Shown: piece by piece, positions 1 through 51,691 of the stretch
Layout: each line of letters begins with the position of its first letter
How positions within the stretch are numbered: position 1 is the stretch's first letter
Assembly: GCA_029946125.1 (NCBI GenBank)
Contig: JAQSDX010000023.1
Span: 1 to 51,691 of the forward strand
Reading direction: 5' to 3'
From: Candidatus Methylobacter titanis
GTDB taxonomy: Bacteria; Pseudomonadota; Gammaproteobacteria; Methylococcales; Methylomonadaceae
DNA length: 51,691 nt
Made by a program: the position numbers and the translations under genes
Notes under the pieces: generated by a model
The model's database searches: none
Seen by the model: the letters and a program-made list of their open reading frames with translations, nothing else
What the model was told of the DNA's origin: nothing

Positions 1-150
1 AATAACGGGCTAATAAGTGCCCATCTTTTATCGTTCAAGTCTGTCGGGTAACGCTTAATTTTTGGGGGGCGCTTCTAGGCTGTCGAAATCCCCTATTTTT
101 GGTTATAATTTATTTTCCTAATTTATGGATACAGAGACAACACCCAAGCA

Positions 151-333
151 ATGCCCCAACAATCAAAATTGTTACGTAGCCGTGACCAATGGCGAGCTAA
201 AGCCATGGAAAGAGCCAATCAAAATCGAGAACACCGAAAAACTCACCAACGGAACCGAGCACAAATAACCGCGCTAAAGCAGCAGTTCAAAGACCTGCAA
301 AAAGCCGCTCATTCGGATAAAAAAAACGCTTAA
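151..333 (+). CDS. Insertion sequence first frame (transposase N-terminal part)
   Basis: A 60-residue, highly basic and glutamine-rich protein, with a predicted helix around residues 34-52 (rich in Q, L, K). It ends SDKKNA just after a run of eight A. The long transposase frame opens at 321 in the -1 phase, and the heptamer A AAA AAC (321-327) lies in the correct register. I therefore infer that this is the N-terminal segment of a frameshift-made transposase, possibly also made alone as a DNA-binding regulator. No strong ribosome binding site precedes the ATG. Confidence 0.6.
   Translation: MPQQSKLLRSRDQWRAKAMERANQNREHRKTHQRNRAQITALKQQFKDLQKAAHSDKKNA
321..327 (+). promoter_or_regulatory. Probable -1 ribosomal frameshift site in the insertion sequence
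   Basis: In the first frame the codons run AAA AAA AAC, so A AAA AAC forms a canonical X XXY YYZ slippery heptamer. Slipping back one base continues into the downstream frame (CGC TTA ACG...), which is open from 321 through the transposase stop at 1628. A 7-bp stem (GCTTAAC 328-334 with GTTAAGC 359-365) follows directly. It is closer to the heptamer than usual for a stimulator. Confidence 0.6.
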
Positions 334-392
334 CGTCAGCCTGTGGGCAAATTATTGAGTTAAGCTCAGCGCATGATGTTCGTGCTGTCTGC

Positions 393-1628
393 GTGTTATT
401 AGTCATACAGGCCGTCGTTTCTTTTCGCAGTGTCCCAAGAATCCTGAGCTTGTTCAATGTACTGACAGGCGTCAGCTTAAGCTGGATTCCGCATTTCACC
501 TCGGTCATCAATTGGTCGCTTCGCTTAGGTCTTGGCCTGCTCAAACAAGTCAAACCGGTTACTGAACCGTGGTTGGCCATCATTGACCATTCCATCGACA
601 TCGGCACCAAAAAAGCCTTGGTGGTGCTACGGGTGCCGATCACTGCCTTATCTTTAAGTGGTTCGGCCATTAAGCTGTCAGACTGTGAATGTATCGGCTT
701 AACAATCAGCGTGCAGGTTAATGGCGAAAGCATTGCACGGGATTTGGAAAGCATTTTTAACCAAGCCGGAACGCCTAAGGCCATCATCAAAGACGGTGAC
801 TACACTTTGCAAAAAGGCGTCCGGTTATGGTCTGAAAAACAACCGGTTGATGTTCCGGTTATCGCAGACATTGGGCATGCGTTGGCGACGGCTCTGAAAA
901 AACAATTTGAAAAGTCTGACGCCTATAAACGATTTACCACCTTGACCACCCAAGCCGCCAAGTGCTTGCGGCAGACTGAATTGGCGTTTTTGATTCCCCC
1001 AAAGCTACGCAGCAAAGGACGTTTCCAGAGCATCGGCAGTTTAGGCAAATGGGCCGATAAGATGCTTGACGTGTTTGCCGTTCCGGGCCGTGCCAAGAAG
1101 GGCAGCCTGTTAGCCAAACTGCGCGGAGCATTACCGGGCTTTCTCCAGCTCAAGTCTTTCATTAAAGGTTTTTCGAACACCGCCAGTGTCGTCTCACAAG
1201 TACTGGAAATCCTTAAAAACAAAGGGCTTGATCAACAACATTACGAACAATGTTGGCGGCTTTCAGTAACGCTGCCCAAAAACTCCAAGGTCAAAAAACA
1301 ACTACAGCAGTGGTTACAGCAACACCTGCTTATCCAGCAGCAACTGACGGACCTACCGCTCCTGGTTAGCAGTGACATTATCGAGTCACTGTTTGGTAAC
1401 TTTAAGCATATTATTGAACGTAGCCCTCAAGCCGATATGAATAGGACAACTTTGTTAATCCCGGCTCTTTGCGGCAATCTGGATAGGTTCGTGGTAACCC
1501 AAGCCTTAGGCTTGGTGCGTCATCATGATTTGGAAATCTGGGAAAAAGAAAACATCCCTTATACGGTACGTAAAAAACGTCAGGCTTTTTTTGATGTTAT
1601 TAAAAGCCAAAAAGCGGGGAAAACTTAG
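393..1628 (+). CDS. DDE-type transposase (main frame)
   Basis: The product carries three acidic motifs spaced as in DDE transposases: an Asp in LAIIDHSIDIGTKKA, an Asp in AIIKDGDYTLQKG, and a Glu near the C terminus in SSDIIESLFGNFKHI. The annotated start is a GTG at 393, but the frame is open back to 321 and the residues from there look like real protein. The functional enzyme is therefore probably the product fused to the 151-333 frame by -1 frameshifting, about 495 residues. The function follows from position between terminal inverted repeats plus the acidic triad. The family name is not assigned. Confidence 0.75.
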   Translation: MLLVIQAVVSFRSVPRILSLFNVLTGVSLSWIPHFTSVINWSLRLGLGLLKQVKPVTEPWLAIIDHSIDIGTKKALVVLRVPITALSLSGSAIKLSDCECIGLTISVQVNGESIARDLESIFNQAGTPKAIIKDGDYTLQKGVRLWSEKQPVDVPVIADIGHALATALKKQFEKSDAYKRFTTLTTQAAKCLRQTELAFLIPPKLRSKGRFQSIGSLGKWADKMLDVFAVPGRAKKGSLLAKLRGALPGFLQLKSFIKGFSNTASVVSQVLEILKNKGLDQQHYEQCWRLSVTLPKNSKVKKQLQQWLQQHLLIQQQLTDLPLLVSSDIIESLFGNFKHIIERSPQADMNRTTLLIPALCGNLDRFVVTQALGLVRHHDLEIWEKENIPYTVRKKRQAFFDVIKSQKAGKT

Positions 1629-1667
1629 CCTGGATAACGTGGCGAATTTCGACAGCCTAGGGCGCTT

Positions 1668-1985
1668 CTTTTTCGTCATGGCAAAAATGCTTATTTTTAC
1701 ATGTTAGCAATTTTTGCTACTTTTAAAACACGCACTGAGAAGATAAGCCCTACCCTTATCTAAAAAGCGAACATCATACGAAATCAGAAAGTTGCAGCTT
1801 ATGCGTAAATTCCCATAGAAAGTTGCAGCTTATGGTGTAACCCACAGTTAGTGTACGTCCCACTGGCTTTTTGTCGCAGGAGCAAGTAGATACCGTCGTT
1901 GAACAAGCGGGCAGTTGAGCATTATTTCTTGCGTTTGTTGTCTTCTAATACTTGGCATGCTATTTTCGCACCTAATCAAGTACCC
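1668..1985. other. Intergenic stretch with a direct repeat, no gene seen
   Basis: No convincing coding region. The notable item is an 18-bp direct repeat (1786-1803 and 1817-1834). The rest may be debris from older insertions, since the area sits between an insertion sequence and a broken toxin-antitoxin locus. Confidence 0.4.
1786..1834. repeat. 18-bp direct repeat, two copies
   Basis: AGAAAGTTGCAGCTTATG occurs identically at 1786-1803 and 1817-1834, start to start 31 bp. The spacing of about three helical turns would suit a protein binding site, but a leftover insertion-sequence end is equally possible. Confidence 0.7.
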
Positions 1986-1999
1986 AAAGGAGTTCAAAG

Positions 2000-2242
2000 A
2001 TGAATACTATCCCTGCTCAGGAGATTAAGCGGCGCGGAATTGCCGCAGTCGATGATCTCCTTGCCAAGGGCGATATCCATGTGATCCGAAACAATCAGCC
2101 ACACCTCCGGTACCATAAGCAAACTAAAAGGTGTGCAAGCACCTCAAGCTATCGTCTTAGCCTAACCCTACTGCTTTCGGATCAAGAAATCATCCTGCTG
2201 GATGTTGGAAGCCATGACGAGGATATCGATAAGTGGTACTAA
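2000..2242 (+). pseudogene. Collapsed toxin-antitoxin remnant (Phd/YefM-like start joined to RelE-like end)
   Basis: The first 34 residues (MNTIPAQEIKRRGIAAVDDL and on to HVIRNNQP) match the usual start of Phd/YefM-type antitoxins. The rest of the antitoxin is missing. The last 30 residues (LLLSDQEIILLDVGSHDE...) look like the C-terminal strand of RelE-type mRNA interferases, which often end LLLDIGSHDEVY. The simplest reading is that an internal deletion fused an antitoxin head to a toxin tail in frame. A good ribosome binding site (AAAGGAG, about 10 bases upstream) remains, so a short product may still be made, but it should lack toxin activity. The assignment is by motif memory only. Confidence 0.6.
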
Positions 2243-2793
2243 AATAACATCAAGGAATTAGCTTTTGCATTGTGCATTTTTTATCAATTTAATTGCTCAA
2301 CTCAGGAGCAAAGGTGATACCGGTAGGTGATAGTTCAATTTCGAACACGACATAAAAAAAAGTTTAAGGCTTTTACGCCCCCAAAAGTAAAACACTTTGA
2401 ACCGTTAAATAGCCCTGCTAAGTGGCTGGCATTACTTAAATTATCGACGGCCCCATCGACATCCTCAAAGACCTAAAACTAAAACTTGCCCTCGCTCTCA
2501 CATGCTATGTTACTGCGATTAAGTTAAGCCGAACAAGAGACCGTAGGAGCGGGCCATGCCCGCGACATTTGGGCAGCGATTCCAGCCCCTTCATCGCGGG
2601 CATGGCCCGCTCCTACACCGCTTCTTAATGGCAGTGACGTGCGCAGTATGGGACGCGCTGCGTTCTATTTTACAAGATCTGTATTCCAATATATTAGCCA
2701 CAACTCTCGGCAAAGTTCATGGCGAAGAGACCCATATGACAAAAACCAATTTATCTACACAAGCTGTGCCTAACAGCGTTTTAAAGGAAAACC
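2243..2793. other. Intergenic stretch with a REP palindrome
   Basis: No gene can be supported. An apparent reading frame at 2556-2801 runs straight through a palindromic repeat and has no homology I recognise. The last part (2700-2793) should hold the promoter and leader of yhiN. Confidence 0.5.
2543..2616. repeat. REP-like perfect inverted repeat, 23-bp arms
   Basis: The arms are 2543-2565 (GTAGGAGCGGGCCATGCCCG followed by CGA) and 2594-2616, an exact reverse complement, with a 28-base spacer. The architecture GTRGG-GCG...CGCG resembles the REP sequences of gammaproteobacteria. A second member with different core bases lies at 46021-46078. Confidence 0.85.
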
Positions 2794-3972
2794 ATGACTG
2801 AGGTCGACATCATTATTATTGGGGCCGGAGCGTCGGGTCTGATGTGCGCCATTGAGGCGGGCAAGCGCGGGCGTAAGGTGCTGGTTCTGGATCATGCCAA
2901 TAAGGCGGGGAAAAAAATTCTGATGTCCGGCGGCGGTCGTTGCAATTTCACCAATTACTCGATTGAACCGGATAACTTTATTTCGCACAACCCGCATTTT
3001 TGCAAGTCGGCGCTGAGCCGCTATAGCCAATGGGATTTTCTGGCGTTAATCGGGAAATACCAGATTGCTTTTCATGAAAGAGATCACGGGCAATTGTTTT
3101 GCAATGAAAGCGCTAGGGATATTCTCAATATGTTGTTGGCAGAGTGCGCCAAGGCAGGCGTAATGGTGCAATTGAGTACCGACATTGATTCAATTGAACG
3201 GCTAGATAACCGTTTCTCTGTTAAAACCAAGCAGGGCAATTTTAGCTGTCAGTCATTAGTGGTTGCGACCGGCGGCTTGTCGATACCTAAAATGGGCGCG
3301 ACACCTCTAGGCTATAAAATAGCCCAGCAATTCGGCATTAATGTGCTGCCTACCCGCTCAGGTCTGGTCCCGTTTACCTTGCAGCCGGAAGATAAAGAAA
3401 AATTCTCGGCGTTATCGGGTATTGCCGTGCCTTGTGTGGTCAGCAACAAACGGCAGAGTTTTAGTGAAAATGTCTTGTTTACGCATCGCGGCTTAAGCGG
3501 CCCGGCGATTTTGCAGATTTCATCCTATTGGCAGGCCGGTGAGGATGTTGTGATTAACGTGTTGCCGCAGCTAAATCTGGAAGCGGAGCTAAAATTAAAG
3601 CGCCAACAAAAGCTTAAAAACAAGTTAAAAACGATCCTGGAAGGCTATTTGCCGAAGCGGCTGATCGCTAGTTTCCTGTCTGAAGATTTGCTGGATTTGT
3701 CGTTACAGGATTTGTCGGACAAACAGATTCAGCGGGTTGCGGATCAGTTTAATAACTGGACGATTAAACCCAATGGCACCGAAGGCTATCGTACCGCTGA
3801 AGTGACTTCCGGCGGGGTTGACTGCGATGCTATTTCATCCAAGACCATGGAAAGCAAGCAAGTGCCGGGGCTTTATTTTATCGGTGAAGTACTGGATGTG
3901 ACCGGCTGGCTGGGAGGTTATAATTTTCAATGGGCCTGGTCGTCAGCGTGGTGTGCAGGGCAATACTGTTGA
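2794..3972 (+). CDS. yhiN: HI0933/YhiN-family FAD-dependent oxidoreductase
   Basis: A 392-residue flavoprotein. The N terminus has the dinucleotide-binding Rossmann motif IIIGAGASGLMCAIEAGKRG (residues 6-25), an acidic end to the second strand (LVLDHA), then the family signature GKKILMSGGGRCNFTN. The C terminus has the second FAD-contact block GLYFIGEVLDVTGWLGGYNF. Length and motif order match the HI0933 family, whose biochemical role is poorly defined (the name aminoacetone oxidase has been applied to some members). Start ATG at 2794 follows AAAGGA. It converges on a minus-strand gene, with a hairpin between them. Confidence 0.9.
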   Translation: MTEVDIIIIGAGASGLMCAIEAGKRGRKVLVLDHANKAGKKILMSGGGRCNFTNYSIEPDNFISHNPHFCKSALSRYSQWDFLALIGKYQIAFHERDHGQLFCNESARDILNMLLAECAKAGVMVQLSTDIDSIERLDNRFSVKTKQGNFSCQSLVVATGGLSIPKMGATPLGYKIAQQFGINVLPTRSGLVPFTLQPEDKEKFSALSGIAVPCVVSNKRQSFSENVLFTHRGLSGPAILQISSYWQAGEDVVINVLPQLNLEAELKLKRQQKLKNKLKTILEGYLPKRLIASFLSEDLLDLSLQDLSDKQIQRVADQFNNWTIKPNGTEGYRTAEVTSGGVDCDAISSKTMESKQVPGLYFIGEVLDVTGWLGGYNFQWAWSSAWCAGQYC

Positions 3973-4009
3973 TTTGAATCCGCTGCCCCTTTTGGGCTTC
4001 CCGCTTAAG

Positions 4010-4078
4010 ACGGGACACGGGCAAGGATTAGGTGATTCCGAATACTGAATCCACGAAAATCACCTTACACTGTCCCGT
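4010..4078. repeat. Nested inverted repeat between convergent genes (possible bidirectional terminator)
   Basis: ACGGGACA (4010-4017) pairs with TGTCCCGT (4071-4078), and inside that GGTGATT (4031-4037) pairs with AATCACC (4058-4064). It sits between the convergent ends of yhiN and the coiled-coil gene, which suits transcription termination, but no clear U-run follows on either strand. Confidence 0.5.
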
Positions 4079-4089
4079 GTTGAAGCCGC

Positions 4090-5277
4090 TTATTTACCTT
4101 TCGATCTGAACTTACTATAAAAGCCTTTCAGTTTTCCCGACTCTTTTTTGACTTCCTTTTCAGACTGTTGTTCGTCATCCAATAACAGCGGCTCCTCCAA
4201 TTTTACGTCTACCCACTGCGGCTCTGTTTTAATCGGCTGTTGCTTATTACCGAACAGATTTTTGAATTTTCCCAGCGATCCTTTAGCAGCAATAACCGGT
4301 TGCGGATCGATGTCCGCTGCTACAGCAGGCGCTTGTTCAAACACCGCTTGAGGCTTTATTTCTGACGGCATTGGCGCAAGCGCTTCTTCAGTCGGAGCTT
4401 CTTTCTGCCAACTAACCGCTGCATGCGATACGTCACTGACTTGAATAACCGGGCTATCCGGCTTTGGCTGTGCAACCGGGGACTCTTCAATAACCGGGCT
4501 TTCTTCCAAGCTTATGGGTTGTTGCGAAGTAGTAACGGTCTTAATCGTTTCCTGTTCCGGTTCTACCGGGCGAGTCATATCCGCCTGGTATTTTTTCAGG
4601 GTGTCGGATAAAACCTGGTGAGCATTATGCTGCTGCTGTTGCAGCAGGGTTTTTTGTTCTTCAAACGCCACCTCTAGCCTGGAAAGCTGACTGGTATGGT
4701 TATCTAACGTCGTTTGCAAAGCCTTAATCAGCACATCCTTTTCGACCAGTTTTGTCGCCTCCGCCTGACAGGCTTGTTGTAACTCGATTTTTGCTTGCTG
4801 CTCGGTACGCAGACGCTCAGTTAATTGCGTAATGACCTTATCATGCTGCTGCCACAATGAGTCCGCCTTAACATCTTCACTGGCCAGTAATGGCCGTTCG
4901 CCAAGATCGAAACTTGTCGCCAGTGTCTGAATAATTCCGGCAATCTGCTGGTTGCGTTGATAAAGCAACTGCTCCAGCGTTAAAGCCCTTTGTGTTTCAC
5001 CTTGAGCTGCCGATTGGGCTTTTTCCCTGTGCATAACAGCCTCCGCCAATTCCTCCTGGTTGTGCTGTAACTGTTGTTGTGCGGCATCGAGCTTTTCGAT
5101 GCCAGCCTTCTCACTGGCAACTTTTGCTCTTTTTACCGAGGCAATTCGGATACTGTAAAGCAAGGCGGTCAACAGCCAGACCGCTAACGCTAATGCCCCA
5201 GCATACAACGGATTGTTCAGGGTCAAAAGATACCATTCGGAAAAAAGCGCTTTGATAAAGGGCAGATAGGTTTGCAT
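4090..5277 (-). CDS. Membrane-anchored coiled-coil protein, function unknown
   Basis: A 395-residue protein in three parts. Residues about 20-42 form one hydrophobic segment (NPLYAGALALAVWLLTALLY) that should anchor it in the inner membrane. Residues about 50-235 are glutamine- and glutamate-rich with heptad-like leucines, typical of a long coiled coil. The remainder is a Pro/Glu-rich linker ending in a lysine-rich tail (KLKGFYSKFRSKGK). No catalytic motif is visible. The shape suggests a scaffold or tether at the cytoplasmic membrane, but that is inference. Start ATG at 5277 has GAGGA eleven bases upstream. It is transcribed away from the tRNA-Met element. Confidence 0.75.
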   Translation of the reverse strand: MQTYLPFIKALFSEWYLLTLNNPLYAGALALAVWLLTALLYSIRIASVKRAKVASEKAGIEKLDAAQQQLQHNQEELAEAVMHREKAQSAAQGETQRALTLEQLLYQRNQQIAGIIQTLATSFDLGERPLLASEDVKADSLWQQHDKVITQLTERLRTEQQAKIELQQACQAEATKLVEKDVLIKALQTTLDNHTSQLSRLEVAFEEQKTLLQQQQHNAHQVLSDTLKKYQADMTRPVEPEQETIKTVTTSQQPISLEESPVIEESPVAQPKPDSPVIQVSDVSHAAVSWQKEAPTEEALAPMPSEIKPQAVFEQAPAVAADIDPQPVIAAKGSLGKFKNLFGNKQQPIKTEPQWVDVKLEEPLLLDDEQQSEKEVKKESGKLKGFYSKFRSKGK

Positions 5278-5557
5278 GGGAGTTCCTCAATAATAAGACT
5301 GTTAACTATTGTACTAGGAGTACTGTTTACGATACTGATATTTGTCAGTCCCCGTACAAATGCTTCAAAGGTTTTTTGTTGATTTCAGGCTCAGTTTACC
5401 ACTGATTGACCTTTTGTTTACCGGTGAAAATTGCTGTATTTGTAGGGTTTCTGGCTTGAGTTGGGGATGGGTATTGCTGTGCTTGATTCCGACAAAATAC
5501 CTACAACAATTGGGTAGGCATTTAGTACGGATGGTGCTGAATAATCAGTGCAGAGTG
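5278..5557. other. Intergenic sequence left of the integrated element
   Basis: Nothing here reads as a convincing gene. An 80-codon frame (5342-5581) runs into the tRNA fragment and has no recognisable domain. The right end (up to 5557) was presumably the original downstream flank of tRNA-Met before the element integrated. The promoter of the minus-strand coiled-coil gene must lie in the first 100 bases. Confidence 0.4.
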
Positions 5558-5608
5558 TATGGTGGCGATAGGTGGACTTGAACCACCGACCCCGGGGTTA
5601 TGAATCCC
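5558..5608 (-). repeat. attL: duplicated 3' part of tRNA-Met
   Basis: This 51-bp stretch is identical to 12164-12214. Read on the minus strand it is the anticodon loop to CCA end of tRNA-Met, but the 5' half is absent, so it is not a functional tRNA. It marks the left junction of the integrated element. Confidence 0.92.
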
Positions 5609-5893
5609 AAAAACAGCAAAAACCACAACACACCACAACAAACAATAATAACTTAATCAACAGCTTAACCGATTACCCTTGTTGCTGATTGTTGCCATTT
5701 ATTGCCCTTTTTTATAGGCAATTGCAGCATGAGTGCAGCATGAGTGCAGCATGATGTTATACTGAAACCGTAGAAACAAAGCGGCCTCGCAGGTGTATCA
5801 GCACCAAGCAAGGCCTTACCACTAACTTAATTCAGGGTTAAGCAATGGCAGGCCTATCATATCAAAGCCGGTTGCTATCCTATAGGGGCAATT
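5609..5893. other. Leader of the integrase gene with arm-type repeats, a promoter candidate and a hairpin
   Basis: This gene-free stretch holds three 11-bp direct repeats (5723-5754), an extended -10-like sequence TGTTATACT (5755-5763) directly after them, and a stem-loop in the transcribed leader formed by GGCCTCGC (5783-5790) and GCAAGGCC (5808-5815), with an inner GGTG/CACC pair. The layout suggests that integrase bound to its repeats could cover its own promoter. Confidence 0.5.
5723..5754. promoter_or_regulatory. Candidate integrase arm-type sites, three 11-bp repeats
   Basis: TGCAGCATGAG is repeated at 5723, 5734 and 5745 (the last copy ends GAT). Two related copies with the same 11-bp period lie at the opposite end of the element (12091-12111). 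Such repeats flanking both attachment sites are what tyrosine integrases with an arm-binding domain use. The function is inferred from position. Confidence 0.6.
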
Positions 5894-6955
5894 ATGGCAA
5901 ATATTACAGAACGCATAAGCAAGACCGGAACCAAGACCTATACAGCAATCATTCGCTTGAAAGGTTATCCAACACAAACCGCTACCTTCAAACGCTTAAC
6001 CGATGCTAAAAAGTGGATTCAAGACACCGAAAGCGCAATAAGGGAAGGCCGACACTTCAAAACCGTTGAAGCAAAAAAACACACGGTTGATGAAATGATT
6101 GACCGCTACCTATCCGGCGCAAACCTTACCAAAGTTCAAGACGACCACACCGGCCTACACCTTAGACGCTGGAAGGAGGAAATCGGTTATATGTTGCTAG
6201 CCGATGTGACAGCCGACACTTTAACGCTGGTTAAAGAAAAACTCTTGACCGAGGATTTTAGGGGCAAGCCACGCAGCCCGACCACTGTATTGAGATACAT
6301 GGCCTCACTGAGTACGGCTTTTACGGTAGCCGTTCGGGATTGGGCATGGCTGGAAGATTCGCCCATGAAGAACATCAAAAAACCCAAGGCAGCGCGTGGG
6401 CGTGTTCGGTTCTTGGATGATGGCGAAAGAGACCGCCTTTTGATTGCTTGCAAGGAATCCAGAAACAAGATTCTTTATACTTGCGTCATTTTGGCAATCA
6501 GCACCGGCATGAGACAGGCCGAACTATTTAGCTTGAAATGGATAGACGTTAATTTAAAAGACGGCTTCCTAATCCTGCACGAAACCAAGAACGGCGAACG
6601 GCGGCGCGTCCCCCTGGCAGGGCATGGTCTGGAACTGTTACGCGAATATGCCAAAGTTAGGCGACTGGACACCCCGCTATTATTCCCCGGCATTAAAAAC
6701 CCACTGAACCCTATTGACTTACAAACCCCCTGGGAAACCGCAAGGAAACACGCAGGGATAACCGATTTTACATGGCATGACCTGAGACATTGCACGGCAA
6801 GTTATTTGCTCATGAATGGCGCGTCCCTGGCTGAAATAGCCGAAATCCTGGGACATAAAACCCTGCAAATGGTGAAGCGTTACGCCCACCTATCAGACGG
6901 CCATGTGAGCAACGTGGTTGCCAGTATGAACGCTAAAATATTCGGGGGTGTTTGA
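5894..6955 (+). CDS. int: Tyrosine recombinase (integrase) of the tRNA-Met element
   Basis: A 353-residue phage-type integrase. The N-terminal part (ISKTGTKTYTAIIRLKG) fits an arm-binding domain, followed by a SAM-like core-binding domain (residues about 60-150). The catalytic domain shows the family set: Arg in STGMRQAELFSLKW, His and Arg in WHDLRHCTASYLL, and the final His and Tyr in LGHKTLQMVKRYAHLS. It should recombine the tRNA-Met attachment sites 5558-5608 and 12164-12214. Start ATG at 5894 follows AGGGGCAATT. The stop overlaps the next gene (TGATG), implying translational coupling. Confidence 0.93.
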   Translation: MANITERISKTGTKTYTAIIRLKGYPTQTATFKRLTDAKKWIQDTESAIREGRHFKTVEAKKHTVDEMIDRYLSGANLTKVQDDHTGLHLRRWKEEIGYMLLADVTADTLTLVKEKLLTEDFRGKPRSPTTVLRYMASLSTAFTVAVRDWAWLEDSPMKNIKKPKAARGRVRFLDDGERDRLLIACKESRNKILYTCVILAISTGMRQAELFSLKWIDVNLKDGFLILHETKNGERRRVPLAGHGLELLREYAKVRRLDTPLLFPGIKNPLNPIDLQTPWETARKHAGITDFTWHDLRHCTASYLLMNGASLAEIAEILGHKTLQMVKRYAHLSDGHVSNVVASMNAKIFGGV

Positions 6956-7749
6956 TGACGAATCTGACACCAAACAGCAAAGAGAATGTTTTTGATAGTC
7001 CTGAGCAGGAAGCCGAAATCAACAAGAGTCGGCAAAAAGCCATTGCAGAAATTAGAGCAAGCAGGCGACCGGAAGATTTTCTTGTAAAAGATTTTCTTAA
7101 TACTTCAATTACATATTTACTTAAGGAAGAGCTTTCAAAAGATGGCAATATAAAATATTGTCAGCTCTATACATGGCTGAATAGGCTAAATGCGGAGGAA
7201 GCTAGGATTAATCTCCTGCCTGTCGTTAAGTACAATGAAGAATCGAAAAAACTAGATTCTCTTTTCGAAAAGAAAATGAGAATTGAGTGGTTTATTGATG
7301 GGTGCAAAGGAACATTTGAAGAGTGGTGCAAGACCAACGGGAAGCAGACAGGGAAGGCCAACCAATGCGACACCACAGAACAGGCAAGCGGCAAGAATGG
7401 CGCGGGTAGCCAAGCAGTCACCGAACCGGCAAGCACAAAGCCCATGCAAACCAACGGTAACGATTTTGAATTTTCCGGCCTGTTAAATATCCCCGCAAAA
7501 ATAGACGACTGGTTTACTGTTATTGATGATATGACGCGCACCTTCCATAAGGATAATGAAAGAGTACCGAACGAACCCCAAGCATGGGCGCAGTTATGGA
7601 CAAGTCCGCCGTCCGGTTACGGGATAACAATCAGGGGCGTTTGCCTGGGTATGCCGGGGGTTAATCCGCTATCTCGTGGAGCATTTAAGAAGAGGTGGAA
7701 AAGTTATACAACCAAAAAAACCCCAATAAGTCCCGATAACGGATTTTAA
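6955..7749 (+). CDS. Unknown protein coupled to the integrase gene
   Basis: A 264-residue protein I do not recognise. The ATG at 6955 overlaps the integrase stop (TGATG), so the two are probably co-translated. The first 120 residues are charged and helical. Residues about 125-165 are a low-complexity linker rich in G, Q, T and A. The C-terminal 90 residues form a second block (NEPQAWAQLWTSPPSGYGIT and a basic tail KKRWKSYTTKK) that might bind nucleic acid. It is cargo of the integrated element. A role in excision control or DNA binding would fit the position, but nothing in the sequence proves it. Confidence 0.75.
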   Translation: MTNLTPNSKENVFDSPEQEAEINKSRQKAIAEIRASRRPEDFLVKDFLNTSITYLLKEELSKDGNIKYCQLYTWLNRLNAEEARINLLPVVKYNEESKKLDSLFEKKMRIEWFIDGCKGTFEEWCKTNGKQTGKANQCDTTEQASGKNGAGSQAVTEPASTKPMQTNGNDFEFSGLLNIPAKIDDWFTVIDDMTRTFHKDNERVPNEPQAWAQLWTSPPSGYGITIRGVCLGMPGVNPLSRGAFKKRWKSYTTKKTPISPDNGF

Positions 7750-7787
7750 GTCCCGCCACCGTTTCAGAGCCGACAACAAACAGAAAC

Positions 7788-7859
7788 TACCCCCAACCGA
7801 GCCGCAAAGCTTGGGAACTCCTGCAAACACAGGAACACAAAACAAACCCATTGGGGGTA
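7788..7859 (+). promoter_or_regulatory. Inverted repeat that would hide the ribosome binding site of the AlpA-like gene
   Basis: TACCCCCAA (7788-7796) is a perfect complement of TTGGGGGTA (7851-7859). The second arm contains the only plausible ribosome binding site (GGGGG) of the gene starting at 7864. Between the arms is a small TCCTG/CAGGA hairpin. Pairing would block translation start, so this may be a translational switch. It is inferred from sequence only. Confidence 0.45.
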
Positions 7860-7863
7860 TTAA

Positions 7864-8076
7864 ATGACAGCTCAAATTCTAATTTATTTAACAGTAAGTC
7901 AATTCACTGAAAAGCACCACGCCTTTACTGTTGGCGGCCTCCGTGCATGGATTTTTAACGGAGCAAGAAACGGCTTAAATCAGTCTGGCGCAATTGTCAG
8001 AATCGGGCGCAAAGTCCTTATTGATGAAACCAAGTTCTTTGCTTGGATTGAAGCTCAAAACAAGGTGGCAGCGTAA
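7864..8076 (+). CDS. Small helix-turn-helix protein, AlpA/excisionase-like
   Basis: A 70-residue protein. Its central part (TVGGLRAWIFNGARNGLNQS) and the pattern of a start Leu/Ile strand, a helix, then IRIGRKVLIDETKFFAWIE resemble small MerR/AlpA-type DNA-binding proteins, which in P4-like elements activate integrase or act as excisionase. The residues VRIGRKVLID match the wing-and-strand end typical of that group. It is followed with a 1-base overlap by the next gene. I infer a regulator or recombination directionality role for the element. Confidence 0.65.
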   Translation: MTAQILIYLTVSQFTEKHHAFTVGGLRAWIFNGARNGLNQSGAIVRIGRKVLIDETKFFAWIEAQNKVAA

Positions 8077-8507
8077 TGATTATCTCAAAGGTCATTCGCG
8101 ACCACTTCCGTCACATAACACGCGCTGACTATGGTGATATAAAACCATTGCTTGGGTCTGAAAACGTCATTTTCCCGAGAGTCGGCAGTTTGCAATCTAG
8201 GTCACTTAGGCGACTGCTTCCGGCTGGCCGAATGCTATCACATCGTGAGTTTGATTTTGCATCCCATAGCTACCGCTTAGGCGGCTATATCGGTTCTTTA
8301 AGAGACAAGGGGTGGACGATTGTTAATCATGATGAGGCAGTTTTAACAAAGGATGTTGTACCCAGAAGCGTTATGTTTACCCGGTATGAATTATTTGCAG
8401 AGTTTGCGCCGGAGCTAATGGAGAGAGTCGAAGCATTTTGCAAAGCAGTTGATGATTTTGAAGCTAAAGCCGCCGCCTGGTACAGCAATACCAAGGCGGC
8501 AGCATGA
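8076..8507 (+). CDS. Unknown small protein of the integrated element
   Basis: A 143-residue protein whose ATG shares one base with the stop of the preceding gene (TAATG), and whose stop overlaps the ATG of the next frame (ATGA). Residues 50-100 contain LLPAGRMLSHREFDFASHSY and YIGSLRDKGWTIVNHDEAV, which could form a small winged-helix fold (SLRDKGWTI looks like a recognition helix leading into a wing), as in phage-type helix-turn-helix proteins. The C terminus is helical and charged. Tight coupling says it is co-expressed with the AlpA-like protein and the primase. Confidence 0.7.
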   Translation: MIISKVIRDHFRHITRADYGDIKPLLGSENVIFPRVGSLQSRSLRRLLPAGRMLSHREFDFASHSYRLGGYIGSLRDKGWTIVNHDEAVLTKDVVPRSVMFTRYELFAEFAPELMERVEAFCKAVDDFEAKAAAWYSNTKAAA

Positions 8508-8611
8508 CAAAACAAATGCACATTAAGTTTAACAGAGTCACCGCCAACATAAAGGCCGGATTTATCCGTATGGCGGTATGGTTGTCGGCGGTTGCCGTAG
8601 GCGGGGTATAA
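8504..8611 (+). CDS. 35-residue putative membrane peptide between two element genes
   Basis: An ATG (8504) overlaps the stop of the preceding gene (ATGA), and its TAA (8609-8611) abuts the ATG of the primase gene at 8612. This is exactly the geometry of a translationally coupled gene. The product begins MTKQMHIKFNRVTANIKAG and ends in a hydrophobic stretch (FIRMAVWLSAVAVGGV), enough for one short transmembrane helix with a positively charged N terminus. It is too short for most gene finders. Without it the primase ATG would be separated from the upstream gene by 104 bases. Confidence 0.5.
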   Translation: MTKQMHIKFNRVTANIKAGFIRMAVWLSAVAVGGV

Positions 8612-10939
8612 ATGACAACCTTGAATGATGCAATTAGAGAGGTGGGCTTAGACCCACCCGACGATATACAGCCCGGTAAAACTACCCGCTTCTCGACTAA
8701 CGGAAAGTCTCACGACAAATCAGGCTGGGTTCATGTATTCCCTGACGGAAACGGTGCGGCGTTCGGTTGCTGGCGTTCTGATGTTCAAGGCACATGGCAG
8801 GAACAGCGCGACAAGCCCTTAAACGAGATGGAGCAAGCCAGTTTTAGGCGTAAGATTATTGCCGCAAAAAAGGCTATGAATGAAGAGCGCGAAACCGGCT
8901 ATAAGGATGCAGCGGGTAAGGCGCAGGTCGAATGGGAGGCCGCGCCACCTGCACCGGATACGCATCCTTACTTGGTGAAAAAAGGTATTCAACCGCGCAT
9001 GGCGCGAGTCGATGCTAATGGTCGGTTGCTGATTCCAGTTTATGGGATTGATGGCACTCTTCAAAGCCTCCAACGAATCGCCGCCGATAGTTCAAAGCGG
9101 TTCTTTGCTGGCGGTAAAATGCGCCACGGTCACGTATGGATAGGGGAGCCAGAAAACGGAGCAACATTGCTCTTGTGTGAAGGGTTCGCCGATGCTGACA
9201 GCTTGCACCGGGCTACAGGGTTCGCGGTCTGTGTGAGTTTTTCGGCAGGCAATTTAAAGCCGGCGGCCGAGATGGTACGCAAACAATACCCGGCGGCGCG
9301 TTTGTTGGTATGCGGGGATGATGACATTCAGACCACGGGCAACCCTGGACGCACCAAGGCCACCGAAGCAGCGCAAGCCGTGGCCGCTGGCGTGGCGTTT
9401 CCGTTATCGGCTGGTGACTTCAACGACCTAGCTCAAGCCGAAGGTCTGGAAGCGGTACGGGTTCAAGTTGGGCAGGCTTTGGGGGAGCTGCAAGTTATAC
9501 CCGCCACGTTTGCGGTTCCGGCGTTATCTGGCACTGATGCAAGGGATGGAACAAACAGCACCCGCCCTTTGTCTGAACTGGGTAACGCCTTACGCTTATT
9601 GGATGCTCACGGCGGCGACATTCACTATGTACACGATGCTAAGGCGTGGTTGCGGTGGCGTGGTGGTGCGTGGAATTGGGATGTAGACGGCGCGACCGTT
9701 AGAGGTTCAGCGGCACAACTACCGGCGGAAATTTATAACGAGGGCGGATTACATTTGGTGGAATCAATGCACTTCGCAAAGTGGTCAAGGACTTCGCAGA
9801 AAGAGAACACCATAGAGGCGGCAGCCTCATTGCTTAAGGACTTCGAGGAAGTACGCTTGCCATTGGCGCTAGTGGATGCCGATTTATTCAAAGTTGGCCT
9901 TGATGGTGGGCGCATGGTTCTTGAGCTGAAAACAGGAAGGACACGACCGGCACAGCAAAGCGACTTTATCACCAAGGCGGTAATGGTCAATCATCTGGGC
10001 GAATCGGTCAAGGCGGTACGCTGGCAGGCATTTTTAACGCAAGTGTTTGGCAATGACCCTGAGTTAATCGACTGGGTTAAACGCTGGTGTGGCTACTTAC
10101 TGACCGGGGCAACGTCTGAACAAGTGTTCGTGTTCTGTTTTGGACTTGGTGCTAATGGCAAGTCCGTACTTGCCGACCTTTTACGCTATATCCTGGGCGA
10201 CTATGCCCGCGCTATTTCATCGGACACGCTGACCGAATCGAAACGGGCAGCCGGGGGCGCAACGCCTGACCTTTATGATTTGATAGGCGCACGGTTGGCT
10301 ATGAGCGCAGAAACCGAGGATGGGGCAGCACTAGCCGAGTCGTTAATTAAAAGTCTTGTGGCTGGTGACACCATGCCCGTGCGAAAGCTTCATGGAGCAT
10401 TTGTACAGATGACACCTCAGTTTAAGTTGATGATGCTGGGCAATCATAAGCCTGTAATCAAGGGCAATGATTACGGAATCTGGCGGCGGGTGCGACTGAT
10501 ACCATTTAAACGCACCTTCAAACCGGAAGAGCGCGACCCGGCACTATTGGACAAACTCAAAGCTGAATCCGCCCATATCCTGGCGTGGATGGTCGAGGGC
10601 TGTTTAGATTGGCAACGGCGGGGCTTAAGTGATGTTCCGGCCACCATACGGCAAGCAACTGGCGAATATCAGGAAGAGCAGGATTACATAGGCCGCTGGT
10701 TGTCGGAGTGTTGCAAGCTGTCACCAAGTCTTGAAACATCATCGACAGACATTTACAGCAATTATAAGCAATGGTGTATGGATAACGGTTTAAGGCCAGC
10801 CAGTAATATAAGTCTTGGTAGGCGGTTATCTGAGCGTGGTTTTAGTAGCCGTCGTTCAAGCGGGAAGAGCTTGTGGGCTGGGCTTGCTGTGAATGATTCG
10901 TCCTATTCAAACGATTACAGAACAGCAAGCGGACGGTAA
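8612..10939 (+). CDS. P4-type primase-helicase (Toprim plus D5-like helicase)
   Basis: A 775-residue replication protein. The N-terminal third has primase features: an initial GKSHDKSGWVHVFPDG segment, then a Toprim-like region (LLLCEGFADADSLHRATG with the Glu, and RLLVCGDDD with the Asp pair). After a linker comes the D5/P4 alpha-type helicase: Walker A FGLGANGKSVLADLLRYILG, and the closing motif MMLGNHKPVIKGNDYGIWRR. This layout is that of P4 alpha-family proteins, which prime, unwind and recognise the origin. Here it should replicate the excised element. It is not a chromosomal primase: its neighbours are element genes. Confidence 0.9.
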   Translation: MTTLNDAIREVGLDPPDDIQPGKTTRFSTNGKSHDKSGWVHVFPDGNGAAFGCWRSDVQGTWQEQRDKPLNEMEQASFRRKIIAAKKAMNEERETGYKDAAGKAQVEWEAAPPAPDTHPYLVKKGIQPRMARVDANGRLLIPVYGIDGTLQSLQRIAADSSKRFFAGGKMRHGHVWIGEPENGATLLLCEGFADADSLHRATGFAVCVSFSAGNLKPAAEMVRKQYPAARLLVCGDDDIQTTGNPGRTKATEAAQAVAAGVAFPLSAGDFNDLAQAEGLEAVRVQVGQALGELQVIPATFAVPALSGTDARDGTNSTRPLSELGNALRLLDAHGGDIHYVHDAKAWLRWRGGAWNWDVDGATVRGSAAQLPAEIYNEGGLHLVESMHFAKWSRTSQKENTIEAAASLLKDFEEVRLPLALVDADLFKVGLDGGRMVLELKTGRTRPAQQSDFITKAVMVNHLGESVKAVRWQAFLTQVFGNDPELIDWVKRWCGYLLTGATSEQVFVFCFGLGANGKSVLADLLRYILGDYARAISSDTLTESKRAAGGATPDLYDLIGARLAMSAETEDGAALAESLIKSLVAGDTMPVRKLHGAFVQMTPQFKLMMLGNHKPVIKGNDYGIWRRVRLIPFKRTFKPEERDPALLDKLKAESAHILAWMVEGCLDWQRRGLSDVPATIRQATGEYQEEQDYIGRWLSECCKLSPSLETSSTDIYSNYKQWCMDNGLRPASNISLGRRLSERGFSSRRSSGKSLWAGLAVNDSSYSNDYRTASGR

Positions 10940-11070
10940 GCGAGTGCAGACAGTGCAGATAAACGGCGTTTTCATATAGTTTTCCTGTAATTTTTTCCGT
11001 GAGGACTTTATGAAAAACGGCAATCATCTGCACTATCTGCACTCGAATTATTAAAAACCAATGTTATTTA

Positions 11071-11143
11071 TTTAATATTTTAAACAGTAATCCATTTAAT
11101 ATATTAAACGTGCTACACTCGCTCATCATTTAATATATTAAAC
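11071..11143. promoter_or_regulatory. Three palindromic iterons upstream of the RHH-like gene (operator or replication origin)
   Basis: Copies of TTTAATATWTTAAAC lie at 11071-11085, 11095-11109 and 11129-11143, immediately before the gene at 11155. The second and third are identical, and their core TTTAATATATTAAA is a perfect palindrome. Start-to-start distances are 24 and 34 bp. Two more copies follow the gene. They could be autoregulatory operators for the encoded protein or origin iterons for the primase-helicase. Confidence 0.75.
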
Positions 11144-11154
11144 AGGTAAGAATC

Positions 11155-11745
11155 ATGCAATATGACGGAACGGGTAAGCTGGCCGAAGCGATAGCGGAAC
11201 TATGCGGGGTATCAACAAAAAGTCAGGCACGAATTGCCGAGCTGATTAAACATGCCAAGGCCGAGCTTGGGATAACCAGCAAAGCAAAATTGATGCCGGT
11301 TGGTGTGAAGCTGGCAATTTATCGCTGGCATTATGACCGATTAAACCCCGCTCAAGATGTTAAACAGGATGATGAAAAGCCGGTATTGTCACCGGATAGC
11401 CTTGTTTATGATGTTAAACAGATTGAGGATGTTCAGGATGACCCCGTTCAAAATGTTAAACAAGATAATCCAATTATGGATGATGATGTTATAGCCGACC
11501 TTGTTTATGATTTTAAACAGATTCACTTTGCAGTGGCTATTCCGCACAACGGCAAGCCAAGGCGCACCACTGTCATGCTGGAAGGCTACCTTGTAAAGGC
11601 ATTGCAGCGTAAACACGAATTAACCGATAACGCAGCAATCAGGGCATGGATTGAACAGGCCATTAAAGCTGATGGTGACAGGTTCGACAGCAGCGCACCA
11701 TTAACACGGCAAGTGAAGCGTATTATTATTGAATCGTTTGTTTAA
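11155..11745 (+). CDS. Ribbon-helix-helix-like DNA-binding protein with internal VKQ repeats
   Basis: A 196-residue protein. The C-terminal part (RRTTVMLEGYLVKALQRKHE followed by LTDNAAIRAWIEQAI) looks like a ribbon-helix-helix fold: a short strand, then two helices. The N terminus (LAEAIAELCGVSTKSQARIAELIKHA) may be a second helical DNA-contact region. The acidic middle has four copies of a short motif, (D/N)VKQD or YDVKQI/YDFKQI. Its gene is bracketed by five palindromic iterons, so an autoregulator or an origin/partition-binding protein is the likely role. It is the last gene before the right attachment site. Confidence 0.65.
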   Translation: MQYDGTGKLAEAIAELCGVSTKSQARIAELIKHAKAELGITSKAKLMPVGVKLAIYRWHYDRLNPAQDVKQDDEKPVLSPDSLVYDVKQIEDVQDDPVQNVKQDNPIMDDDVIADLVYDFKQIHFAVAIPHNGKPRRTTVMLEGYLVKALQRKHELTDNAAIRAWIEQAIKADGDRFDSSAPLTRQVKRIIIESFV

Positions 11746-11862
11746 TATTTTAAATAACAATTATCTGATAAATGCAGGGGCAGTCCCGTTTAACAACCAA
11801 CCTGTGTGACGTTATAACATCACACTAAAGCGCGGCTTCATCACTTGTTTAATATTTTAAAC
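11741..11862. repeat. Two further iteron copies downstream of the RHH-like gene
   Basis: TTTAATATTTTAAAT at 11741-11755 overlaps the stop codon of the gene at 11155-11745, and TTTAATATTTTAAAC lies at 11848-11862. They match the three upstream copies at 12 or more of 15 positions. Five copies within 800 bp is far above chance for such a specific 15-mer. Confidence 0.7.
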
Positions 11863-12124
11863 AACAATAACCGGCGTTACGGCGGTTTCGTAGAGTGGCT
11901 TCTTCGGCAATTGGAATGCTAAGGTTAAGGCAAGGATTGAAAACTTCAGAAAACATCAAGGTTACGGTCGCCATTATGGATACCGTGCTAGTATTTGTTA
12001 GTATTTGTTAGGTACATCAATGCCCCAGCTAACCATGCTGGTTTTTTGTGCCTGAATTGTTGCAGTTGGTGCGGATGTTTTTTTTAGAATTGCAGCAGGA
12101 GTGCAGCACGGGATATTTCAGGCA
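11863..12124. other. Gene-free right end of the integrated element
   Basis: No gene is seen. The stretch contains a tandem duplication around 11990-12010 (TAGTATTTGT twice) and the right-hand arm-type repeats at 12091-12111. This is where integrase and host factors would be expected to bind. Confidence 0.45.
12091..12111. promoter_or_regulatory. Candidate integrase arm-type sites, right end
   Basis: TGCAGCAGGAG at 12091 and TGCAGCACGG at 12102 repeat with the same 11-bp period as the three copies beside attL (5723-5754). A weaker copy (TTGCAGTTGG) precedes them near 12060. Confidence 0.55.
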
Positions 12125-12157
12125 TAAAAAAACCACTTGGTTTAATCCTAAGTGGTT
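12125..12157 (-). terminator. Rho-independent terminator for tRNA-Met, supplied by the element
   Basis: On the minus strand AACCACTT (12157-12150) pairs with AAGTGGTT (12138-12131), followed by a run of T (seven, 12131-12125). It lies just downstream of the tRNA and inside the integrated element. Confidence 0.8.
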
Positions 12158-12163
12158 GATTTA

Positions 12164-12214
12164 TATGGTGGCGATAGGTGGACTTGAACCACCGACCCCG
12201 GGGTTATGAATCCC
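12164..12214 (-). repeat. attR: 3' part of the intact tRNA-Met
   Basis: Identical over 51 bp to 5558-5608. It begins in the sequence just past the CCA end and stops within the anticodon stem. The intact tRNA extends beyond it to 12242. Confidence 0.92.
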
Positions 12215-12242
12215 GTGCTCTAACCAGCTGAGCTACATCGCC
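12166..12242 (-). tRNA. tRNA-Met (anticodon CAT)
   Basis: Read on the minus strand, a 77-base cloverleaf begins GGCGATGTAGCTCAGCTGG, has the anticodon loop ATTCATAAC, a TTCAAGTC T-loop, and an encoded CCA. The acceptor stem GGCGATG pairs with TATCGCC (one G-T pair). It is the attachment target of the integrated element, which rebuilt the 3' end exactly, so the gene stays functional. Confidence 0.95.
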
Positions 12243-12270
12243 ATTTAAACAGGTCTTTTGAAGAGCGGGA

Positions 12271-12299
12271 ATTATAAGTACCCGCTCTTCCTTTGTCAA
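12271..12299 (-). promoter_or_regulatory. Consensus sigma-70 promoter of tRNA-Met
   Basis: On the minus strand TTGACA (12299-12294) is followed after exactly 17 bases by TATAAT (12276-12271): both hexamers are perfect consensus with optimal spacing. Transcription should begin near 12264, about 20 bases before the tRNA. The -35 box overlaps the ychF stop codon (12296-12298). A 10-bp inverted repeat (12260-12269/12281-12290) overlies the spacer. Confidence 0.85.
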
Positions 12300-13387
12300 A
12301 CGTTGAATCTGAAATGAACGACGTCGCCGTCTTTAACGATATAATCTTTGCCTTCTAGTCGCCATTTTCCGGCGTCTTTTGCGCCCTGCTCGCCTTTATA
12401 GTCGATAAAGTCCTGGTAAGCGATGACTTCGGCACGAATAAAGCCTTTTTCAAAGTCACTGTGAATCACACCGGCCGCCTGGGGTGCGGTCGCACCGACC
12501 GGAATAGTCCAGGCCCTGACTTCTTTTACTCCTGCAGTAAAATAAGTCGCCAGATTCAGTAGTTCATATCCGGCTCTTACGACGCGATTCAAGCCGGGTT
12601 CTTCCAGTCCCAGATCGTCCAGGAATTCCTTTTTTTCTGCTTCATCCAGCTGGGCTATTTCCGCCTCTATGGCGGCGCAAATCGGTACGACCATCGCACC
12701 TTCTTTGTCGGCCAGGGCTTGTACTTTATCCAGCAAGGGATTGTTCTCGAAACCGTCATCCTGAACATTGGCAATGTACATAGCCGGTTTGAGCGTCATC
12801 AGGCACAGATCCCTAATCAGGGCTTTTTCATCCTCGGTTAACGGCAGGGTTCGTGCGGGTTCTCCTAAGTCCAATTGCTTGAACACCTTTTCCAGCACAT
12901 CTTTTTTAGCTTGTTCATCCTTGTTGCCGGTTCTGGCCGCTTTACTCGCACGTAACAGGGCTTTTTCAACGGAAGCCATATCGGCCAAGGCTAATTCGGT
13001 ATTAATGATTTCAATGTCGGAAAGCGGATCGATTTTTCCGGCGACATGGATGACATTATCATCATGAAAGCAACGCACCACATGAGCAATCGCATCTGTT
13101 TCACGAATATTGGCTAAAAACTGATTGCCCAAGCCTTCACCTTTTGATGCGCCCGCAACTAAACCGGCGATGTCTACAAATTCAATCGTGGTAGGAAACA
13201 CGCGCTCGGGTTTTACAATCTCGGCCAGCTTGTCCATTCTAGCGTCAGGCACGGGAACGACGCCTACATTGGGGTCAATGGTGCAAAAAGGGTAATTCTC
13301 GGCCGCGATTTTCGCGCGGGTTAATGCATTAAATAAGGTCGATTTTCCAACGTTGGGTAAACCAACGATTCCACAATACAGCGCCAT
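12296..13387 (-). CDS. ychF: YchF/OLA1-family ribosome-binding ATPase
   Basis: A 363-residue Obg-like ATPase, the same length as E. coli YchF. It begins [20 protein letters not shown] with the Walker A loop, has the G3-like [20 protein letters not shown] segment, a coiled-coil insertion (residues about 130-200), and the C-terminal TGS domain ending [17 protein letters not shown]. It binds the ribosome and favours ATP over GTP. An upstream ATG at 13435 would add 16 residues not seen in the family, so I chose 13387. It lies just upstream of tRNA-Met on the same strand, but that tRNA has its own promoter. Confidence 0.95.
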
Positions 13388-13645
13388 AGAGTTCTCTGAG
13401 ATTTTAGAAGAAGTGAATGCAGCAAGATGAATCAAGCCGAAACAAAGCAGGGATTATACAAGCTATGGCTTTAATCTAAAAAACTAAAAGCAAATTATGG
13501 GCGGCTAACCTGTATGATTTTTTGCCTAATCGGTGTGAAAAAGAGCGCCAGGTTTTTAGCTTTTTTGTTCACGCTGTTCGTGGCAAATAATCGAATAACT
13601 AGCTACACTGTCATCTTAAGCTTACCTGCCAAAATCAATACGGAC

Positions 13646-14728
13646 ATGTTAAAACAGACTCCACTTTATAATCTCCATCTTGAACTGGGTGCCAAAATGG
13701 TGCCCTTTGCCGGTTACCTTATGCCAGTACAATACGACAAAGGTACGCTGCACGAACATCTGCACTGTCGCAGCCACGCTGGTTTCTTTGATATTTCCCA
13801 CATGGGGCAGTGTCTGATTCTGGGCGACGATGCCGTTAAGGAACTTGGACAACTGATACCCGGCGATATTGCCAAGCTTAAACCCGGCGAGCAGAAATAT
13901 ACGGTATTCACCAACAGCGATGGCGGGATTATGGACGACATCATCATTACCCGTATCGAGTCGGGGGTGATGATTATTGTCAATGCCTCCTGCAAAGACA
14001 AAGATTTTAACTATCTGTATAAGCAAATATCCGGCCGGTGTTGTTTCAATGAACTGACCGGGCAGGCTTTATTCGCCTTACAGGGACCTGCCGCCGCAGT
14101 AATCATGGAAAAGTTTTCTGTGCAAGCGGCTGAACTCTCCTTTATGCAAGCCTGCGGCACCTACATCAAAGGCATAAAGTGCAATATTAGTCGTAGCGGC
14201 TATACCGGCGAAGACGGTTTTGAGATTTTGGTAGGCCATCATGATGCGGAACAACTTGCCCGCCTGCTATTGGCTGAAGACGATGTTGAGCCTATAGGTT
14301 TAGCGGCCAGAGACACCTTGCGCCTGGAAGCGGGTCTATGCCTATACGGCCATGAAATCGATGAATCGATTACGCCGGTAGAAGCAGGCCTCCAGTGGTT
14401 GTTTAAAAAAGGTCATGACCAATTTCCCGGAGCCGACAAAATTCTGGCTCAACTGCAGCAAGGTTCAGAAAAAATCCGCGCAGGTTTGCTGGTGCAAGGC
14501 AAAATACCGGTGCGGGATGGCAGTGAAATTTTCAACAATGAGGATGTTGCCGTAGGCCGTGTTACCAGCGGCGGTTTTTCTCCCACGTTGAGGCGGCCGA
14601 TTGCAATGGCATTGCTGGCCCGGACTGCTGCCAACTTGGGCAATACGCTATACGCCAAGGTGCGGGCTCATAAAATCCCGGTTACAGTGGCCCCATTACC
14701 CTTTGTCCCCCACCACTACTATAAATGA
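13646..14728 (+). CDS. gcvT: Glycine cleavage system T protein (aminomethyltransferase)
   Basis: A 360-residue tetrahydrofolate-dependent aminomethyltransferase of glycine cleavage. It starts MLKQTPLYNLHLELGAKMVP, the usual opening, with the folate-binding fold running through LQGPAA, SGYTGEDGFEI and LGLAARDTLRLEAGLCLYGH-like motifs. The frame is open 44 codons further upstream, but that extension is hydrophobic and not part of the family. It takes the aminomethyl group from lipoyl H protein and releases ammonia and methylene-THF. The H-protein gene normally between T and P is absent: gcvP follows after about 120 bases. Confidence 0.94.
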   Translation: MLKQTPLYNLHLELGAKMVPFAGYLMPVQYDKGTLHEHLHCRSHAGFFDISHMGQCLILGDDAVKELGQLIPGDIAKLKPGEQKYTVFTNSDGGIMDDIIITRIESGVMIIVNASCKDKDFNYLYKQISGRCCFNELTGQALFALQGPAAAVIMEKFSVQAAELSFMQACGTYIKGIKCNISRSGYTGEDGFEILVGHHDAEQLARLLLAEDDVEPIGLAARDTLRLEAGLCLYGHEIDESITPVEAGLQWLFKKGHDQFPGADKILAQLQQGSEKIRAGLLVQGKIPVRDGSEIFNNEDVAVGRVTSGGFSPTLRRPIAMALLARTAANLGNTLYAKVRAHKIPVTVAPLPFVPHHYYK

Positions 14729-14771
14729 CGGGCGCAAGGCGAAGATTGGCCATGTTGAAGTCTAGTTTTTC

Positions 14772-14792
14772 GCCCTTCGCCTTTTACCTATA
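14772..14792 (+). repeat. Heptad pyrimidine repeats in the gcvP leader
   Basis: Three consecutive 7-mers, GCCCTTC GCCTTTT ACCTATA, followed by TTTCGTG-TC-TTTCGTG. Related 7-bp arrays precede mlaE, murA and topA. Confidence 0.55.
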
Positions 14793-14852
14793 TTTTTTTT
14801 CGTGTCTTTCGTGGACAATGTTTTTTCCCTAATTACCGAGTAGGTACAAACC

Positions 14853-17747
14853 ATGCCCCCATCTCGCCCTAGCTTGGCTCAACTGGAAATGCGCGGTAAT
14901 TTCATCAACCGCCACATCGGCCCCAATCCTCAGCAAACCCAAGACATGTTGGCAGAGCTGGGCATAAACGAACTGGAAGATATTATCGATCTGGCCATTC
15001 CGGCCAATATCCTGAATCATGAACCGTTAAAACTGACCGAAACGGTCAGCGAACGCGCGGTGATCAAGCATCTGCGCAAAATGCGCGAACGCAACAAGGT
15101 GTTCACCTCGATGATCGGCATGGGCTATTACGACACCATCATGCCGTCCGTAATTAAACGCAATGTACTGGAAAACCCCGGTTGGTATACGGCTTACACG
15201 CCTTATCAGGCCGAAGTCAGCCAGGGGCGGCTGGAAGCGCTGCTGACTTTTCAGCAGGTCATTATCGATCTAACCGGCATGGCGCTTGCCAACGCCTCAT
15301 TGCTGGATGAGGCCACGGCAGCCGCGGAAGCGATGACCATGTCGCGGCGCTTGTCCAAAAGCGCCGCCAACAGCATAGTCGTGGATCAGGACTGCCATCC
15401 GCAGACCATAGCCGTGATCAAGACCCGGGCGCACTCTCTGGGCTATGAGGTTATCGTCGCCGATCCCTATCAAAACCTGGAGCAATACGATTTTTTTGCA
15501 CTGCTGGTGCAATATCCCGGCTGCAACGGCGAAGTAAAAGACCTGACCGCAGTCACCGCCATCGCCCAGGCCAAATCGGCGTTGGTTACGGTCGCGGCGG
15601 ATTTGCTGGCGCTGGTGTTGCTTAAAGCGCCTGCCGAATTCGGCGTCGATATCGTGGTCGGCAACTCCCAGCGTTTTGGCGTGCCGATGGGTTATGGCGG
15701 TCCTCATGCCGCCTATTTTGCGACCAAGGACGAATACAAACGCTCGGTGCCCGGCCGCATTATCGGCGTGTCCAAAGACAGCCACGGCCAGATTGCGTTG
15801 CGCATGGCGCTGCAAACCCGCGAGCAACATATCCGCCGGGACAAGGCCACCAGCAACATCTGTACATCCCAAGTGCTGCTTGCGGTGATCGCCGGATTTT
15901 ATGCGGTTTATCACGGCGAGGAAGGTTTGCGTCTGATTGCAGGCCGGGTGCATCGTTACACGCAAATCCTGGCGGCCGGAATTACCCAGCTCGGCCATCA
16001 GGTGCTGAGCGATTGTTATTTCGATACCTTGATTATCAGCACTCCGAACCGGGCAAAACGCATCGCCGCCCAAGCCACGGAAGCCAATATCAATTTGCGT
16101 GTTATTGACGCGGATCATATCGGCATCTCGTTGGACGAAACCACGACGCGGGAAAACTTAAGGGATGTCTGGCAGGTTTTTGCCTCCGCCACCGCCGATC
16201 TCCCCGACATCAACGGCTTGGATGCCACGGTCGGCGAGTGCATCCCGGAAGCCTTGTTGCGCGATGATCAAATCCTGCAACATCCGGTGTTCGACCGCTA
16301 CCATTCCGAAACCGAAATGATGCGCTATATGCGCCGCTTGGCCAGACGCGATATAGCGCTGGATCGCTCGATGATACCGCTGGGTTCCTGCACGATGAAG
16401 CTGAACGCAGCGACAGAAATGCAGACCATTTCCTATTATGAATTTAACGCGCTGCACCCGTTTGCGCCGCTGTACCAAACCCACGGCTACCAACAGATGT
16501 TTGCCGAGCTGGAAGACATGTTGTGCGACCTGACCGGCTTTGACGCTTTTTCCTTGCAACCCAACGCCGGTTCGCAAGGCGAATACACCGGGCTTTTAGT
16601 GATCCGCAAATACCATGAAGTCAGAGGCCAGGCGCAGCGTAATATTTGCCTGATACCCGCTTCCGCGCACGGCACCAATCCGGCCAGCGCCACGATGGCG
16701 GGGCTTAAAGTCGTAGTAGTCGCTTGCGATGAAAACGGTAACGTCAGTCTGGATGATTTGCACTCCAAAGTAGTCGAATATCAACACACGCTGGCCGCGT
16801 TAATGATCACCTATCCGTCCACGCACGGCGTTTTTGAACAAGCGTTTCGGGAAATATGCGACCTGATTCACCAGCACGGCGGACAGGTTTATCTGGATGG
16901 AGCCAACTTTAATGCGCTGGTAGGCTTGAGTCGTCCCGGCAAAATCGGCGCCGATGTCGCCCATCTTAACCTGCATAAAACCTTCTGCATTCCGCATGGC
17001 GGCGGCGGTCCCGGCGTCGGCCCGATAGGCGTGGGCGCGCATCTGGCTCCTTTTCTGCCCGATCATCCGGTGGTTGACGGCGTCAATCCGGCCAAAGGCG
17101 AGCACGGCACCATAGGCACGGTATCCGCCGCACCCTGGGGCTCGGCCAGCATCTATACCATTTCCTGGGCGTATATCGCGATGATGGGCGCAGCCGGTTT
17201 AAAACGCGCGACATTGACCGCGATCCTGAACGCCAATTACATCGCCAAACGGCTAGCGCCTTATTATCCGATTTTATATACCGGCAAAAACGGCTGGGTC
17301 GCGCATGAATGCATTATCGATTGCCACGCCTTTAAAAAGACCGGCAACGTCACCGTGGAAGACATCGCTAAGCGATTGATTGATTATGGTTTTCATGCGC
17401 CAACCGTGTCGTTTCCGGTCGCCGATACCTTGATGATAGAGCCTACCGAAAGCGAAGATAAAGCCGAGATTGACCGTTTTTGTGCGGCGTTAATCGCCAT
17501 CCGCGAAGAAATCAAAGCCATAGAAACCGGCGCTAGCGATGCCGAAAACAACCTGCTGCATAATGCGCCGCACACCCACAGCTTGCTGCTGGAAGAATGG
17601 ACGCGCCCTTACTCCAAACAACAGGCTTTTTTCCCGAACAACAATCAGCATGGTGATAAATACTGGCCGCCGGTCGGGCGTATCGATAATGTGTATGGCG
17701 ACCGGCATGTGTTTTGTAGCTGTCCGCCGGCGATAGATGATGAGTAA
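14853..17747 (+). CDS. gcvP: Glycine dehydrogenase (decarboxylating), P protein
   Basis: A 964-residue single-chain P protein of the glycine cleavage system, fusing the N-terminal and C-terminal halves that some bacteria split. The pyridoxal phosphate lysine is K709 in [17 protein letters not shown], followed by the glycine-rich loop. [28 protein letters not shown] marks the start of the second half. It decarboxylates glycine and passes the aminomethyl group to lipoylated H protein. Start ATG at 14853 gives a normal length (E. coli 957). GC content is higher and codon use more biased than in flanking genes, consistent with good expression. gcvH must be elsewhere. Confidence 0.96.
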
Positions 17748-17792
17748 CGGATGTTAGCTATGGTCCACGAAAAGCACAAAAAGCTTTTTTAG

Positions 17793-18230
17793 TTACATCC
17801 GCAACGGCGTGACTTTTCCGGTCATGCGATAATTCCAATAATCCGCCACAACCTGGGCATGATCGAATGCCAGCACGGCGGGAAGGTTGTCGAACGTAAA
17901 AATGCCGAAATTTTTTGCGTCATCGGCGGCTCGCGGCATTCCCGAGGCTTCGGCAATGTAGACGGCGGTGACGGTATGGTTGCGGGAATCTCGTTCGGGA
18001 TTGGAGTAAATGCCCAGTAACACCGTCAGCGTAATATCGAGGCAGGTTTCTTCCTTGGCTTCGCGAATCGCGGCATGCTCTATGGTTTCGCCAACATCGA
18101 CAAAACCGCCCGGCACTGCCCAGCCGTAAGGCGGATAGGCGCGTTCGATCAGTACAAAGGGTCGGCCAGGTTGGTCGATCAGTTCGATTAAAATATCGGC
18201 TGCCAACAAAGGGGTGACGGGGTTCGGCAT
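17793..18230 (-). CDS. Nudix hydrolase
   Basis: A 145-residue protein with a near-perfect Nudix box, GGFVDVGETIEHAAIREAKE followed by ETCLDI (GX5EX7REUXEEXGU, with Cys in the last Gly position). It hydrolyses a nucleoside diphosphate linked to another group. The nearby segment PFVLIERAYPPYGWAVPGG is typical of ADP-ribose pyrophosphatase or MutT-like members, but substrate cannot be told from sequence. AGGAG stands eight bases before the ATG. It converges on gcvP, with a small AAAAAGCTTTTT palindrome between them. Confidence 0.88.
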   Translation of the reverse strand: MPNPVTPLLAADILIELIDQPGRPFVLIERAYPPYGWAVPGGFVDVGETIEHAAIREAKEETCLDITLTVLLGIYSNPERDSRNHTVTAVYIAEASGMPRAADDAKNFGIFTFDNLPAVLAFDHAQVVADYWNYRMTGKVTPLRM

Positions 18231-18380
18231 GTTATCTCCTGAAAATAGGGTGTGAGGGGTTAAAATCTTAAGCTGAACGAATCGCCGATAAAATATACCA
18301 CAGGAACTCTTAAGGGCGCTTTTTCACCACGAACGATTACACCGGAATGATCTGATTAACCTTAACGTGTCCAAGAATCC

Positions 18381-19133
18381 ATGAACTGTCCCAAATGCCA
18401 AAATGAGCTGCAGGTACAAAGTGAAATTTGTCCTCATTGCGGCATCGTATTCGAGAAGTATCTGAAATATCATCCTGAACAGTCGGCTCGACAGGATGCT
18501 CAGTCGGTCATTGTGACGTTATATGAAGAAGATGACACCAAGCCGCTGTCACAAATTCTGTTTCACGAGATGCAACAAACCACGTTGGCTGATTTTATAG
18601 GCAGGGCGATTATTTTGGCCGGTCTCATTATTTGGAGCTGGCAGCTTATCAGCGCCCCTATCGAGAGCAATGCGGTTGGAAACTCTTTTTTGCATCGAGT
18701 TAACCTGCCTTTTCATGAGGCGGGACATATTATTTTCAGGCCGTTCGGCGCTTTTATCACTTCATTAGGCGGAACGCTCGGACAGCTGTTAATGCCGTCG
18801 ATTTGCACGGGCGTGTTATTGCTTAAAACACGCGATCCTTTCGGCGCATCGGTCGCGTTATGGTGGGTCGGCGAGAATTTTCTGGATATTGCGCCCTATA
18901 TGAACGATGCGCGAGCAGGACAGTTGCCGCTATTGGGTGGTAATTTCGGTCATTCGGCACCTTATGGTTTTCACGATTGGCAGTATCTTTTGACCGAGTC
19001 CGGTCTTTTGCAATACGACCATTTTCTGGCTAAAGCGGTCTTTGTGATCGGTTCCGCCATCATGCTGTTGTCGTTGCTATGGAGCGGACTTTTGCTGGTT
19101 AAACGCTATAAGGGCATGAATCGTCGGTGCTGA
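18381..19133 (+). CDS. Zinc-ribbon membrane protein with HEAGH motif (putative metalloprotease)
   Basis: A 250-residue protein. Residues 3-20 form a CxxC-x10-CxxC zinc ribbon (CPKC...CPHC). Hydrophobic segments follow at about 74-92, 123-140 and 220-241. Between the first two lies PFHEAGHIIFRPFG with an HExxH zinc-binding signature (H112, E113, H116), near the membrane as in M50 site-2-protease-like proteins. NFLDIAP could supply a third ligand (Asp), as in M50 enzymes. I infer an intramembrane or membrane-associated zinc peptidase, but no partner gene confirms a substrate. It is a single gene, flanked by divergent or convergent neighbours. Confidence 0.75.
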   Translation: MNCPKCQNELQVQSEICPHCGIVFEKYLKYHPEQSARQDAQSVIVTLYEEDDTKPLSQILFHEMQQTTLADFIGRAIILAGLIIWSWQLISAPIESNAVGNSFLHRVNLPFHEAGHIIFRPFGAFITSLGGTLGQLLMPSICTGVLLLKTRDPFGASVALWWVGENFLDIAPYMNDARAGQLPLLGGNFGHSAPYGFHDWQYLLTESGLLQYDHFLAKAVFVIGSAIMLLSLLWSGLLLVKRYKGMNRRC

Positions 19134-19276
19134 GTTTGTCGAAATATCAGCGATTTCAGTCGTTGCACGAAATGCCTCTCCATCGCTTACTCGTCAACAA
19201 GGCTAGCGCGAATTAGTCCGGATACCGATAGATAATCGAGGGGAATACAAAAGTTCCAGCAGGAACAATAAGATCG

Positions 19277-19927
19277 TTAATGAAACCTTTCTTCCAGTGA
19301 ACTGCTGCCCGGCGTTTCACAATACATGACCATCGTTATCAGTTCAGCGACATTTTCAGCCTGCATTTTTTCCATGATGCTTGCCCGGTGTACGTCTACG
19401 GTGCGATTGCTGATATTGAGTATTTTTGCTGATTCCTTGTTGGAGTGACTTTTAACTATCAGGCCCAGCACTTCTTTTTCTCTCGTTGTTAAATGATTGA
19501 TGCGGTCTTGTATCCGGCGTTTTTTGACAAATTCTTCCCTGAATGCAATATCCTTTTTAATCGCTTCTTTGATGCGTTCCAGCAACATGTCGTTATCGAA
19601 CGGTTTTTCCAGAAAATCGATCGCACCAGCCCTGAATGCTTTTGCCGAGTCTGGAATATCGGCATGGCCGCTGATAAAAATGATGGGAATACTGATACCT
19701 CTGTTCAATAATTCATTCTGAAGTTCGTGACCGGTCATTAACGGCATTCTAACATCCAGGAGCAGGCACCCTGGCTGTTCAGCGTTGTAATTATGCAAAA
19801 ACGCCTCTGCAGATTCAAAGCTTCTGACTTTTTGTCCTGTTGATTCAATCAACAGCGTTAACGAGTCACGTATTGCAAATTCATCGTCAACTAAATAAAC
19901 GAGAGGTGTTGAGTCAATTACGCTCAT
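19277..19927 (-). CDS. FixJ/LuxR-family response regulator
   Basis: A 216-residue two-component regulator. The receiver domain (residues about 9-125) has the acidic pair DDE near the start, phosphorylation Asp D58 in CLLLDVRMP, and Lys in FLEKPFD. A LuxR-type helix-turn-helix follows: LTTREKEVLGLIVKSHSNKE and SNRTVDVHRASIMEKMQ. The start ATG at 19927 has CGGAGAAAG upstream. An earlier ATG would add 27 unrelated residues. It overlaps the end of the kinase gene by 14 bases, so the two are one operon and surely partners. Targets may include the nearby TAC...ACGAATT motifs (inference). Confidence 0.93.
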   Translation of the reverse strand: MSVIDSTPLVYLVDDEFAIRDSLTLLIESTGQKVRSFESAEAFLHNYNAEQPGCLLLDVRMPLMTGHELQNELLNRGISIPIIFISGHADIPDSAKAFRAGAIDFLEKPFDNDMLLERIKEAIKKDIAFREEFVKKRRIQDRINHLTTREKEVLGLIVKSHSNKESAKILNISNRTVDVHRASIMEKMQAENVAELITMVMYCETPGSSSLEERFH

Positions 19928-21830
19928 TAGACTTTCTCCGTACGGGTAGAGTGAAATAAAAAGTGGTGCCTTTGCCGGACTGGCTATTGAAATGCAAGTT
20001 ACCGTCATGGGCTGAGATAAGCGAACGACTGATGGACAATCCCATGCCCATACCGTCTGCCTTAGTTGTGTAAAAAGGCGTCAATATTTTTTGTTGTTGC
20101 TCCTCATTAAGTCCCGGCCCATTATCCTTTACCCTGACCTGTATGCCATTGTCGGGAATTAATTCGCTACAGATAGATAACTGGCGCTGCTGATTTACGG
20201 GTAAGCTTTTTAAGACGTCAACACTGTTCCTGATCAGGTTTATGAGGACTTGCTCAATTTGTATATGATCGACATCGATCGGCGGCAAATTGTTTTCCAG
20301 TTTAAGTGTCAGTTTTATGCCGTTTTGTTTAAGCTCAGCAATACATAAGTCGGTAGCATTACGAATCAAAGTATTAAGGTCGGCAGTTGATCGATGTTTT
20401 GCATGCGATTTAACAAATTCCCTCATGCGATGAATGATCCGCCCTGCCCTTAAAGCCTGTTGCTGAGTTTTGGATAAGATCTCGGTGAGCTTTATCACAT
20501 CAGGATTTTCACTGCGCATAAGATTTAGACTGGCTTGCGTATAGCTGGAAATGGCCGCCAGGGGTTGATTGACCTCATGGGCAATGCCCGAGGCCATTTC
20601 ACCCATCAGTCCAAGGCGAGTGACATGGGCAAGTTCATCTAAATGCGCCTTGTCTTGTAACTCCTGGTATTTACGTAAACTTATATCACGAACAATATTG
20701 GTAAAATAGCACATATTATCGATTGAAAATTCGGCTACGGACAAATCCAGTGGCACTATAGAACCATTTTTGCGTATGCCTTCAATCTCTCGAATTTGGC
20801 TGCCCATTTTTACTGTACGGGACGCGTTGCAATGATTATCTTCTCTGGGTGATGACGGCATGAGCTTGTTAATATTGCATCCTATCAACTCTTCCGGTTT
20901 ATAGCCAAAAATAGTTTCCACTGCGGCATTAGCCGATACGATGATGTCGGTCATGTCAATGGTAATAATGCCCTCTACTGACGCATTAAAAATGGAGTTG
21001 AGTTTGGCTTCCCGTTCCAGTAATTGATGCTTGGAGCAGCGGAGCTCTTCAATTTTCTTCACTAAACTCAGGTTAGTTAAGGTCAGTTCGCTGGTCTGTC
21101 TGCGAATCTTTTGTTCCAGTTTATCATTAAGGCAGGCAATGGTTTCTTGTGCTTGCTTACGTTCGGTTACGTCATGAATAACCAGGCATATCTGCGACAC
21201 ATTGTTATCAACATAAATGACGCGTGCTCGGCATTCAATATACGTTACATGGTTGTTTTTATCGCAGGGTTGAGGCCAACGCGTCTCCTCACATAATTGA
21301 ATGTACTGACATTCTGGAGGGGTCGACGAGCCACACGACTTCCTGATTTTGGCGCTAAGGACTTGCTCAGTTTTTTGGCTTAAAAGACCATGTAGAAACA
21401 AATAATAATTATTATGATCCGGAGGGTCAATAAACTGCGACAAGCGTTTGTTGATAAGCTCTTCTTTTAGACAACCCAACAGGCTTGCCGCAGCAACATT
21501 GGCTTTTTGGATGATCCCTGCTTCATTTAACGTCAGATAACCGATTGGCGATGCATCATAAAGTTGCGCATAACTGTCACGGGACGCCGTCAATTCCTGA
21601 TGCGCCCGGTTTAACTCCTCATTTTGCATTTCCAGTTCTATTTGGTGAACCTGAAATTCAAACAGCAATTTTTGAATGTCTTCAGTAGACATTCGGGCAA
21701 TATCAGCACCGGAGTGAGCCAGCATGATTTCGGCCTGTTTTCGGATAGTTTCACGGTGTTTATCCAAGAAGGCCTCTGCTTTTCCGTCAAAACTTTCAGT
21801 CATCAAGTGTCCATTAGGTGATTTACTCAT
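19914..21830 (-). CDS. PAS-domain sensor histidine kinase (FixL/NtrB type)
   Basis: About 638 residues. N-terminal coiled-coil (MSTEDIQKLLFEFQVHQIEL), then PAS 1 (DASPIGYLTLNEAGIIQKAN), coiled coil, PAS 2 (SIFNASVEGIITIDMTDIIV), HisKA with the phospho-His in GIAHEVNQPLAAI, and an HATPase domain (NLIRNSVDVL; VRVKDNGPGLNEEQ; GMGMGLSISRSLISAHDG). There is no transmembrane segment, so it is cytoplasmic. PAS 2 resembles the FixL oxygen sensor domain (LMPSSPREDNHCN has a His near the haem-ligand position), but haem binding is not established. Start is uncertain: a GTG at 21884, ATG at 21830 or ATG at 21803. Confidence 0.9.
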   Translation of the reverse strand: MSKSPNGHLMTESFDGKAEAFLDKHRETIRKQAEIMLAHSGADIARMSTEDIQKLLFEFQVHQIELEMQNEELNRAHQELTASRDSYAQLYDASPIGYLTLNEAGIIQKANVAAASLLGCLKEELINKRLSQFIDPPDHNNYYLFLHGLLSQKTEQVLSAKIRKSCGSSTPPECQYIQLCEETRWPQPCDKNNHVTYIECRARVIYVDNNVSQICLVIHDVTERKQAQETIACLNDKLEQKIRRQTSELTLTNLSLVKKIEELRCSKHQLLEREAKLNSIFNASVEGIITIDMTDIIVSANAAVETIFGYKPEELIGCNINKLMPSSPREDNHCNASRTVKMGSQIREIEGIRKNGSIVPLDLSVAEFSIDNMCYFTNIVRDISLRKYQELQDKAHLDELAHVTRLGLMGEMASGIAHEVNQPLAAISSYTQASLNLMRSENPDVIKLTEILSKTQQQALRAGRIIHRMREFVKSHAKHRSTADLNTLIRNATDLCIAELKQNGIKLTLKLENNLPPIDVDHIQIEQVLINLIRNSVDVLKSLPVNQQRQLSICSELIPDNGIQVRVKDNGPGLNEEQQQKILTPFYTTKADGMGMGLSISRSLISAHDGNLHFNSQSGKGTTFYFTLPVRRKSNERN

Positions 21831-22311
21831 AACTACTATCTGTTTTTTCGGGTCGCGGAAATAAGCTGGCACTGAAAAACACACAGGATATTCTCTCGCA
21901 GTATCAATATCTTACCTTGTTTATTTGTTTCAGAAATATGACAGTCTTCACGAAATTAATTTTTTTATTTTTCAAGTCCGTTCAAAAATAGACCATAACG
22001 CTTAACTTGTCATTCAGATTAATTTACCTAGCATCAATGAACTCCCTTAAAAAACATCAATACATTATGTATAGAGCAGCGACTCATCAATAAAATACGA
22101 CATTAATAAGTAAAAATACATAAGTAAAACTACTTAGGTATACGTACGAATTTTACCGTTATTTTTTTGCTATACACTTTAATTAAAATTTGATGGTGTC
22201 GTTAAGTTCGAATTTTCAACAGCTATAGATGTTAACGGTAATTTTCTGAAAATCAAAATGATTCTGGTCAATTTTTACAAAACCTGAATGATAGAAAACG
22301 TGGAGAGTAAT
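21831..22311. other. AT-rich intergenic region between divergent regulators and a small gene
   Basis: No gene is seen. It is markedly AT-rich and contains the motif at 22131-22152 discussed separately. It should hold promoters for both the kinase operon (minus) and the small gene at 22312 (plus). Confidence 0.5.
22131..22152. promoter_or_regulatory. Motif shared with the DUF2934 promoter region
   Basis: TACTTAGGTATACGTACGAA plus TT here aligns with TACTACGTATTCATACGAAT plus T at 25092-25112 allowing a one-base indel: both have a TACT start, a GTAT centre and TACGAATT at the end. On the opposite strand each holds an AAGTA or ACGTA-like half-site, close to the GTAMGTAG-type sequence reported for FixJ, so the adjacent response regulator is a candidate binder. 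Confidence 0.4.
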
Positions 22312-22500
22312 ATGGAAACTTGGATAGACGATGAGGGACAACAGTTGGATAAAAACTACCCATACAAAATTCCCAGGATTGATATTGAACTAAAAGAAAA
22401 GCAGTTTATGCATGACGATCTTGAATATTACAAGGAGGTAAAAATTAAATCAAAGAAAAATTCACATGCAGAAAACAAGAAAACCAAGTTTTCTCGCTGA
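22312..22500 (+). CDS. Small acidic/basic hypothetical protein
   Basis: A 62-residue protein beginning METWIDDEGQQLDKNYPYKI and ending in a lysine-rich tail (KKNSHAENKKTKFSR). ATG at 22312 has GGAG nine bases upstream, a better signal than the earlier in-frame ATG at 22288. I recognise no domain. Its AT-rich composition and isolated promoter suggest an accessory or stress-related gene. It lies between the two-component pair and the PAS-GGDEF-EAL gene. Confidence 0.6.
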   Translation: METWIDDEGQQLDKNYPYKIPRIDIELKEKQFMHDDLEYYKEVKIKSKKNSHAENKKTKFSR

Positions 22501-22731
22501 GCAGTAAATGAGCCAGGCAGCAGACGACTCAGGATGACTACAGTAGCGATAAAAAACTTAATTACACCTATTTTTCAAATTATTTTAGCCAAAGTCATAG
22601 GCTTCTTTGGTGGAGTCTTCGCTGCCAGCGCCTGTGTTCCCCAGTCGTCTGAATTACGAAAAATGCAATCTAAGCTGCGCCCTTAGAAAGATCCCCGTCA
22701 TGCTGAATTTTTTATTATCCAAGGAGTAGAC
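22501..22731. repeat. Intergenic inverted repeat upstream of the GGDEF-EAL gene
   Basis: CAGACGACT (22521-22529) is a perfect complement of AGTCGTCTG (22643-22651), about 113 bases apart, and GGCAGC/GCTGCC flank them. No gene is seen here. It may be a folded leader or a remnant of a short mobile sequence. Confidence 0.45.
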
Positions 22732-22791
22732 ATGCAATACTCGAAAAACCTAAGGAAGATCTTCGACTATTGGCTTCGTTTTTTTTTATGA
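22732..22791 (+). CDS. 19-residue leader frame, possible true start of the GGDEF-EAL gene
   Basis: ATG at 22732 has the strongest ribosome binding site in the area (AAGGAG, eight bases upstream) and reads MQYSKNLRKIFDYWLRFFL, then stops at TGA 22789-22791. It stops inside nine T (22779-22787). Adding one T would place it in frame with the GGDEF-EAL protein. The TGA overlaps that gene's ATG (ATGA). So this is either a coupled leader peptide or the N terminus cut off by a one-base slip. Confidence 0.5.
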   Translation: MQYSKNLRKIFDYWLRFFL

Positions 22792-24902
22792 TATTGCAAT
22801 TAACGAAGAGCAAGCTGGCCATTGATACCTTACGAATTAGCGAGGCTAAATATCGCAGTCTATTCGAAAACATTGATCAAAGCGTCATTTATCTGGATGC
22901 GACGGGTATGGTAATGGCCGTCAATCAGGCAGCCGAACAACTTCTTGGTCTGCCTCGCGACATGCTTATAGGGCGTAAGTTCGTTGATTCCTGTTTTAAC
23001 GTTATCAAGGAAGATGGCTCAGATTTCCCCGAAGAACAACAGCCCTCGCTGTTGTCCTTACGTACTGGAAAGCCTGTGGAAGGTGTGGTTATGGGACTGT
23101 TTAATACTGAGCGGCAAAGTTATCTCTGGGTTGCCGTTCATTCAGTACCTGAATTCAGGGTGGGCGAACATCAGCCTCATCAGGTGTTAATGACATTAAC
23201 CGATATTACCCGGCAAAAGCAGTCTGAAGGCAAGCTGAGTATGGCATCGGTCATTTTTAATAATATAGGGGAAGGTATATTTGTTACCGATAAAGACAAA
23301 AAGATAATTTCAGTTAATGAGGCGTTTACCACCATAACCGGTTTTACCCAGCAGGATGTTTACGGGAAAAGCGCTCATTTTTTACACTCAAAGAAAAACA
23401 ACCTAAAAATTGATGATGAATTAAACAAGGCTACAGAGGGGGTAAATAGCTGGCAGGGAGAGATATGGCGTCGTCATAAAATCAGCATGGACTTCCCATC
23501 ATGGACCACCGTTAGCGAGGTAAAGAATTCAAGCGGCGAGGCAACTCATTATGTCCATGTATTTATGGACATAACCCATTTTAAGAAGACTCAGGATCAT
23601 CTGGGTTTTTTGGCCTATCATGATCCATTGACTAAATTGCCAAACCGACTGTTATTGAAAGATCGTATTGACCACTCATTACAAAACGCACTGCGCGAAG
23701 GTTCGCAAGCTGCGGTATTATTCCTCGACATTGATCGCTTTAAAGGCATTAATGATACTTACGGGCATACTGTCGGTGATGGTTTACTAAGGGAAACCGC
23801 AAAACGCATAAAAAACTTAGTCAGAAAAGAAGACACCGTTTCACGCTATGCCGGCGATGAGTTTGTGGTGTTTATGGAAAATATTCCCGACGCTAAAAGT
23901 CCGGCAAAACTCGCACAAAAGCTGATAGATACTTTTAATACTCCAGCCTATATTAAAGGCTATCGATTGAAAATATCGACCAGTGTCGGCATAAGCCTGT
24001 TTCCACAGAACGGCAAGGATACAGATACGTTAATTAAGAATGCCGATGCCGCTATGTACCGTGCCAAAAAAGAAGGCCGTAATAACTTTCAATATTATAG
24101 CCAGGAGTTAACCACGGAAGCTTCCGAAAAAATATCGATGGAATCGGCGTTACGTCAGTCACTAGAGCGACATGAGCTTATTTTATATTACCAGCCACAA
24201 GTCTGCCTTAAAACCGGAAAACTGGTGGGAGTTGAATCCTTGGTGCGTTGGATGCATCCAACGCTGGGATTGATGTCACCCAGACAATTTATACCCATAG
24301 CTGAGGAAAGCGGGTTTATTGTGGCACTGGGTGAATGGGTATTGCAAAACGCTTGTCTGCAGATGCGCCGATGGTTGGATCAAGGCTTGAACGTCAATAA
24401 AATCGCCGTTAATGTATCTGCAGTGCAGTTTGCACGCTCCGATTTTGTGGCAACGGTTGAACAGATATTACAGTCGACTAAACTGGCTCCGTCTTATCTT
24501 GAACTGGAACTTACCGGCGGCAGTTTTATGGATAATTCTGAACAAACCATCAAGGCGCTCAATCAGCTGGTTGCAGCAGGAATAGATTTGACTATTGATG
24601 ATTTTGGCGTGGGTTGTTTTTCGTTTAATAACTTAAAACGTATTCCGGTCAAAAAATTGAAAATTAATAGTTCATTTATAGTCGATGTATTGACTAACAT
24701 CAACAATGAGACCATTACCCGTGCGGTGATAGCCTTAGGTCATGGCTTGCATTTACAGGTTATTGCGATGGGGATTGAATCGAAAGCCCAGCAAAATTGC
24801 TTAGTGAACTTAGGCTGCGATGAAGGGCAAGGTTATTTATACAGTTCCCCTGTCTTACCCTGGTCCAATATTTTTCAACAATTAGGCATGAAACCCAAAT
24901 AA
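22788..24902 (+). CDS. PAS-PAS-GGDEF-EAL protein, diguanylate cyclase with degenerate EAL
   Basis: About 704 residues. PAS 1 (about 20-130) and PAS 2 (about 150-270) sense signals. The GGDEF domain has AGDEF at 355-359 and an RKED product-inhibition site five residues before it, so it should make cyclic di-GMP and be inhibited by it. The EAL domain (from about 470) has ESLVRW at the EAL position, NVS, and DDFG, but the usual ELTES is ELTGG, KID is KIN, and AEGVE is AMGIE. The loss of those acidic residues predicts no phosphodiesterase activity. ATG at 22788 is used, with the caveat of the T-tract. Confidence 0.88.
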   Translation: MILQLTKSKLAIDTLRISEAKYRSLFENIDQSVIYLDATGMVMAVNQAAEQLLGLPRDMLIGRKFVDSCFNVIKEDGSDFPEEQQPSLLSLRTGKPVEGVVMGLFNTERQSYLWVAVHSVPEFRVGEHQPHQVLMTLTDITRQKQSEGKLSMASVIFNNIGEGIFVTDKDKKIISVNEAFTTITGFTQQDVYGKSAHFLHSKKNNLKIDDELNKATEGVNSWQGEIWRRHKISMDFPSWTTVSEVKNSSGEATHYVHVFMDITHFKKTQDHLGFLAYHDPLTKLPNRLLLKDRIDHSLQNALREGSQAAVLFLDIDRFKGINDTYGHTVGDGLLRETAKRIKNLVRKEDTVSRYAGDEFVVFMENIPDAKSPAKLAQKLIDTFNTPAYIKGYRLKISTSVGISLFPQNGKDTDTLIKNADAAMYRAKKEGRNNFQYYSQELTTEASEKISMESALRQSLERHELILYYQPQVCLKTGKLVGVESLVRWMHPTLGLMSPRQFIPIAEESGFIVALGEWVLQNACLQMRRWLDQGLNVNKIAVNVSAVQFARSDFVATVEQILQSTKLAPSYLELELTGGSFMDNSEQTIKALNQLVAAGIDLTIDDFGVGCFSFNNLKRIPVKKLKINSSFIVDVLTNINNETITRAVIALGHGLHLQVIAMGIESKAQQNCLVNLGCDEGQGYLYSSPVLPWSNIFQQLGMKPK

Positions 24903-25091
24903 ATTGAGCGGGTCGGGTTGCTCGCCCATTGCGCAAAGGCATGAGTTATTTAATTGTTAACCCTTAATGAAGTAAACGATGCTTTTCCAGATTCAAACAG
25001 GTTGATTACCGCCTGAACTTCTAAAAATAGAGAGGTATAGGTATTTATACGACTTATTTCACCTCATCTTTCATGCTAGACTTAACTATAA

Positions 25092-25112
25092 TACTACGTA
25101 TTCATACGAATT
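25092..25112. promoter_or_regulatory. Second copy of the TAC...TACGAATT motif
   Basis: See 22131-22152 for the match. It lies about 70-90 bases upstream of the DUF2934 gene, a location compatible with an activator site. The motif identity is by eye. Confidence 0.4.
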
Positions 25113-25184
25113 GTTGAGCCACTCCCTTTGCACATAAAATACACAATGAAGGGTATTCCTTTGAAATGCATAAGGGGGTGGATT

Positions 25185-25382
25185 GTGGCCAAAGTCAATG
25201 CAGGTCGGAAAATAAATAAGGAGGACATTAACGAAGACAGGTTCCAAAAAATGATTGCCGAGCGCGCTTACTGTAAATCCGAAAAAAGGGGTTTTGTTGC
25301 CGGGCATGAGCTGGAAGACTGGCTTGAAGCCGAATGGGAAATTAAAAATCAATACTTCTACTGGTTCCAGGATGTTGAGTAA
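25185..25382 (+). CDS. DUF2934-family small protein
   Basis: About 65 residues. The segment MIAERAYCKSEKRGFVAGHE followed by LEDWLEAEWEI matches the DUF2934 signature (AYxxAExRGFxxGHELEDWLEAE). Such proteins are common in methanotrophs and related Proteobacteria and have no known function. I prefer the GTG at 25185, preceded by AAGGGGG, but an in-frame ATG at 25146 would add 13 residues. It lies 47 bases upstream of the stand-alone peptidase-like gene and may be co-transcribed with it and ftsH. Confidence 0.75.
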   Translation: MAKVNAGRKINKEDINEDRFQKMIAERAYCKSEKRGFVAGHELEDWLEAEWEIKNQYFYWFQDVE

Positions 25383-25428
25383 TTTTTTATTTCACCCTAT
25401 TTTTTAACGTAAAGGAACGGTGTTTATT

Positions 25429-26163
25429 ATGAAACGAAATAAAATGGTTGAAACTTTCGACCAGGATAAATTAATAGCGCATAAACAACGCATTGCTTAT
25501 CATGAGGCTGGGCATGCAGCGGGTATTCATTTAAATAACAAAGCCAGGCAACTGCCGCCGGTTTTTTTTAAAATCATTTTCAAAGAAATGAGCAGCACCA
25601 CAGATACAGAAATCATGGCTTATCAAACAACCCATGATGATTGCATTGCTCGCGTCGAAGGCGGGCGATTAATTGAATTATTGCCCTCTTCTATTGACGG
25701 CTTGATCAACGAATTAACTGAACACAGTGAGACAACGGTGCAATTGGTAAAGGATTATATGTTAGCCTTTGAGGCGGATATTATTAATCTACTCATCGGC
25801 CCCTTGGCTGAAGCTAAACATGTCGCAGATACTGATGATGAGCTATTTAACCATCAGTTAGTCAATCTAAAAGCACTAAAAAATTATGGCGGCAGCTCCG
25901 ATCTTGCTTTAGCTAACGACTATTTACACAGCTTCTCTACCGATAACCAACAAAAAGATAAAAAGCTAAACGAGTTGTTTACCGTAGCATTTGATTTTGT
26001 CAATAATGATGCAAACTGGGCGGCAATCAACCATCTGGCTCGTTACATTTTTGATAGCAGTAAAAATATTATTGGCTGCGAAGAAGTTGTTTCAATGCTT
26101 GATCAATCGGTAGAACATTTTCAAAATCGGAGAACCAACGCTAGGCATCACCATTATGGATGA
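25429..26163 (+). CDS. Stand-alone FtsH-peptidase-like (M41-like) protein
   Basis: About 244 residues, with no AAA+ ATPase module. HEAGH (H25, E26, H29) in RIAYHEAGHAAGIH is the zinc-binding motif, and GGSSDLALANDYL (D158) aligns with the FtsH third-ligand motif [13 protein letters not shown]. The whole looks like the FtsH peptidase domain on its own. A GTG at 25420 is an alternative start. Its end overlaps ftsH by eight bases (ATGGATGA), so the two are translated together. I infer a partner subunit, an adaptor or a second active ring for the FtsH next door. Whether it is active is unknown. Confidence 0.7.
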   Translation: MKRNKMVETFDQDKLIAHKQRIAYHEAGHAAGIHLNNKARQLPPVFFKIIFKEMSSTTDTEIMAYQTTHDDCIARVEGGRLIELLPSSIDGLINELTEHSETTVQLVKDYMLAFEADIINLLIGPLAEAKHVADTDDELFNHQLVNLKALKNYGGSSDLALANDYLHSFSTDNQQKDKKLNELFTVAFDFVNNDANWAAINHLARYIFDSSKNIIGCEEVVSMLDQSVEHFQNRRTNARHHHYG

Positions 26164-28108
26164 ATCAAAGAACAGTATTATTAAGACTGTGCTCACCTTG
26201 CTGGGCAATATATTCGTCTATCTGAAAAAATTATTACTGTCGGGGTTTGCTTATCTATCCAAACAGGAACCGGAGCGGGAACTGAATAAACCTTTAGATA
26301 AAAAAACCACCGGCTCCAGACAACGAAAAATTATTTACTTTGCGTTGCTATTCATCGTGCTGCTGACCTTATTGAATAGTGCTCAGGAAGTACAACGTGA
26401 TGAAATCCCTTACAGTCAATTTATTAATCTGGTCAAAGAGGCCAAAATTGATAAAGCGATAGTAACCGAGCGGTTTATCACCGGTGTTATCAAGTCGGAT
26501 GACGCCAAGCAGCCTGCCAAAAACTTCATGACCATTCCGTTGTGGCAAACCGATCTTGCTGAAATGTTGGCCGTAAATAAGGTTGATTTTGTCGTCAGAA
26601 GCAGCGAGAACTGGTTAAGCAATCTTTTTTTCAACTGGATTATCCCGATGTTAATCCTGGTGCTTATTTGGTCGTGGGTCATGCGCCGTACCACAGCCGG
26701 TGGTGCGCAGTCTTTTCTTAATTTGGGCGACAAAATTCACATTCATCAGGACACTCAAGCTAAAATCACCTTTGACGATGTCGCCGGTGCCGATAGCGCT
26801 AAACAGGAACTTAAAGAGTCCATCGATTTTCTAAAAACGCCGGAAAAATTCCAGAGATTAGGCGGACGCATGCCTAAAGGCGTGTTGCTGGTTGGACCGC
26901 CCGGAACCGGAAAAACGCTGCTGGCGCGCGCGGTGTCCGGCGAAGCGCAGGTACCCTTTTTTAACATCAGCGGATCAGAATTTATTGAGCTATTTGTCGG
27001 CGTTGGCGCAGCCCGCGTGCGTGAGCTTTTTGTGCAGGCACGGAACCAAGCGCCCTGTATCATCTTTATTGATGAGCTTGACGCCATTGGTCGTAGCCGT
27101 GGCGGCCCGGTGATGATCGGAGGGCATGATGAGCGCGAACAGACTTTGAACCAGCTGCTGACCGAAATGGACGGTTTCGATACCTCGGTCGGCGTAGTGG
27201 TTATGGCAGCAACTAATCGCCCTGAAGTGCTGGATAAAGCGCTGTTGCGCTCTGGACGTTTCGACCGTCAAATTGTTGTCGATAAACCGGATTTGCAAGA
27301 CCGTATTGAGATTCTTAAATTGCATACCAAAGCACTGACGCTGGCTGAAAATATCGATCTGTCAATCATTGCCAGACGTACGCCGGGACTGGTCGGTGCA
27401 GACCTTGCCAACATAGCCAATGAAGCCGCGATAATGGCGATACGGGTCGATCACAATCAAGTCGAAAAAGAAGACTTCGAATCGGCTATTGATCGCATAT
27501 TAGCCGGACCGGAAAAGAAAAATCGGGTTTTAAACCCCAACGAAAAACGCAGGGTGGCTTTTCATGAAGCAGGACACGCAATGGTTGCCGAACATGTGCC
27601 AACCGGACAGCCAGTGCACAAAATCTCCATTATTCCCCGAGGCGTGGCGGGATTAGGTTTCACTTTGCAATTGCCGGTAGAAGAAAAGTTCTTATCGACT
27701 GAAGATGAACTGAAAGATCAAATAGCCATATTGCTGGGTGGACGCATGGCCGAGGAAATTGTGTTGGAAAGCATCTCAACCGGCGCCCAGAATGACTTGG
27801 AAAAGGCCAGTGAGATTGCCCGCAACATGGTTTGTAATCTAGGCATGAGCAAAAAAATGGGGCCATTGACCTACGGCAAACGCCAACAGCTTCAGTTTTT
27901 GGAAACAGAAGTTACAGAGCAGCGTAATTACTCCGATGTGACCGCCCGCCTTATCGATACGGAAATAATAGCCCTGGTTGAAGAAGCTGAAACACGTGCG
28001 CGTGAAATCATCATTGCCAACAGATCGGCATTGGAAAAACTGGCCGAATTGTTACAAGAGAAAGAGGTCATTAGTCGGGACGAAATGCTTGCATTGCTTG
28101 GGAGTTGA
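26156..28108 (+). CDS. ftsH: ATP-dependent zinc metalloprotease FtsH
   Basis: 650 residues, normal for FtsH. Two N-terminal transmembrane segments (about 55-75 and 155-175) flank a periplasmic domain. AAA+ Walker A is GPPGTGKT (about 247-254), Walker [16 protein letters not shown], with the second region of homology near [18 protein letters not shown]. The peptidase domain has HEAGH (about 468-472) and the third zinc ligand in [11 protein letters not shown] (about 544). It degrades membrane and regulatory proteins at the inner membrane. Context (M41-like partner and DUF2934) suggests this is an accessory copy rather than the housekeeping one, usually found beside rrmJ and folP. Confidence 0.95.
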
Positions 28109-28173
28109 ACCCATGACCGGCATAACTCAACCAACCATTGCCGATCTCAATCAGCTTTTAGTCACACCGACGA

Positions 28174-29049
28174 CTAAACCCCTAGACCCAATTTTGAGAT
28201 CAATACCTGCAGCTCAGGTTTTGTCGATGTCGGCTGCCTGTAAATCGCGTAGATCTTACGACTAATTTCAGGCCCGGTCAGATGACGACATTTTATCTTA
28301 TGGTCATCTAATTGCAGCGTAAATTCAGGCATCAGCGCAATGCCAATGTCGGCGCGTACCATATTCAATATCCATTCTTCGTTATTACTGCGGTAAGCCG
28401 CATACAAGTTGATTCCCTGATCCTGACAAACGCTTTTTAACTTTTCGCGCAATTCACAATTGAGCCGATCCAGATAGGGTTCTGCCTGTATAGCTTTCAG
28501 ATCGATCCGTTCAAACTGATTAAAGCGATGCTTCTGACTGAAAACTACCACATAACGCTCTTCATACAACAACGACAGTTGATAAGGTGCTCCCAAGGAT
28601 GTTGTTGGCGCACTGATGACCAGATCAAGCTGGTCTTCGTCGAGTTGTTTTAGCAAACTGCTTTCACTATCGACAATCAATTCCATTTCAATATGTGGGC
28701 AATCCTGCTGGTAATCTGCCAAGAACGGACTCAAACGCTGTCCGCCTATGGTTGCCATCAAACCAATCCGCAAGGGCACGGTATTTAATCGTGTAAAACG
28801 TACCGCCTCAGCTTTGACCGCCTGCGTTTCCCGAAATATCTGCCTAAGATTGGGCTCAACCAAGCGGCCTAATGAAGTTAGCTGGCAGCCGGCCCTGTCC
28901 CGCTTAAACAACTCACCACCCAGTTCATTTTCAAGTTTCTTAATCGCTTGGGTCAAAGAAGGCTGGGATACATAGACGAATTGCGCCGCGCGCGTAAACG
29001 CCCCTTTATCGCAAACAGCCAGGAAGTAGCGAATTTGATGCATTTCCAT
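28174..29049 (-). CDS. LysR-family transcriptional regulator
   Basis: A 291-residue LysR-type protein: N-terminal helix-turn-helix (FTRAAQFVYVSQPSLTQAIK KLENELGGELFKR) and a C-terminal ligand-binding domain (PLRIGLMATIGGQRLSPFLA). The tail YAIYRQPTSTKPELQVLISK is usual. No conserved redox cysteine pair is apparent, though it is OxyR-like in length. It is divergent from the EthD gene with a LysR-type palindrome in between (29064-29080), so it likely regulates itself and that gene. Start ATG at 29049. Confidence 0.92.
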   Translation of the reverse strand: MEMHQIRYFLAVCDKGAFTRAAQFVYVSQPSLTQAIKKLENELGGELFKRDRAGCQLTSLGRLVEPNLRQIFRETQAVKAEAVRFTRLNTVPLRIGLMATIGGQRLSPFLADYQQDCPHIEMELIVDSESSLLKQLDEDQLDLVISAPTTSLGAPYQLSLLYEERYVVVFSQKHRFNQFERIDLKAIQAEPYLDRLNCELREKLKSVCQDQGINLYAAYRSNNEEWILNMVRADIGIALMPEFTLQLDDHKIKCRHLTGPEISRKIYAIYRQPTSTKPELQVLISKLGLGV

Positions 29050-29063
29050 AAGAACCCCTTATT

Positions 29064-29080
29064 AATAGGCAAAGCCTATT
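29064..29080. promoter_or_regulatory. LysR-type binding palindrome
   Basis: AATAGGCAAAGCCTATT is a perfect 7-3-7 inverted repeat carrying the T-N11-A signature of LysR sites. It lies 15 bases upstream of the LysR start and about 85 bases upstream of the EthD gene. Confidence 0.75.
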
Positions 29081-29163
29081 GTTTCATAGAAAACCGGTAT
29101 TTTACAAACCTTACAAATAAGCTTTAGATAAGCACTCCTGCTAATAACCGATATGAAAAGACT

Positions 29164-29490
29164 ATGAAACAAGCAAAATTGATTGTCATGTATCCAACAC
29201 CAACAGACGTGCAGCTTTTTGAACAGCGTTATGCCAACGAACATGTGCCGATGGCAGTAGAAAAGCTGGCCGGAAAAACCCGGTTTGTCGCCTCATTGAT
29301 TACGGCAAACATCAATAATGAGCGGTCGCCGTTTCATCGTATTGCCGAAGTTTATTTTCCCTCCATGACAGACCTTGAAGCCTGTTTAAATTCGGAAGGC
29401 GGTCAGGCAACCGCCAACCACGCCGTGGAAATTTCAAGCGGCGGCGCACCCTTGTTTTTAATTGCAGAAGTTGAGACTTTTGACTTCTAA
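29164..29490 (+). CDS. EthD-family protein
   Basis: A 108-residue dimeric ferredoxin-like-fold protein. YPTPTDVQLFEQRYANEHVP is the family opening (substrate-facing His in NEHVPM), and the C-terminal LFLIAEVETF strand closes the barrel. EthD was named for ethyl tert-butyl ether degradation, but members do many things, so no reaction is assigned. Divergent from the LysR gene, so it is the likely regulated target. Confidence 0.85.
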   Translation: MKQAKLIVMYPTPTDVQLFEQRYANEHVPMAVEKLAGKTRFVASLITANINNERSPFHRIAEVYFPSMTDLEACLNSEGGQATANHAVEISSGGAPLFLIAEVETFDF

Positions 29491-29504
29491 GCGGACTCTT
29501 TCTC

Positions 29505-29540
29505 GTCGGACACGGGCGTTGACGAAAAAACCGTGCCGAC
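29505..29540 (+). terminator. Hairpin after the EthD gene, terminator-like
   Basis: GTCGG-A-CACGG (29505-29515) pairs with CCGTGCCGAC (29531-29540), a ten-pair stem with one bulge. No strong U-run follows, so termination is only likely. The rest of 29541-29689 shows no gene. Confidence 0.4.
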
Positions 29541-29689
29541 AAACAAACAATATCGAGTTTTTTGTTTCTACCGGTCGTGGTAACCGATAACCGAGTCGAC
29601 GGAAACAGGCGTTTCCGGGGTAACACTCGAAAACGCCATCTCGCGCCACGCCGTTCGACAATACCCTCCTGAGAGCAAAGCGAAAGGAC

Positions 29690-30049
29690 TCAGGACTCTG
29701 GGCTACGCTTATCATTAGTCAATTGTTTCATCAGCAAATAGCCTGTCAAGGCTCCCCATGCCAACATATATATGCTATGAAATAAGACTTCAAAGCTAAA
29801 GCTGTTGACATCTCTGGTGTAATCCCAAATATCATCAGCCATAGCAAGTAGGAATACCAGACCCACCGCATATTTGAGTTTGATTTGATGAGCATAAAAA
29901 ACCCCGATGCCAAAAACCAAACAGCCGGTAAGAAACCTCAGACCACTATGAATTAACATTTCCACATTAAACGGATTAAGTTTAAAGGCCGAGTCTATAA
30001 AATATAGCAGGATAAACCCTACGATAATGACGATAGTGACTAACTTCAT
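29690..30049 (-). CDS. Small four-helix membrane protein
   Basis: A 119-residue protein with about four hydrophobic segments (KLVTIVIIVGFILLYFI; LRFLTGCLVFGIGVFYA; YAVGLVFLLAMADDIWDY; LFHSIYMLAWGALTGYLL). I recognise no family. It lies 18 bases downstream of the Hsp70-type gene, with AGAAGG eleven bases before its ATG, so it is in the same operon. The acidic DDIWDYTRD loop between helices 3 and 4 is the only polar patch. Confidence 0.7.
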   Translation of the reverse strand: MKLVTIVIIVGFILLYFIDSAFKLNPFNVEMLIHSGLRFLTGCLVFGIGVFYAHQIKLKYAVGLVFLLAMADDIWDYTRDVNSFSFEVLFHSIYMLAWGALTGYLLMKQLTNDKRSPES

Positions 30050-30067
30050 TGTGACCTTCTTTAAATG

Positions 30068-32968
30068 CTACGCTGCATTGATAAGCTTTAATCCCGGCGG
30101 CAGTGCTTCGCCAAAGATCTGTTTTTCTTCCTTTTCATCCAGCTCTTTTTGCTGTTCGACCATGTCTATCCAGGATGCCGGCGCTTTGCTCAGCTTTAGT
30201 TTTTCGATGATTTGCACGCGCATAGCTTCGTCAATATCCCGCGCCCTGTCGCCGCTCATACGCGCAATGAGTGTAGCAGCAAAACCCGCCTGAGGAATTT
30301 TCTTCCAGTCTGCCGCCAATATCTGCGTGAGCCACAGACAAACAGTGTCAGCAGGAATAACATTATGGCTGCTGCCGTGAAACGGCATTCTTGCCCCGAT
30401 GCGTCCCACGGCCCACCAGGTCTGATTGGGTTCGCTGGCTTTTTCCAGACGCTTTAACAGCCATTCGCCCAGTTGTATTTTCTTGGCGACCGGAAGACGC
30501 TCCAAAACCGCCGCCAGCCTAACCATATCGTCGTAACCGCGATTTTTGATTTGCTTAATAACGCCGGGTTGCCTTGCCGCAGCAGGGTTTAAAAATTTTG
30601 CAATATCGGTAAAAATCCGTTCCTGCGCCGTCACATCCAGGCCGCCCGCAATCCGTCGCCACAGCGTCCACCATTCGGTCCAGTTTTGGGTTTCGTTAAC
30701 AAACTGAATGCCTTGCGGATAGTTTTTCCACAGCTGCTCGACGCGCCAGTCATCCAGCGGATAACCGAATCCGGGACGCAAACAAAAACCCGCCAAACTC
30801 AGCCAGACGCGTTCATGATTTTCGGAGCGCCGTTGGTACTTCGCTCCCTCCAGCAAGACCGTGAACATGGCCCTTAACAACGGCGTCGTCCATTCGGTAC
30901 GGGCTACACCGATGAGTTTTTCCAGATCGGCGCGCAGGTTTTTTACCGCTTTAGGGTCAATATGCCTGGATTTAGCGCCAAAAACAGCCTGTATCCGTTC
31001 GGCAATTTGGTTAAAATTTCCGGGTAAAGTTGCATCTATTAGCAAACCGGCTATTTTTTTCCTGATTTGAAACTCTACATCCCAACGCTGGCTACTGTCT
31101 TCAACAGCAATGCATTGAATCTTAAGTGTACCCACTTCGGTTTGGGTAACGGCCAGTTCGACAATGACCTCGGCGTTCGGCTTGCTGTCATCGCCTTCAA
31201 ACGCCACAGCCAGCGGTGGCAGGGAATGAAACAAGTCGGTAATGTCGGCCACATCGCCCGGTTTGAAGTCGCCATCACCGGACAATGAAACCAGGTGAAA
31301 ACGCACCGGCACGCCTAAGCGCAAGGCAAAACGCCGGTCTTTCAAGACAATTTCATCGCCTTCTTCACTGCCTTTAGGCAAGATACAAATGCCTGTCCTG
31401 AGTAGAGTCGAAGGGCCTTGCTGCTGGGTGGAATCGTCGGTATCGACCAGCAGGAAATAACTGCGTGCCGCGCCCCCGCCAATCTTAAGTTTTTTGTCCC
31501 GCCGGGCAAGCGCATAACTGACGGCGCCAAAAGCCACCGACAATTCAGGATACTTGTTTTCCAGCAATAGCGGCGGACTCGAACGCCACGACCCGATTAA
31601 ATCGACCATGCGCTGGGTAATCGGCTGACTGCGAAACACGCCGCCGTTAAGCAACAGTGCATCCGGCACGCTATCCTCCCCTTTTATCGCCAGGGATGGC
31701 GTGTATGCCGCAGGCCGGTCAGGAATCGGCGCGGCGATCGCCAGGGATGGTGTGTATACCGCAAGCCGGTCAGGAACCGGCGCGGAGAAAGCCTCGCGGG
31801 ATGCGCCGCTGTGCAGCTTTAAAAACGCGGCGATATGTTTGCTGACTGCCGGTTCTGCTGCATACGGCAAGCCAAACTCGACCACGCCGCTACGTTTTCT
31901 GTCCGGCAATTCATCAAGACCCGACAAGGGAAAAAAACCGTCGAGCGCAATTTCCCTGACTTCATCCTTAGACAGAGGAACAGAACGGGAGCTGCCTATC
32001 AGTTTAGAGCCTCCGCCCAGCAAGGTGACATTGATTTGCTCCGGCGCATCGCCTGCCAACAGGCGCTCTTTGGCAATCCGGCATTGTTCGATCAGTTGCG
32101 ACAAATCCGCTGCAGACAGGCGTTTTTCACGGCTACCCAGGCGGCTTTCAACAAGATGCGCCAAAGCCAGATCGATATTGTCGCCGCCCAGCATCAGATG
32201 GTCGCCGACCCCGATGCGGGTTAATTTAGGCTCCTGCTCGCCCTGCTCTACTTTAATCAGCGTCAAATCGGTAGTGCCACCGCCGACATCGCACACTAGT
32301 AATAAATGCACATTCGCCAGCGCCTGTTTAAGGGTTGCGGTATGGCTATGGCGTCTTAACCAGTCATAACAAACCGCCTGGGGTTCTTCCAGCAGCCGGA
32401 TATTATGCAAGCCTGCAAGCCGCGCCGCTTCAAGCGTCAAAGATCGCGCCGCCTCATCGAACGAAGCCGGGACGGTAATCACAATATCCTGTTTTTCCAG
32501 CGGCGCATCGGGAAATTGATGTCCCCAGACAGTGCGAATATGAGCCAAATAGCTGGCACTGGCAATGATAGGCGAAACCTTAGCGACGTCATCGCTGCTG
32601 CCCCACGGCAGAATGTCAGCAGCGTGATCAACCGACGGATGTGATAACCAGCTTTTAGCGCTGGTGACAAAACGTCCCTTGCTTTTAGCACCCAAAAGGC
32701 GTGCGGCCTCGCCAATCACAGCGGTTTGCTTGGAGTCCGACGCACCGCCGGGAAACGACAAGTCGTCCTCGGACAATTCGCCGTTTGCCGGATGATAGCG
32801 CACCGACGGCAATAACGGCCTTGCGGCAACTTGGCCGGGAGCGACCAATTGTTCAATTTGGAAGATTTGTATTTCTTGACTTTTATTATCGGCTTTAGCA
32901 TAAGCAACAACGGTATGTGTTGTGCCCAGGTCGATGCCGACTAGATAGCTTTGGGTAAGTTTTTTCAC
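30068..32968 (-). CDS. Long Hsp70-family protein with extra C-terminal domain
   Basis: 966 residues. The N-terminal Hsp70 ATPase domain opens VGIDLGTTHTVVAYA (phosphate 1) and has CDVGGGTTDLTLIKV (phosphate 2). The adenosine/hinge block VPDALLLNGGVFRSQPITQR comes late because a 17-residue tandem repeat interrupts the domain (about residues 394-428). The C terminus (about 700-966) is not the classic DnaK lid and looks like the DUF3731 region found in this subgroup. It is not DnaK itself (no dnaJ or grpE nearby). The operon partner is a small membrane protein, so it may be a chaperone for a membrane or envelope client. Confidence 0.85.
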   Translation of the reverse strand: MKKLTQSYLVGIDLGTTHTVVAYAKADNKSQEIQIFQIEQLVAPGQVAARPLLPSVRYHPANGELSEDDLSFPGGASDSKQTAVIGEAARLLGAKSKGRFVTSAKSWLSHPSVDHAADILPWGSSDDVAKVSPIIASASYLAHIRTVWGHQFPDAPLEKQDIVITVPASFDEAARSLTLEAARLAGLHNIRLLEEPQAVCYDWLRRHSHTATLKQALANVHLLLVCDVGGGTTDLTLIKVEQGEQEPKLTRIGVGDHLMLGGDNIDLALAHLVESRLGSREKRLSAADLSQLIEQCRIAKERLLAGDAPEQINVTLLGGGSKLIGSSRSVPLSKDEVREIALDGFFPLSGLDELPDRKRSGVVEFGLPYAAEPAVSKHIAAFLKLHSGASREAFSAPVPDRLAVYTPSLAIAAPIPDRPAAYTPSLAIKGEDSVPDALLLNGGVFRSQPITQRMVDLIGSWRSSPPLLLENKYPELSVAFGAVSYALARRDKKLKIGGGAARSYFLLVDTDDSTQQQGPSTLLRTGICILPKGSEEGDEIVLKDRRFALRLGVPVRFHLVSLSGDGDFKPGDVADITDLFHSLPPLAVAFEGDDSKPNAEVIVELAVTQTEVGTLKIQCIAVEDSSQRWDVEFQIRKKIAGLLIDATLPGNFNQIAERIQAVFGAKSRHIDPKAVKNLRADLEKLIGVARTEWTTPLLRAMFTVLLEGAKYQRRSENHERVWLSLAGFCLRPGFGYPLDDWRVEQLWKNYPQGIQFVNETQNWTEWWTLWRRIAGGLDVTAQERIFTDIAKFLNPAAARQPGVIKQIKNRGYDDMVRLAAVLERLPVAKKIQLGEWLLKRLEKASEPNQTWWAVGRIGARMPFHGSSHNVIPADTVCLWLTQILAADWKKIPQAGFAATLIARMSGDRARDIDEAMRVQIIEKLKLSKAPASWIDMVEQQKELDEKEEKQIFGEALPPGLKLINAA
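31686..31787 (-). repeat. 51-bp tandem duplication inside the Hsp70-type gene
   Basis: Two adjacent 51-bp copies (31686-31736 and 31737-31787) differ at few positions and encode 17-residue units, read on the minus strand as APVPDRLAVYTPSLAI and APIPDRPAAYTPSLAI. The sequence is GC-rich and contains CCGGTCAGGAA...CGGCGCGG, reminiscent of a coding-region palindromic insertion. Confidence 0.8.
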
Positions 32969-33404
32969 AATAATATTGCAGTTCTATGAGACTAAACGGT
33001 CCAAGATATTATCAATCATCTCTTTCCATGAATAACGGCGACAATAGGATTTTATTGTCTTCTATCAGATAAATAAGCCGATAACTGTATAGACGAAACA
33101 CTTAGCGACTTCATGACCTCATGGGTAGTTTGGTTACTAAAAAAGGATACACGAAATATTTTAGATTTACATCACTGTCTATATTGATAATGACTGTCGA
33201 TGATCGCGGCTACAGCAAATATACCGACAATTCTGACAAAGATAGTGTTCAGACATCCACAATGCCCAAGCAAACTCAACATTTGCGTAATGGCCGACCG
33301 ACCGGTCGCCCCTACAATGCAAACTAACTGCACAATAGATTGACTTAACAGGGAGTAGTCATAGAAAATAGTCCGTTTAATTTTCACATTAACGTTAACT
33401 ACGC
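32969..33404. other. Intergenic region between divergent Hsp70-type and mlaF genes
   Basis: No gene can be supported. It holds the promoters of both divergent genes and, near 33293-33314, a member of the CGACC...GGTCGCCCCTAC palindromic repeat. A 68-codon frame at 33121-33327 runs through that repeat and has no recognisable domain. Confidence 0.45.
33293..33315. repeat. Short palindromic repeat, GACC/GGTC family, copy 1
   Basis: GCCGACCGACCGGTCGCCCC contains the 10-bp palindrome CGACCGGTCG (33299-33308) and the tail CGCCCCTACA. The same core and tail recur at 39785-39809, and a longer version forms the hairpin at 39611-39640. Confidence 0.7.
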
Positions 33405-34232
33405 ATGGATAACAGCGTTTCCCCGCAAAGCAGTCTGGTCTCTGTTAAAAACTTGTCGTTTTCTCGCGGCAACAAGAAAATATTTGACGATATTTCGCTG
33501 GAATTTGAGCGCGGCAAAATTACTGCCATCATGGGACCTAGCGGCACCGGCAAGACGACGCTGTTAAAACTGATCGGCGGACAACTGTTTCCTGAAAAAG
33601 GCATCATTAACGTCGATGGTAACAATGTCCACCGCCTACGCCGTTCCGAACTGTACAATCTGCGTAAACGCATGGGCATGTTATTCCAAAGCGGCGCCTT
33701 ATTAACCGACATGAATGTCTTTGATAATGTGGCTTTTCCGTTACGCGAACATACCCACCTTCCCGAGTCGATGATTCGCACCTTGGTGCTGATGAAATTG
33801 CAGGCAGTCGGTTTGAGAGGGGCGCGAAAATTAATGCCTAACGAACTTTCCGGCGGCATGGCCAGGCGTATTGCGTTGGCCAGAGCTATTGCACTGGATC
33901 CGATGATGATCATGTACGATGAACCTTTTACCGGCCAGGATCCGATTTCCAAAGGGGCATTGGTTCATCTGATCAAATCGTTGAATACTATTTTGGGACT
34001 GACCAGTATCGTTGTCTCTCATGATGTTCATGAAACAGCGGCCATAGCCGATTATATTTATGTGATCTCAGAAGGTAAAATTGTCGGGCAAGGCAGCCCT
34101 AAGGAAATTCAACAATCCAAATCGGACTGGGTGCAGCAATTTATGACCGGCGCTGCCGATGGTCCGGCGCATTTTCATTATCCGGCAAAAGATTATATCG
34201 ATGACTTATTGTCGACTGGAAAACGTTATTAA
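33405..34232 (+). CDS. mlaF: Phospholipid ABC transporter ATP-binding protein MlaF
   Basis: A 275-residue ABC ATPase. Walker A is [16 protein letters not shown], the ABC signature [19 protein letters not shown], Walker [14 protein letters not shown], and the switch His in SHDVHE. It powers retrograde phospholipid transport at the inner membrane with MlaE. Operon mlaF-mlaE-mlaD-mlaB follows without mlaC. ATG at 33405 fits family length (E. coli 269). Confidence 0.94.
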
Positions 34233-34244
34233 GATTCAATTTTT

Positions 34245-34279
34245 ACCTTGCACCTTTTACCTTGCATCTTGCACCTTAC
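34245..34279 (+). repeat. Five tandem 7-bp repeats in the mlaE leader
   Basis: Five consecutive heptamers ACCTTGC, ACCTTTT, ACCTTGC, ATCTTGC and ACCTTAC end six bases before the mlaE ATG. They fill the place where a ribosome binding site would be. Confidence 0.8.
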
Positions 34280-34285
34280 TTTAAA

Positions 34286-35068
34286 ATGATTGAATTTCTA
34301 CAGCATTTGGGCGAAAACACCCGCACCAGCTTTACCAAACTTGGGCGAGGCACATTTTTCCTGCTACAAACTCTTTCCGGCATACTCAGTGTGTTAACTC
34401 GCCCCAGACTGCTGCTTAAGCAGATGTATTCAGTCGGCGTACTCTCTTTTCTGATTATCACTATTTCAGGGTTATTTGTCGGTATGGTTCTGGGTCTGCA
34501 AGGCTATTACATACTCTCTGATTTTGGCGCAGAAGAAACCCTAGGGGTCATGGTTGCAGCCTCCTTAGTCAGGGAACTCGGTCCCGTGGTTGCGGCGCTG
34601 TTATTCGCAGGCCGGGCCGGTTCTGCATTAACGGCGGAAATTGGTCTGATGAAAGCAACAGAACAGCTATCGGGTATGGAAATGATGGCCGTCGACCCCA
34701 TTAAACGCATTATTACTCCGCGCTTTTTGGCCGGATTCCTGTCCATGCCGTTACTTGCAGCTCTCTTTAGTGCTGTCGGTATTATTGGCGGACAAATGGT
34801 TGGCTCAGGCTTATTAGGCGTTGATGAAGGCGCTTACTGGGCGCAAATGCAAACCAAACTGGATTTTCAAGATGACATTATCAATGGCGTTATCAAAAGC
34901 ATCGTGTTTGGCTTTGTCGCTTCATGGATAGCACTGTTTGAAGGTTATGACGCCATCCCGACATCTGAAGGGGTCAGTCGAGCCACCACTCGTACCGTCG
35001 TTAATTCAGCTTTTAGTATTTTAGGTCTTGATTTTATTTTGACCGCACTCATGTTTGGAGATAATTAA
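34286..35068 (+). CDS. mlaE: Phospholipid ABC transporter permease MlaE
   Basis: 260 residues, the same as E. coli MlaE. Five or so hydrophobic segments: an N-terminal amphipathic helix, then [40 protein letters not shown] with the family loop [20 protein letters not shown], and a C-terminal [11 protein letters not shown]. It pairs with MlaF. The ATG at 34286 is preferred over an in-frame TTG at 34262 that lies inside the 7-bp repeat array. No ribosome binding site is visible. Confidence 0.93.
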
Positions 35069-35069
35069 C

Positions 35070-35537
35070 ATGCAACATACCCGTACTCAGGACACACTTG
35101 TCGGACTCTTTATCGCGTCAGGCATAGTCGGCTTGTTTTTTCTTGCGATGCAAGTCAGTAACCTAGGCTCTTTTACCGGGCATGATGGTTATACGATTAC
35201 AGCTCGTTTTGAGAACTCCGGCGGTTTGAAGGTTAAATCGCCGGTTTCATCGGCTGGCGTTAAAATCGGCCGGGTCAGCGCCATTAGCTTCGACACCACC
35301 ACCTATCAATCCGTTGTGCAGATGAATATTGATGCGCAATACAATACCCTGCCCGAAGACACCACCGCCAGCGTTTTTACCGCCGGTCTGTTAGGCGAAC
35401 AATACGTCAACCTGGAAGCGGGCGGCTCGGATGAGCTCTTAAAAGATGGTGGCAACATTGAAATCACCCAATCCGCCATTATTTTGGAAAAAGCGATCGG
35501 TCAATTTCTGTTTAAATCAGCCTCAGAAAAAAAATGA
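35070..35537 (+). CDS. mlaD: Phospholipid transport protein MlaD (MCE domain)
   Basis: About 155 residues: one N-terminal transmembrane helix (LVGLFIASGIVGLFFLAMQV) and an MCE domain (YTITARFENSGGLKVKSPVS; VFTAGLLGEQYVNLEAGGS). It forms the hexameric periplasmic ring on MlaE that carries lipid. GGAG precedes the ATG by nine bases. The stop overlaps mlaB by four bases. It is shorter at the C terminus than E. coli MlaD (183). Confidence 0.92.
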   Translation: MQHTRTQDTLVGLFIASGIVGLFFLAMQVSNLGSFTGHDGYTITARFENSGGLKVKSPVSSAGVKIGRVSAISFDTTTYQSVVQMNIDAQYNTLPEDTTASVFTAGLLGEQYVNLEAGGSDELLKDGGNIEITQSAIILEKAIGQFLFKSASEKK

Positions 35538-35881
35538 GCCAATTGAATATCACTAAAGAGGGGCCTGGAAATTTTGTTATTGATGGCGATTTAACTTTTG
35601 CTACCATCGACAAACAGACCCTCAAATCATTTTCTTTCCTAAAATCGGCAAAAGAAATCACCTTGGATCTGGGGGGCGTCTCCTCCACAGACAGTGCCGG
35701 ATTGGCGCTAATGATTGAATGGATAAGATATTCCCAGCACAATAGAACGCATATAATATTCAAAAACATTCCCGAACAATTGCTCAACCTTGCCAAACTC
35801 AGCGGCTTTGATCAATCTAGCCATTTTAATGAAGGTTCAAAGGAAAAAATTCAAGACGAAAGCTTAGATATAAATACTTAG
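35534..35881 (+). CDS. mlaB: STAS-domain protein MlaB
   Basis: A 115-residue STAS protein: FVIDGDLTFATIDKQT and the nucleotide-side loop LGGVSSTDSAGLALMIEWIR with the conserved Ser/Thr. MlaB binds MlaF and supports assembly of the transporter. It overlaps mlaD by ATGA, so it is coupled. In E. coli mlaC lies between them, but here that gene is absent. Confidence 0.88.
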   Translation: MSQLNITKEGPGNFVIDGDLTFATIDKQTLKSFSFLKSAKEITLDLGGVSSTDSAGLALMIEWIRYSQHNRTHIIFKNIPEQLLNLAKLSGFDQSSHFNEGSKEKIQDESLDINT

Positions 35882-35889
35882 CTTTTTTC

Positions 35890-35910
35890 GCCTTTCGCCT
35901 TTAGCCTTTT
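35890..35910 (+). repeat. Three tandem 7-bp repeats in the murA leader
   Basis: GCCTTTC, GCCTTTA and GCCTTTT run in tandem, followed by looser copies up to the murA ATG at 35938. Same style as the arrays before mlaE and topA. Confidence 0.65.
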
Positions 35911-35934
35911 AACCCTTAATCTCACATCCTTTAA

Positions 35935-37203
<1,269 letters not shown>

Positions 37204-37215
37204 GGTTTTATTATT

Positions 37216-37854
37216 ATGATAACCATAGCCGTATCCAAAGGCCGGATTTATGAAGATGCCCTGCCGTTATTGGCAGAAGCCGGCATTACGCCGATTGACG
37301 ACCCGCTTACCTGCCGTAAACTGATTTTACGCACCACCCGGGATGACGTGCAGCTGGTCATCATCCGCGCCACCGACGTGCCTACCTTTGTTGAATATGG
37401 TGCCGCCGACATGGGCATTGCCGGAAAAGACATCCTGCTGGAGCATGGCGCAGAAAGCCTGTATGAACCGCTGGACTTGAACATCGCCTGTTGTCGACTA
37501 ATGACCGCAGCGCATAAAGACGCGCCGCCGATTGCCGGCCGAGTTCGCGTTGCGACCAAATACGTCAAAATAACCCAGCGTTATTTTGCAAGCCTGGGTA
37601 TACAGGCTGAAATCATTAAACTGTACGGATCAATGGAACTGGCGCCGCTGGTCGGTCTTGCCGATTGCATTGTCGACCTGGTCGATACCGGCAACACCCT
37701 AAAAGCCAATGACCTGGAGCCGCGAGACCTGATTATGCATATCAGCTCCAGACTGGTGGTCAACAAAGCGGCGATGAAAATGAAGCATCAGGCAATACAA
37801 TCCTTGCTGGATCAGTTTGAAAAGACGCTGGCGAAAAGAAGTTACCCGAAGTGA
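37216..37854 (+). CDS. hisG: ATP phosphoribosyltransferase, short form (HisG)
   Basis: A 212-residue HisG of the short type. The [20 protein letters not shown] opening and [19 protein letters not shown]-binding loop are typical. The C-terminal histidine-binding domain of the long form is missing, so it needs the regulatory partner HisZ, which is not in this window. It makes phosphoribosyl-ATP, the first step of histidine synthesis. Start ATG 37216 sits 13 bases after murA. Confidence 0.94.
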
Positions 37855-37889
37855 CATTACATTAGGTATAAAAAACGAGGCAACATTTA

Positions 37890-38222
37890 ATGAATAGATG
37901 GAACATTCCTGATTTCCTAGAACGTGACGTAATTGAAAGAGATGCGCATTGTGTCTACTGTGGAATTGAATTTGTACTATCAAACGAATCACGAAAATCA
38001 AAACCAACATGGGAGCATATTGTCAACAATGCAAGAATAATTTCCCTTGAAAATATTGCAAGATGCTGTACGTCGTGCAACGCAAGCAAGGGTGCAAAAC
38101 TTCTTACTGACTGGCTAAACTCTAGTTATTGCAAAAAAAAGAACATCACAAAAAACAATGTCGCACTAGTGGTGAAAGTAGCCCTTGATTACCCTCCGAC
38201 TTTGGACGAGTCAAATGCTTAA
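37890..38222 (+). CDS. HNH endonuclease inserted in the histidine cluster
   Basis: A 110-residue protein. CVYCG (two Cys), WEHIVNN (His and Asn) and CCTSCNASKGAK (two Cys, Asn, Lys) form a zinc-bound HNH nuclease site in the usual order. It is a small stand-alone HNH protein like those in phage, restriction systems or homing contexts. It lies between hisG and hisD, is more AT-rich than both, and begins after a good GAGG. I infer recent acquisition. The 73-base gap to hisD is AT-rich, and hisD still has its own ATG. Confidence 0.85.
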   Translation: MNRWNIPDFLERDVIERDAHCVYCGIEFVLSNESRKSKPTWEHIVNNARIISLENIARCCTSCNASKGAKLLTDWLNSSYCKKKNITKNNVALVVKVALDYPPTLDESNA

Positions 38223-38295
38223 CACTACACTCAACCAGAACGTGGTTACAATGCGGTTTTTTTATTTAAACTCACCAAACCTTCATCATTAGCCC

Positions 38296-39600
38296 ATGTC
38301 TGATATAACTCTTCTAAAACTCGATGCCTCATCAGCCGATTTCAATCGGCAATTACAACATTTGCTGACCTTTGATGATGCCGACGATCTGGAAATTCAT
38401 CAGCGCGTTCTGGCTATCATTGCCGATGTCCGCAACAACGGCGACAAAGCGGTTATTGACTACACCAACCGCTTTGATCACCGCGCGGTCACGCGAGCCT
38501 CCGAACTGGAATTATCCCCGGAAACCCTGAAATCGGCCTGGAATAACTTACCAGCTGAGCAAGCCCAGGCACTGCAAACCGCCGCAGACCGTATTCGCGC
38601 TTATGCCGAACACCAGAAAATGGAGTCGTGGCAATACACCGAGGCTGACGGCACCGTACTCGGGCAAAAAATCACCCCATTAGACCGCGTTGGCCTTTAC
38701 GTACCGGGCGGTAAAGCCGCCTACCCGTCTTCGGTGTTGATGAATGCGATACCGGCCAAAGTCGCAGGCGTTGGCGAATTGATCATGGTGGTACCCGCGC
38801 CCGGCGGCGAAACCAATGAACTGGTGCTGGCGGCGGCTTATCTGGCCGGCGTAGACCGCGTGTTTACCATCGGCGGCGCTCAGGCCGTTGCCGCGTTGGC
38901 TTACGGCACCGAAACCATTCCGGCGGTAGCGAAAATTGTCGGTCCCGGCAATATTTATGTGGCTACCGCGAAAAAGCTGGTATTCGGACAAGTGGGCATC
39001 GACATGATTGCCGGACCTTCGGAAATCCTGATTATCTGCGACGGCAAAACCAATCCCGACTGGATTGCGATGGATTTATTTTCACAGGCTGAACATGATG
39101 AAAATGCTCAATCCATATTAATCAGTACTGACGTAGCTTTCCTGGACGCTGTTGAGCTAAGCATCAACACTTTACTACCGACCATGGAACGCGCCGGGAT
39201 TATCAGGACATCGCTAACGACACGCGGCGCACTGATCAAAGTTAGCGACTTAAATGCCGCCGTTGATGTGGCCAATATTATTGCGCCCGAACATCTGGAA
39301 CTCTCCGTTGAAGACCCGGAAGCTTTATGTAAAAACATTCGCCACGCGGGTGCTATTTTCATGGGCCGCTATACCGCTGAAGCTTTAGGCGACTACTGTG
39401 CAGGGCCCAACCATGTATTGCCGACCTCCAGCACCGCACGTTTTTCTTCACCGTTGGGTGTTTACGATTTCCAAAAACGCTCCAGTTTAATCAACTGTTC
39501 CCAGGCAGGCGCAGATATGCTGGGTAAAACCGCATCGATATTGGCGCGCGGCGAAAGCCTGACCGCCCATGCGCGCTCTGCGGAGTTCAGGATTAAATAA
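38296..39600 (+). CDS. hisD: Histidinol dehydrogenase
   Basis: A 434-residue zinc enzyme that oxidises L-histidinol to histidine in two NAD steps. [20 protein letters not shown] is the NAD-contact region, [15 protein letters not shown] and [12 protein letters not shown] hold catalytic and zinc-site His, and EHLELS is present. Typical length (E. coli 434). A strong hairpin (39611-39640) follows. Confidence 0.96.
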
Positions 39601-39610
39601 GCAAGATTAA

Positions 39611-39640
39611 ATAAAGGGCGACCGGTTGGTCGCCCTTTAT
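39611..39640 (+). terminator. Hairpin after hisD, terminator-like and repeat-derived
   Basis: ATAAAGGGCGACC (39611-39623) pairs perfectly with GGTCGCCCTTTAT (39628-39640) around a GGTT loop: 13 pairs. It ends in TTTAT TTAT, enough U to act as a terminator on both strands. The GGGCGACC/GGTCGCCC core belongs to the dispersed palindromic family seen at 33293 and 39785. Confidence 0.7.
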
Positions 39641-39648
39641 TTATATCC

Positions 39649-39770
39649 AATACCGTTAAGTTAAGGAAAACCTTCAGCATTTGGAGTGCAGGCTCCGCCT
39701 GCTAACGCAAGCAGAACTTGCACTCCAGAGATTTATTTCTCATGTGAACTAAAATTAACTTAACGGCATT
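39649..39770. mobile_element. Small MITE-like element between hisD and hisC
   Basis: 122 bp. The ends AATACCGTTAAGTTAA (39649-39664) and its near complement TTAACTTAACGGCATT (39755-39770) match at 15 of 16 positions. Inside is a second imperfect inverted repeat of 21-base arms starting TGGAGTGCA (39682-39702) and ending TGCACTCCA (39707-39727), whose mismatches allow G-U pairing. It encodes nothing. Confidence 0.65.
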
Positions 39771-39784
39771 GCCTTTATGCCCAA

Positions 39785-39809
39785 GGCGACCGACTGGTCG
39801 CCCCTACAG
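39785..39809. repeat. Short palindromic repeat, GACC/GGTC family, copy 3
   Basis: GGCGACC-GACT-GGTCGCC followed by CCTACA. The tail and core equal the copy at 33293. Confidence 0.7.
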
Positions 39810-39824
39810 CTTTAGAATGTAAAC

Positions 39825-40913
39825 ATGACACAATCCAATCTACTTTCCTCCATCTTCCGCAAAGAAGTCCTGGCAATGTCCGCTTACAAAGTGGCCGATG
39901 CCACCGGTTTGATCAAACTGGATGCGATGGAAAACCCCTACAGCTGGCCTGAAGACATCAAGACAGACTGGCTGGAAACCTTGAAAGACTGTCCGTTAAA
40001 CCGCTATCCGGATCCTGAAGCCAGACAGCTGACGGCAACCATCAAACGCCTGAATCGAATACCCGACCAGTTTGATGTGCTACTGGGCAATGGTTCCGAT
40101 GAAATCATTCAACTACTGCTGATGGCATTGCCTGCCAGTGCCTGCGTATTGGCGCCGGATCCCGGTTTTGTGATGTATAAACAGCTGAGCCTGTGCCTTG
40201 GCCTCAACTACCACGGCATTCCGTTGCTGGCAGACAGCTTCGACTTGGATTTACCCGTCATGCTGGCTGCGATAGAAAAACACCAGCCTTCGGTTATTTT
40301 TCTGGCCTACCCCAACAACCCTACCGGAAATCTATTTTCCGAAGCGTCGATTAGAGACATCATAAAAACGGCCAAAGGCTTGGTGGTGATTGATGAGGCC
40401 TACTCCCCTTTTGCCGACGCCAGTTTTATCAGCAGTCTGGGACAATATGACAACCTGTTAGTGATGCGTACCGTATCGAAACTGGGCTTGGCGGGTTTAC
40501 GCCTCGGCTACATCGCCGGTACACCCAACATCATCGAACAACTGCATAAAATTCGCCTGCCCTACAATATCAATAGCCTCACTCAGATCAGCGCCAATTT
40601 TGCCCTGTCCAACAAAGCCTTGTTTGATCAGCAAACGCAACAGATTTGCGCTGAACGGTCGGTCGTCTTTAACCGGCTTAATGCGCTGAACGGCATTACC
40701 GTTTATCCCAGCGCCGCAAATTTTATTCTTTTTAAAACCCCAAAAAATCGGGCAAACGACATCTTTACGTCGATAAAACAACAAGGCGTTTTGATTAAAA
40801 ATCTTAGCGCTCAAGGCGGCTTGCTTGCCGATTGCCTGCGGGTAACCATCGGCAAACCTGAAGAAAATACAGCGTTTATTACCGCACTAACAAAATGTCT
40901 AGGCGCCCCATAA
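39825..40913 (+). CDS. hisC: Histidinol-phosphate aminotransferase
   Basis: A 362-residue fold-type I aminotransferase. The PLP lysine is K219 in VSKLGLAGLRLGYIAG, preceded by YPNNPTGN and VVIDEAYSPF. It makes histidinol phosphate. It sits 224 bases after hisD, so it may have its own promoter past the MITE-like element. The alternative ATG in the neighbourhood is not better. Confidence 0.94.
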   Translation: MTQSNLLSSIFRKEVLAMSAYKVADATGLIKLDAMENPYSWPEDIKTDWLETLKDCPLNRYPDPEARQLTATIKRLNRIPDQFDVLLGNGSDEIIQLLLMALPASACVLAPDPGFVMYKQLSLCLGLNYHGIPLLADSFDLDLPVMLAAIEKHQPSVIFLAYPNNPTGNLFSEASIRDIIKTAKGLVVIDEAYSPFADASFISSLGQYDNLLVMRTVSKLGLAGLRLGYIAGTPNIIEQLHKIRLPYNINSLTQISANFALSNKALFDQQTQQICAERSVVFNRLNALNGITVYPSAANFILFKTPKNRANDIFTSIKQQGVLIKNLSAQGGLLADCLRVTIGKPEENTAFITALTKCLGAP

Positions 40914-41132
40914 ATAAAAAAATTAACACCATTATTGCGCCTTTAAAAACAACAATATATTGTAATATCATATAGTTGCATTTCGCATCGCCTACCAAGC
41001 ATTTTTTTAAAAAAAACAAATACCTAAACCAACAGCATAAGCACTTCAAATCTTATAAGTTCTAATGGTATATTGACGCCAGAAAATAATGTGCCCTTAA
41101 AGAAGCGCAGACTTAATCAGGAGAGTTCTATA

Positions 41133-41732
41133 ATGAATAATGAAGGCGTCGATCAGTCCAAACGCCAGTTTTTAACCACGGCCTTGACCGTGGTTGGCGC
41201 AGTCGGCACTGGCTATTTAGCTGTTCCTTTTCTTGCTCAAATGCAACCTAGCGCCAAGACCATGGCCGCTGGCGCTCCTGTTGAAGTTGACATCAGCAAA
41301 ATGGAACCCGGCCAATTAATCAGAGTCGCATGGCGAGGAAAACCGGTATGGATACTCAACAGAACTCCTCAGGTTCTTGATACCCTCATAACACTGGACG
41401 ATGAACTCAGAGATCCTCTTTCTCTGGAATCAATACAACCGGATTCCAGCAAAAACCCAGCACGCTCCATTAAGCCCGAAGTTTTTGTTGCCGTAGGTTT
41501 ATGTACCCACTTAGGCTGTTCACCCACATTTCGCCCTGAAATAGCCCCCAATGATCTTGGTGATAAATGGAAAGGCGGTTTTTTCTGTCCGTGCCATGGC
41601 TCCTGGTTTGATCTGGCTGGTCGCGTTTATCGCGGAGTACCGGCGCCAACTAACCTGGAAATCCCTCCTTACCGCTATATTACTGATACCCAGCTGATTA
41701 TTGGTGAAGCTCCAGAGGAAGAAAGCGTATGA
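41133..41732 (+). CDS. petA: Ubiquinol-cytochrome c reductase iron-sulfur (Rieske) subunit
   Basis: About 199 residues. CTHLGCSP and CPCHGSWF form the 2Fe-2S Rieske site (Cys-His pairs). The N terminus SKRQFLTTALTVVGAVGTGY is a membrane anchor of Tat type, with KR in place of the usual RR. The ATG at 41133 has AGGAG upstream. An earlier ATG at 41073 would add a charged stretch. First gene of petABC. Confidence 0.94.
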   Translation: MNNEGVDQSKRQFLTTALTVVGAVGTGYLAVPFLAQMQPSAKTMAAGAPVEVDISKMEPGQLIRVAWRGKPVWILNRTPQVLDTLITLDDELRDPLSLESIQPDSSKNPARSIKPEVFVAVGLCTHLGCSPTFRPEIAPNDLGDKWKGGFFCPCHGSWFDLAGRVYRGVPAPTNLEIPPYRYITDTQLIIGEAPEEESV

Positions 41733-43135
41733 AACGTAATCGCGTAACTGAATGTAATGATTGGTTTTTGGAACGCTTTCCGCTGACCAAGCTCTGGAAT
41801 GAACACATGGCGCATTATTACGCGCCTAAAAACTTTAATTTTTGGTATTTCTTCGGCTCACTGGCTTTGCTGGTGCTAGTTAACCAGATTTTGACCGGTA
41901 TATTTTTAACCATGAACTACAAACCGGACGCCAAATTGGCATTCGATTCCGTAGAATACATCATGCGCGACGTGAACTGGGGCTGGCTGATTCGCTACAT
42001 GCACTCGACCGGTTCATCGGCATTTTTTATCGTGGTTTATCTGCACATGTTCAGGGGCTTGCTTTACGGCTCGTTCAAGCATCCCCGTGAACTGGTCTGG
42101 ATTTTCGGTATGTTGTTATTTGTCGCTTTGATGGCCGAAGCCTTTATGGGCTATCTATTGCCTTGGGGACAAATGTCCTACTGGGGCGCTCAGGTGATTA
42201 TCTCGTTGTTCAGCGCCATTCCAGTGATCGGCGATGATCTGTCCCTCTGGCTCAGAGGCGACTATGTGGTTTCCGATGCAACCCTGAACCGGTTCTTCGC
42301 CTTTCATGTCATTGCGGTACCGCTGGCTTTGGTCATGCTGGTATTCCTGCATATCGTAGCCTTGCATGAAGTCGGTTCAAATAACCCCGACGGCATTGAA
42401 ATCAAAGATTCCAAAGACCCTTGGGGCCATCCTGTGGACGGCATTCCGTTCCATCCTTATTACACGGTCAAAGATCTGGTCGGTGTCGGCGTATTTATGT
42501 TATTTTTCGCCACGGTTATTTTTTACATACCGGAAATGGGCGGTTATTTTCTCGAGCCTGCCAATTTTATCCCTGCAGACCCGATGAAAACCCCGGAACA
42601 CATAGCTCCAGTATGGTATTTCACGCCTTTCTATGCCATTTTAAGAGCCATTCCCGATAAATTTGCCGGCGTTATCGGTATGGGCGGCGCGATTGTCGTG
42701 CTGTTTCTGCTGCCTTGGCTGGATCGCAGCCCGGTCAAATCGATTCGTTATCGCGGCGGCATCTACAAAAAAGCCTTGATGCTATTTGTTATCAGTTTTA
42801 TAGCTTTAGGCTATTTAGGCACACAACCTGCGACACCTACAGCGACAATCGTCGCGCGATTTTTTACCGCGATTTATTTCGGCTTCTTCTTGTTGATGCC
42901 ACTGTATACCCGCTGGGAAAAAACCAAGCCGGTGCCAAAACGCTTAACCACAATACATAGCCTTGAGGAGCAATTGCCTGCGTTAATTGAGGAAATCACC
43001 CAAATAAAACACGGATCTACTGAAATTGGTCACTCTGCTTTTAAAAGCTCTTTTTTTGCCATAAGACCTAATCCCAAAGGCATAAGAAACCTTCTCAGTC
43101 GGTTAGCAAAAAATGCAAAAGGGAGTCTGGATTGA
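41729..43135 (+). CDS. petB: Cytochrome b subunit of the bc1 complex
   Basis: 468 residues, with eight or so transmembrane helices. Haem histidine pairs lie in RYMHSTGSSAFFIVVYLHMF and AFHVIAVPLALVMLVFLHIV. The Qo loop PEMGGYFLEPANF and nearby PEHIAPVWYFTPFYAILRAI are typical. The final 45-50 residues (LTTIHSLEEQLPALIEEITQ onward) extend past the usual end. It overlaps petA by four bases (ATGA). Confidence 0.94.
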   Translation: MKRNRVTECNDWFLERFPLTKLWNEHMAHYYAPKNFNFWYFFGSLALLVLVNQILTGIFLTMNYKPDAKLAFDSVEYIMRDVNWGWLIRYMHSTGSSAFFIVVYLHMFRGLLYGSFKHPRELVWIFGMLLFVALMAEAFMGYLLPWGQMSYWGAQVIISLFSAIPVIGDDLSLWLRGDYVVSDATLNRFFAFHVIAVPLALVMLVFLHIVALHEVGSNNPDGIEIKDSKDPWGHPVDGIPFHPYYTVKDLVGVGVFMLFFATVIFYIPEMGGYFLEPANFIPADPMKTPEHIAPVWYFTPFYAILRAIPDKFAGVIGMGGAIVVLFLLPWLDRSPVKSIRYRGGIYKKALMLFVISFIALGYLGTQPATPTATIVARFFTAIYFGFFLLMPLYTRWEKTKPVPKRLTTIHSLEEQLPALIEEITQIKHGSTEIGHSAFKSSFFAIRPNPKGIRNLLSRLAKNAKGSLD

Positions 43136-43136
43136 T

Positions 43137-43859
43137 ATGAAAAATTTAACAGCATTGCTTTTATTGTTATCACTCTCTTTTGGGGTTGTCGCCTCTGAAA
43201 GTATTGAGCTGCAAAAAGCGAATATTGATCTTTCCAATAATGTTTCATTGCAACGTGGTGCAAAACACTTTGTCACCTATTGCTTGGGCTGCCATTCAAT
43301 CAAACATATCCGTTACTTGCGTATTGCCCTTGATGTCGATGTCGACCCTAAAAAAGTGTTAAAAGACATTGCACCGGAAGGAGCCAATATCTACGATCAA
43401 ATGCACAGCGCTATGAATGCGCATGATGCTGAAAAATGGTTTGGTACGCAACCGCCCGACTTGTCGTTAATTGCCAGATCGCGTGGTGCGGATTGGCTGT
43501 ACAGCTACTTAAAAAGTTACTATATTGATTCCAAAAGTCCTAGAGGGGTAAACAACCTGATTTTCGAGGATACCGCTATGCCTAACCCGCTCTGGCAATT
43601 GCAAGGTGAGCAGTATGCAGAACCTAGAAAAAATATATGGGGTCATGAATATACCAACTTAGTTATTAAAGAACCGGGTACCTTGTCCGAAGGCGAGTTT
43701 GAAATTTTCGTCAATGACTTGGTTAATTTTTTGGTGTATGTCGGTGAACCGGTGCAGCTTGAAAGACAACGTCTCGGAAAATATGTGCTATTTTTTATTT
43801 TAATGTTTTTAGTTTTAGCTTATCTGCTGAAAAAAGAATATTGGAAAAACATCCATTAA
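43137..43859 (+). CDS. petC: Cytochrome c1 subunit of the bc1 complex
   Basis: About 240 residues. Signal peptide MKNLTALLLLLSLSFGVVAS, haem c motif CLGCHS, a likely axial Met in DTAMPNPLWQ, and a C-terminal transmembrane anchor (VLFFILMFLVLAYLLKKEYW). It accepts electrons from the Rieske centre. The ATG at 43137 gives a clean signal peptide, whereas one at 43113 would not. Confidence 0.93.
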   Translation: MKNLTALLLLLSLSFGVVASESIELQKANIDLSNNVSLQRGAKHFVTYCLGCHSIKHIRYLRIALDVDVDPKKVLKDIAPEGANIYDQMHSAMNAHDAEKWFGTQPPDLSLIARSRGADWLYSYLKSYYIDSKSPRGVNNLIFEDTAMPNPLWQLQGEQYAEPRKNIWGHEYTNLVIKEPGTLSEGEFEIFVNDLVNFLVYVGEPVQLERQRLGKYVLFFILMFLVLAYLLKKEYWKNIH

Positions 43860-43873
43860 TTCTCAAAACCGTA

Positions 43874-43932
43874 TAGGGTAGGCAAACAGTACCAACAGTG
43901 GGCCCTTTAGGCGAAGCTGTTTGCCTACCCTA
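43874..43932. repeat. Perfect 16-bp inverted repeat between petC and sspA
   Basis: TAGGGTAGGCAAACAG (43874-43889) and CTGTTTGCCTACCCTA (43917-43932), 27-base loop. Likely a REP-type palindrome, possibly also the petABC terminator. Confidence 0.75.
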
Positions 43933-43964
43933 ACATCTGCAAATAAAAACCTCGACAACCATGT

Positions 43965-43970
43965 TATAAT
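43965..43970 (+). promoter_or_regulatory. -10 box candidate for sspAB
   Basis: TATAAT lies 45 bases before the sspA start, with GTTATAATG around it. A matching -35 is not evident at 17 bases. It is a candidate only. Confidence 0.4.
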
Positions 43971-44014
43971 GCCTTTTTTTTACCGCCCTACACGTCTTAA
44001 AGAGGTTGTTATTC

Positions 44015-44647
44015 GTGACAAATATTACTCGTAAATCTGTAATGACGCTTTTCTCATCTCCAACATGCGCGATGAGCCACTGCGCCCGCTTTGTTTTGCA
44101 CGAGAAAGGAGTTGTCGCAGACATAGAATATTACGACCCGACTGAGCCGCCTGAGGATTTACTAGAGCTAAATCCCAACGGCACGTCGCCAACACTGATT
44201 GAACGCGACCTAGTTCTCTATGACTCGCGCATCATCATGGAATATCTGGACGAACGTTTTCCGCACCCCCCATTGCACCAAATGGATCCGGTTTCACGGG
44301 CAAATGCCAGAATGCTGATCAAGCGTATCGACCAGGACTGGTATCAGTTACTGGATGAAATTTTATTTTCCGGCGAGAAAAAATCAGCCCGCGCTAAGAA
44401 AATGCTCAGAGAGGGCATCTTGGCTGCCGAGCCTATTTTTGCCGCCAGACCCTATTTTATGAGTGATGAATTTTCTCTGATAGACTGCGTCATCGCGCCC
44501 TTATTATGGCGTCTACCGAGCATAGGTATTGACATATCAACACCCAGTGAAGTCATCACCAATTATGCCCAGCGCATATTCAACAGAGCCGCATTTAAAC
44601 GCAGCCTGAGCGAAGCCGAAAAAGAAATGATCGAGCCTTTAAAATAA
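44015..44647 (+). CDS. sspA: Stringent starvation protein A
   Basis: 210 residues, glutathione-S-transferase fold. RKSVMTLFSSPTCAMSHCAR matches the conserved SspA opening, ahead of the LDERFPHPPLHQMDP helix loop. It binds RNA polymerase and shapes stress transcription. I chose GTG 44015, preceded by AGAGG, because E. coli SspA also has an 8-10 residue lead before MTLF. Operon with sspB, as in most gammaproteobacteria. Confidence 0.93.
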   Translation: MTNITRKSVMTLFSSPTCAMSHCARFVLHEKGVVADIEYYDPTEPPEDLLELNPNGTSPTLIERDLVLYDSRIIMEYLDERFPHPPLHQMDPVSRANARMLIKRIDQDWYQLLDEILFSGEKKSARAKKMLREGILAAEPIFAARPYFMSDEFSLIDCVIAPLLWRLPSIGIDISTPSEVITNYAQRIFNRAAFKRSLSEAEKEMIEPLK

Positions 44648-44658
44648 ACCTTAGCAAC

Positions 44659-45042
44659 ATGACCTCTTTAAAGCCTTATTTAATTCGTTCAATTTATGAA
44701 TGGATTATTGACAACAACCTGACGCCGCATTTGCTTGTGGATGCACAAGATACCCGCGCCATTTTACCGACCGAATTTATTGAAGACGGAAAAATCGTTT
44801 TGAATATCAGGCCGGAAGCCATACAGGGACTTTCTCTCGGCAACGATGAAATTGAGTTCAATGCCCGGTTTAGCGGAAAACCCATGCACATTGCCACACC
44901 AATAACCGCAGTATTGGCAATCTACGCTAAAGAAAACGGCAAAGGCATGATCTTCGATCAGGAAGACAATGATGGTGACGATGAACCGCCACCGCCAGTA
45001 AAAAAACCGACAGCCAGACCCACTTTACGCATCGTAAAGTAA
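44659..45042 (+). CDS. sspB: ClpXP specificity-enhancing factor SspB
   Basis: 127 residues. The SspB domain (SLKPYLIRSIYEWIIDNNLT; IALP-like FEARFSGK-type core) binds ssrA tags and is followed by an acidic linker (QEDNDGDDEPPPPV) and the ClpX-binding tail RPTLRIVK. It delivers stalled-ribosome products to ClpXP. It starts 11 bases after sspA. Confidence 0.92.
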   Translation: MTSLKPYLIRSIYEWIIDNNLTPHLLVDAQDTRAILPTEFIEDGKIVLNIRPEAIQGLSLGNDEIEFNARFSGKPMHIATPITAVLAIYAKENGKGMIFDQEDNDGDDEPPPPVKKPTARPTLRIVK

Positions 45043-45324
45043 CAGTAATTCTTGCTATGTTCAGGAGTCCTGGACATAGCAATCCTCGGGTCTCTGCTCC
45101 TGTACAACACCTAGACATTTCACCTCCTTTCCAAAGCCTATCCTCAACTTCTCTTCTGTCGACACAACGACGATTGAACTTTTCCGCAAAAAAACCTCAA
45201 GATCCACCCAACTTTTTATTATCAGTTAATCTTTTTGGTTGTATAGTGAAGCTCCTATCTGAAAAGGCAGCTTCTTTCAATAGCCCGCCTAATAGATAGC
45301 CAACCCTATCCTATGAGGTGAACC
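45043..45324. other. Intergenic region with a 27-bp palindrome after sspB
   Basis: No real gene (an 80-codon frame at 45057-45299 runs through the palindrome and is low-complexity). GCTATGTTCAGGA (45054-45066) and TCCTGGACATAGC (45068-45080) form a near-perfect palindrome, with a C-for-T difference that still pairs as G-U. Confidence 0.5.
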
Positions 45325-45891
45325 ATGAACTCGCTACAACAATCCCTTATCTTATCTTCCTTTCTGGCTGTTTTTTTTACATTGCCGGTTTTAGCCGCAG
45401 ATAGTGCGGCCGGAGAACAAAAAGCAAGCTCCTGTGTCAGCTGTCATGGTCAAAATGGTAACAGCAGCAGCGCACAATGGCCCAACTTGGCAGCACAACA
45501 ACCCACCTATCTGGTCAACCAACTCAAAACATTCAAGGCCGGAGACCGCATCAATATCATGATGCAATCAATGACCGCCAACCTGAGCAATGAAGACATC
45601 AACAACCTTGCTGCTTATTTTTCCAGCCAGAAACCCGCCAAAGCAGGCGGCGACCCGGCATTGGCAAAAGCAGGCGAAGCCAAAGCCGCTATGTGTCTGG
45701 GATGCCATGGCTCCACTGCTCAAGGTAACGGCCAGTTCCCAAGGCTTGCAGGACAGCATCCTAAATACCTTGAACAACAATTAAAAGCTTTTAAAGAGGG
45801 TTCTCGTAAAGGCGGACCGATGCAGGCTATTACCGCCAATCTATCCGAGGCTGATTTTAAAGCATTAGCGGCTTATTTTGGCTCGTTGTAA
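45325..45891 (+). CDS. Dihaem cytochrome c4
   Basis: 188 residues. Signal peptide (LILSSFLAVFFTLPVLAADS), then two homologous haem domains with CVSCHG and CLGCHG, each followed by the axial-Met-type segment (MMQSMTANLS; GGPMQAITANLS). Cytochrome c4 carries electrons from bc1 to a terminal oxidase, in line with petABC nearby. GAGGTGAACC precedes the ATG. Confidence 0.9.
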   Translation: MNSLQQSLILSSFLAVFFTLPVLAADSAAGEQKASSCVSCHGQNGNSSSAQWPNLAAQQPTYLVNQLKTFKAGDRINIMMQSMTANLSNEDINNLAAYFSSQKPAKAGGDPALAKAGEAKAAMCLGCHGSTAQGNGQFPRLAGQHPKYLEQQLKAFKEGSRKGGPMQAITANLSEADFKALAAYFGSL

Positions 45892-45938
45892 GAGAGAAAT
45901 TATCTACCCCACTTGACATTCTCCCTCAGCTAAAGCGA

Positions 45939-46203
45939 GCATAGCTATCTACACAACTTATTGGCTTTCCCGTGGCACTGCCATTAAGTTAGAATGAAAA
46001 GACAGTGATGACTGAACATTGTGGGCGCGAATTTATTCGCGCAGTGACAGCCAAATGCGCGAATAAATTCGCGCCCACCTAATGCCAAGCCCTTAACCTA
46101 ATGGCGGTGACGCCACCCGCGAGGGAACGAGGAAATATTTTTTTAATTGGTGCATGGGTAGCCAGCCCAATCAGGATGTAGTGACTTGTGTAGATAGCTA
46201 TGC
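45939..46203. mobile_element. MITE-like element with 18-bp terminal inverted repeats
   Basis: 265 bp. GCATAGCTATCTACACAA at 45939-45956 is a perfect complement of 46186-46203. Inside are a second pair (GCCATTARGTTA type) and a REP palindrome (46021-46078), so the whole folds as nested hairpins. No coding region is present. Its left margin (TTGACATTCTCCCT) also resembles ends of IS200/IS605-type elements. Confidence 0.65.
46021..46078. repeat. REP-like inverted repeat, 23-bp arms
   Basis: Arms 46021-46043 (starting GTGGGCGCGAATTTATTCGC) and 46056-46078 are exact complements with a 12-base spacer. Same design as 2543-2616. Confidence 0.85.
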
Positions 46204-46415
46204 CTGAAGGAAGGATTGTACGGACAAAATGGATAAAATCTGCGCTGCCCATGCTTTCGCCCTTATAGTGTATCAGGGTCTAAAATGTGACACCGCGATA
46301 GCTTAAGCCTGCAAGCCTTAATAACTTGGAGTTTCCCGTATAATTGGTAAAACCATCTGAATTCATCTAAACTTTGGATTCAGATCGCACAAAAAGGCTC
46401 GACAGGAACCCAAAC
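46204..46415. other. Leader and promoter region of the LysM gene
   Basis: No gene seen. TATAAT occurs at about 46339-46344 (GTATAATTGG), a candidate -10 box upstream of the LysM gene. Confidence 0.4.
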
Positions 46416-47528
46416 ATGGCTTTTCGAACATTCACCGGATTGATAGTTTCTCTGCTCATCAGCACCAGCGTATGGGCCGATGACATACAAATAAACCCAT
46501 CCCATCCCGATCAATATACCGTCGTCAAAGGCGATACTCTATGGGAACTATCCGGTAAATTTTTAATCCACCCTTGGCAATGGCCTGAATTATGGAGTCG
46601 TAATGCTCAAATCAAGAATCCTCACCTGATTTATCCCGGCGATACGCTTTATTTTTCAATCGTCGATGGCAACCCTCAACTGAGCCTTTCCCGTAGCGAA
46701 ATCCCCTTGGCCAGCGCCAATTCTCCCTGCATACTTCAGGAAGAAGACTATAAGCAAGGACGCAAAGACTTTGCCGTCTCCGAAGATGGCAAAGTACTGC
46801 CTTGTATTCGAGTAACCGAGCTGAAACAGGCCATTAGATTAATCCCTACCGAAACCATAACCAGCTTCCTGTCATCCCCCAAAGTGGTGGATGAAAATGA
46901 ACTGGGCAAGGCGCCGTATGTCGTTGACTTTGTCGGCGAACATCTGATTGCAGGCACTGGCGATCGTGTTTATGTACGTTCGATAACCGAACCGAAAAGC
47001 CAGTCCTACACGATTTACCGGCCGGGCAACGCTTATATCAGTCCGGAAAGCGGAGAAATTTTGGGCTATGAGGCGCAATATATTGCCGACACCTCAATAC
47101 AACAACCCGGCGATCCGGCGACATTAGCCATAACCAAATCCGTCCAGGAAATTCGCATCGGTGATCGGGTTATGCCCGATGCTGAACAGGACCTTGTATT
47201 AAATTATTTTCCCCGTCCGCCAGAACAACGCATCAATGGCAGTATTATCAGCGTACTTGGCGGCGTTTCTCAAATCGGCAGGTATAACGTGGTGGTCATA
47301 GACAAAGGCACGACTGACGGGATTTTAGTTGGGCATGAACTGGACATCTATCAACGCGGCAATATTGTCAAAGATGCGTACAGTTTGGTTAAAAACGATC
47401 TGGTTAACCTTCCGGATGAAATGGCCGGTACCCTGATGGTTTTTCGACCGTTTGAGCGTGTCAGTTATGCTCTGGTCATGAAAGCGACTCAGGTCCTTCA
47501 TATTTTAGACAAAGTTAAAACCCCCTGA
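46416..47528 (+). CDS. LysM peptidoglycan-binding protein
   Basis: About 370 residues. Signal peptide (TFTGLIVSLLISTSVWADD), then a LysM domain near the N terminus (YTVVKGDTLWELSGKFLIHP; NPHLIYPGDTLYF), and a long periplasmic C-terminal part with no domain I recognise. LysM genes sit upstream of dprA in many gammaproteobacteria. ATG 46416 was chosen over a TTG at 46374, because it opens a normal signal peptide after AGGAAC. Confidence 0.88.
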   Translation: MAFRTFTGLIVSLLISTSVWADDIQINPSHPDQYTVVKGDTLWELSGKFLIHPWQWPELWSRNAQIKNPHLIYPGDTLYFSIVDGNPQLSLSRSEIPLASANSPCILQEEDYKQGRKDFAVSEDGKVLPCIRVTELKQAIRLIPTETITSFLSSPKVVDENELGKAPYVVDFVGEHLIAGTGDRVYVRSITEPKSQSYTIYRPGNAYISPESGEILGYEAQYIADTSIQQPGDPATLAITKSVQEIRIGDRVMPDAEQDLVLNYFPRPPEQRINGSIISVLGGVSQIGRYNVVVIDKGTTDGILVGHELDIYQRGNIVKDAYSLVKNDLVNLPDEMAGTLMVFRPFERVSYALVMKATQVLHILDKVKTP

Positions 47529-48619
47529 ACATTCCCGAGCAAGACATTAACTACTGGCTTGCGCTATTGCGCACGCCAGGCGTCGGTTGCAGGACATTTC
47601 TCCGTTTACTGAGCAGCCATACCCCGGCACAGTTATTTGCAGAATCATCCTCCGCACTGAGCGCCTTGGGCTTAAAAAGCGATATCGTTAATGCGATCAA
47701 AAATCCTGATTGGGCGCTAATCGACTATGATTTGTGCTGGCTCAGTCAGGAGAATAACGGCGTTATCACCCTTAATGACCCAAACTATCCGCCGCTGTTA
47801 AAAGAAATCGCCGACCCTCCGCCACTTTTGTTTGTACGCGGTAACCCCGAACTGTTATCTCTGCCGCAAATTGCGATAGTGGGCAGCCGTAATCCGTCGA
47901 CATCAGGCCTGGAAATCGCCTTTAACTTCGCTAAAACCTTGAGTCATTGCGGCTTTACCATTACCAGCGGACTGGCCTTGGGTATCGATGCCGCCAGCCA
48001 TCAGGGCGCATTAAAGGCCAAAGGTTATACGATTGCAGTAGCCGGAACCGGGCTGGATCGTGTTTATCCGGCTCGGCATAAAGACCTGGCCACTGAAATT
48101 GTCAATTCCGGTGCAATGGTCTCGGAATTTCCGCCGGGCACTACCGCCAAAGCCAACCACTTTCCCCGGCGCAACCGCATTATCAGTGGCCTGTGCCAAG
48201 GCCTGTTGGTGGTTGAAGCCGCCAAACAAAGCGGCTCACTGATTACTGCGCGCATGGCCTTGGAGCAAAACCGTGAAGTTTTTGCGATTCCCGGCTCCAT
48301 TAATAACCCGCTGGCCCGAGGTTGCAACGCGCTAATCCGCGAAGGCGCAAAACTTGTCGAAACAACCCAAGATATTCTTGAGGAACTAAATCAATATAAT
48401 CAACAAGATGCGATTTTCGCCCCGGTAACAATGCAATCAACACTTGACCTGGAGCAGCAAACATTATTGAATCTCGTCATGTTTAGCCCAACTTCTATCG
48501 ATACTCTGGTTGAAAATGCCAACGAATCTGTCGAAGTTATTTCGTCAATGCTGCTGATTCTTGAACTGCAAGGTTACCTGGAAGCAGCCCCCGGCGGCGG
48601 CTATACGAGAATAAAATAA
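47525..48619 (+). CDS. dprA: DNA processing protein DprA
   Basis: About 364 residues. Rossmann core QIAIVGSRNPSTSGLEIAFN and GLALGIDAASHQGALKA bind single-stranded DNA and RecA. The C-terminal winged helix is typical. It supports natural transformation. The usual N terminus YWLALLRTPGVG is in frame only if translation begins upstream of the TTG at 47567. The frame opens at 47519, and the best option is a CTG (47525) that overlaps the LysM stop, so I place the start there with low certainty. Confidence 0.85.
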   Translation: MNIPEQDINYWLALLRTPGVGCRTFLRLLSSHTPAQLFAESSSALSALGLKSDIVNAIKNPDWALIDYDLCWLSQENNGVITLNDPNYPPLLKEIADPPPLLFVRGNPELLSLPQIAIVGSRNPSTSGLEIAFNFAKTLSHCGFTITSGLALGIDAASHQGALKAKGYTIAVAGTGLDRVYPARHKDLATEIVNSGAMVSEFPPGTTAKANHFPRRNRIISGLCQGLLVVEAAKQSGSLITARMALEQNREVFAIPGSINNPLARGCNALIREGAKLVETTQDILEELNQYNQQDAIFAPVTMQSTLDLEQQTLLNLVMFSPTSIDTLVENANESVEVISSMLLILELQGYLEAAPGGGYTRIK

Positions 48620-48639
48620 TCATAAACAACCAAGAGCCT

Positions 48640-49107
48640 ATGAAAGAAAATATTTTTGATGTCCTGATGTACTTATTCGAAAACTATATGGAAGATGAAA
48701 TTGAAATACTTCCTGACAGCGATGTCGTCAGAACAGAATTACTGGAAGCAGGCTTTGAACAAATCGAAGTCAACAAAGCTTTCGACTGGCTGGAGTCGCT
48801 TAGCCTGCAACGTGCGATAAAAACATCCGCCACACCTGCATTCCGTATTTTTTGCAGTCAAGAGAAAGCCAAATTGGATCTTGAAAGCCGTAATTTGCTT
48901 ATGTTCCTTGAGAATAGCGGCATCCTGAGCGCAGCTAACCGGGAAATCGTCATCGACCGGGCCATGGCGCTGGAAAATGAAGAAATATCGATGGAAAAAC
49001 TGAAATGGATCGTGCTGATGGTATTGCTCAGCCAGCCGGATGAAGAAATCGCTTTCTCCAGAATGGAAGATATAGTCTATGACCTTATCCCCACTTATTT
49101 GCATTAA
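48640..49107 (+). CDS. smg: Smg/DUF494 family protein
   Basis: A 155-residue Smg protein: MKENIFDVLMYLFENYMEDE start, then LEAGFEQIEVNKAFDWLESL and LKWIVLMVLLSQPDEE. It is found between dprA and topA throughout gammaproteobacteria and has no firm function. Its context here confirms the assignment. Confidence 0.92.
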   Translation: MKENIFDVLMYLFENYMEDEIEILPDSDVVRTELLEAGFEQIEVNKAFDWLESLSLQRAIKTSATPAFRIFCSQEKAKLDLESRNLLMFLENSGILSAANREIVIDRAMALENEEISMEKLKWIVLMVLLSQPDEEIAFSRMEDIVYDLIPTYLH

Positions 49108-49139
49108 CGAAGGTTCAGGAGTCAAGGTTCAAAACACAT

Positions 49140-49179
49140 ACCTTTTACCTTTCACCTTCCTTTAAACCTTTCACCTCTT
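49140..49179 (+). repeat. 7-bp repeat array in the topA leader
   Basis: ACCTTTT, ACCTTTC and ACCTTCC in tandem (49140-49160), then TTTAA, ACCTTTC and ACCTCTT (49166-49179). It ends 10 bases before the topA ATG. Confidence 0.75.
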
Positions 49180-49189
49180 TTAAGAATAA

Positions 49190-51517
49190 ATGAGCAAGAA
49201 TCTCGTCATTGTAGAATCGCCCGCAAAAGCCAAAACCATCGAAAAATATTTGGGCAAGGACTTTCAGGTTTTAGCCTCTTATGGACACGTACGTGACCTG
49301 ATCCCCAAAGAGGGCGCAGTTGACCCGAACAACGACTTCGCGATGAAATATGAAGTCATTGAGCGCAACCAAAAACATGTGCAAGCCATTGCCAAAGCGC
49401 TTAAGACCGCAGACACCTTATATCTGGCGACTGACCCTGATAGAGAAGGAGAAGCCATTTCCTGGCATTTACTGGAACTGCTGAAAGAAAAAAAACTACT
49501 GAAAGACAAGCCGGTGCATCGGGTCGTATTCCATGAAATTACCAAAAAAGCCGTCACCGACGCCATTGCCAATCCGGAACCATTAGCGATCAACTTGGTC
49601 AACGCCCAACAGGCTCGCCGCGCCTTGGATTATCTGGTCGGTTTTAACCTGTCGCCATTGTTATGGAAAAAAATCCGCCGTGGTCTTTCTGCAGGCCGTG
49701 TACAAAGCCCTGCCTTGCGCATGATCGTCGAGCGCGAACTTGAAATCGAGGCCTTTAAAACTCGCGAATACTGGACAATCAATGCCGCATTGACGGCGCA
49801 TGAACAAGCGTTTAAAGCCAAGTTGACCCAGTTTGACGGCGAAAAAATCAGTCAATTTAGCATTACCGACGAACAGCTGGCCGAAAAAACCAGGCAAACC
49901 CTGCTGGATACCGCTGATGGCCAATTAATGGTCGCCAAGCTGGAGAAAAAACAGCAAAAACGCAACCCTGCGCCCCCCTTTATCACCTCGACTCTGCAAC
50001 AGGAAGCCTCGCGCAAACTGGGTTTTACCACCAAACGCACCATGATAGTTGCCCAGCAACTCTATGAAGGTATCGATATAGGCGGAGAAACCGCCGGTTT
50101 AATCACCTACATGCGTACCGACTCGGTTAACCTGTCGGTAGACGCCGTCGAAGATATCCGTGCGCTGATTGCCGAAAACTACGGCGCTGACAATGTTCCT
50201 AAAGAACCCCGACTGTTTAAAACAAAATCAAAAAACGCTCAGGAAGCGCACGAAGCCATACGCCCAACCTACCCCCGATACTTGCCCAGCCAGATCAAAG
50301 ACCAGCTGAGTATCGAACAGTTCAAACTCTATGAACTGATCTGGAAACGCACCATCGCCTGCCAGATGATTCATGCCACGCTTAATATGGTCGCCGTCGA
50401 TTTAAGCTGCGGCGACGGCAAGCATATGTTCAGGGCAACCGGCTCAACAATTGCCACGCCGGGATTCATGACCGTCTATCTGGAAGGCAAAGATGACAGC
50501 ACTGAGAGCGATGACAAGGAAAGTTTTCTGCCGCCGATGGAAGCAGGTCGACCCGTTCAGCTGGGCGACGTCATTGCCGGACAGCACTTCACCGAGCCGC
50601 CGCCACGCTACGGCGAGGCGAGCTTGGTAAAATCCCTCGAAGAACATGGTATCGGAAGGCCATCGACTTATGCATCGATTATTTCAACCTTGCAAAATCG
50701 CGAATACGTCACCCTGGACAGCAAACGCTTTTACCCGACCGATGTCGGCAGGATCGTCAACAAATTTCTGACCGAACATTTCACCAAATACGTCGATTAC
50801 GATTTTACCGCTAACCTGGAAGATCAACTGGATGCGGTGTCGCGGGGAGAAAAAGACTGGGTTCCATTGATGCACGATTTTTGGAAACCGTTCACTGCCC
50901 TGATTCACGAAAAGGAAGAAAGCGTCCATCGCAAAGATGTCACCCAGGAAGCCATCGATGAAAAATGTCCCGATTGCGGCAGTCCGCTGTCGATTCGTTT
51001 AGGCCGGAATGGCCGGTTCATAGGTTGCACCAACTATCCCGAATGCTCTTATACCCGCAACCTGAACGATGATCCCGGCGCTAGCGATGAACCCGAAATT
51101 GTAGAAGGTCGAACCTGCCCTAAATGCGAATCGCCTTTAGTAATCAAAGCCGGACGCTACGGCAAATTCATCGGTTGCAGCGGTTATCCCAAATGCAAAC
51201 ATATCGAGCCTTTGGAAAAGCCGCTGGATACCGGCGTTGAGTGTCCGCAATGCAAAAAAGGCAACATCCTCAAACGCAAGTCTCGGAACAGCAAAATATT
51301 TTATTCCTGCTCAGAATACCCAACATGCGATTACGCATTATGGAATGCGCCGATAAAAGAAAGTTGCCCGGAATGTGCGTGGCCTATCTTGACCGTCAAA
51401 GAGACCAAACGGCGCGGCGTGGAAAAAGTTTGTCCGCAAAAAGACTGCAAATACGCAACGCCGTATGAAGGCGATCCTGCCGATGTGCAGGGACCTAAAG
51501 AACTTGGAGCTTTGTAG
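49190..51517 (+). CDS. topA: DNA topoisomerase I
   Basis: 775 residues. Toprim opening LVIVESPAKAKTIEKYLGKD and DPDREGEAISWHL with the metal-binding acids, then catalytic Tyr Y307 in AGLITYMRTDSVNLS. The C terminus carries four zinc-ribbon-like repeats (CPDC..., CPKC..., CPQC..., CPEC...). It relaxes negative supercoils. The 7-bp array lies in its leader. ATG 49190. Confidence 0.96.
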   Translation: MSKNLVIVESPAKAKTIEKYLGKDFQVLASYGHVRDLIPKEGAVDPNNDFAMKYEVIERNQKHVQAIAKALKTADTLYLATDPDREGEAISWHLLELLKEKKLLKDKPVHRVVFHEITKKAVTDAIANPEPLAINLVNAQQARRALDYLVGFNLSPLLWKKIRRGLSAGRVQSPALRMIVERELEIEAFKTREYWTINAALTAHEQAFKAKLTQFDGEKISQFSITDEQLAEKTRQTLLDTADGQLMVAKLEKKQQKRNPAPPFITSTLQQEASRKLGFTTKRTMIVAQQLYEGIDIGGETAGLITYMRTDSVNLSVDAVEDIRALIAENYGADNVPKEPRLFKTKSKNAQEAHEAIRPTYPRYLPSQIKDQLSIEQFKLYELIWKRTIACQMIHATLNMVAVDLSCGDGKHMFRATGSTIATPGFMTVYLEGKDDSTESDDKESFLPPMEAGRPVQLGDVIAGQHFTEPPPRYGEASLVKSLEEHGIGRPSTYASIISTLQNREYVTLDSKRFYPTDVGRIVNKFLTEHFTKYVDYDFTANLEDQLDAVSRGEKDWVPLMHDFWKPFTALIHEKEESVHRKDVTQEAIDEKCPDCGSPLSIRLGRNGRFIGCTNYPECSYTRNLNDDPGASDEPEIVEGRTCPKCESPLVIKAGRYGKFIGCSGYPKCKHIEPLEKPLDTGVECPQCKKGNILKRKSRNSKIFYSCSEYPTCDYALWNAPIKESCPECAWPILTVKETKRRGVEKVCPQKDCKYATPYEGDPADVQGPKELGAL

Positions 51518-51691
51518 GTTTTTTTTATTCACCATGAAGACACGAAGTTCACGAAGAAAAACCAAGTTAAAAACTTCATGTTCTTCGTGGTGACATGCCT
51601 TAAGTCGGCAGGTTCCTAATCTCCAAATCACCTAAGTAGTGCCTGACCGATAATAACATTAAACACTTACAATCAATAAGTTATAATACAA
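51518..51691. repeat. Sequence after topA with CACGAAG repeats and hairpin
   Basis: No gene seen. A T-run (51519-51527) follows the stop codon. CACGAAG-TT-CACGAAG (51541-51556) can pair with CTTCATG-TTCTTCGTGG (51574-51590), with ACCA and TGGT at the margins. It resembles the TTTCGTG pair in the gcvP leader. It may be the topA terminator. Confidence 0.45.

Follow-up and report, generated by a model that had tools for sequence, protein, structure and literature searches.

A probable phage-satellite-like element in tRNA-Met of a methanotroph, and an RHH-like gene with operator-like palindromes in its coding linker

The window, a stretch of 51,691 nucleotides from Candidatus Methylobacter titanis (contig JAQSDX010000023.1), harbors a 6.6-kb element in tRNA-Met that is probably an integrated phage satellite of methanotrophs resembling PICI and PICMI; judging from its sequence, we put the probability of this reading at about 0.65. 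The upstream region and the coding linker of its RHH-like gene carry the same palindrome, evidently under constraint at the DNA level.

Boundaries and insertion site

The element is bounded by an exact 51-bp direct repeat (5558-5608 and 12164-12214), both copies of which derive from tRNA-Met. The left copy (attL) corresponds to the 3' part of the tRNA and the right copy (attR) lies inside tRNA-Met (CAT) at 12166-12242 on the minus strand. An empty site is found in the congener L152, where the left flank of the window (4208-5549) is present at 90% identity and is followed by the tRNA core. As far as can be read from the nucleotides, insertion into tRNA-Met was precise, and the initial annotation of a 6.6-kb tRNA-Met element is borne out by the repeat and the empty site. 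Predicted arm-type direct repeats of the integrase, composed of TGCAGCATGAG units, are located at 5723-5751, and a further predicted repeat of this family (D5) lies near attR at 12091-12108; L032, L033, L034 and L039 have short repeats of their own close to both ends. A terminator-like hairpin (12131-12157, plus strand) adjoins attR. A sequence resembling it also adjoins tRNA-Met in other congeners: the tRNA core is visible at 17 of 23 loci, and similar sequence next to the core was recognized by eye in 14 of these 17, the window included.

Among 16 congener regions next to the ychF-like gene, some of which are short, element genes were seen in L185, L192 and L196 but not in the other regions; on these numbers tRNA-Met is a possible, not a proven, hotspot. 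It should be mentioned that L185 has a 960-aa gene with matches to lytic tail proteins near tRNA-Met. A second element, partial because of the contig end, is present at C96 in the same 3.5-Mb genome. The hosts of the relatives are Methylobacter and other Methylococcales.

Gene content

The genes are arranged in the order integrase, int-overlapping gene, AlpA-like gene, winged-helix-like gene, TOPRIM-SF3 primase-helicase, predicted origin and RHH-like gene, all genes on the plus strand. The tyrosine integrase (5894-6955) matches PF00589 (9.3e-33) and phrog_1 (1.1e-61). The next gene (6955-7749; 264-265 aa, 264 from ATG) overlaps it by 1 nt and has the position of the PICMI 'IOLG'; proteins in this position diverge strongly among elements (11-36% identity). 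The 70-aa protein encoded at 7864-8076 is kept in relatives and is tentatively AlpA/excisionase-like, its matches to DUF6462 (6.4e-4), excise (0.19) and phrog_9668 (0.28) all being below cut-off. The 143-aa protein (8076-8507), in the PICMI 'up1' position, occurs in 46 of 311 genomes of the order. Its AF2 model has helices at 39-47, 56-63 and 68-77, strands at 82-90 and 98-106 and a long C-terminal helix at 112-142. The structure prediction proposed for this protein thus gave a winged-helix-like order (best mean pLDDT 73.6; five models, 48-74), but neither this model nor that of the RHH-like protein had a Foldseek match at E<=0.001. The pri-rep gene (8612-10939) encodes a TOPRIM primase with a D5_N/SF3 helicase and a Pox_D5-like end; it belongs to the P4 family according to TIGR01613 (2e-76 to 1.6e-75), in addition to matches to Toprim_3, D5_N and Pox_D5. 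The direct repeat, the integrase and the P4-type primase were therefore all named correctly from the start.

In Pfam, PHROGs and NCBIfam, the six proteins of the element had no significant match to structural (capsid, tail), lytic, packaging or conjugation/mobilisation genes, which agrees with the earlier view that the element is neither a prophage nor a normal ICE. PADLOC, run on the five proteins other than the integrase, returned none, and no defence gene was recognized. Three cargo genes had been listed as unrecognized. The 264-265-aa, 143-aa and RHH-like proteins have no significant family name in Pfam, PHROGs, NCBIfam or PADLOC, and the gene at 7864-8076 has to be added to the element.

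Predicted replication origin

Directly after the primase gene stands a predicted origin (10941-11045) with double iterons, inverted, on either side of an AT-rich core. Of 16 stretches scanned, 14 had a strong inverted pair. In a scored retest of 14 stretches (L044 and L045 omitted), 12 scored 15-26, with a maximum of 13 in 840 shuffles and of 14 in 43 element tiles. The iterons of the initial annotation are therefore of two kinds: those at 10941-11045 are of the type expected for a primase origin, but the others, palindromes of 16 bp, lie inside the RHH-like gene and on either side of it. The in-gene repeats were first read as the origin, a reading that was set aside in view of the two-sided structure behind the primase.

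The RHH-like protein and its sites

The RHH-like protein (11155-11745, plus strand) is predicted to consist of a helical N domain, a disordered linker and a hairpin with an RHH-like C domain (AF2 mean pLDDT 79.9, pTM 0.42; linker residues 69-111 below 50). Scanned singly, 27 RHH-like proteins gave scattered weak matches in Pfam and none among PDB sequences; the N domain, searched in 369 genomes of the class, was found in its own genome plus one weak match.

Three 16-bp operator-like sites precede the gene: O1 (11070-11085), O2 (11094-11109), which would overlap the -35, and O3 (11128-11143). A predicted -10 (TACACT, 11114-11119, plus strand; two mismatches, extended TG) lies between O2 and O3. 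Within the gene, sites are present at 11350-11365 (four mismatches to the consensus), 11404-11419 (coding for VYDVKQ), 11446-11461 and 11503-11518 (coding for VYDFKQ); palindrome matches also span the stop codon (11740-11755) and lie downstream (11847-11862). In the 3.5-Mb genome, all ten exact matches to the palindrome pattern fall within this element and the contig-cut second one, as do 17 of 21 when one mismatch is allowed (reversed-pattern control, 2).

Half-site scoring assigned class-1 arrays to 16 and class-2 arrays to 14 of 35 non-redundant RHH genes, near-identical elements such as L037/L045 being non-independent. Matches to sites of the other class number 0-3 per gene, and L132 has three of each class. 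Sites of either palindrome class lie in the linker-coding stretch, where their codons are nearly fixed, and also upstream of the gene, except in L037, L045 and L130, which have in-gene sites and none upstream within 150 nt (the start of L130 is uncertain). Array-bearing genes have one to nine in-gene sites, and 111 of 115 such sites are in frame 0. In class-1 sites, V is GTT in 36/36 (43% elsewhere) and D is GAT in 28/28 (61%), and in class-2 sites S is TCA in 61/61 (28%) and the first I is ATA in 50/50 (39%), the repeat copies being non-independent. For one pair, the window and L044, dS is 0.14 in the linker (4 synonymous changes across 31 sites); the folded domains have dS values of 0.44 and 0.52 and dN/dS ratios of 0.17 and 0.11. 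Since palindromes with nearly fixed codons lie in a coding linker that is predicted to be disordered, the linker would double as an operator array.

Among 30 genes with two upstream sites, 22 have an O2-O3 spacer of 17-20 nt (seven other spacings and one duplicate were excluded), and 18 of these 22 spacers contain a -10-like hexamer (shuffles: mean 3.3, maximum 9). The -10 of the window, with its two mismatches, is outside these 18; it is also absent from a general, stricter promoter scan that gave 9 sites, compared with 9.6 in shuffles. We infer autorepression, in which the RHH-like protein would assemble a nucleoprotein complex on the gene that encodes it. Promoter repression as its only role is disfavoured by the three genes without upstream sites. 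The RHH strand reads RTTxM in 12 of 12 class-1 rows and R[QSE]V[IV][AS] in 14 of 15 other rows; apparently, two predicted site specificities have shifted along with the strand.

Relatives and helper search

Less than 1 kb downstream of the RHH gene, 18 of 33 loci have a small gene that is TerS-like, carries DUF5681 or otherwise recurs (a count made without a control), and five of the 18 match terminase-small-subunit PHROGs (best E 2e-11 to 8e-10). This adjacency hints at a role in packaging. The remaining 15 loci have no such gene; the element in the window has no TerS-like gene after its RHH gene and no credible remnant past 11745. The primase had matches in annotated phages and plasmids of <60% identity, none of which spanned >80% of its length. 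IMG/VR pattern scans, which detect close relatives only, found neither the primase nor the 143-aa protein, and the RHH query gave one contig.

Comparison with known satellites

PICMI are minimalist Vibrio satellites of ~6.7 kb on average in Vibrionaceae, with int, an int-overlapping gene, alpA, a small gene and prim, and without capsid-remodelling or identifiable packaging genes (PMC10803314). The gene overlapping or adjoining int is common, not universal, and a virulent helper phage induces and packages the element; hallmarks are insertion next to fis, a Vibrionaceae host and at most one copy per genome (PMC10803314). The element likewise co-localizes int, alpA (by weak similarity and position) and prim, and a gene overlaps int. 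It differs in its tRNA-Met site, its Methylococcales hosts, the two elements (one contig-cut) in one genome, the RHH/operator module and the TerS-like genes of some relatives, and in having no recognized defence gene. Gram-negative PICI are typically 12-15 kb, have terS in some cases and use att sites never used by prophages; their origin lies directly 3' of pri-rep and has an AT-rich region flanked by two sets of iterons, and phages induce and specifically package them (PMC6092414). Shared features are the integrase, the AlpA-type regulator (weak here), the replication module, the single rightward direction, the absence of structural or lytic genes and, in its layout, the predicted origin 3' of the initiator; the element has half the typical size and the additional RHH module. 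The P4 satellite has the capsid-control and transactivation genes sid, psu and delta. The primase-helicase is of the P4 family, but the six proteins have no sid-, psu- or delta-type match. Charybdis elements are described as lacking hallmark genes.

A minimal satellite in need of a helper, as initially considered, is the best-supported reading because of the PICI/PICMI gene order, the origin layout and the TerS-like genes in some relatives, although no helper phage was found in a search for the terminase families PF03354 (absent) and phrog_2 (weak in the genome of the element). The architecture is that of a described satellite family, but fis site, Vibrionaceae host, single copy and 12-15 kb size all fail. 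We therefore call the element satellite-like and not a member of PICI or PICMI. Nor is it a wholly undescribed system, since its scaffold is of a known kind; it is the RHH-like linker-site module for which we found no description in open-licence papers.

Possible function of the RHH module

In a satellite life cycle, a helper phage would induce the AlpA/primase operon, the integrase together with the AlpA-like and int-overlapping proteins would excise a circle, the primase-helicase would replicate it from 10941-11045 and helper particles would package it. An RHH dimer would bind O1-O3 and close its own promoter, and the in-gene sites may spread the complex across the gene by looping, as a roadblock or as a compact nucleoprotein body. 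This complex could time or target packaging, a thought based on the relatives, many of which have a TerS-like or other small gene shortly after the RHH gene. That the gene is a self-addressed DNA body, whose linker codons spell its own sites and whose nucleoprotein signal marks satellite DNA for the helper terminase, with swappable TerS-like partners downstream, is a speculation that we regard as unlikely.

A possible but doubtful alternative is simple autorepression of a cargo gene, with the in-gene sites as ordinary auxiliary operators and the window copy as a remnant. It would account for the -10-like hexamers between O2 and O3, and auxiliary intragenic operators are known from lac and gal; up to nine in-gene sites with nearly fixed codons, the low dS of the linker and the genes without upstream sites are difficult to reconcile with it. 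We consider it improbable that the protein is a replication initiator of the lambda O type with the in-gene palindromes as origin. Lambda O also has sites within the gene of the presumed binding protein, the site changes together with the protein, and L037, L045 and L130 have in-gene sites only. However, lambda O lacks the RHH-like domain, the additional upstream sites and the separate origin candidate, and the better candidate is directly behind the primase. Moreover, L032 and L035 share the primase but have no RHH gene (end repeats flank both, of only 18 bp in L035), and the RHH gene accompanies apparent replication modules of several kinds, namely TOPRIM-SF3, a different SF3 protein with SSB, and a 127-aa protein that is weakly DUF1376-like (E 0.013, below cut-off). 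Equally improbable is a single-protein, centromere-like segregation locus that stabilizes an excised plasmid, the element then being an integrating plasmid. The confinement of exact sites to the RHH loci of the two elements, which leaves the element's own DNA as the only visible target, would fit, as would purifying selection on the folded domains with no downstream gene left in the window; a partner ATPase or mobilisation match is missing among the six proteins, and the RHH protein has zero matches in 72,556 plasmid and 50,697 phage records.

Implications

In our search of open-licence papers, we found no description of minimal phage satellites in methane-oxidizing bacteria. If the satellite reading is true, such satellites extend to these organisms, and a PICI/PICMI-type scaffold is present in hosts and at a site other than those known for PICMI. 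One stretch of DNA has apparently come under selection in two roles, encoding an unstructured protein linker and serving as an operator array, and the two site specificities that seem to change with the RHH strand make the pairing of protein and DNA directly testable.

Insertion site, gene content and predicted origin

The 6.6-kb element (5558-12214) is bounded by an exact 51-bp repeat derived from tRNA-Met (12166-12242, minus strand). In a relative's locus, L152, the counterpart of its left flank (4208-5549, 90%) continues into the tRNA core; therefore, the 6.6 kb are an insertion. Judged by eye, similar sequence lies beside the tRNA in 14 of 17 loci with the tRNA core, the window counted, and the neighbouring gene 12296-13435, which we take to be ychF, is present in 23/23 genomes searched within the genus. 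Near tRNA-Met of another genome (L185:7827-15948, G011) are int, an alpA-like gene and genes of the hth127 and DUF5681 families; this region also encodes 960 aa with similarity to lytic tail proteins (phrog_2013, 8e-12).

All genes of the element are on one strand. They comprise the integrase (PF00589, 9e-33), a 264-aa gene that shares one base with int, a 70-aa protein that resembles AlpA/excisionase through no more than weak matches, a 143-aa protein, a P4-family primase-helicase (TOPRIM, D5_N and SF3) and a 196-aa RHH-like protein (11155-11745, plus strand). The AF2 model of the 143-aa protein, of moderate confidence, orders its elements much as a winged helix does and adds a long helix at the C terminus; a fold search with this model gave no significant match.

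The primase is matched (E ≤ 0.001) in 53 of 101 relatives, mostly partially, and its close full-length relatives are from the same genus. The gene is split into two overlapping frames in L037:6545-8867 and L038:731-3069. The elements retrieved are located in or next to tRNA-Met (L033, L034, L038), tRNA-Lys (L032), tRNA-Thr (L035), tRNA-Arg (L037), tRNA-Pro (L039) or tmRNA (L043). Their end repeats measure 38-100 bp in L032, L033 and L034, 40 bp in L039 and just 18-20 bp in L035 and L043; no convincing end repeats were seen in L037 and L038. The window's own genome has a second related element, L044 (C96:15000-23144), beside tRNA-Arg, with the primase interrupted by the contig end.

Immediately behind the primase stop, 14 of 16 stretches have a pair of short iterons, then an AT-rich core, then the pair again in inverted orientation; the iteron letters vary from element to element. 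When 14 stretches were retested, 12 scored 15-26; the maximum was 13 in 840 shuffles and 14 in 43 tiles of the element.

The RHH-like protein and its sites

The RHH-like label rests on the AF2 element order, a helical N domain, a disordered linker (69-111) and a C-terminal hairpin plus helices, the last presumably resembling RHH; family and fold searches gave no match supporting the label. A search of 311 genomes across the order found a relative in 35, a pattern scan of genome contigs gave 21 loci, every one labelled as a Methylococcales genus or family, and none was found among the phage or plasmid records searched. In L092, L061 (the same gene as in L144) and L067 the N domain is fused to another C-terminal end (WGGxRxGxGRK..TVTxRVP) without operator repeats; to judge from the sequences, this is domain swapping.

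Three operator-like palindromes, O1-O3 (11070-11085, 11094-11109 and 11128-11143), precede the gene. Among 35 non-redundant RHH genes, with up to two mismatches allowed, 16 had class-1 sites (GTTTA-N6-TAAAC), 14 had class-2 sites (GTGAA-N6-TTCAC) and five, fragments or genes with other ends, had no array. The shuffle background was 0.2-1.2 sites per region; cross-class matches numbered 0-3 per gene, and the class of L132 is ambiguous from sites alone. The strand predicted to face DNA tells the classes apart in 26 of 27 rows, and sites in the own genome are almost confined to RHH loci. Of 22 O2-O3 spacers, 18 contain a -10-like hexamer (shuffle mean, 3.3); the window's hexamer has two mismatches and is outside the 18.

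Sites also lie within the genes, in the class-2 genes L037, L045 and L130 exclusively so, and 111 of 115 in-gene sites, counted from the site table, are in frame 0. They encode V-[YQ]-[DN]-V-K-Q or V-E-I-I-S-Q, and the codons used hardly vary. In 14 class-1 genes (38 copies) V is GTT in 36/36 (43% elsewhere) and K is AAA in 36/37 (56%); in 15/17 class-2 genes (64 copies) S is TCA in 61/61 (28%) and the first I is ATA in 50/50 (39%). Between the window and L044, dN/dS is 0.17 and 0.11 for the folded domains, and the linker, with few changes, has dS 0.14 and dN 0.12. The pac site of P22, described in an excerpt as lying inside the TerS gene (PMC9611059), shows that a packaging signal can be located within a gene. 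In-gene operators or RHH proteins with intragenic sites were not apparent among the open-licence matches listed, by title and abstract start.

Could the RHH protein be a required initiator? The gene occurs with at least three apparent replication modules, and L032 and L035 share the window's primase and have no RHH gene, which argues against this role. The related elements L077, L081, L083, L084 and L192 have no labelled TOPRIM-SF3 primase and, in its place, a ~127-aa, weakly DUF1376-like protein; they are possibly a different minimal replicon.

For 33 RHH genes, 1.2 kb of sequence or more was available, and 18 of them have a recurring small gene within 1 kb downstream: five are TerS-like and match terminase-small-subunit PHROGs, nine are of the DUF5681 family, one of the L044 89-aa family and three of a 197-aa family. 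The DUF5681 protein of L083 is weakly similar to two phage genes (E 2e-4 and 6e-4), each separated by a single gene from the terminase large subunit that follows it; a third phage record is too short to show this neighbourhood. We know of no packaging link of the 197-aa family, whose genes follow the RHH gene or are close to tRNA-Met (L086, L078, L034, L196); the members scanned had no notable Pfam or PHROG match. In L044 the 89-aa gene starts 19 bp after the RHH gene, and L032 and L038 have kin of it. The window's RHH gene is one of the 15 of 33 that lack such a neighbour, and no credible remnant follows it.

Relation to known phage satellites

A search of open-licence literature gave no paper on phage satellites in Methylococcales, and matches for phage-inducible chromosomal islands in methanotrophs concerned other subjects, judged by title and abstract start; this absence is weak because only open-licence papers were covered. 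According to excerpts of the sources, PICMI integrate at fis in single copy in Vibrionaceae, the PICMI-like variants reported from other species being incomplete and no complete one being reported outside Vibrio (PMC10803314), and Gram-negative PICIs measure 12-15 kb (PMC6092414). The element differs in integration site, host and copy number from the former and, with 6.6 kb, in size from the latter, and is for these reasons filed as neither. The same excerpted source places an AT-rich region between two iteron sets 3' of the PICI initiator gene (PMC6092414), and the predicted origin 3' of the primase has this layout. The element is predicted to work like PICI and PICMI.
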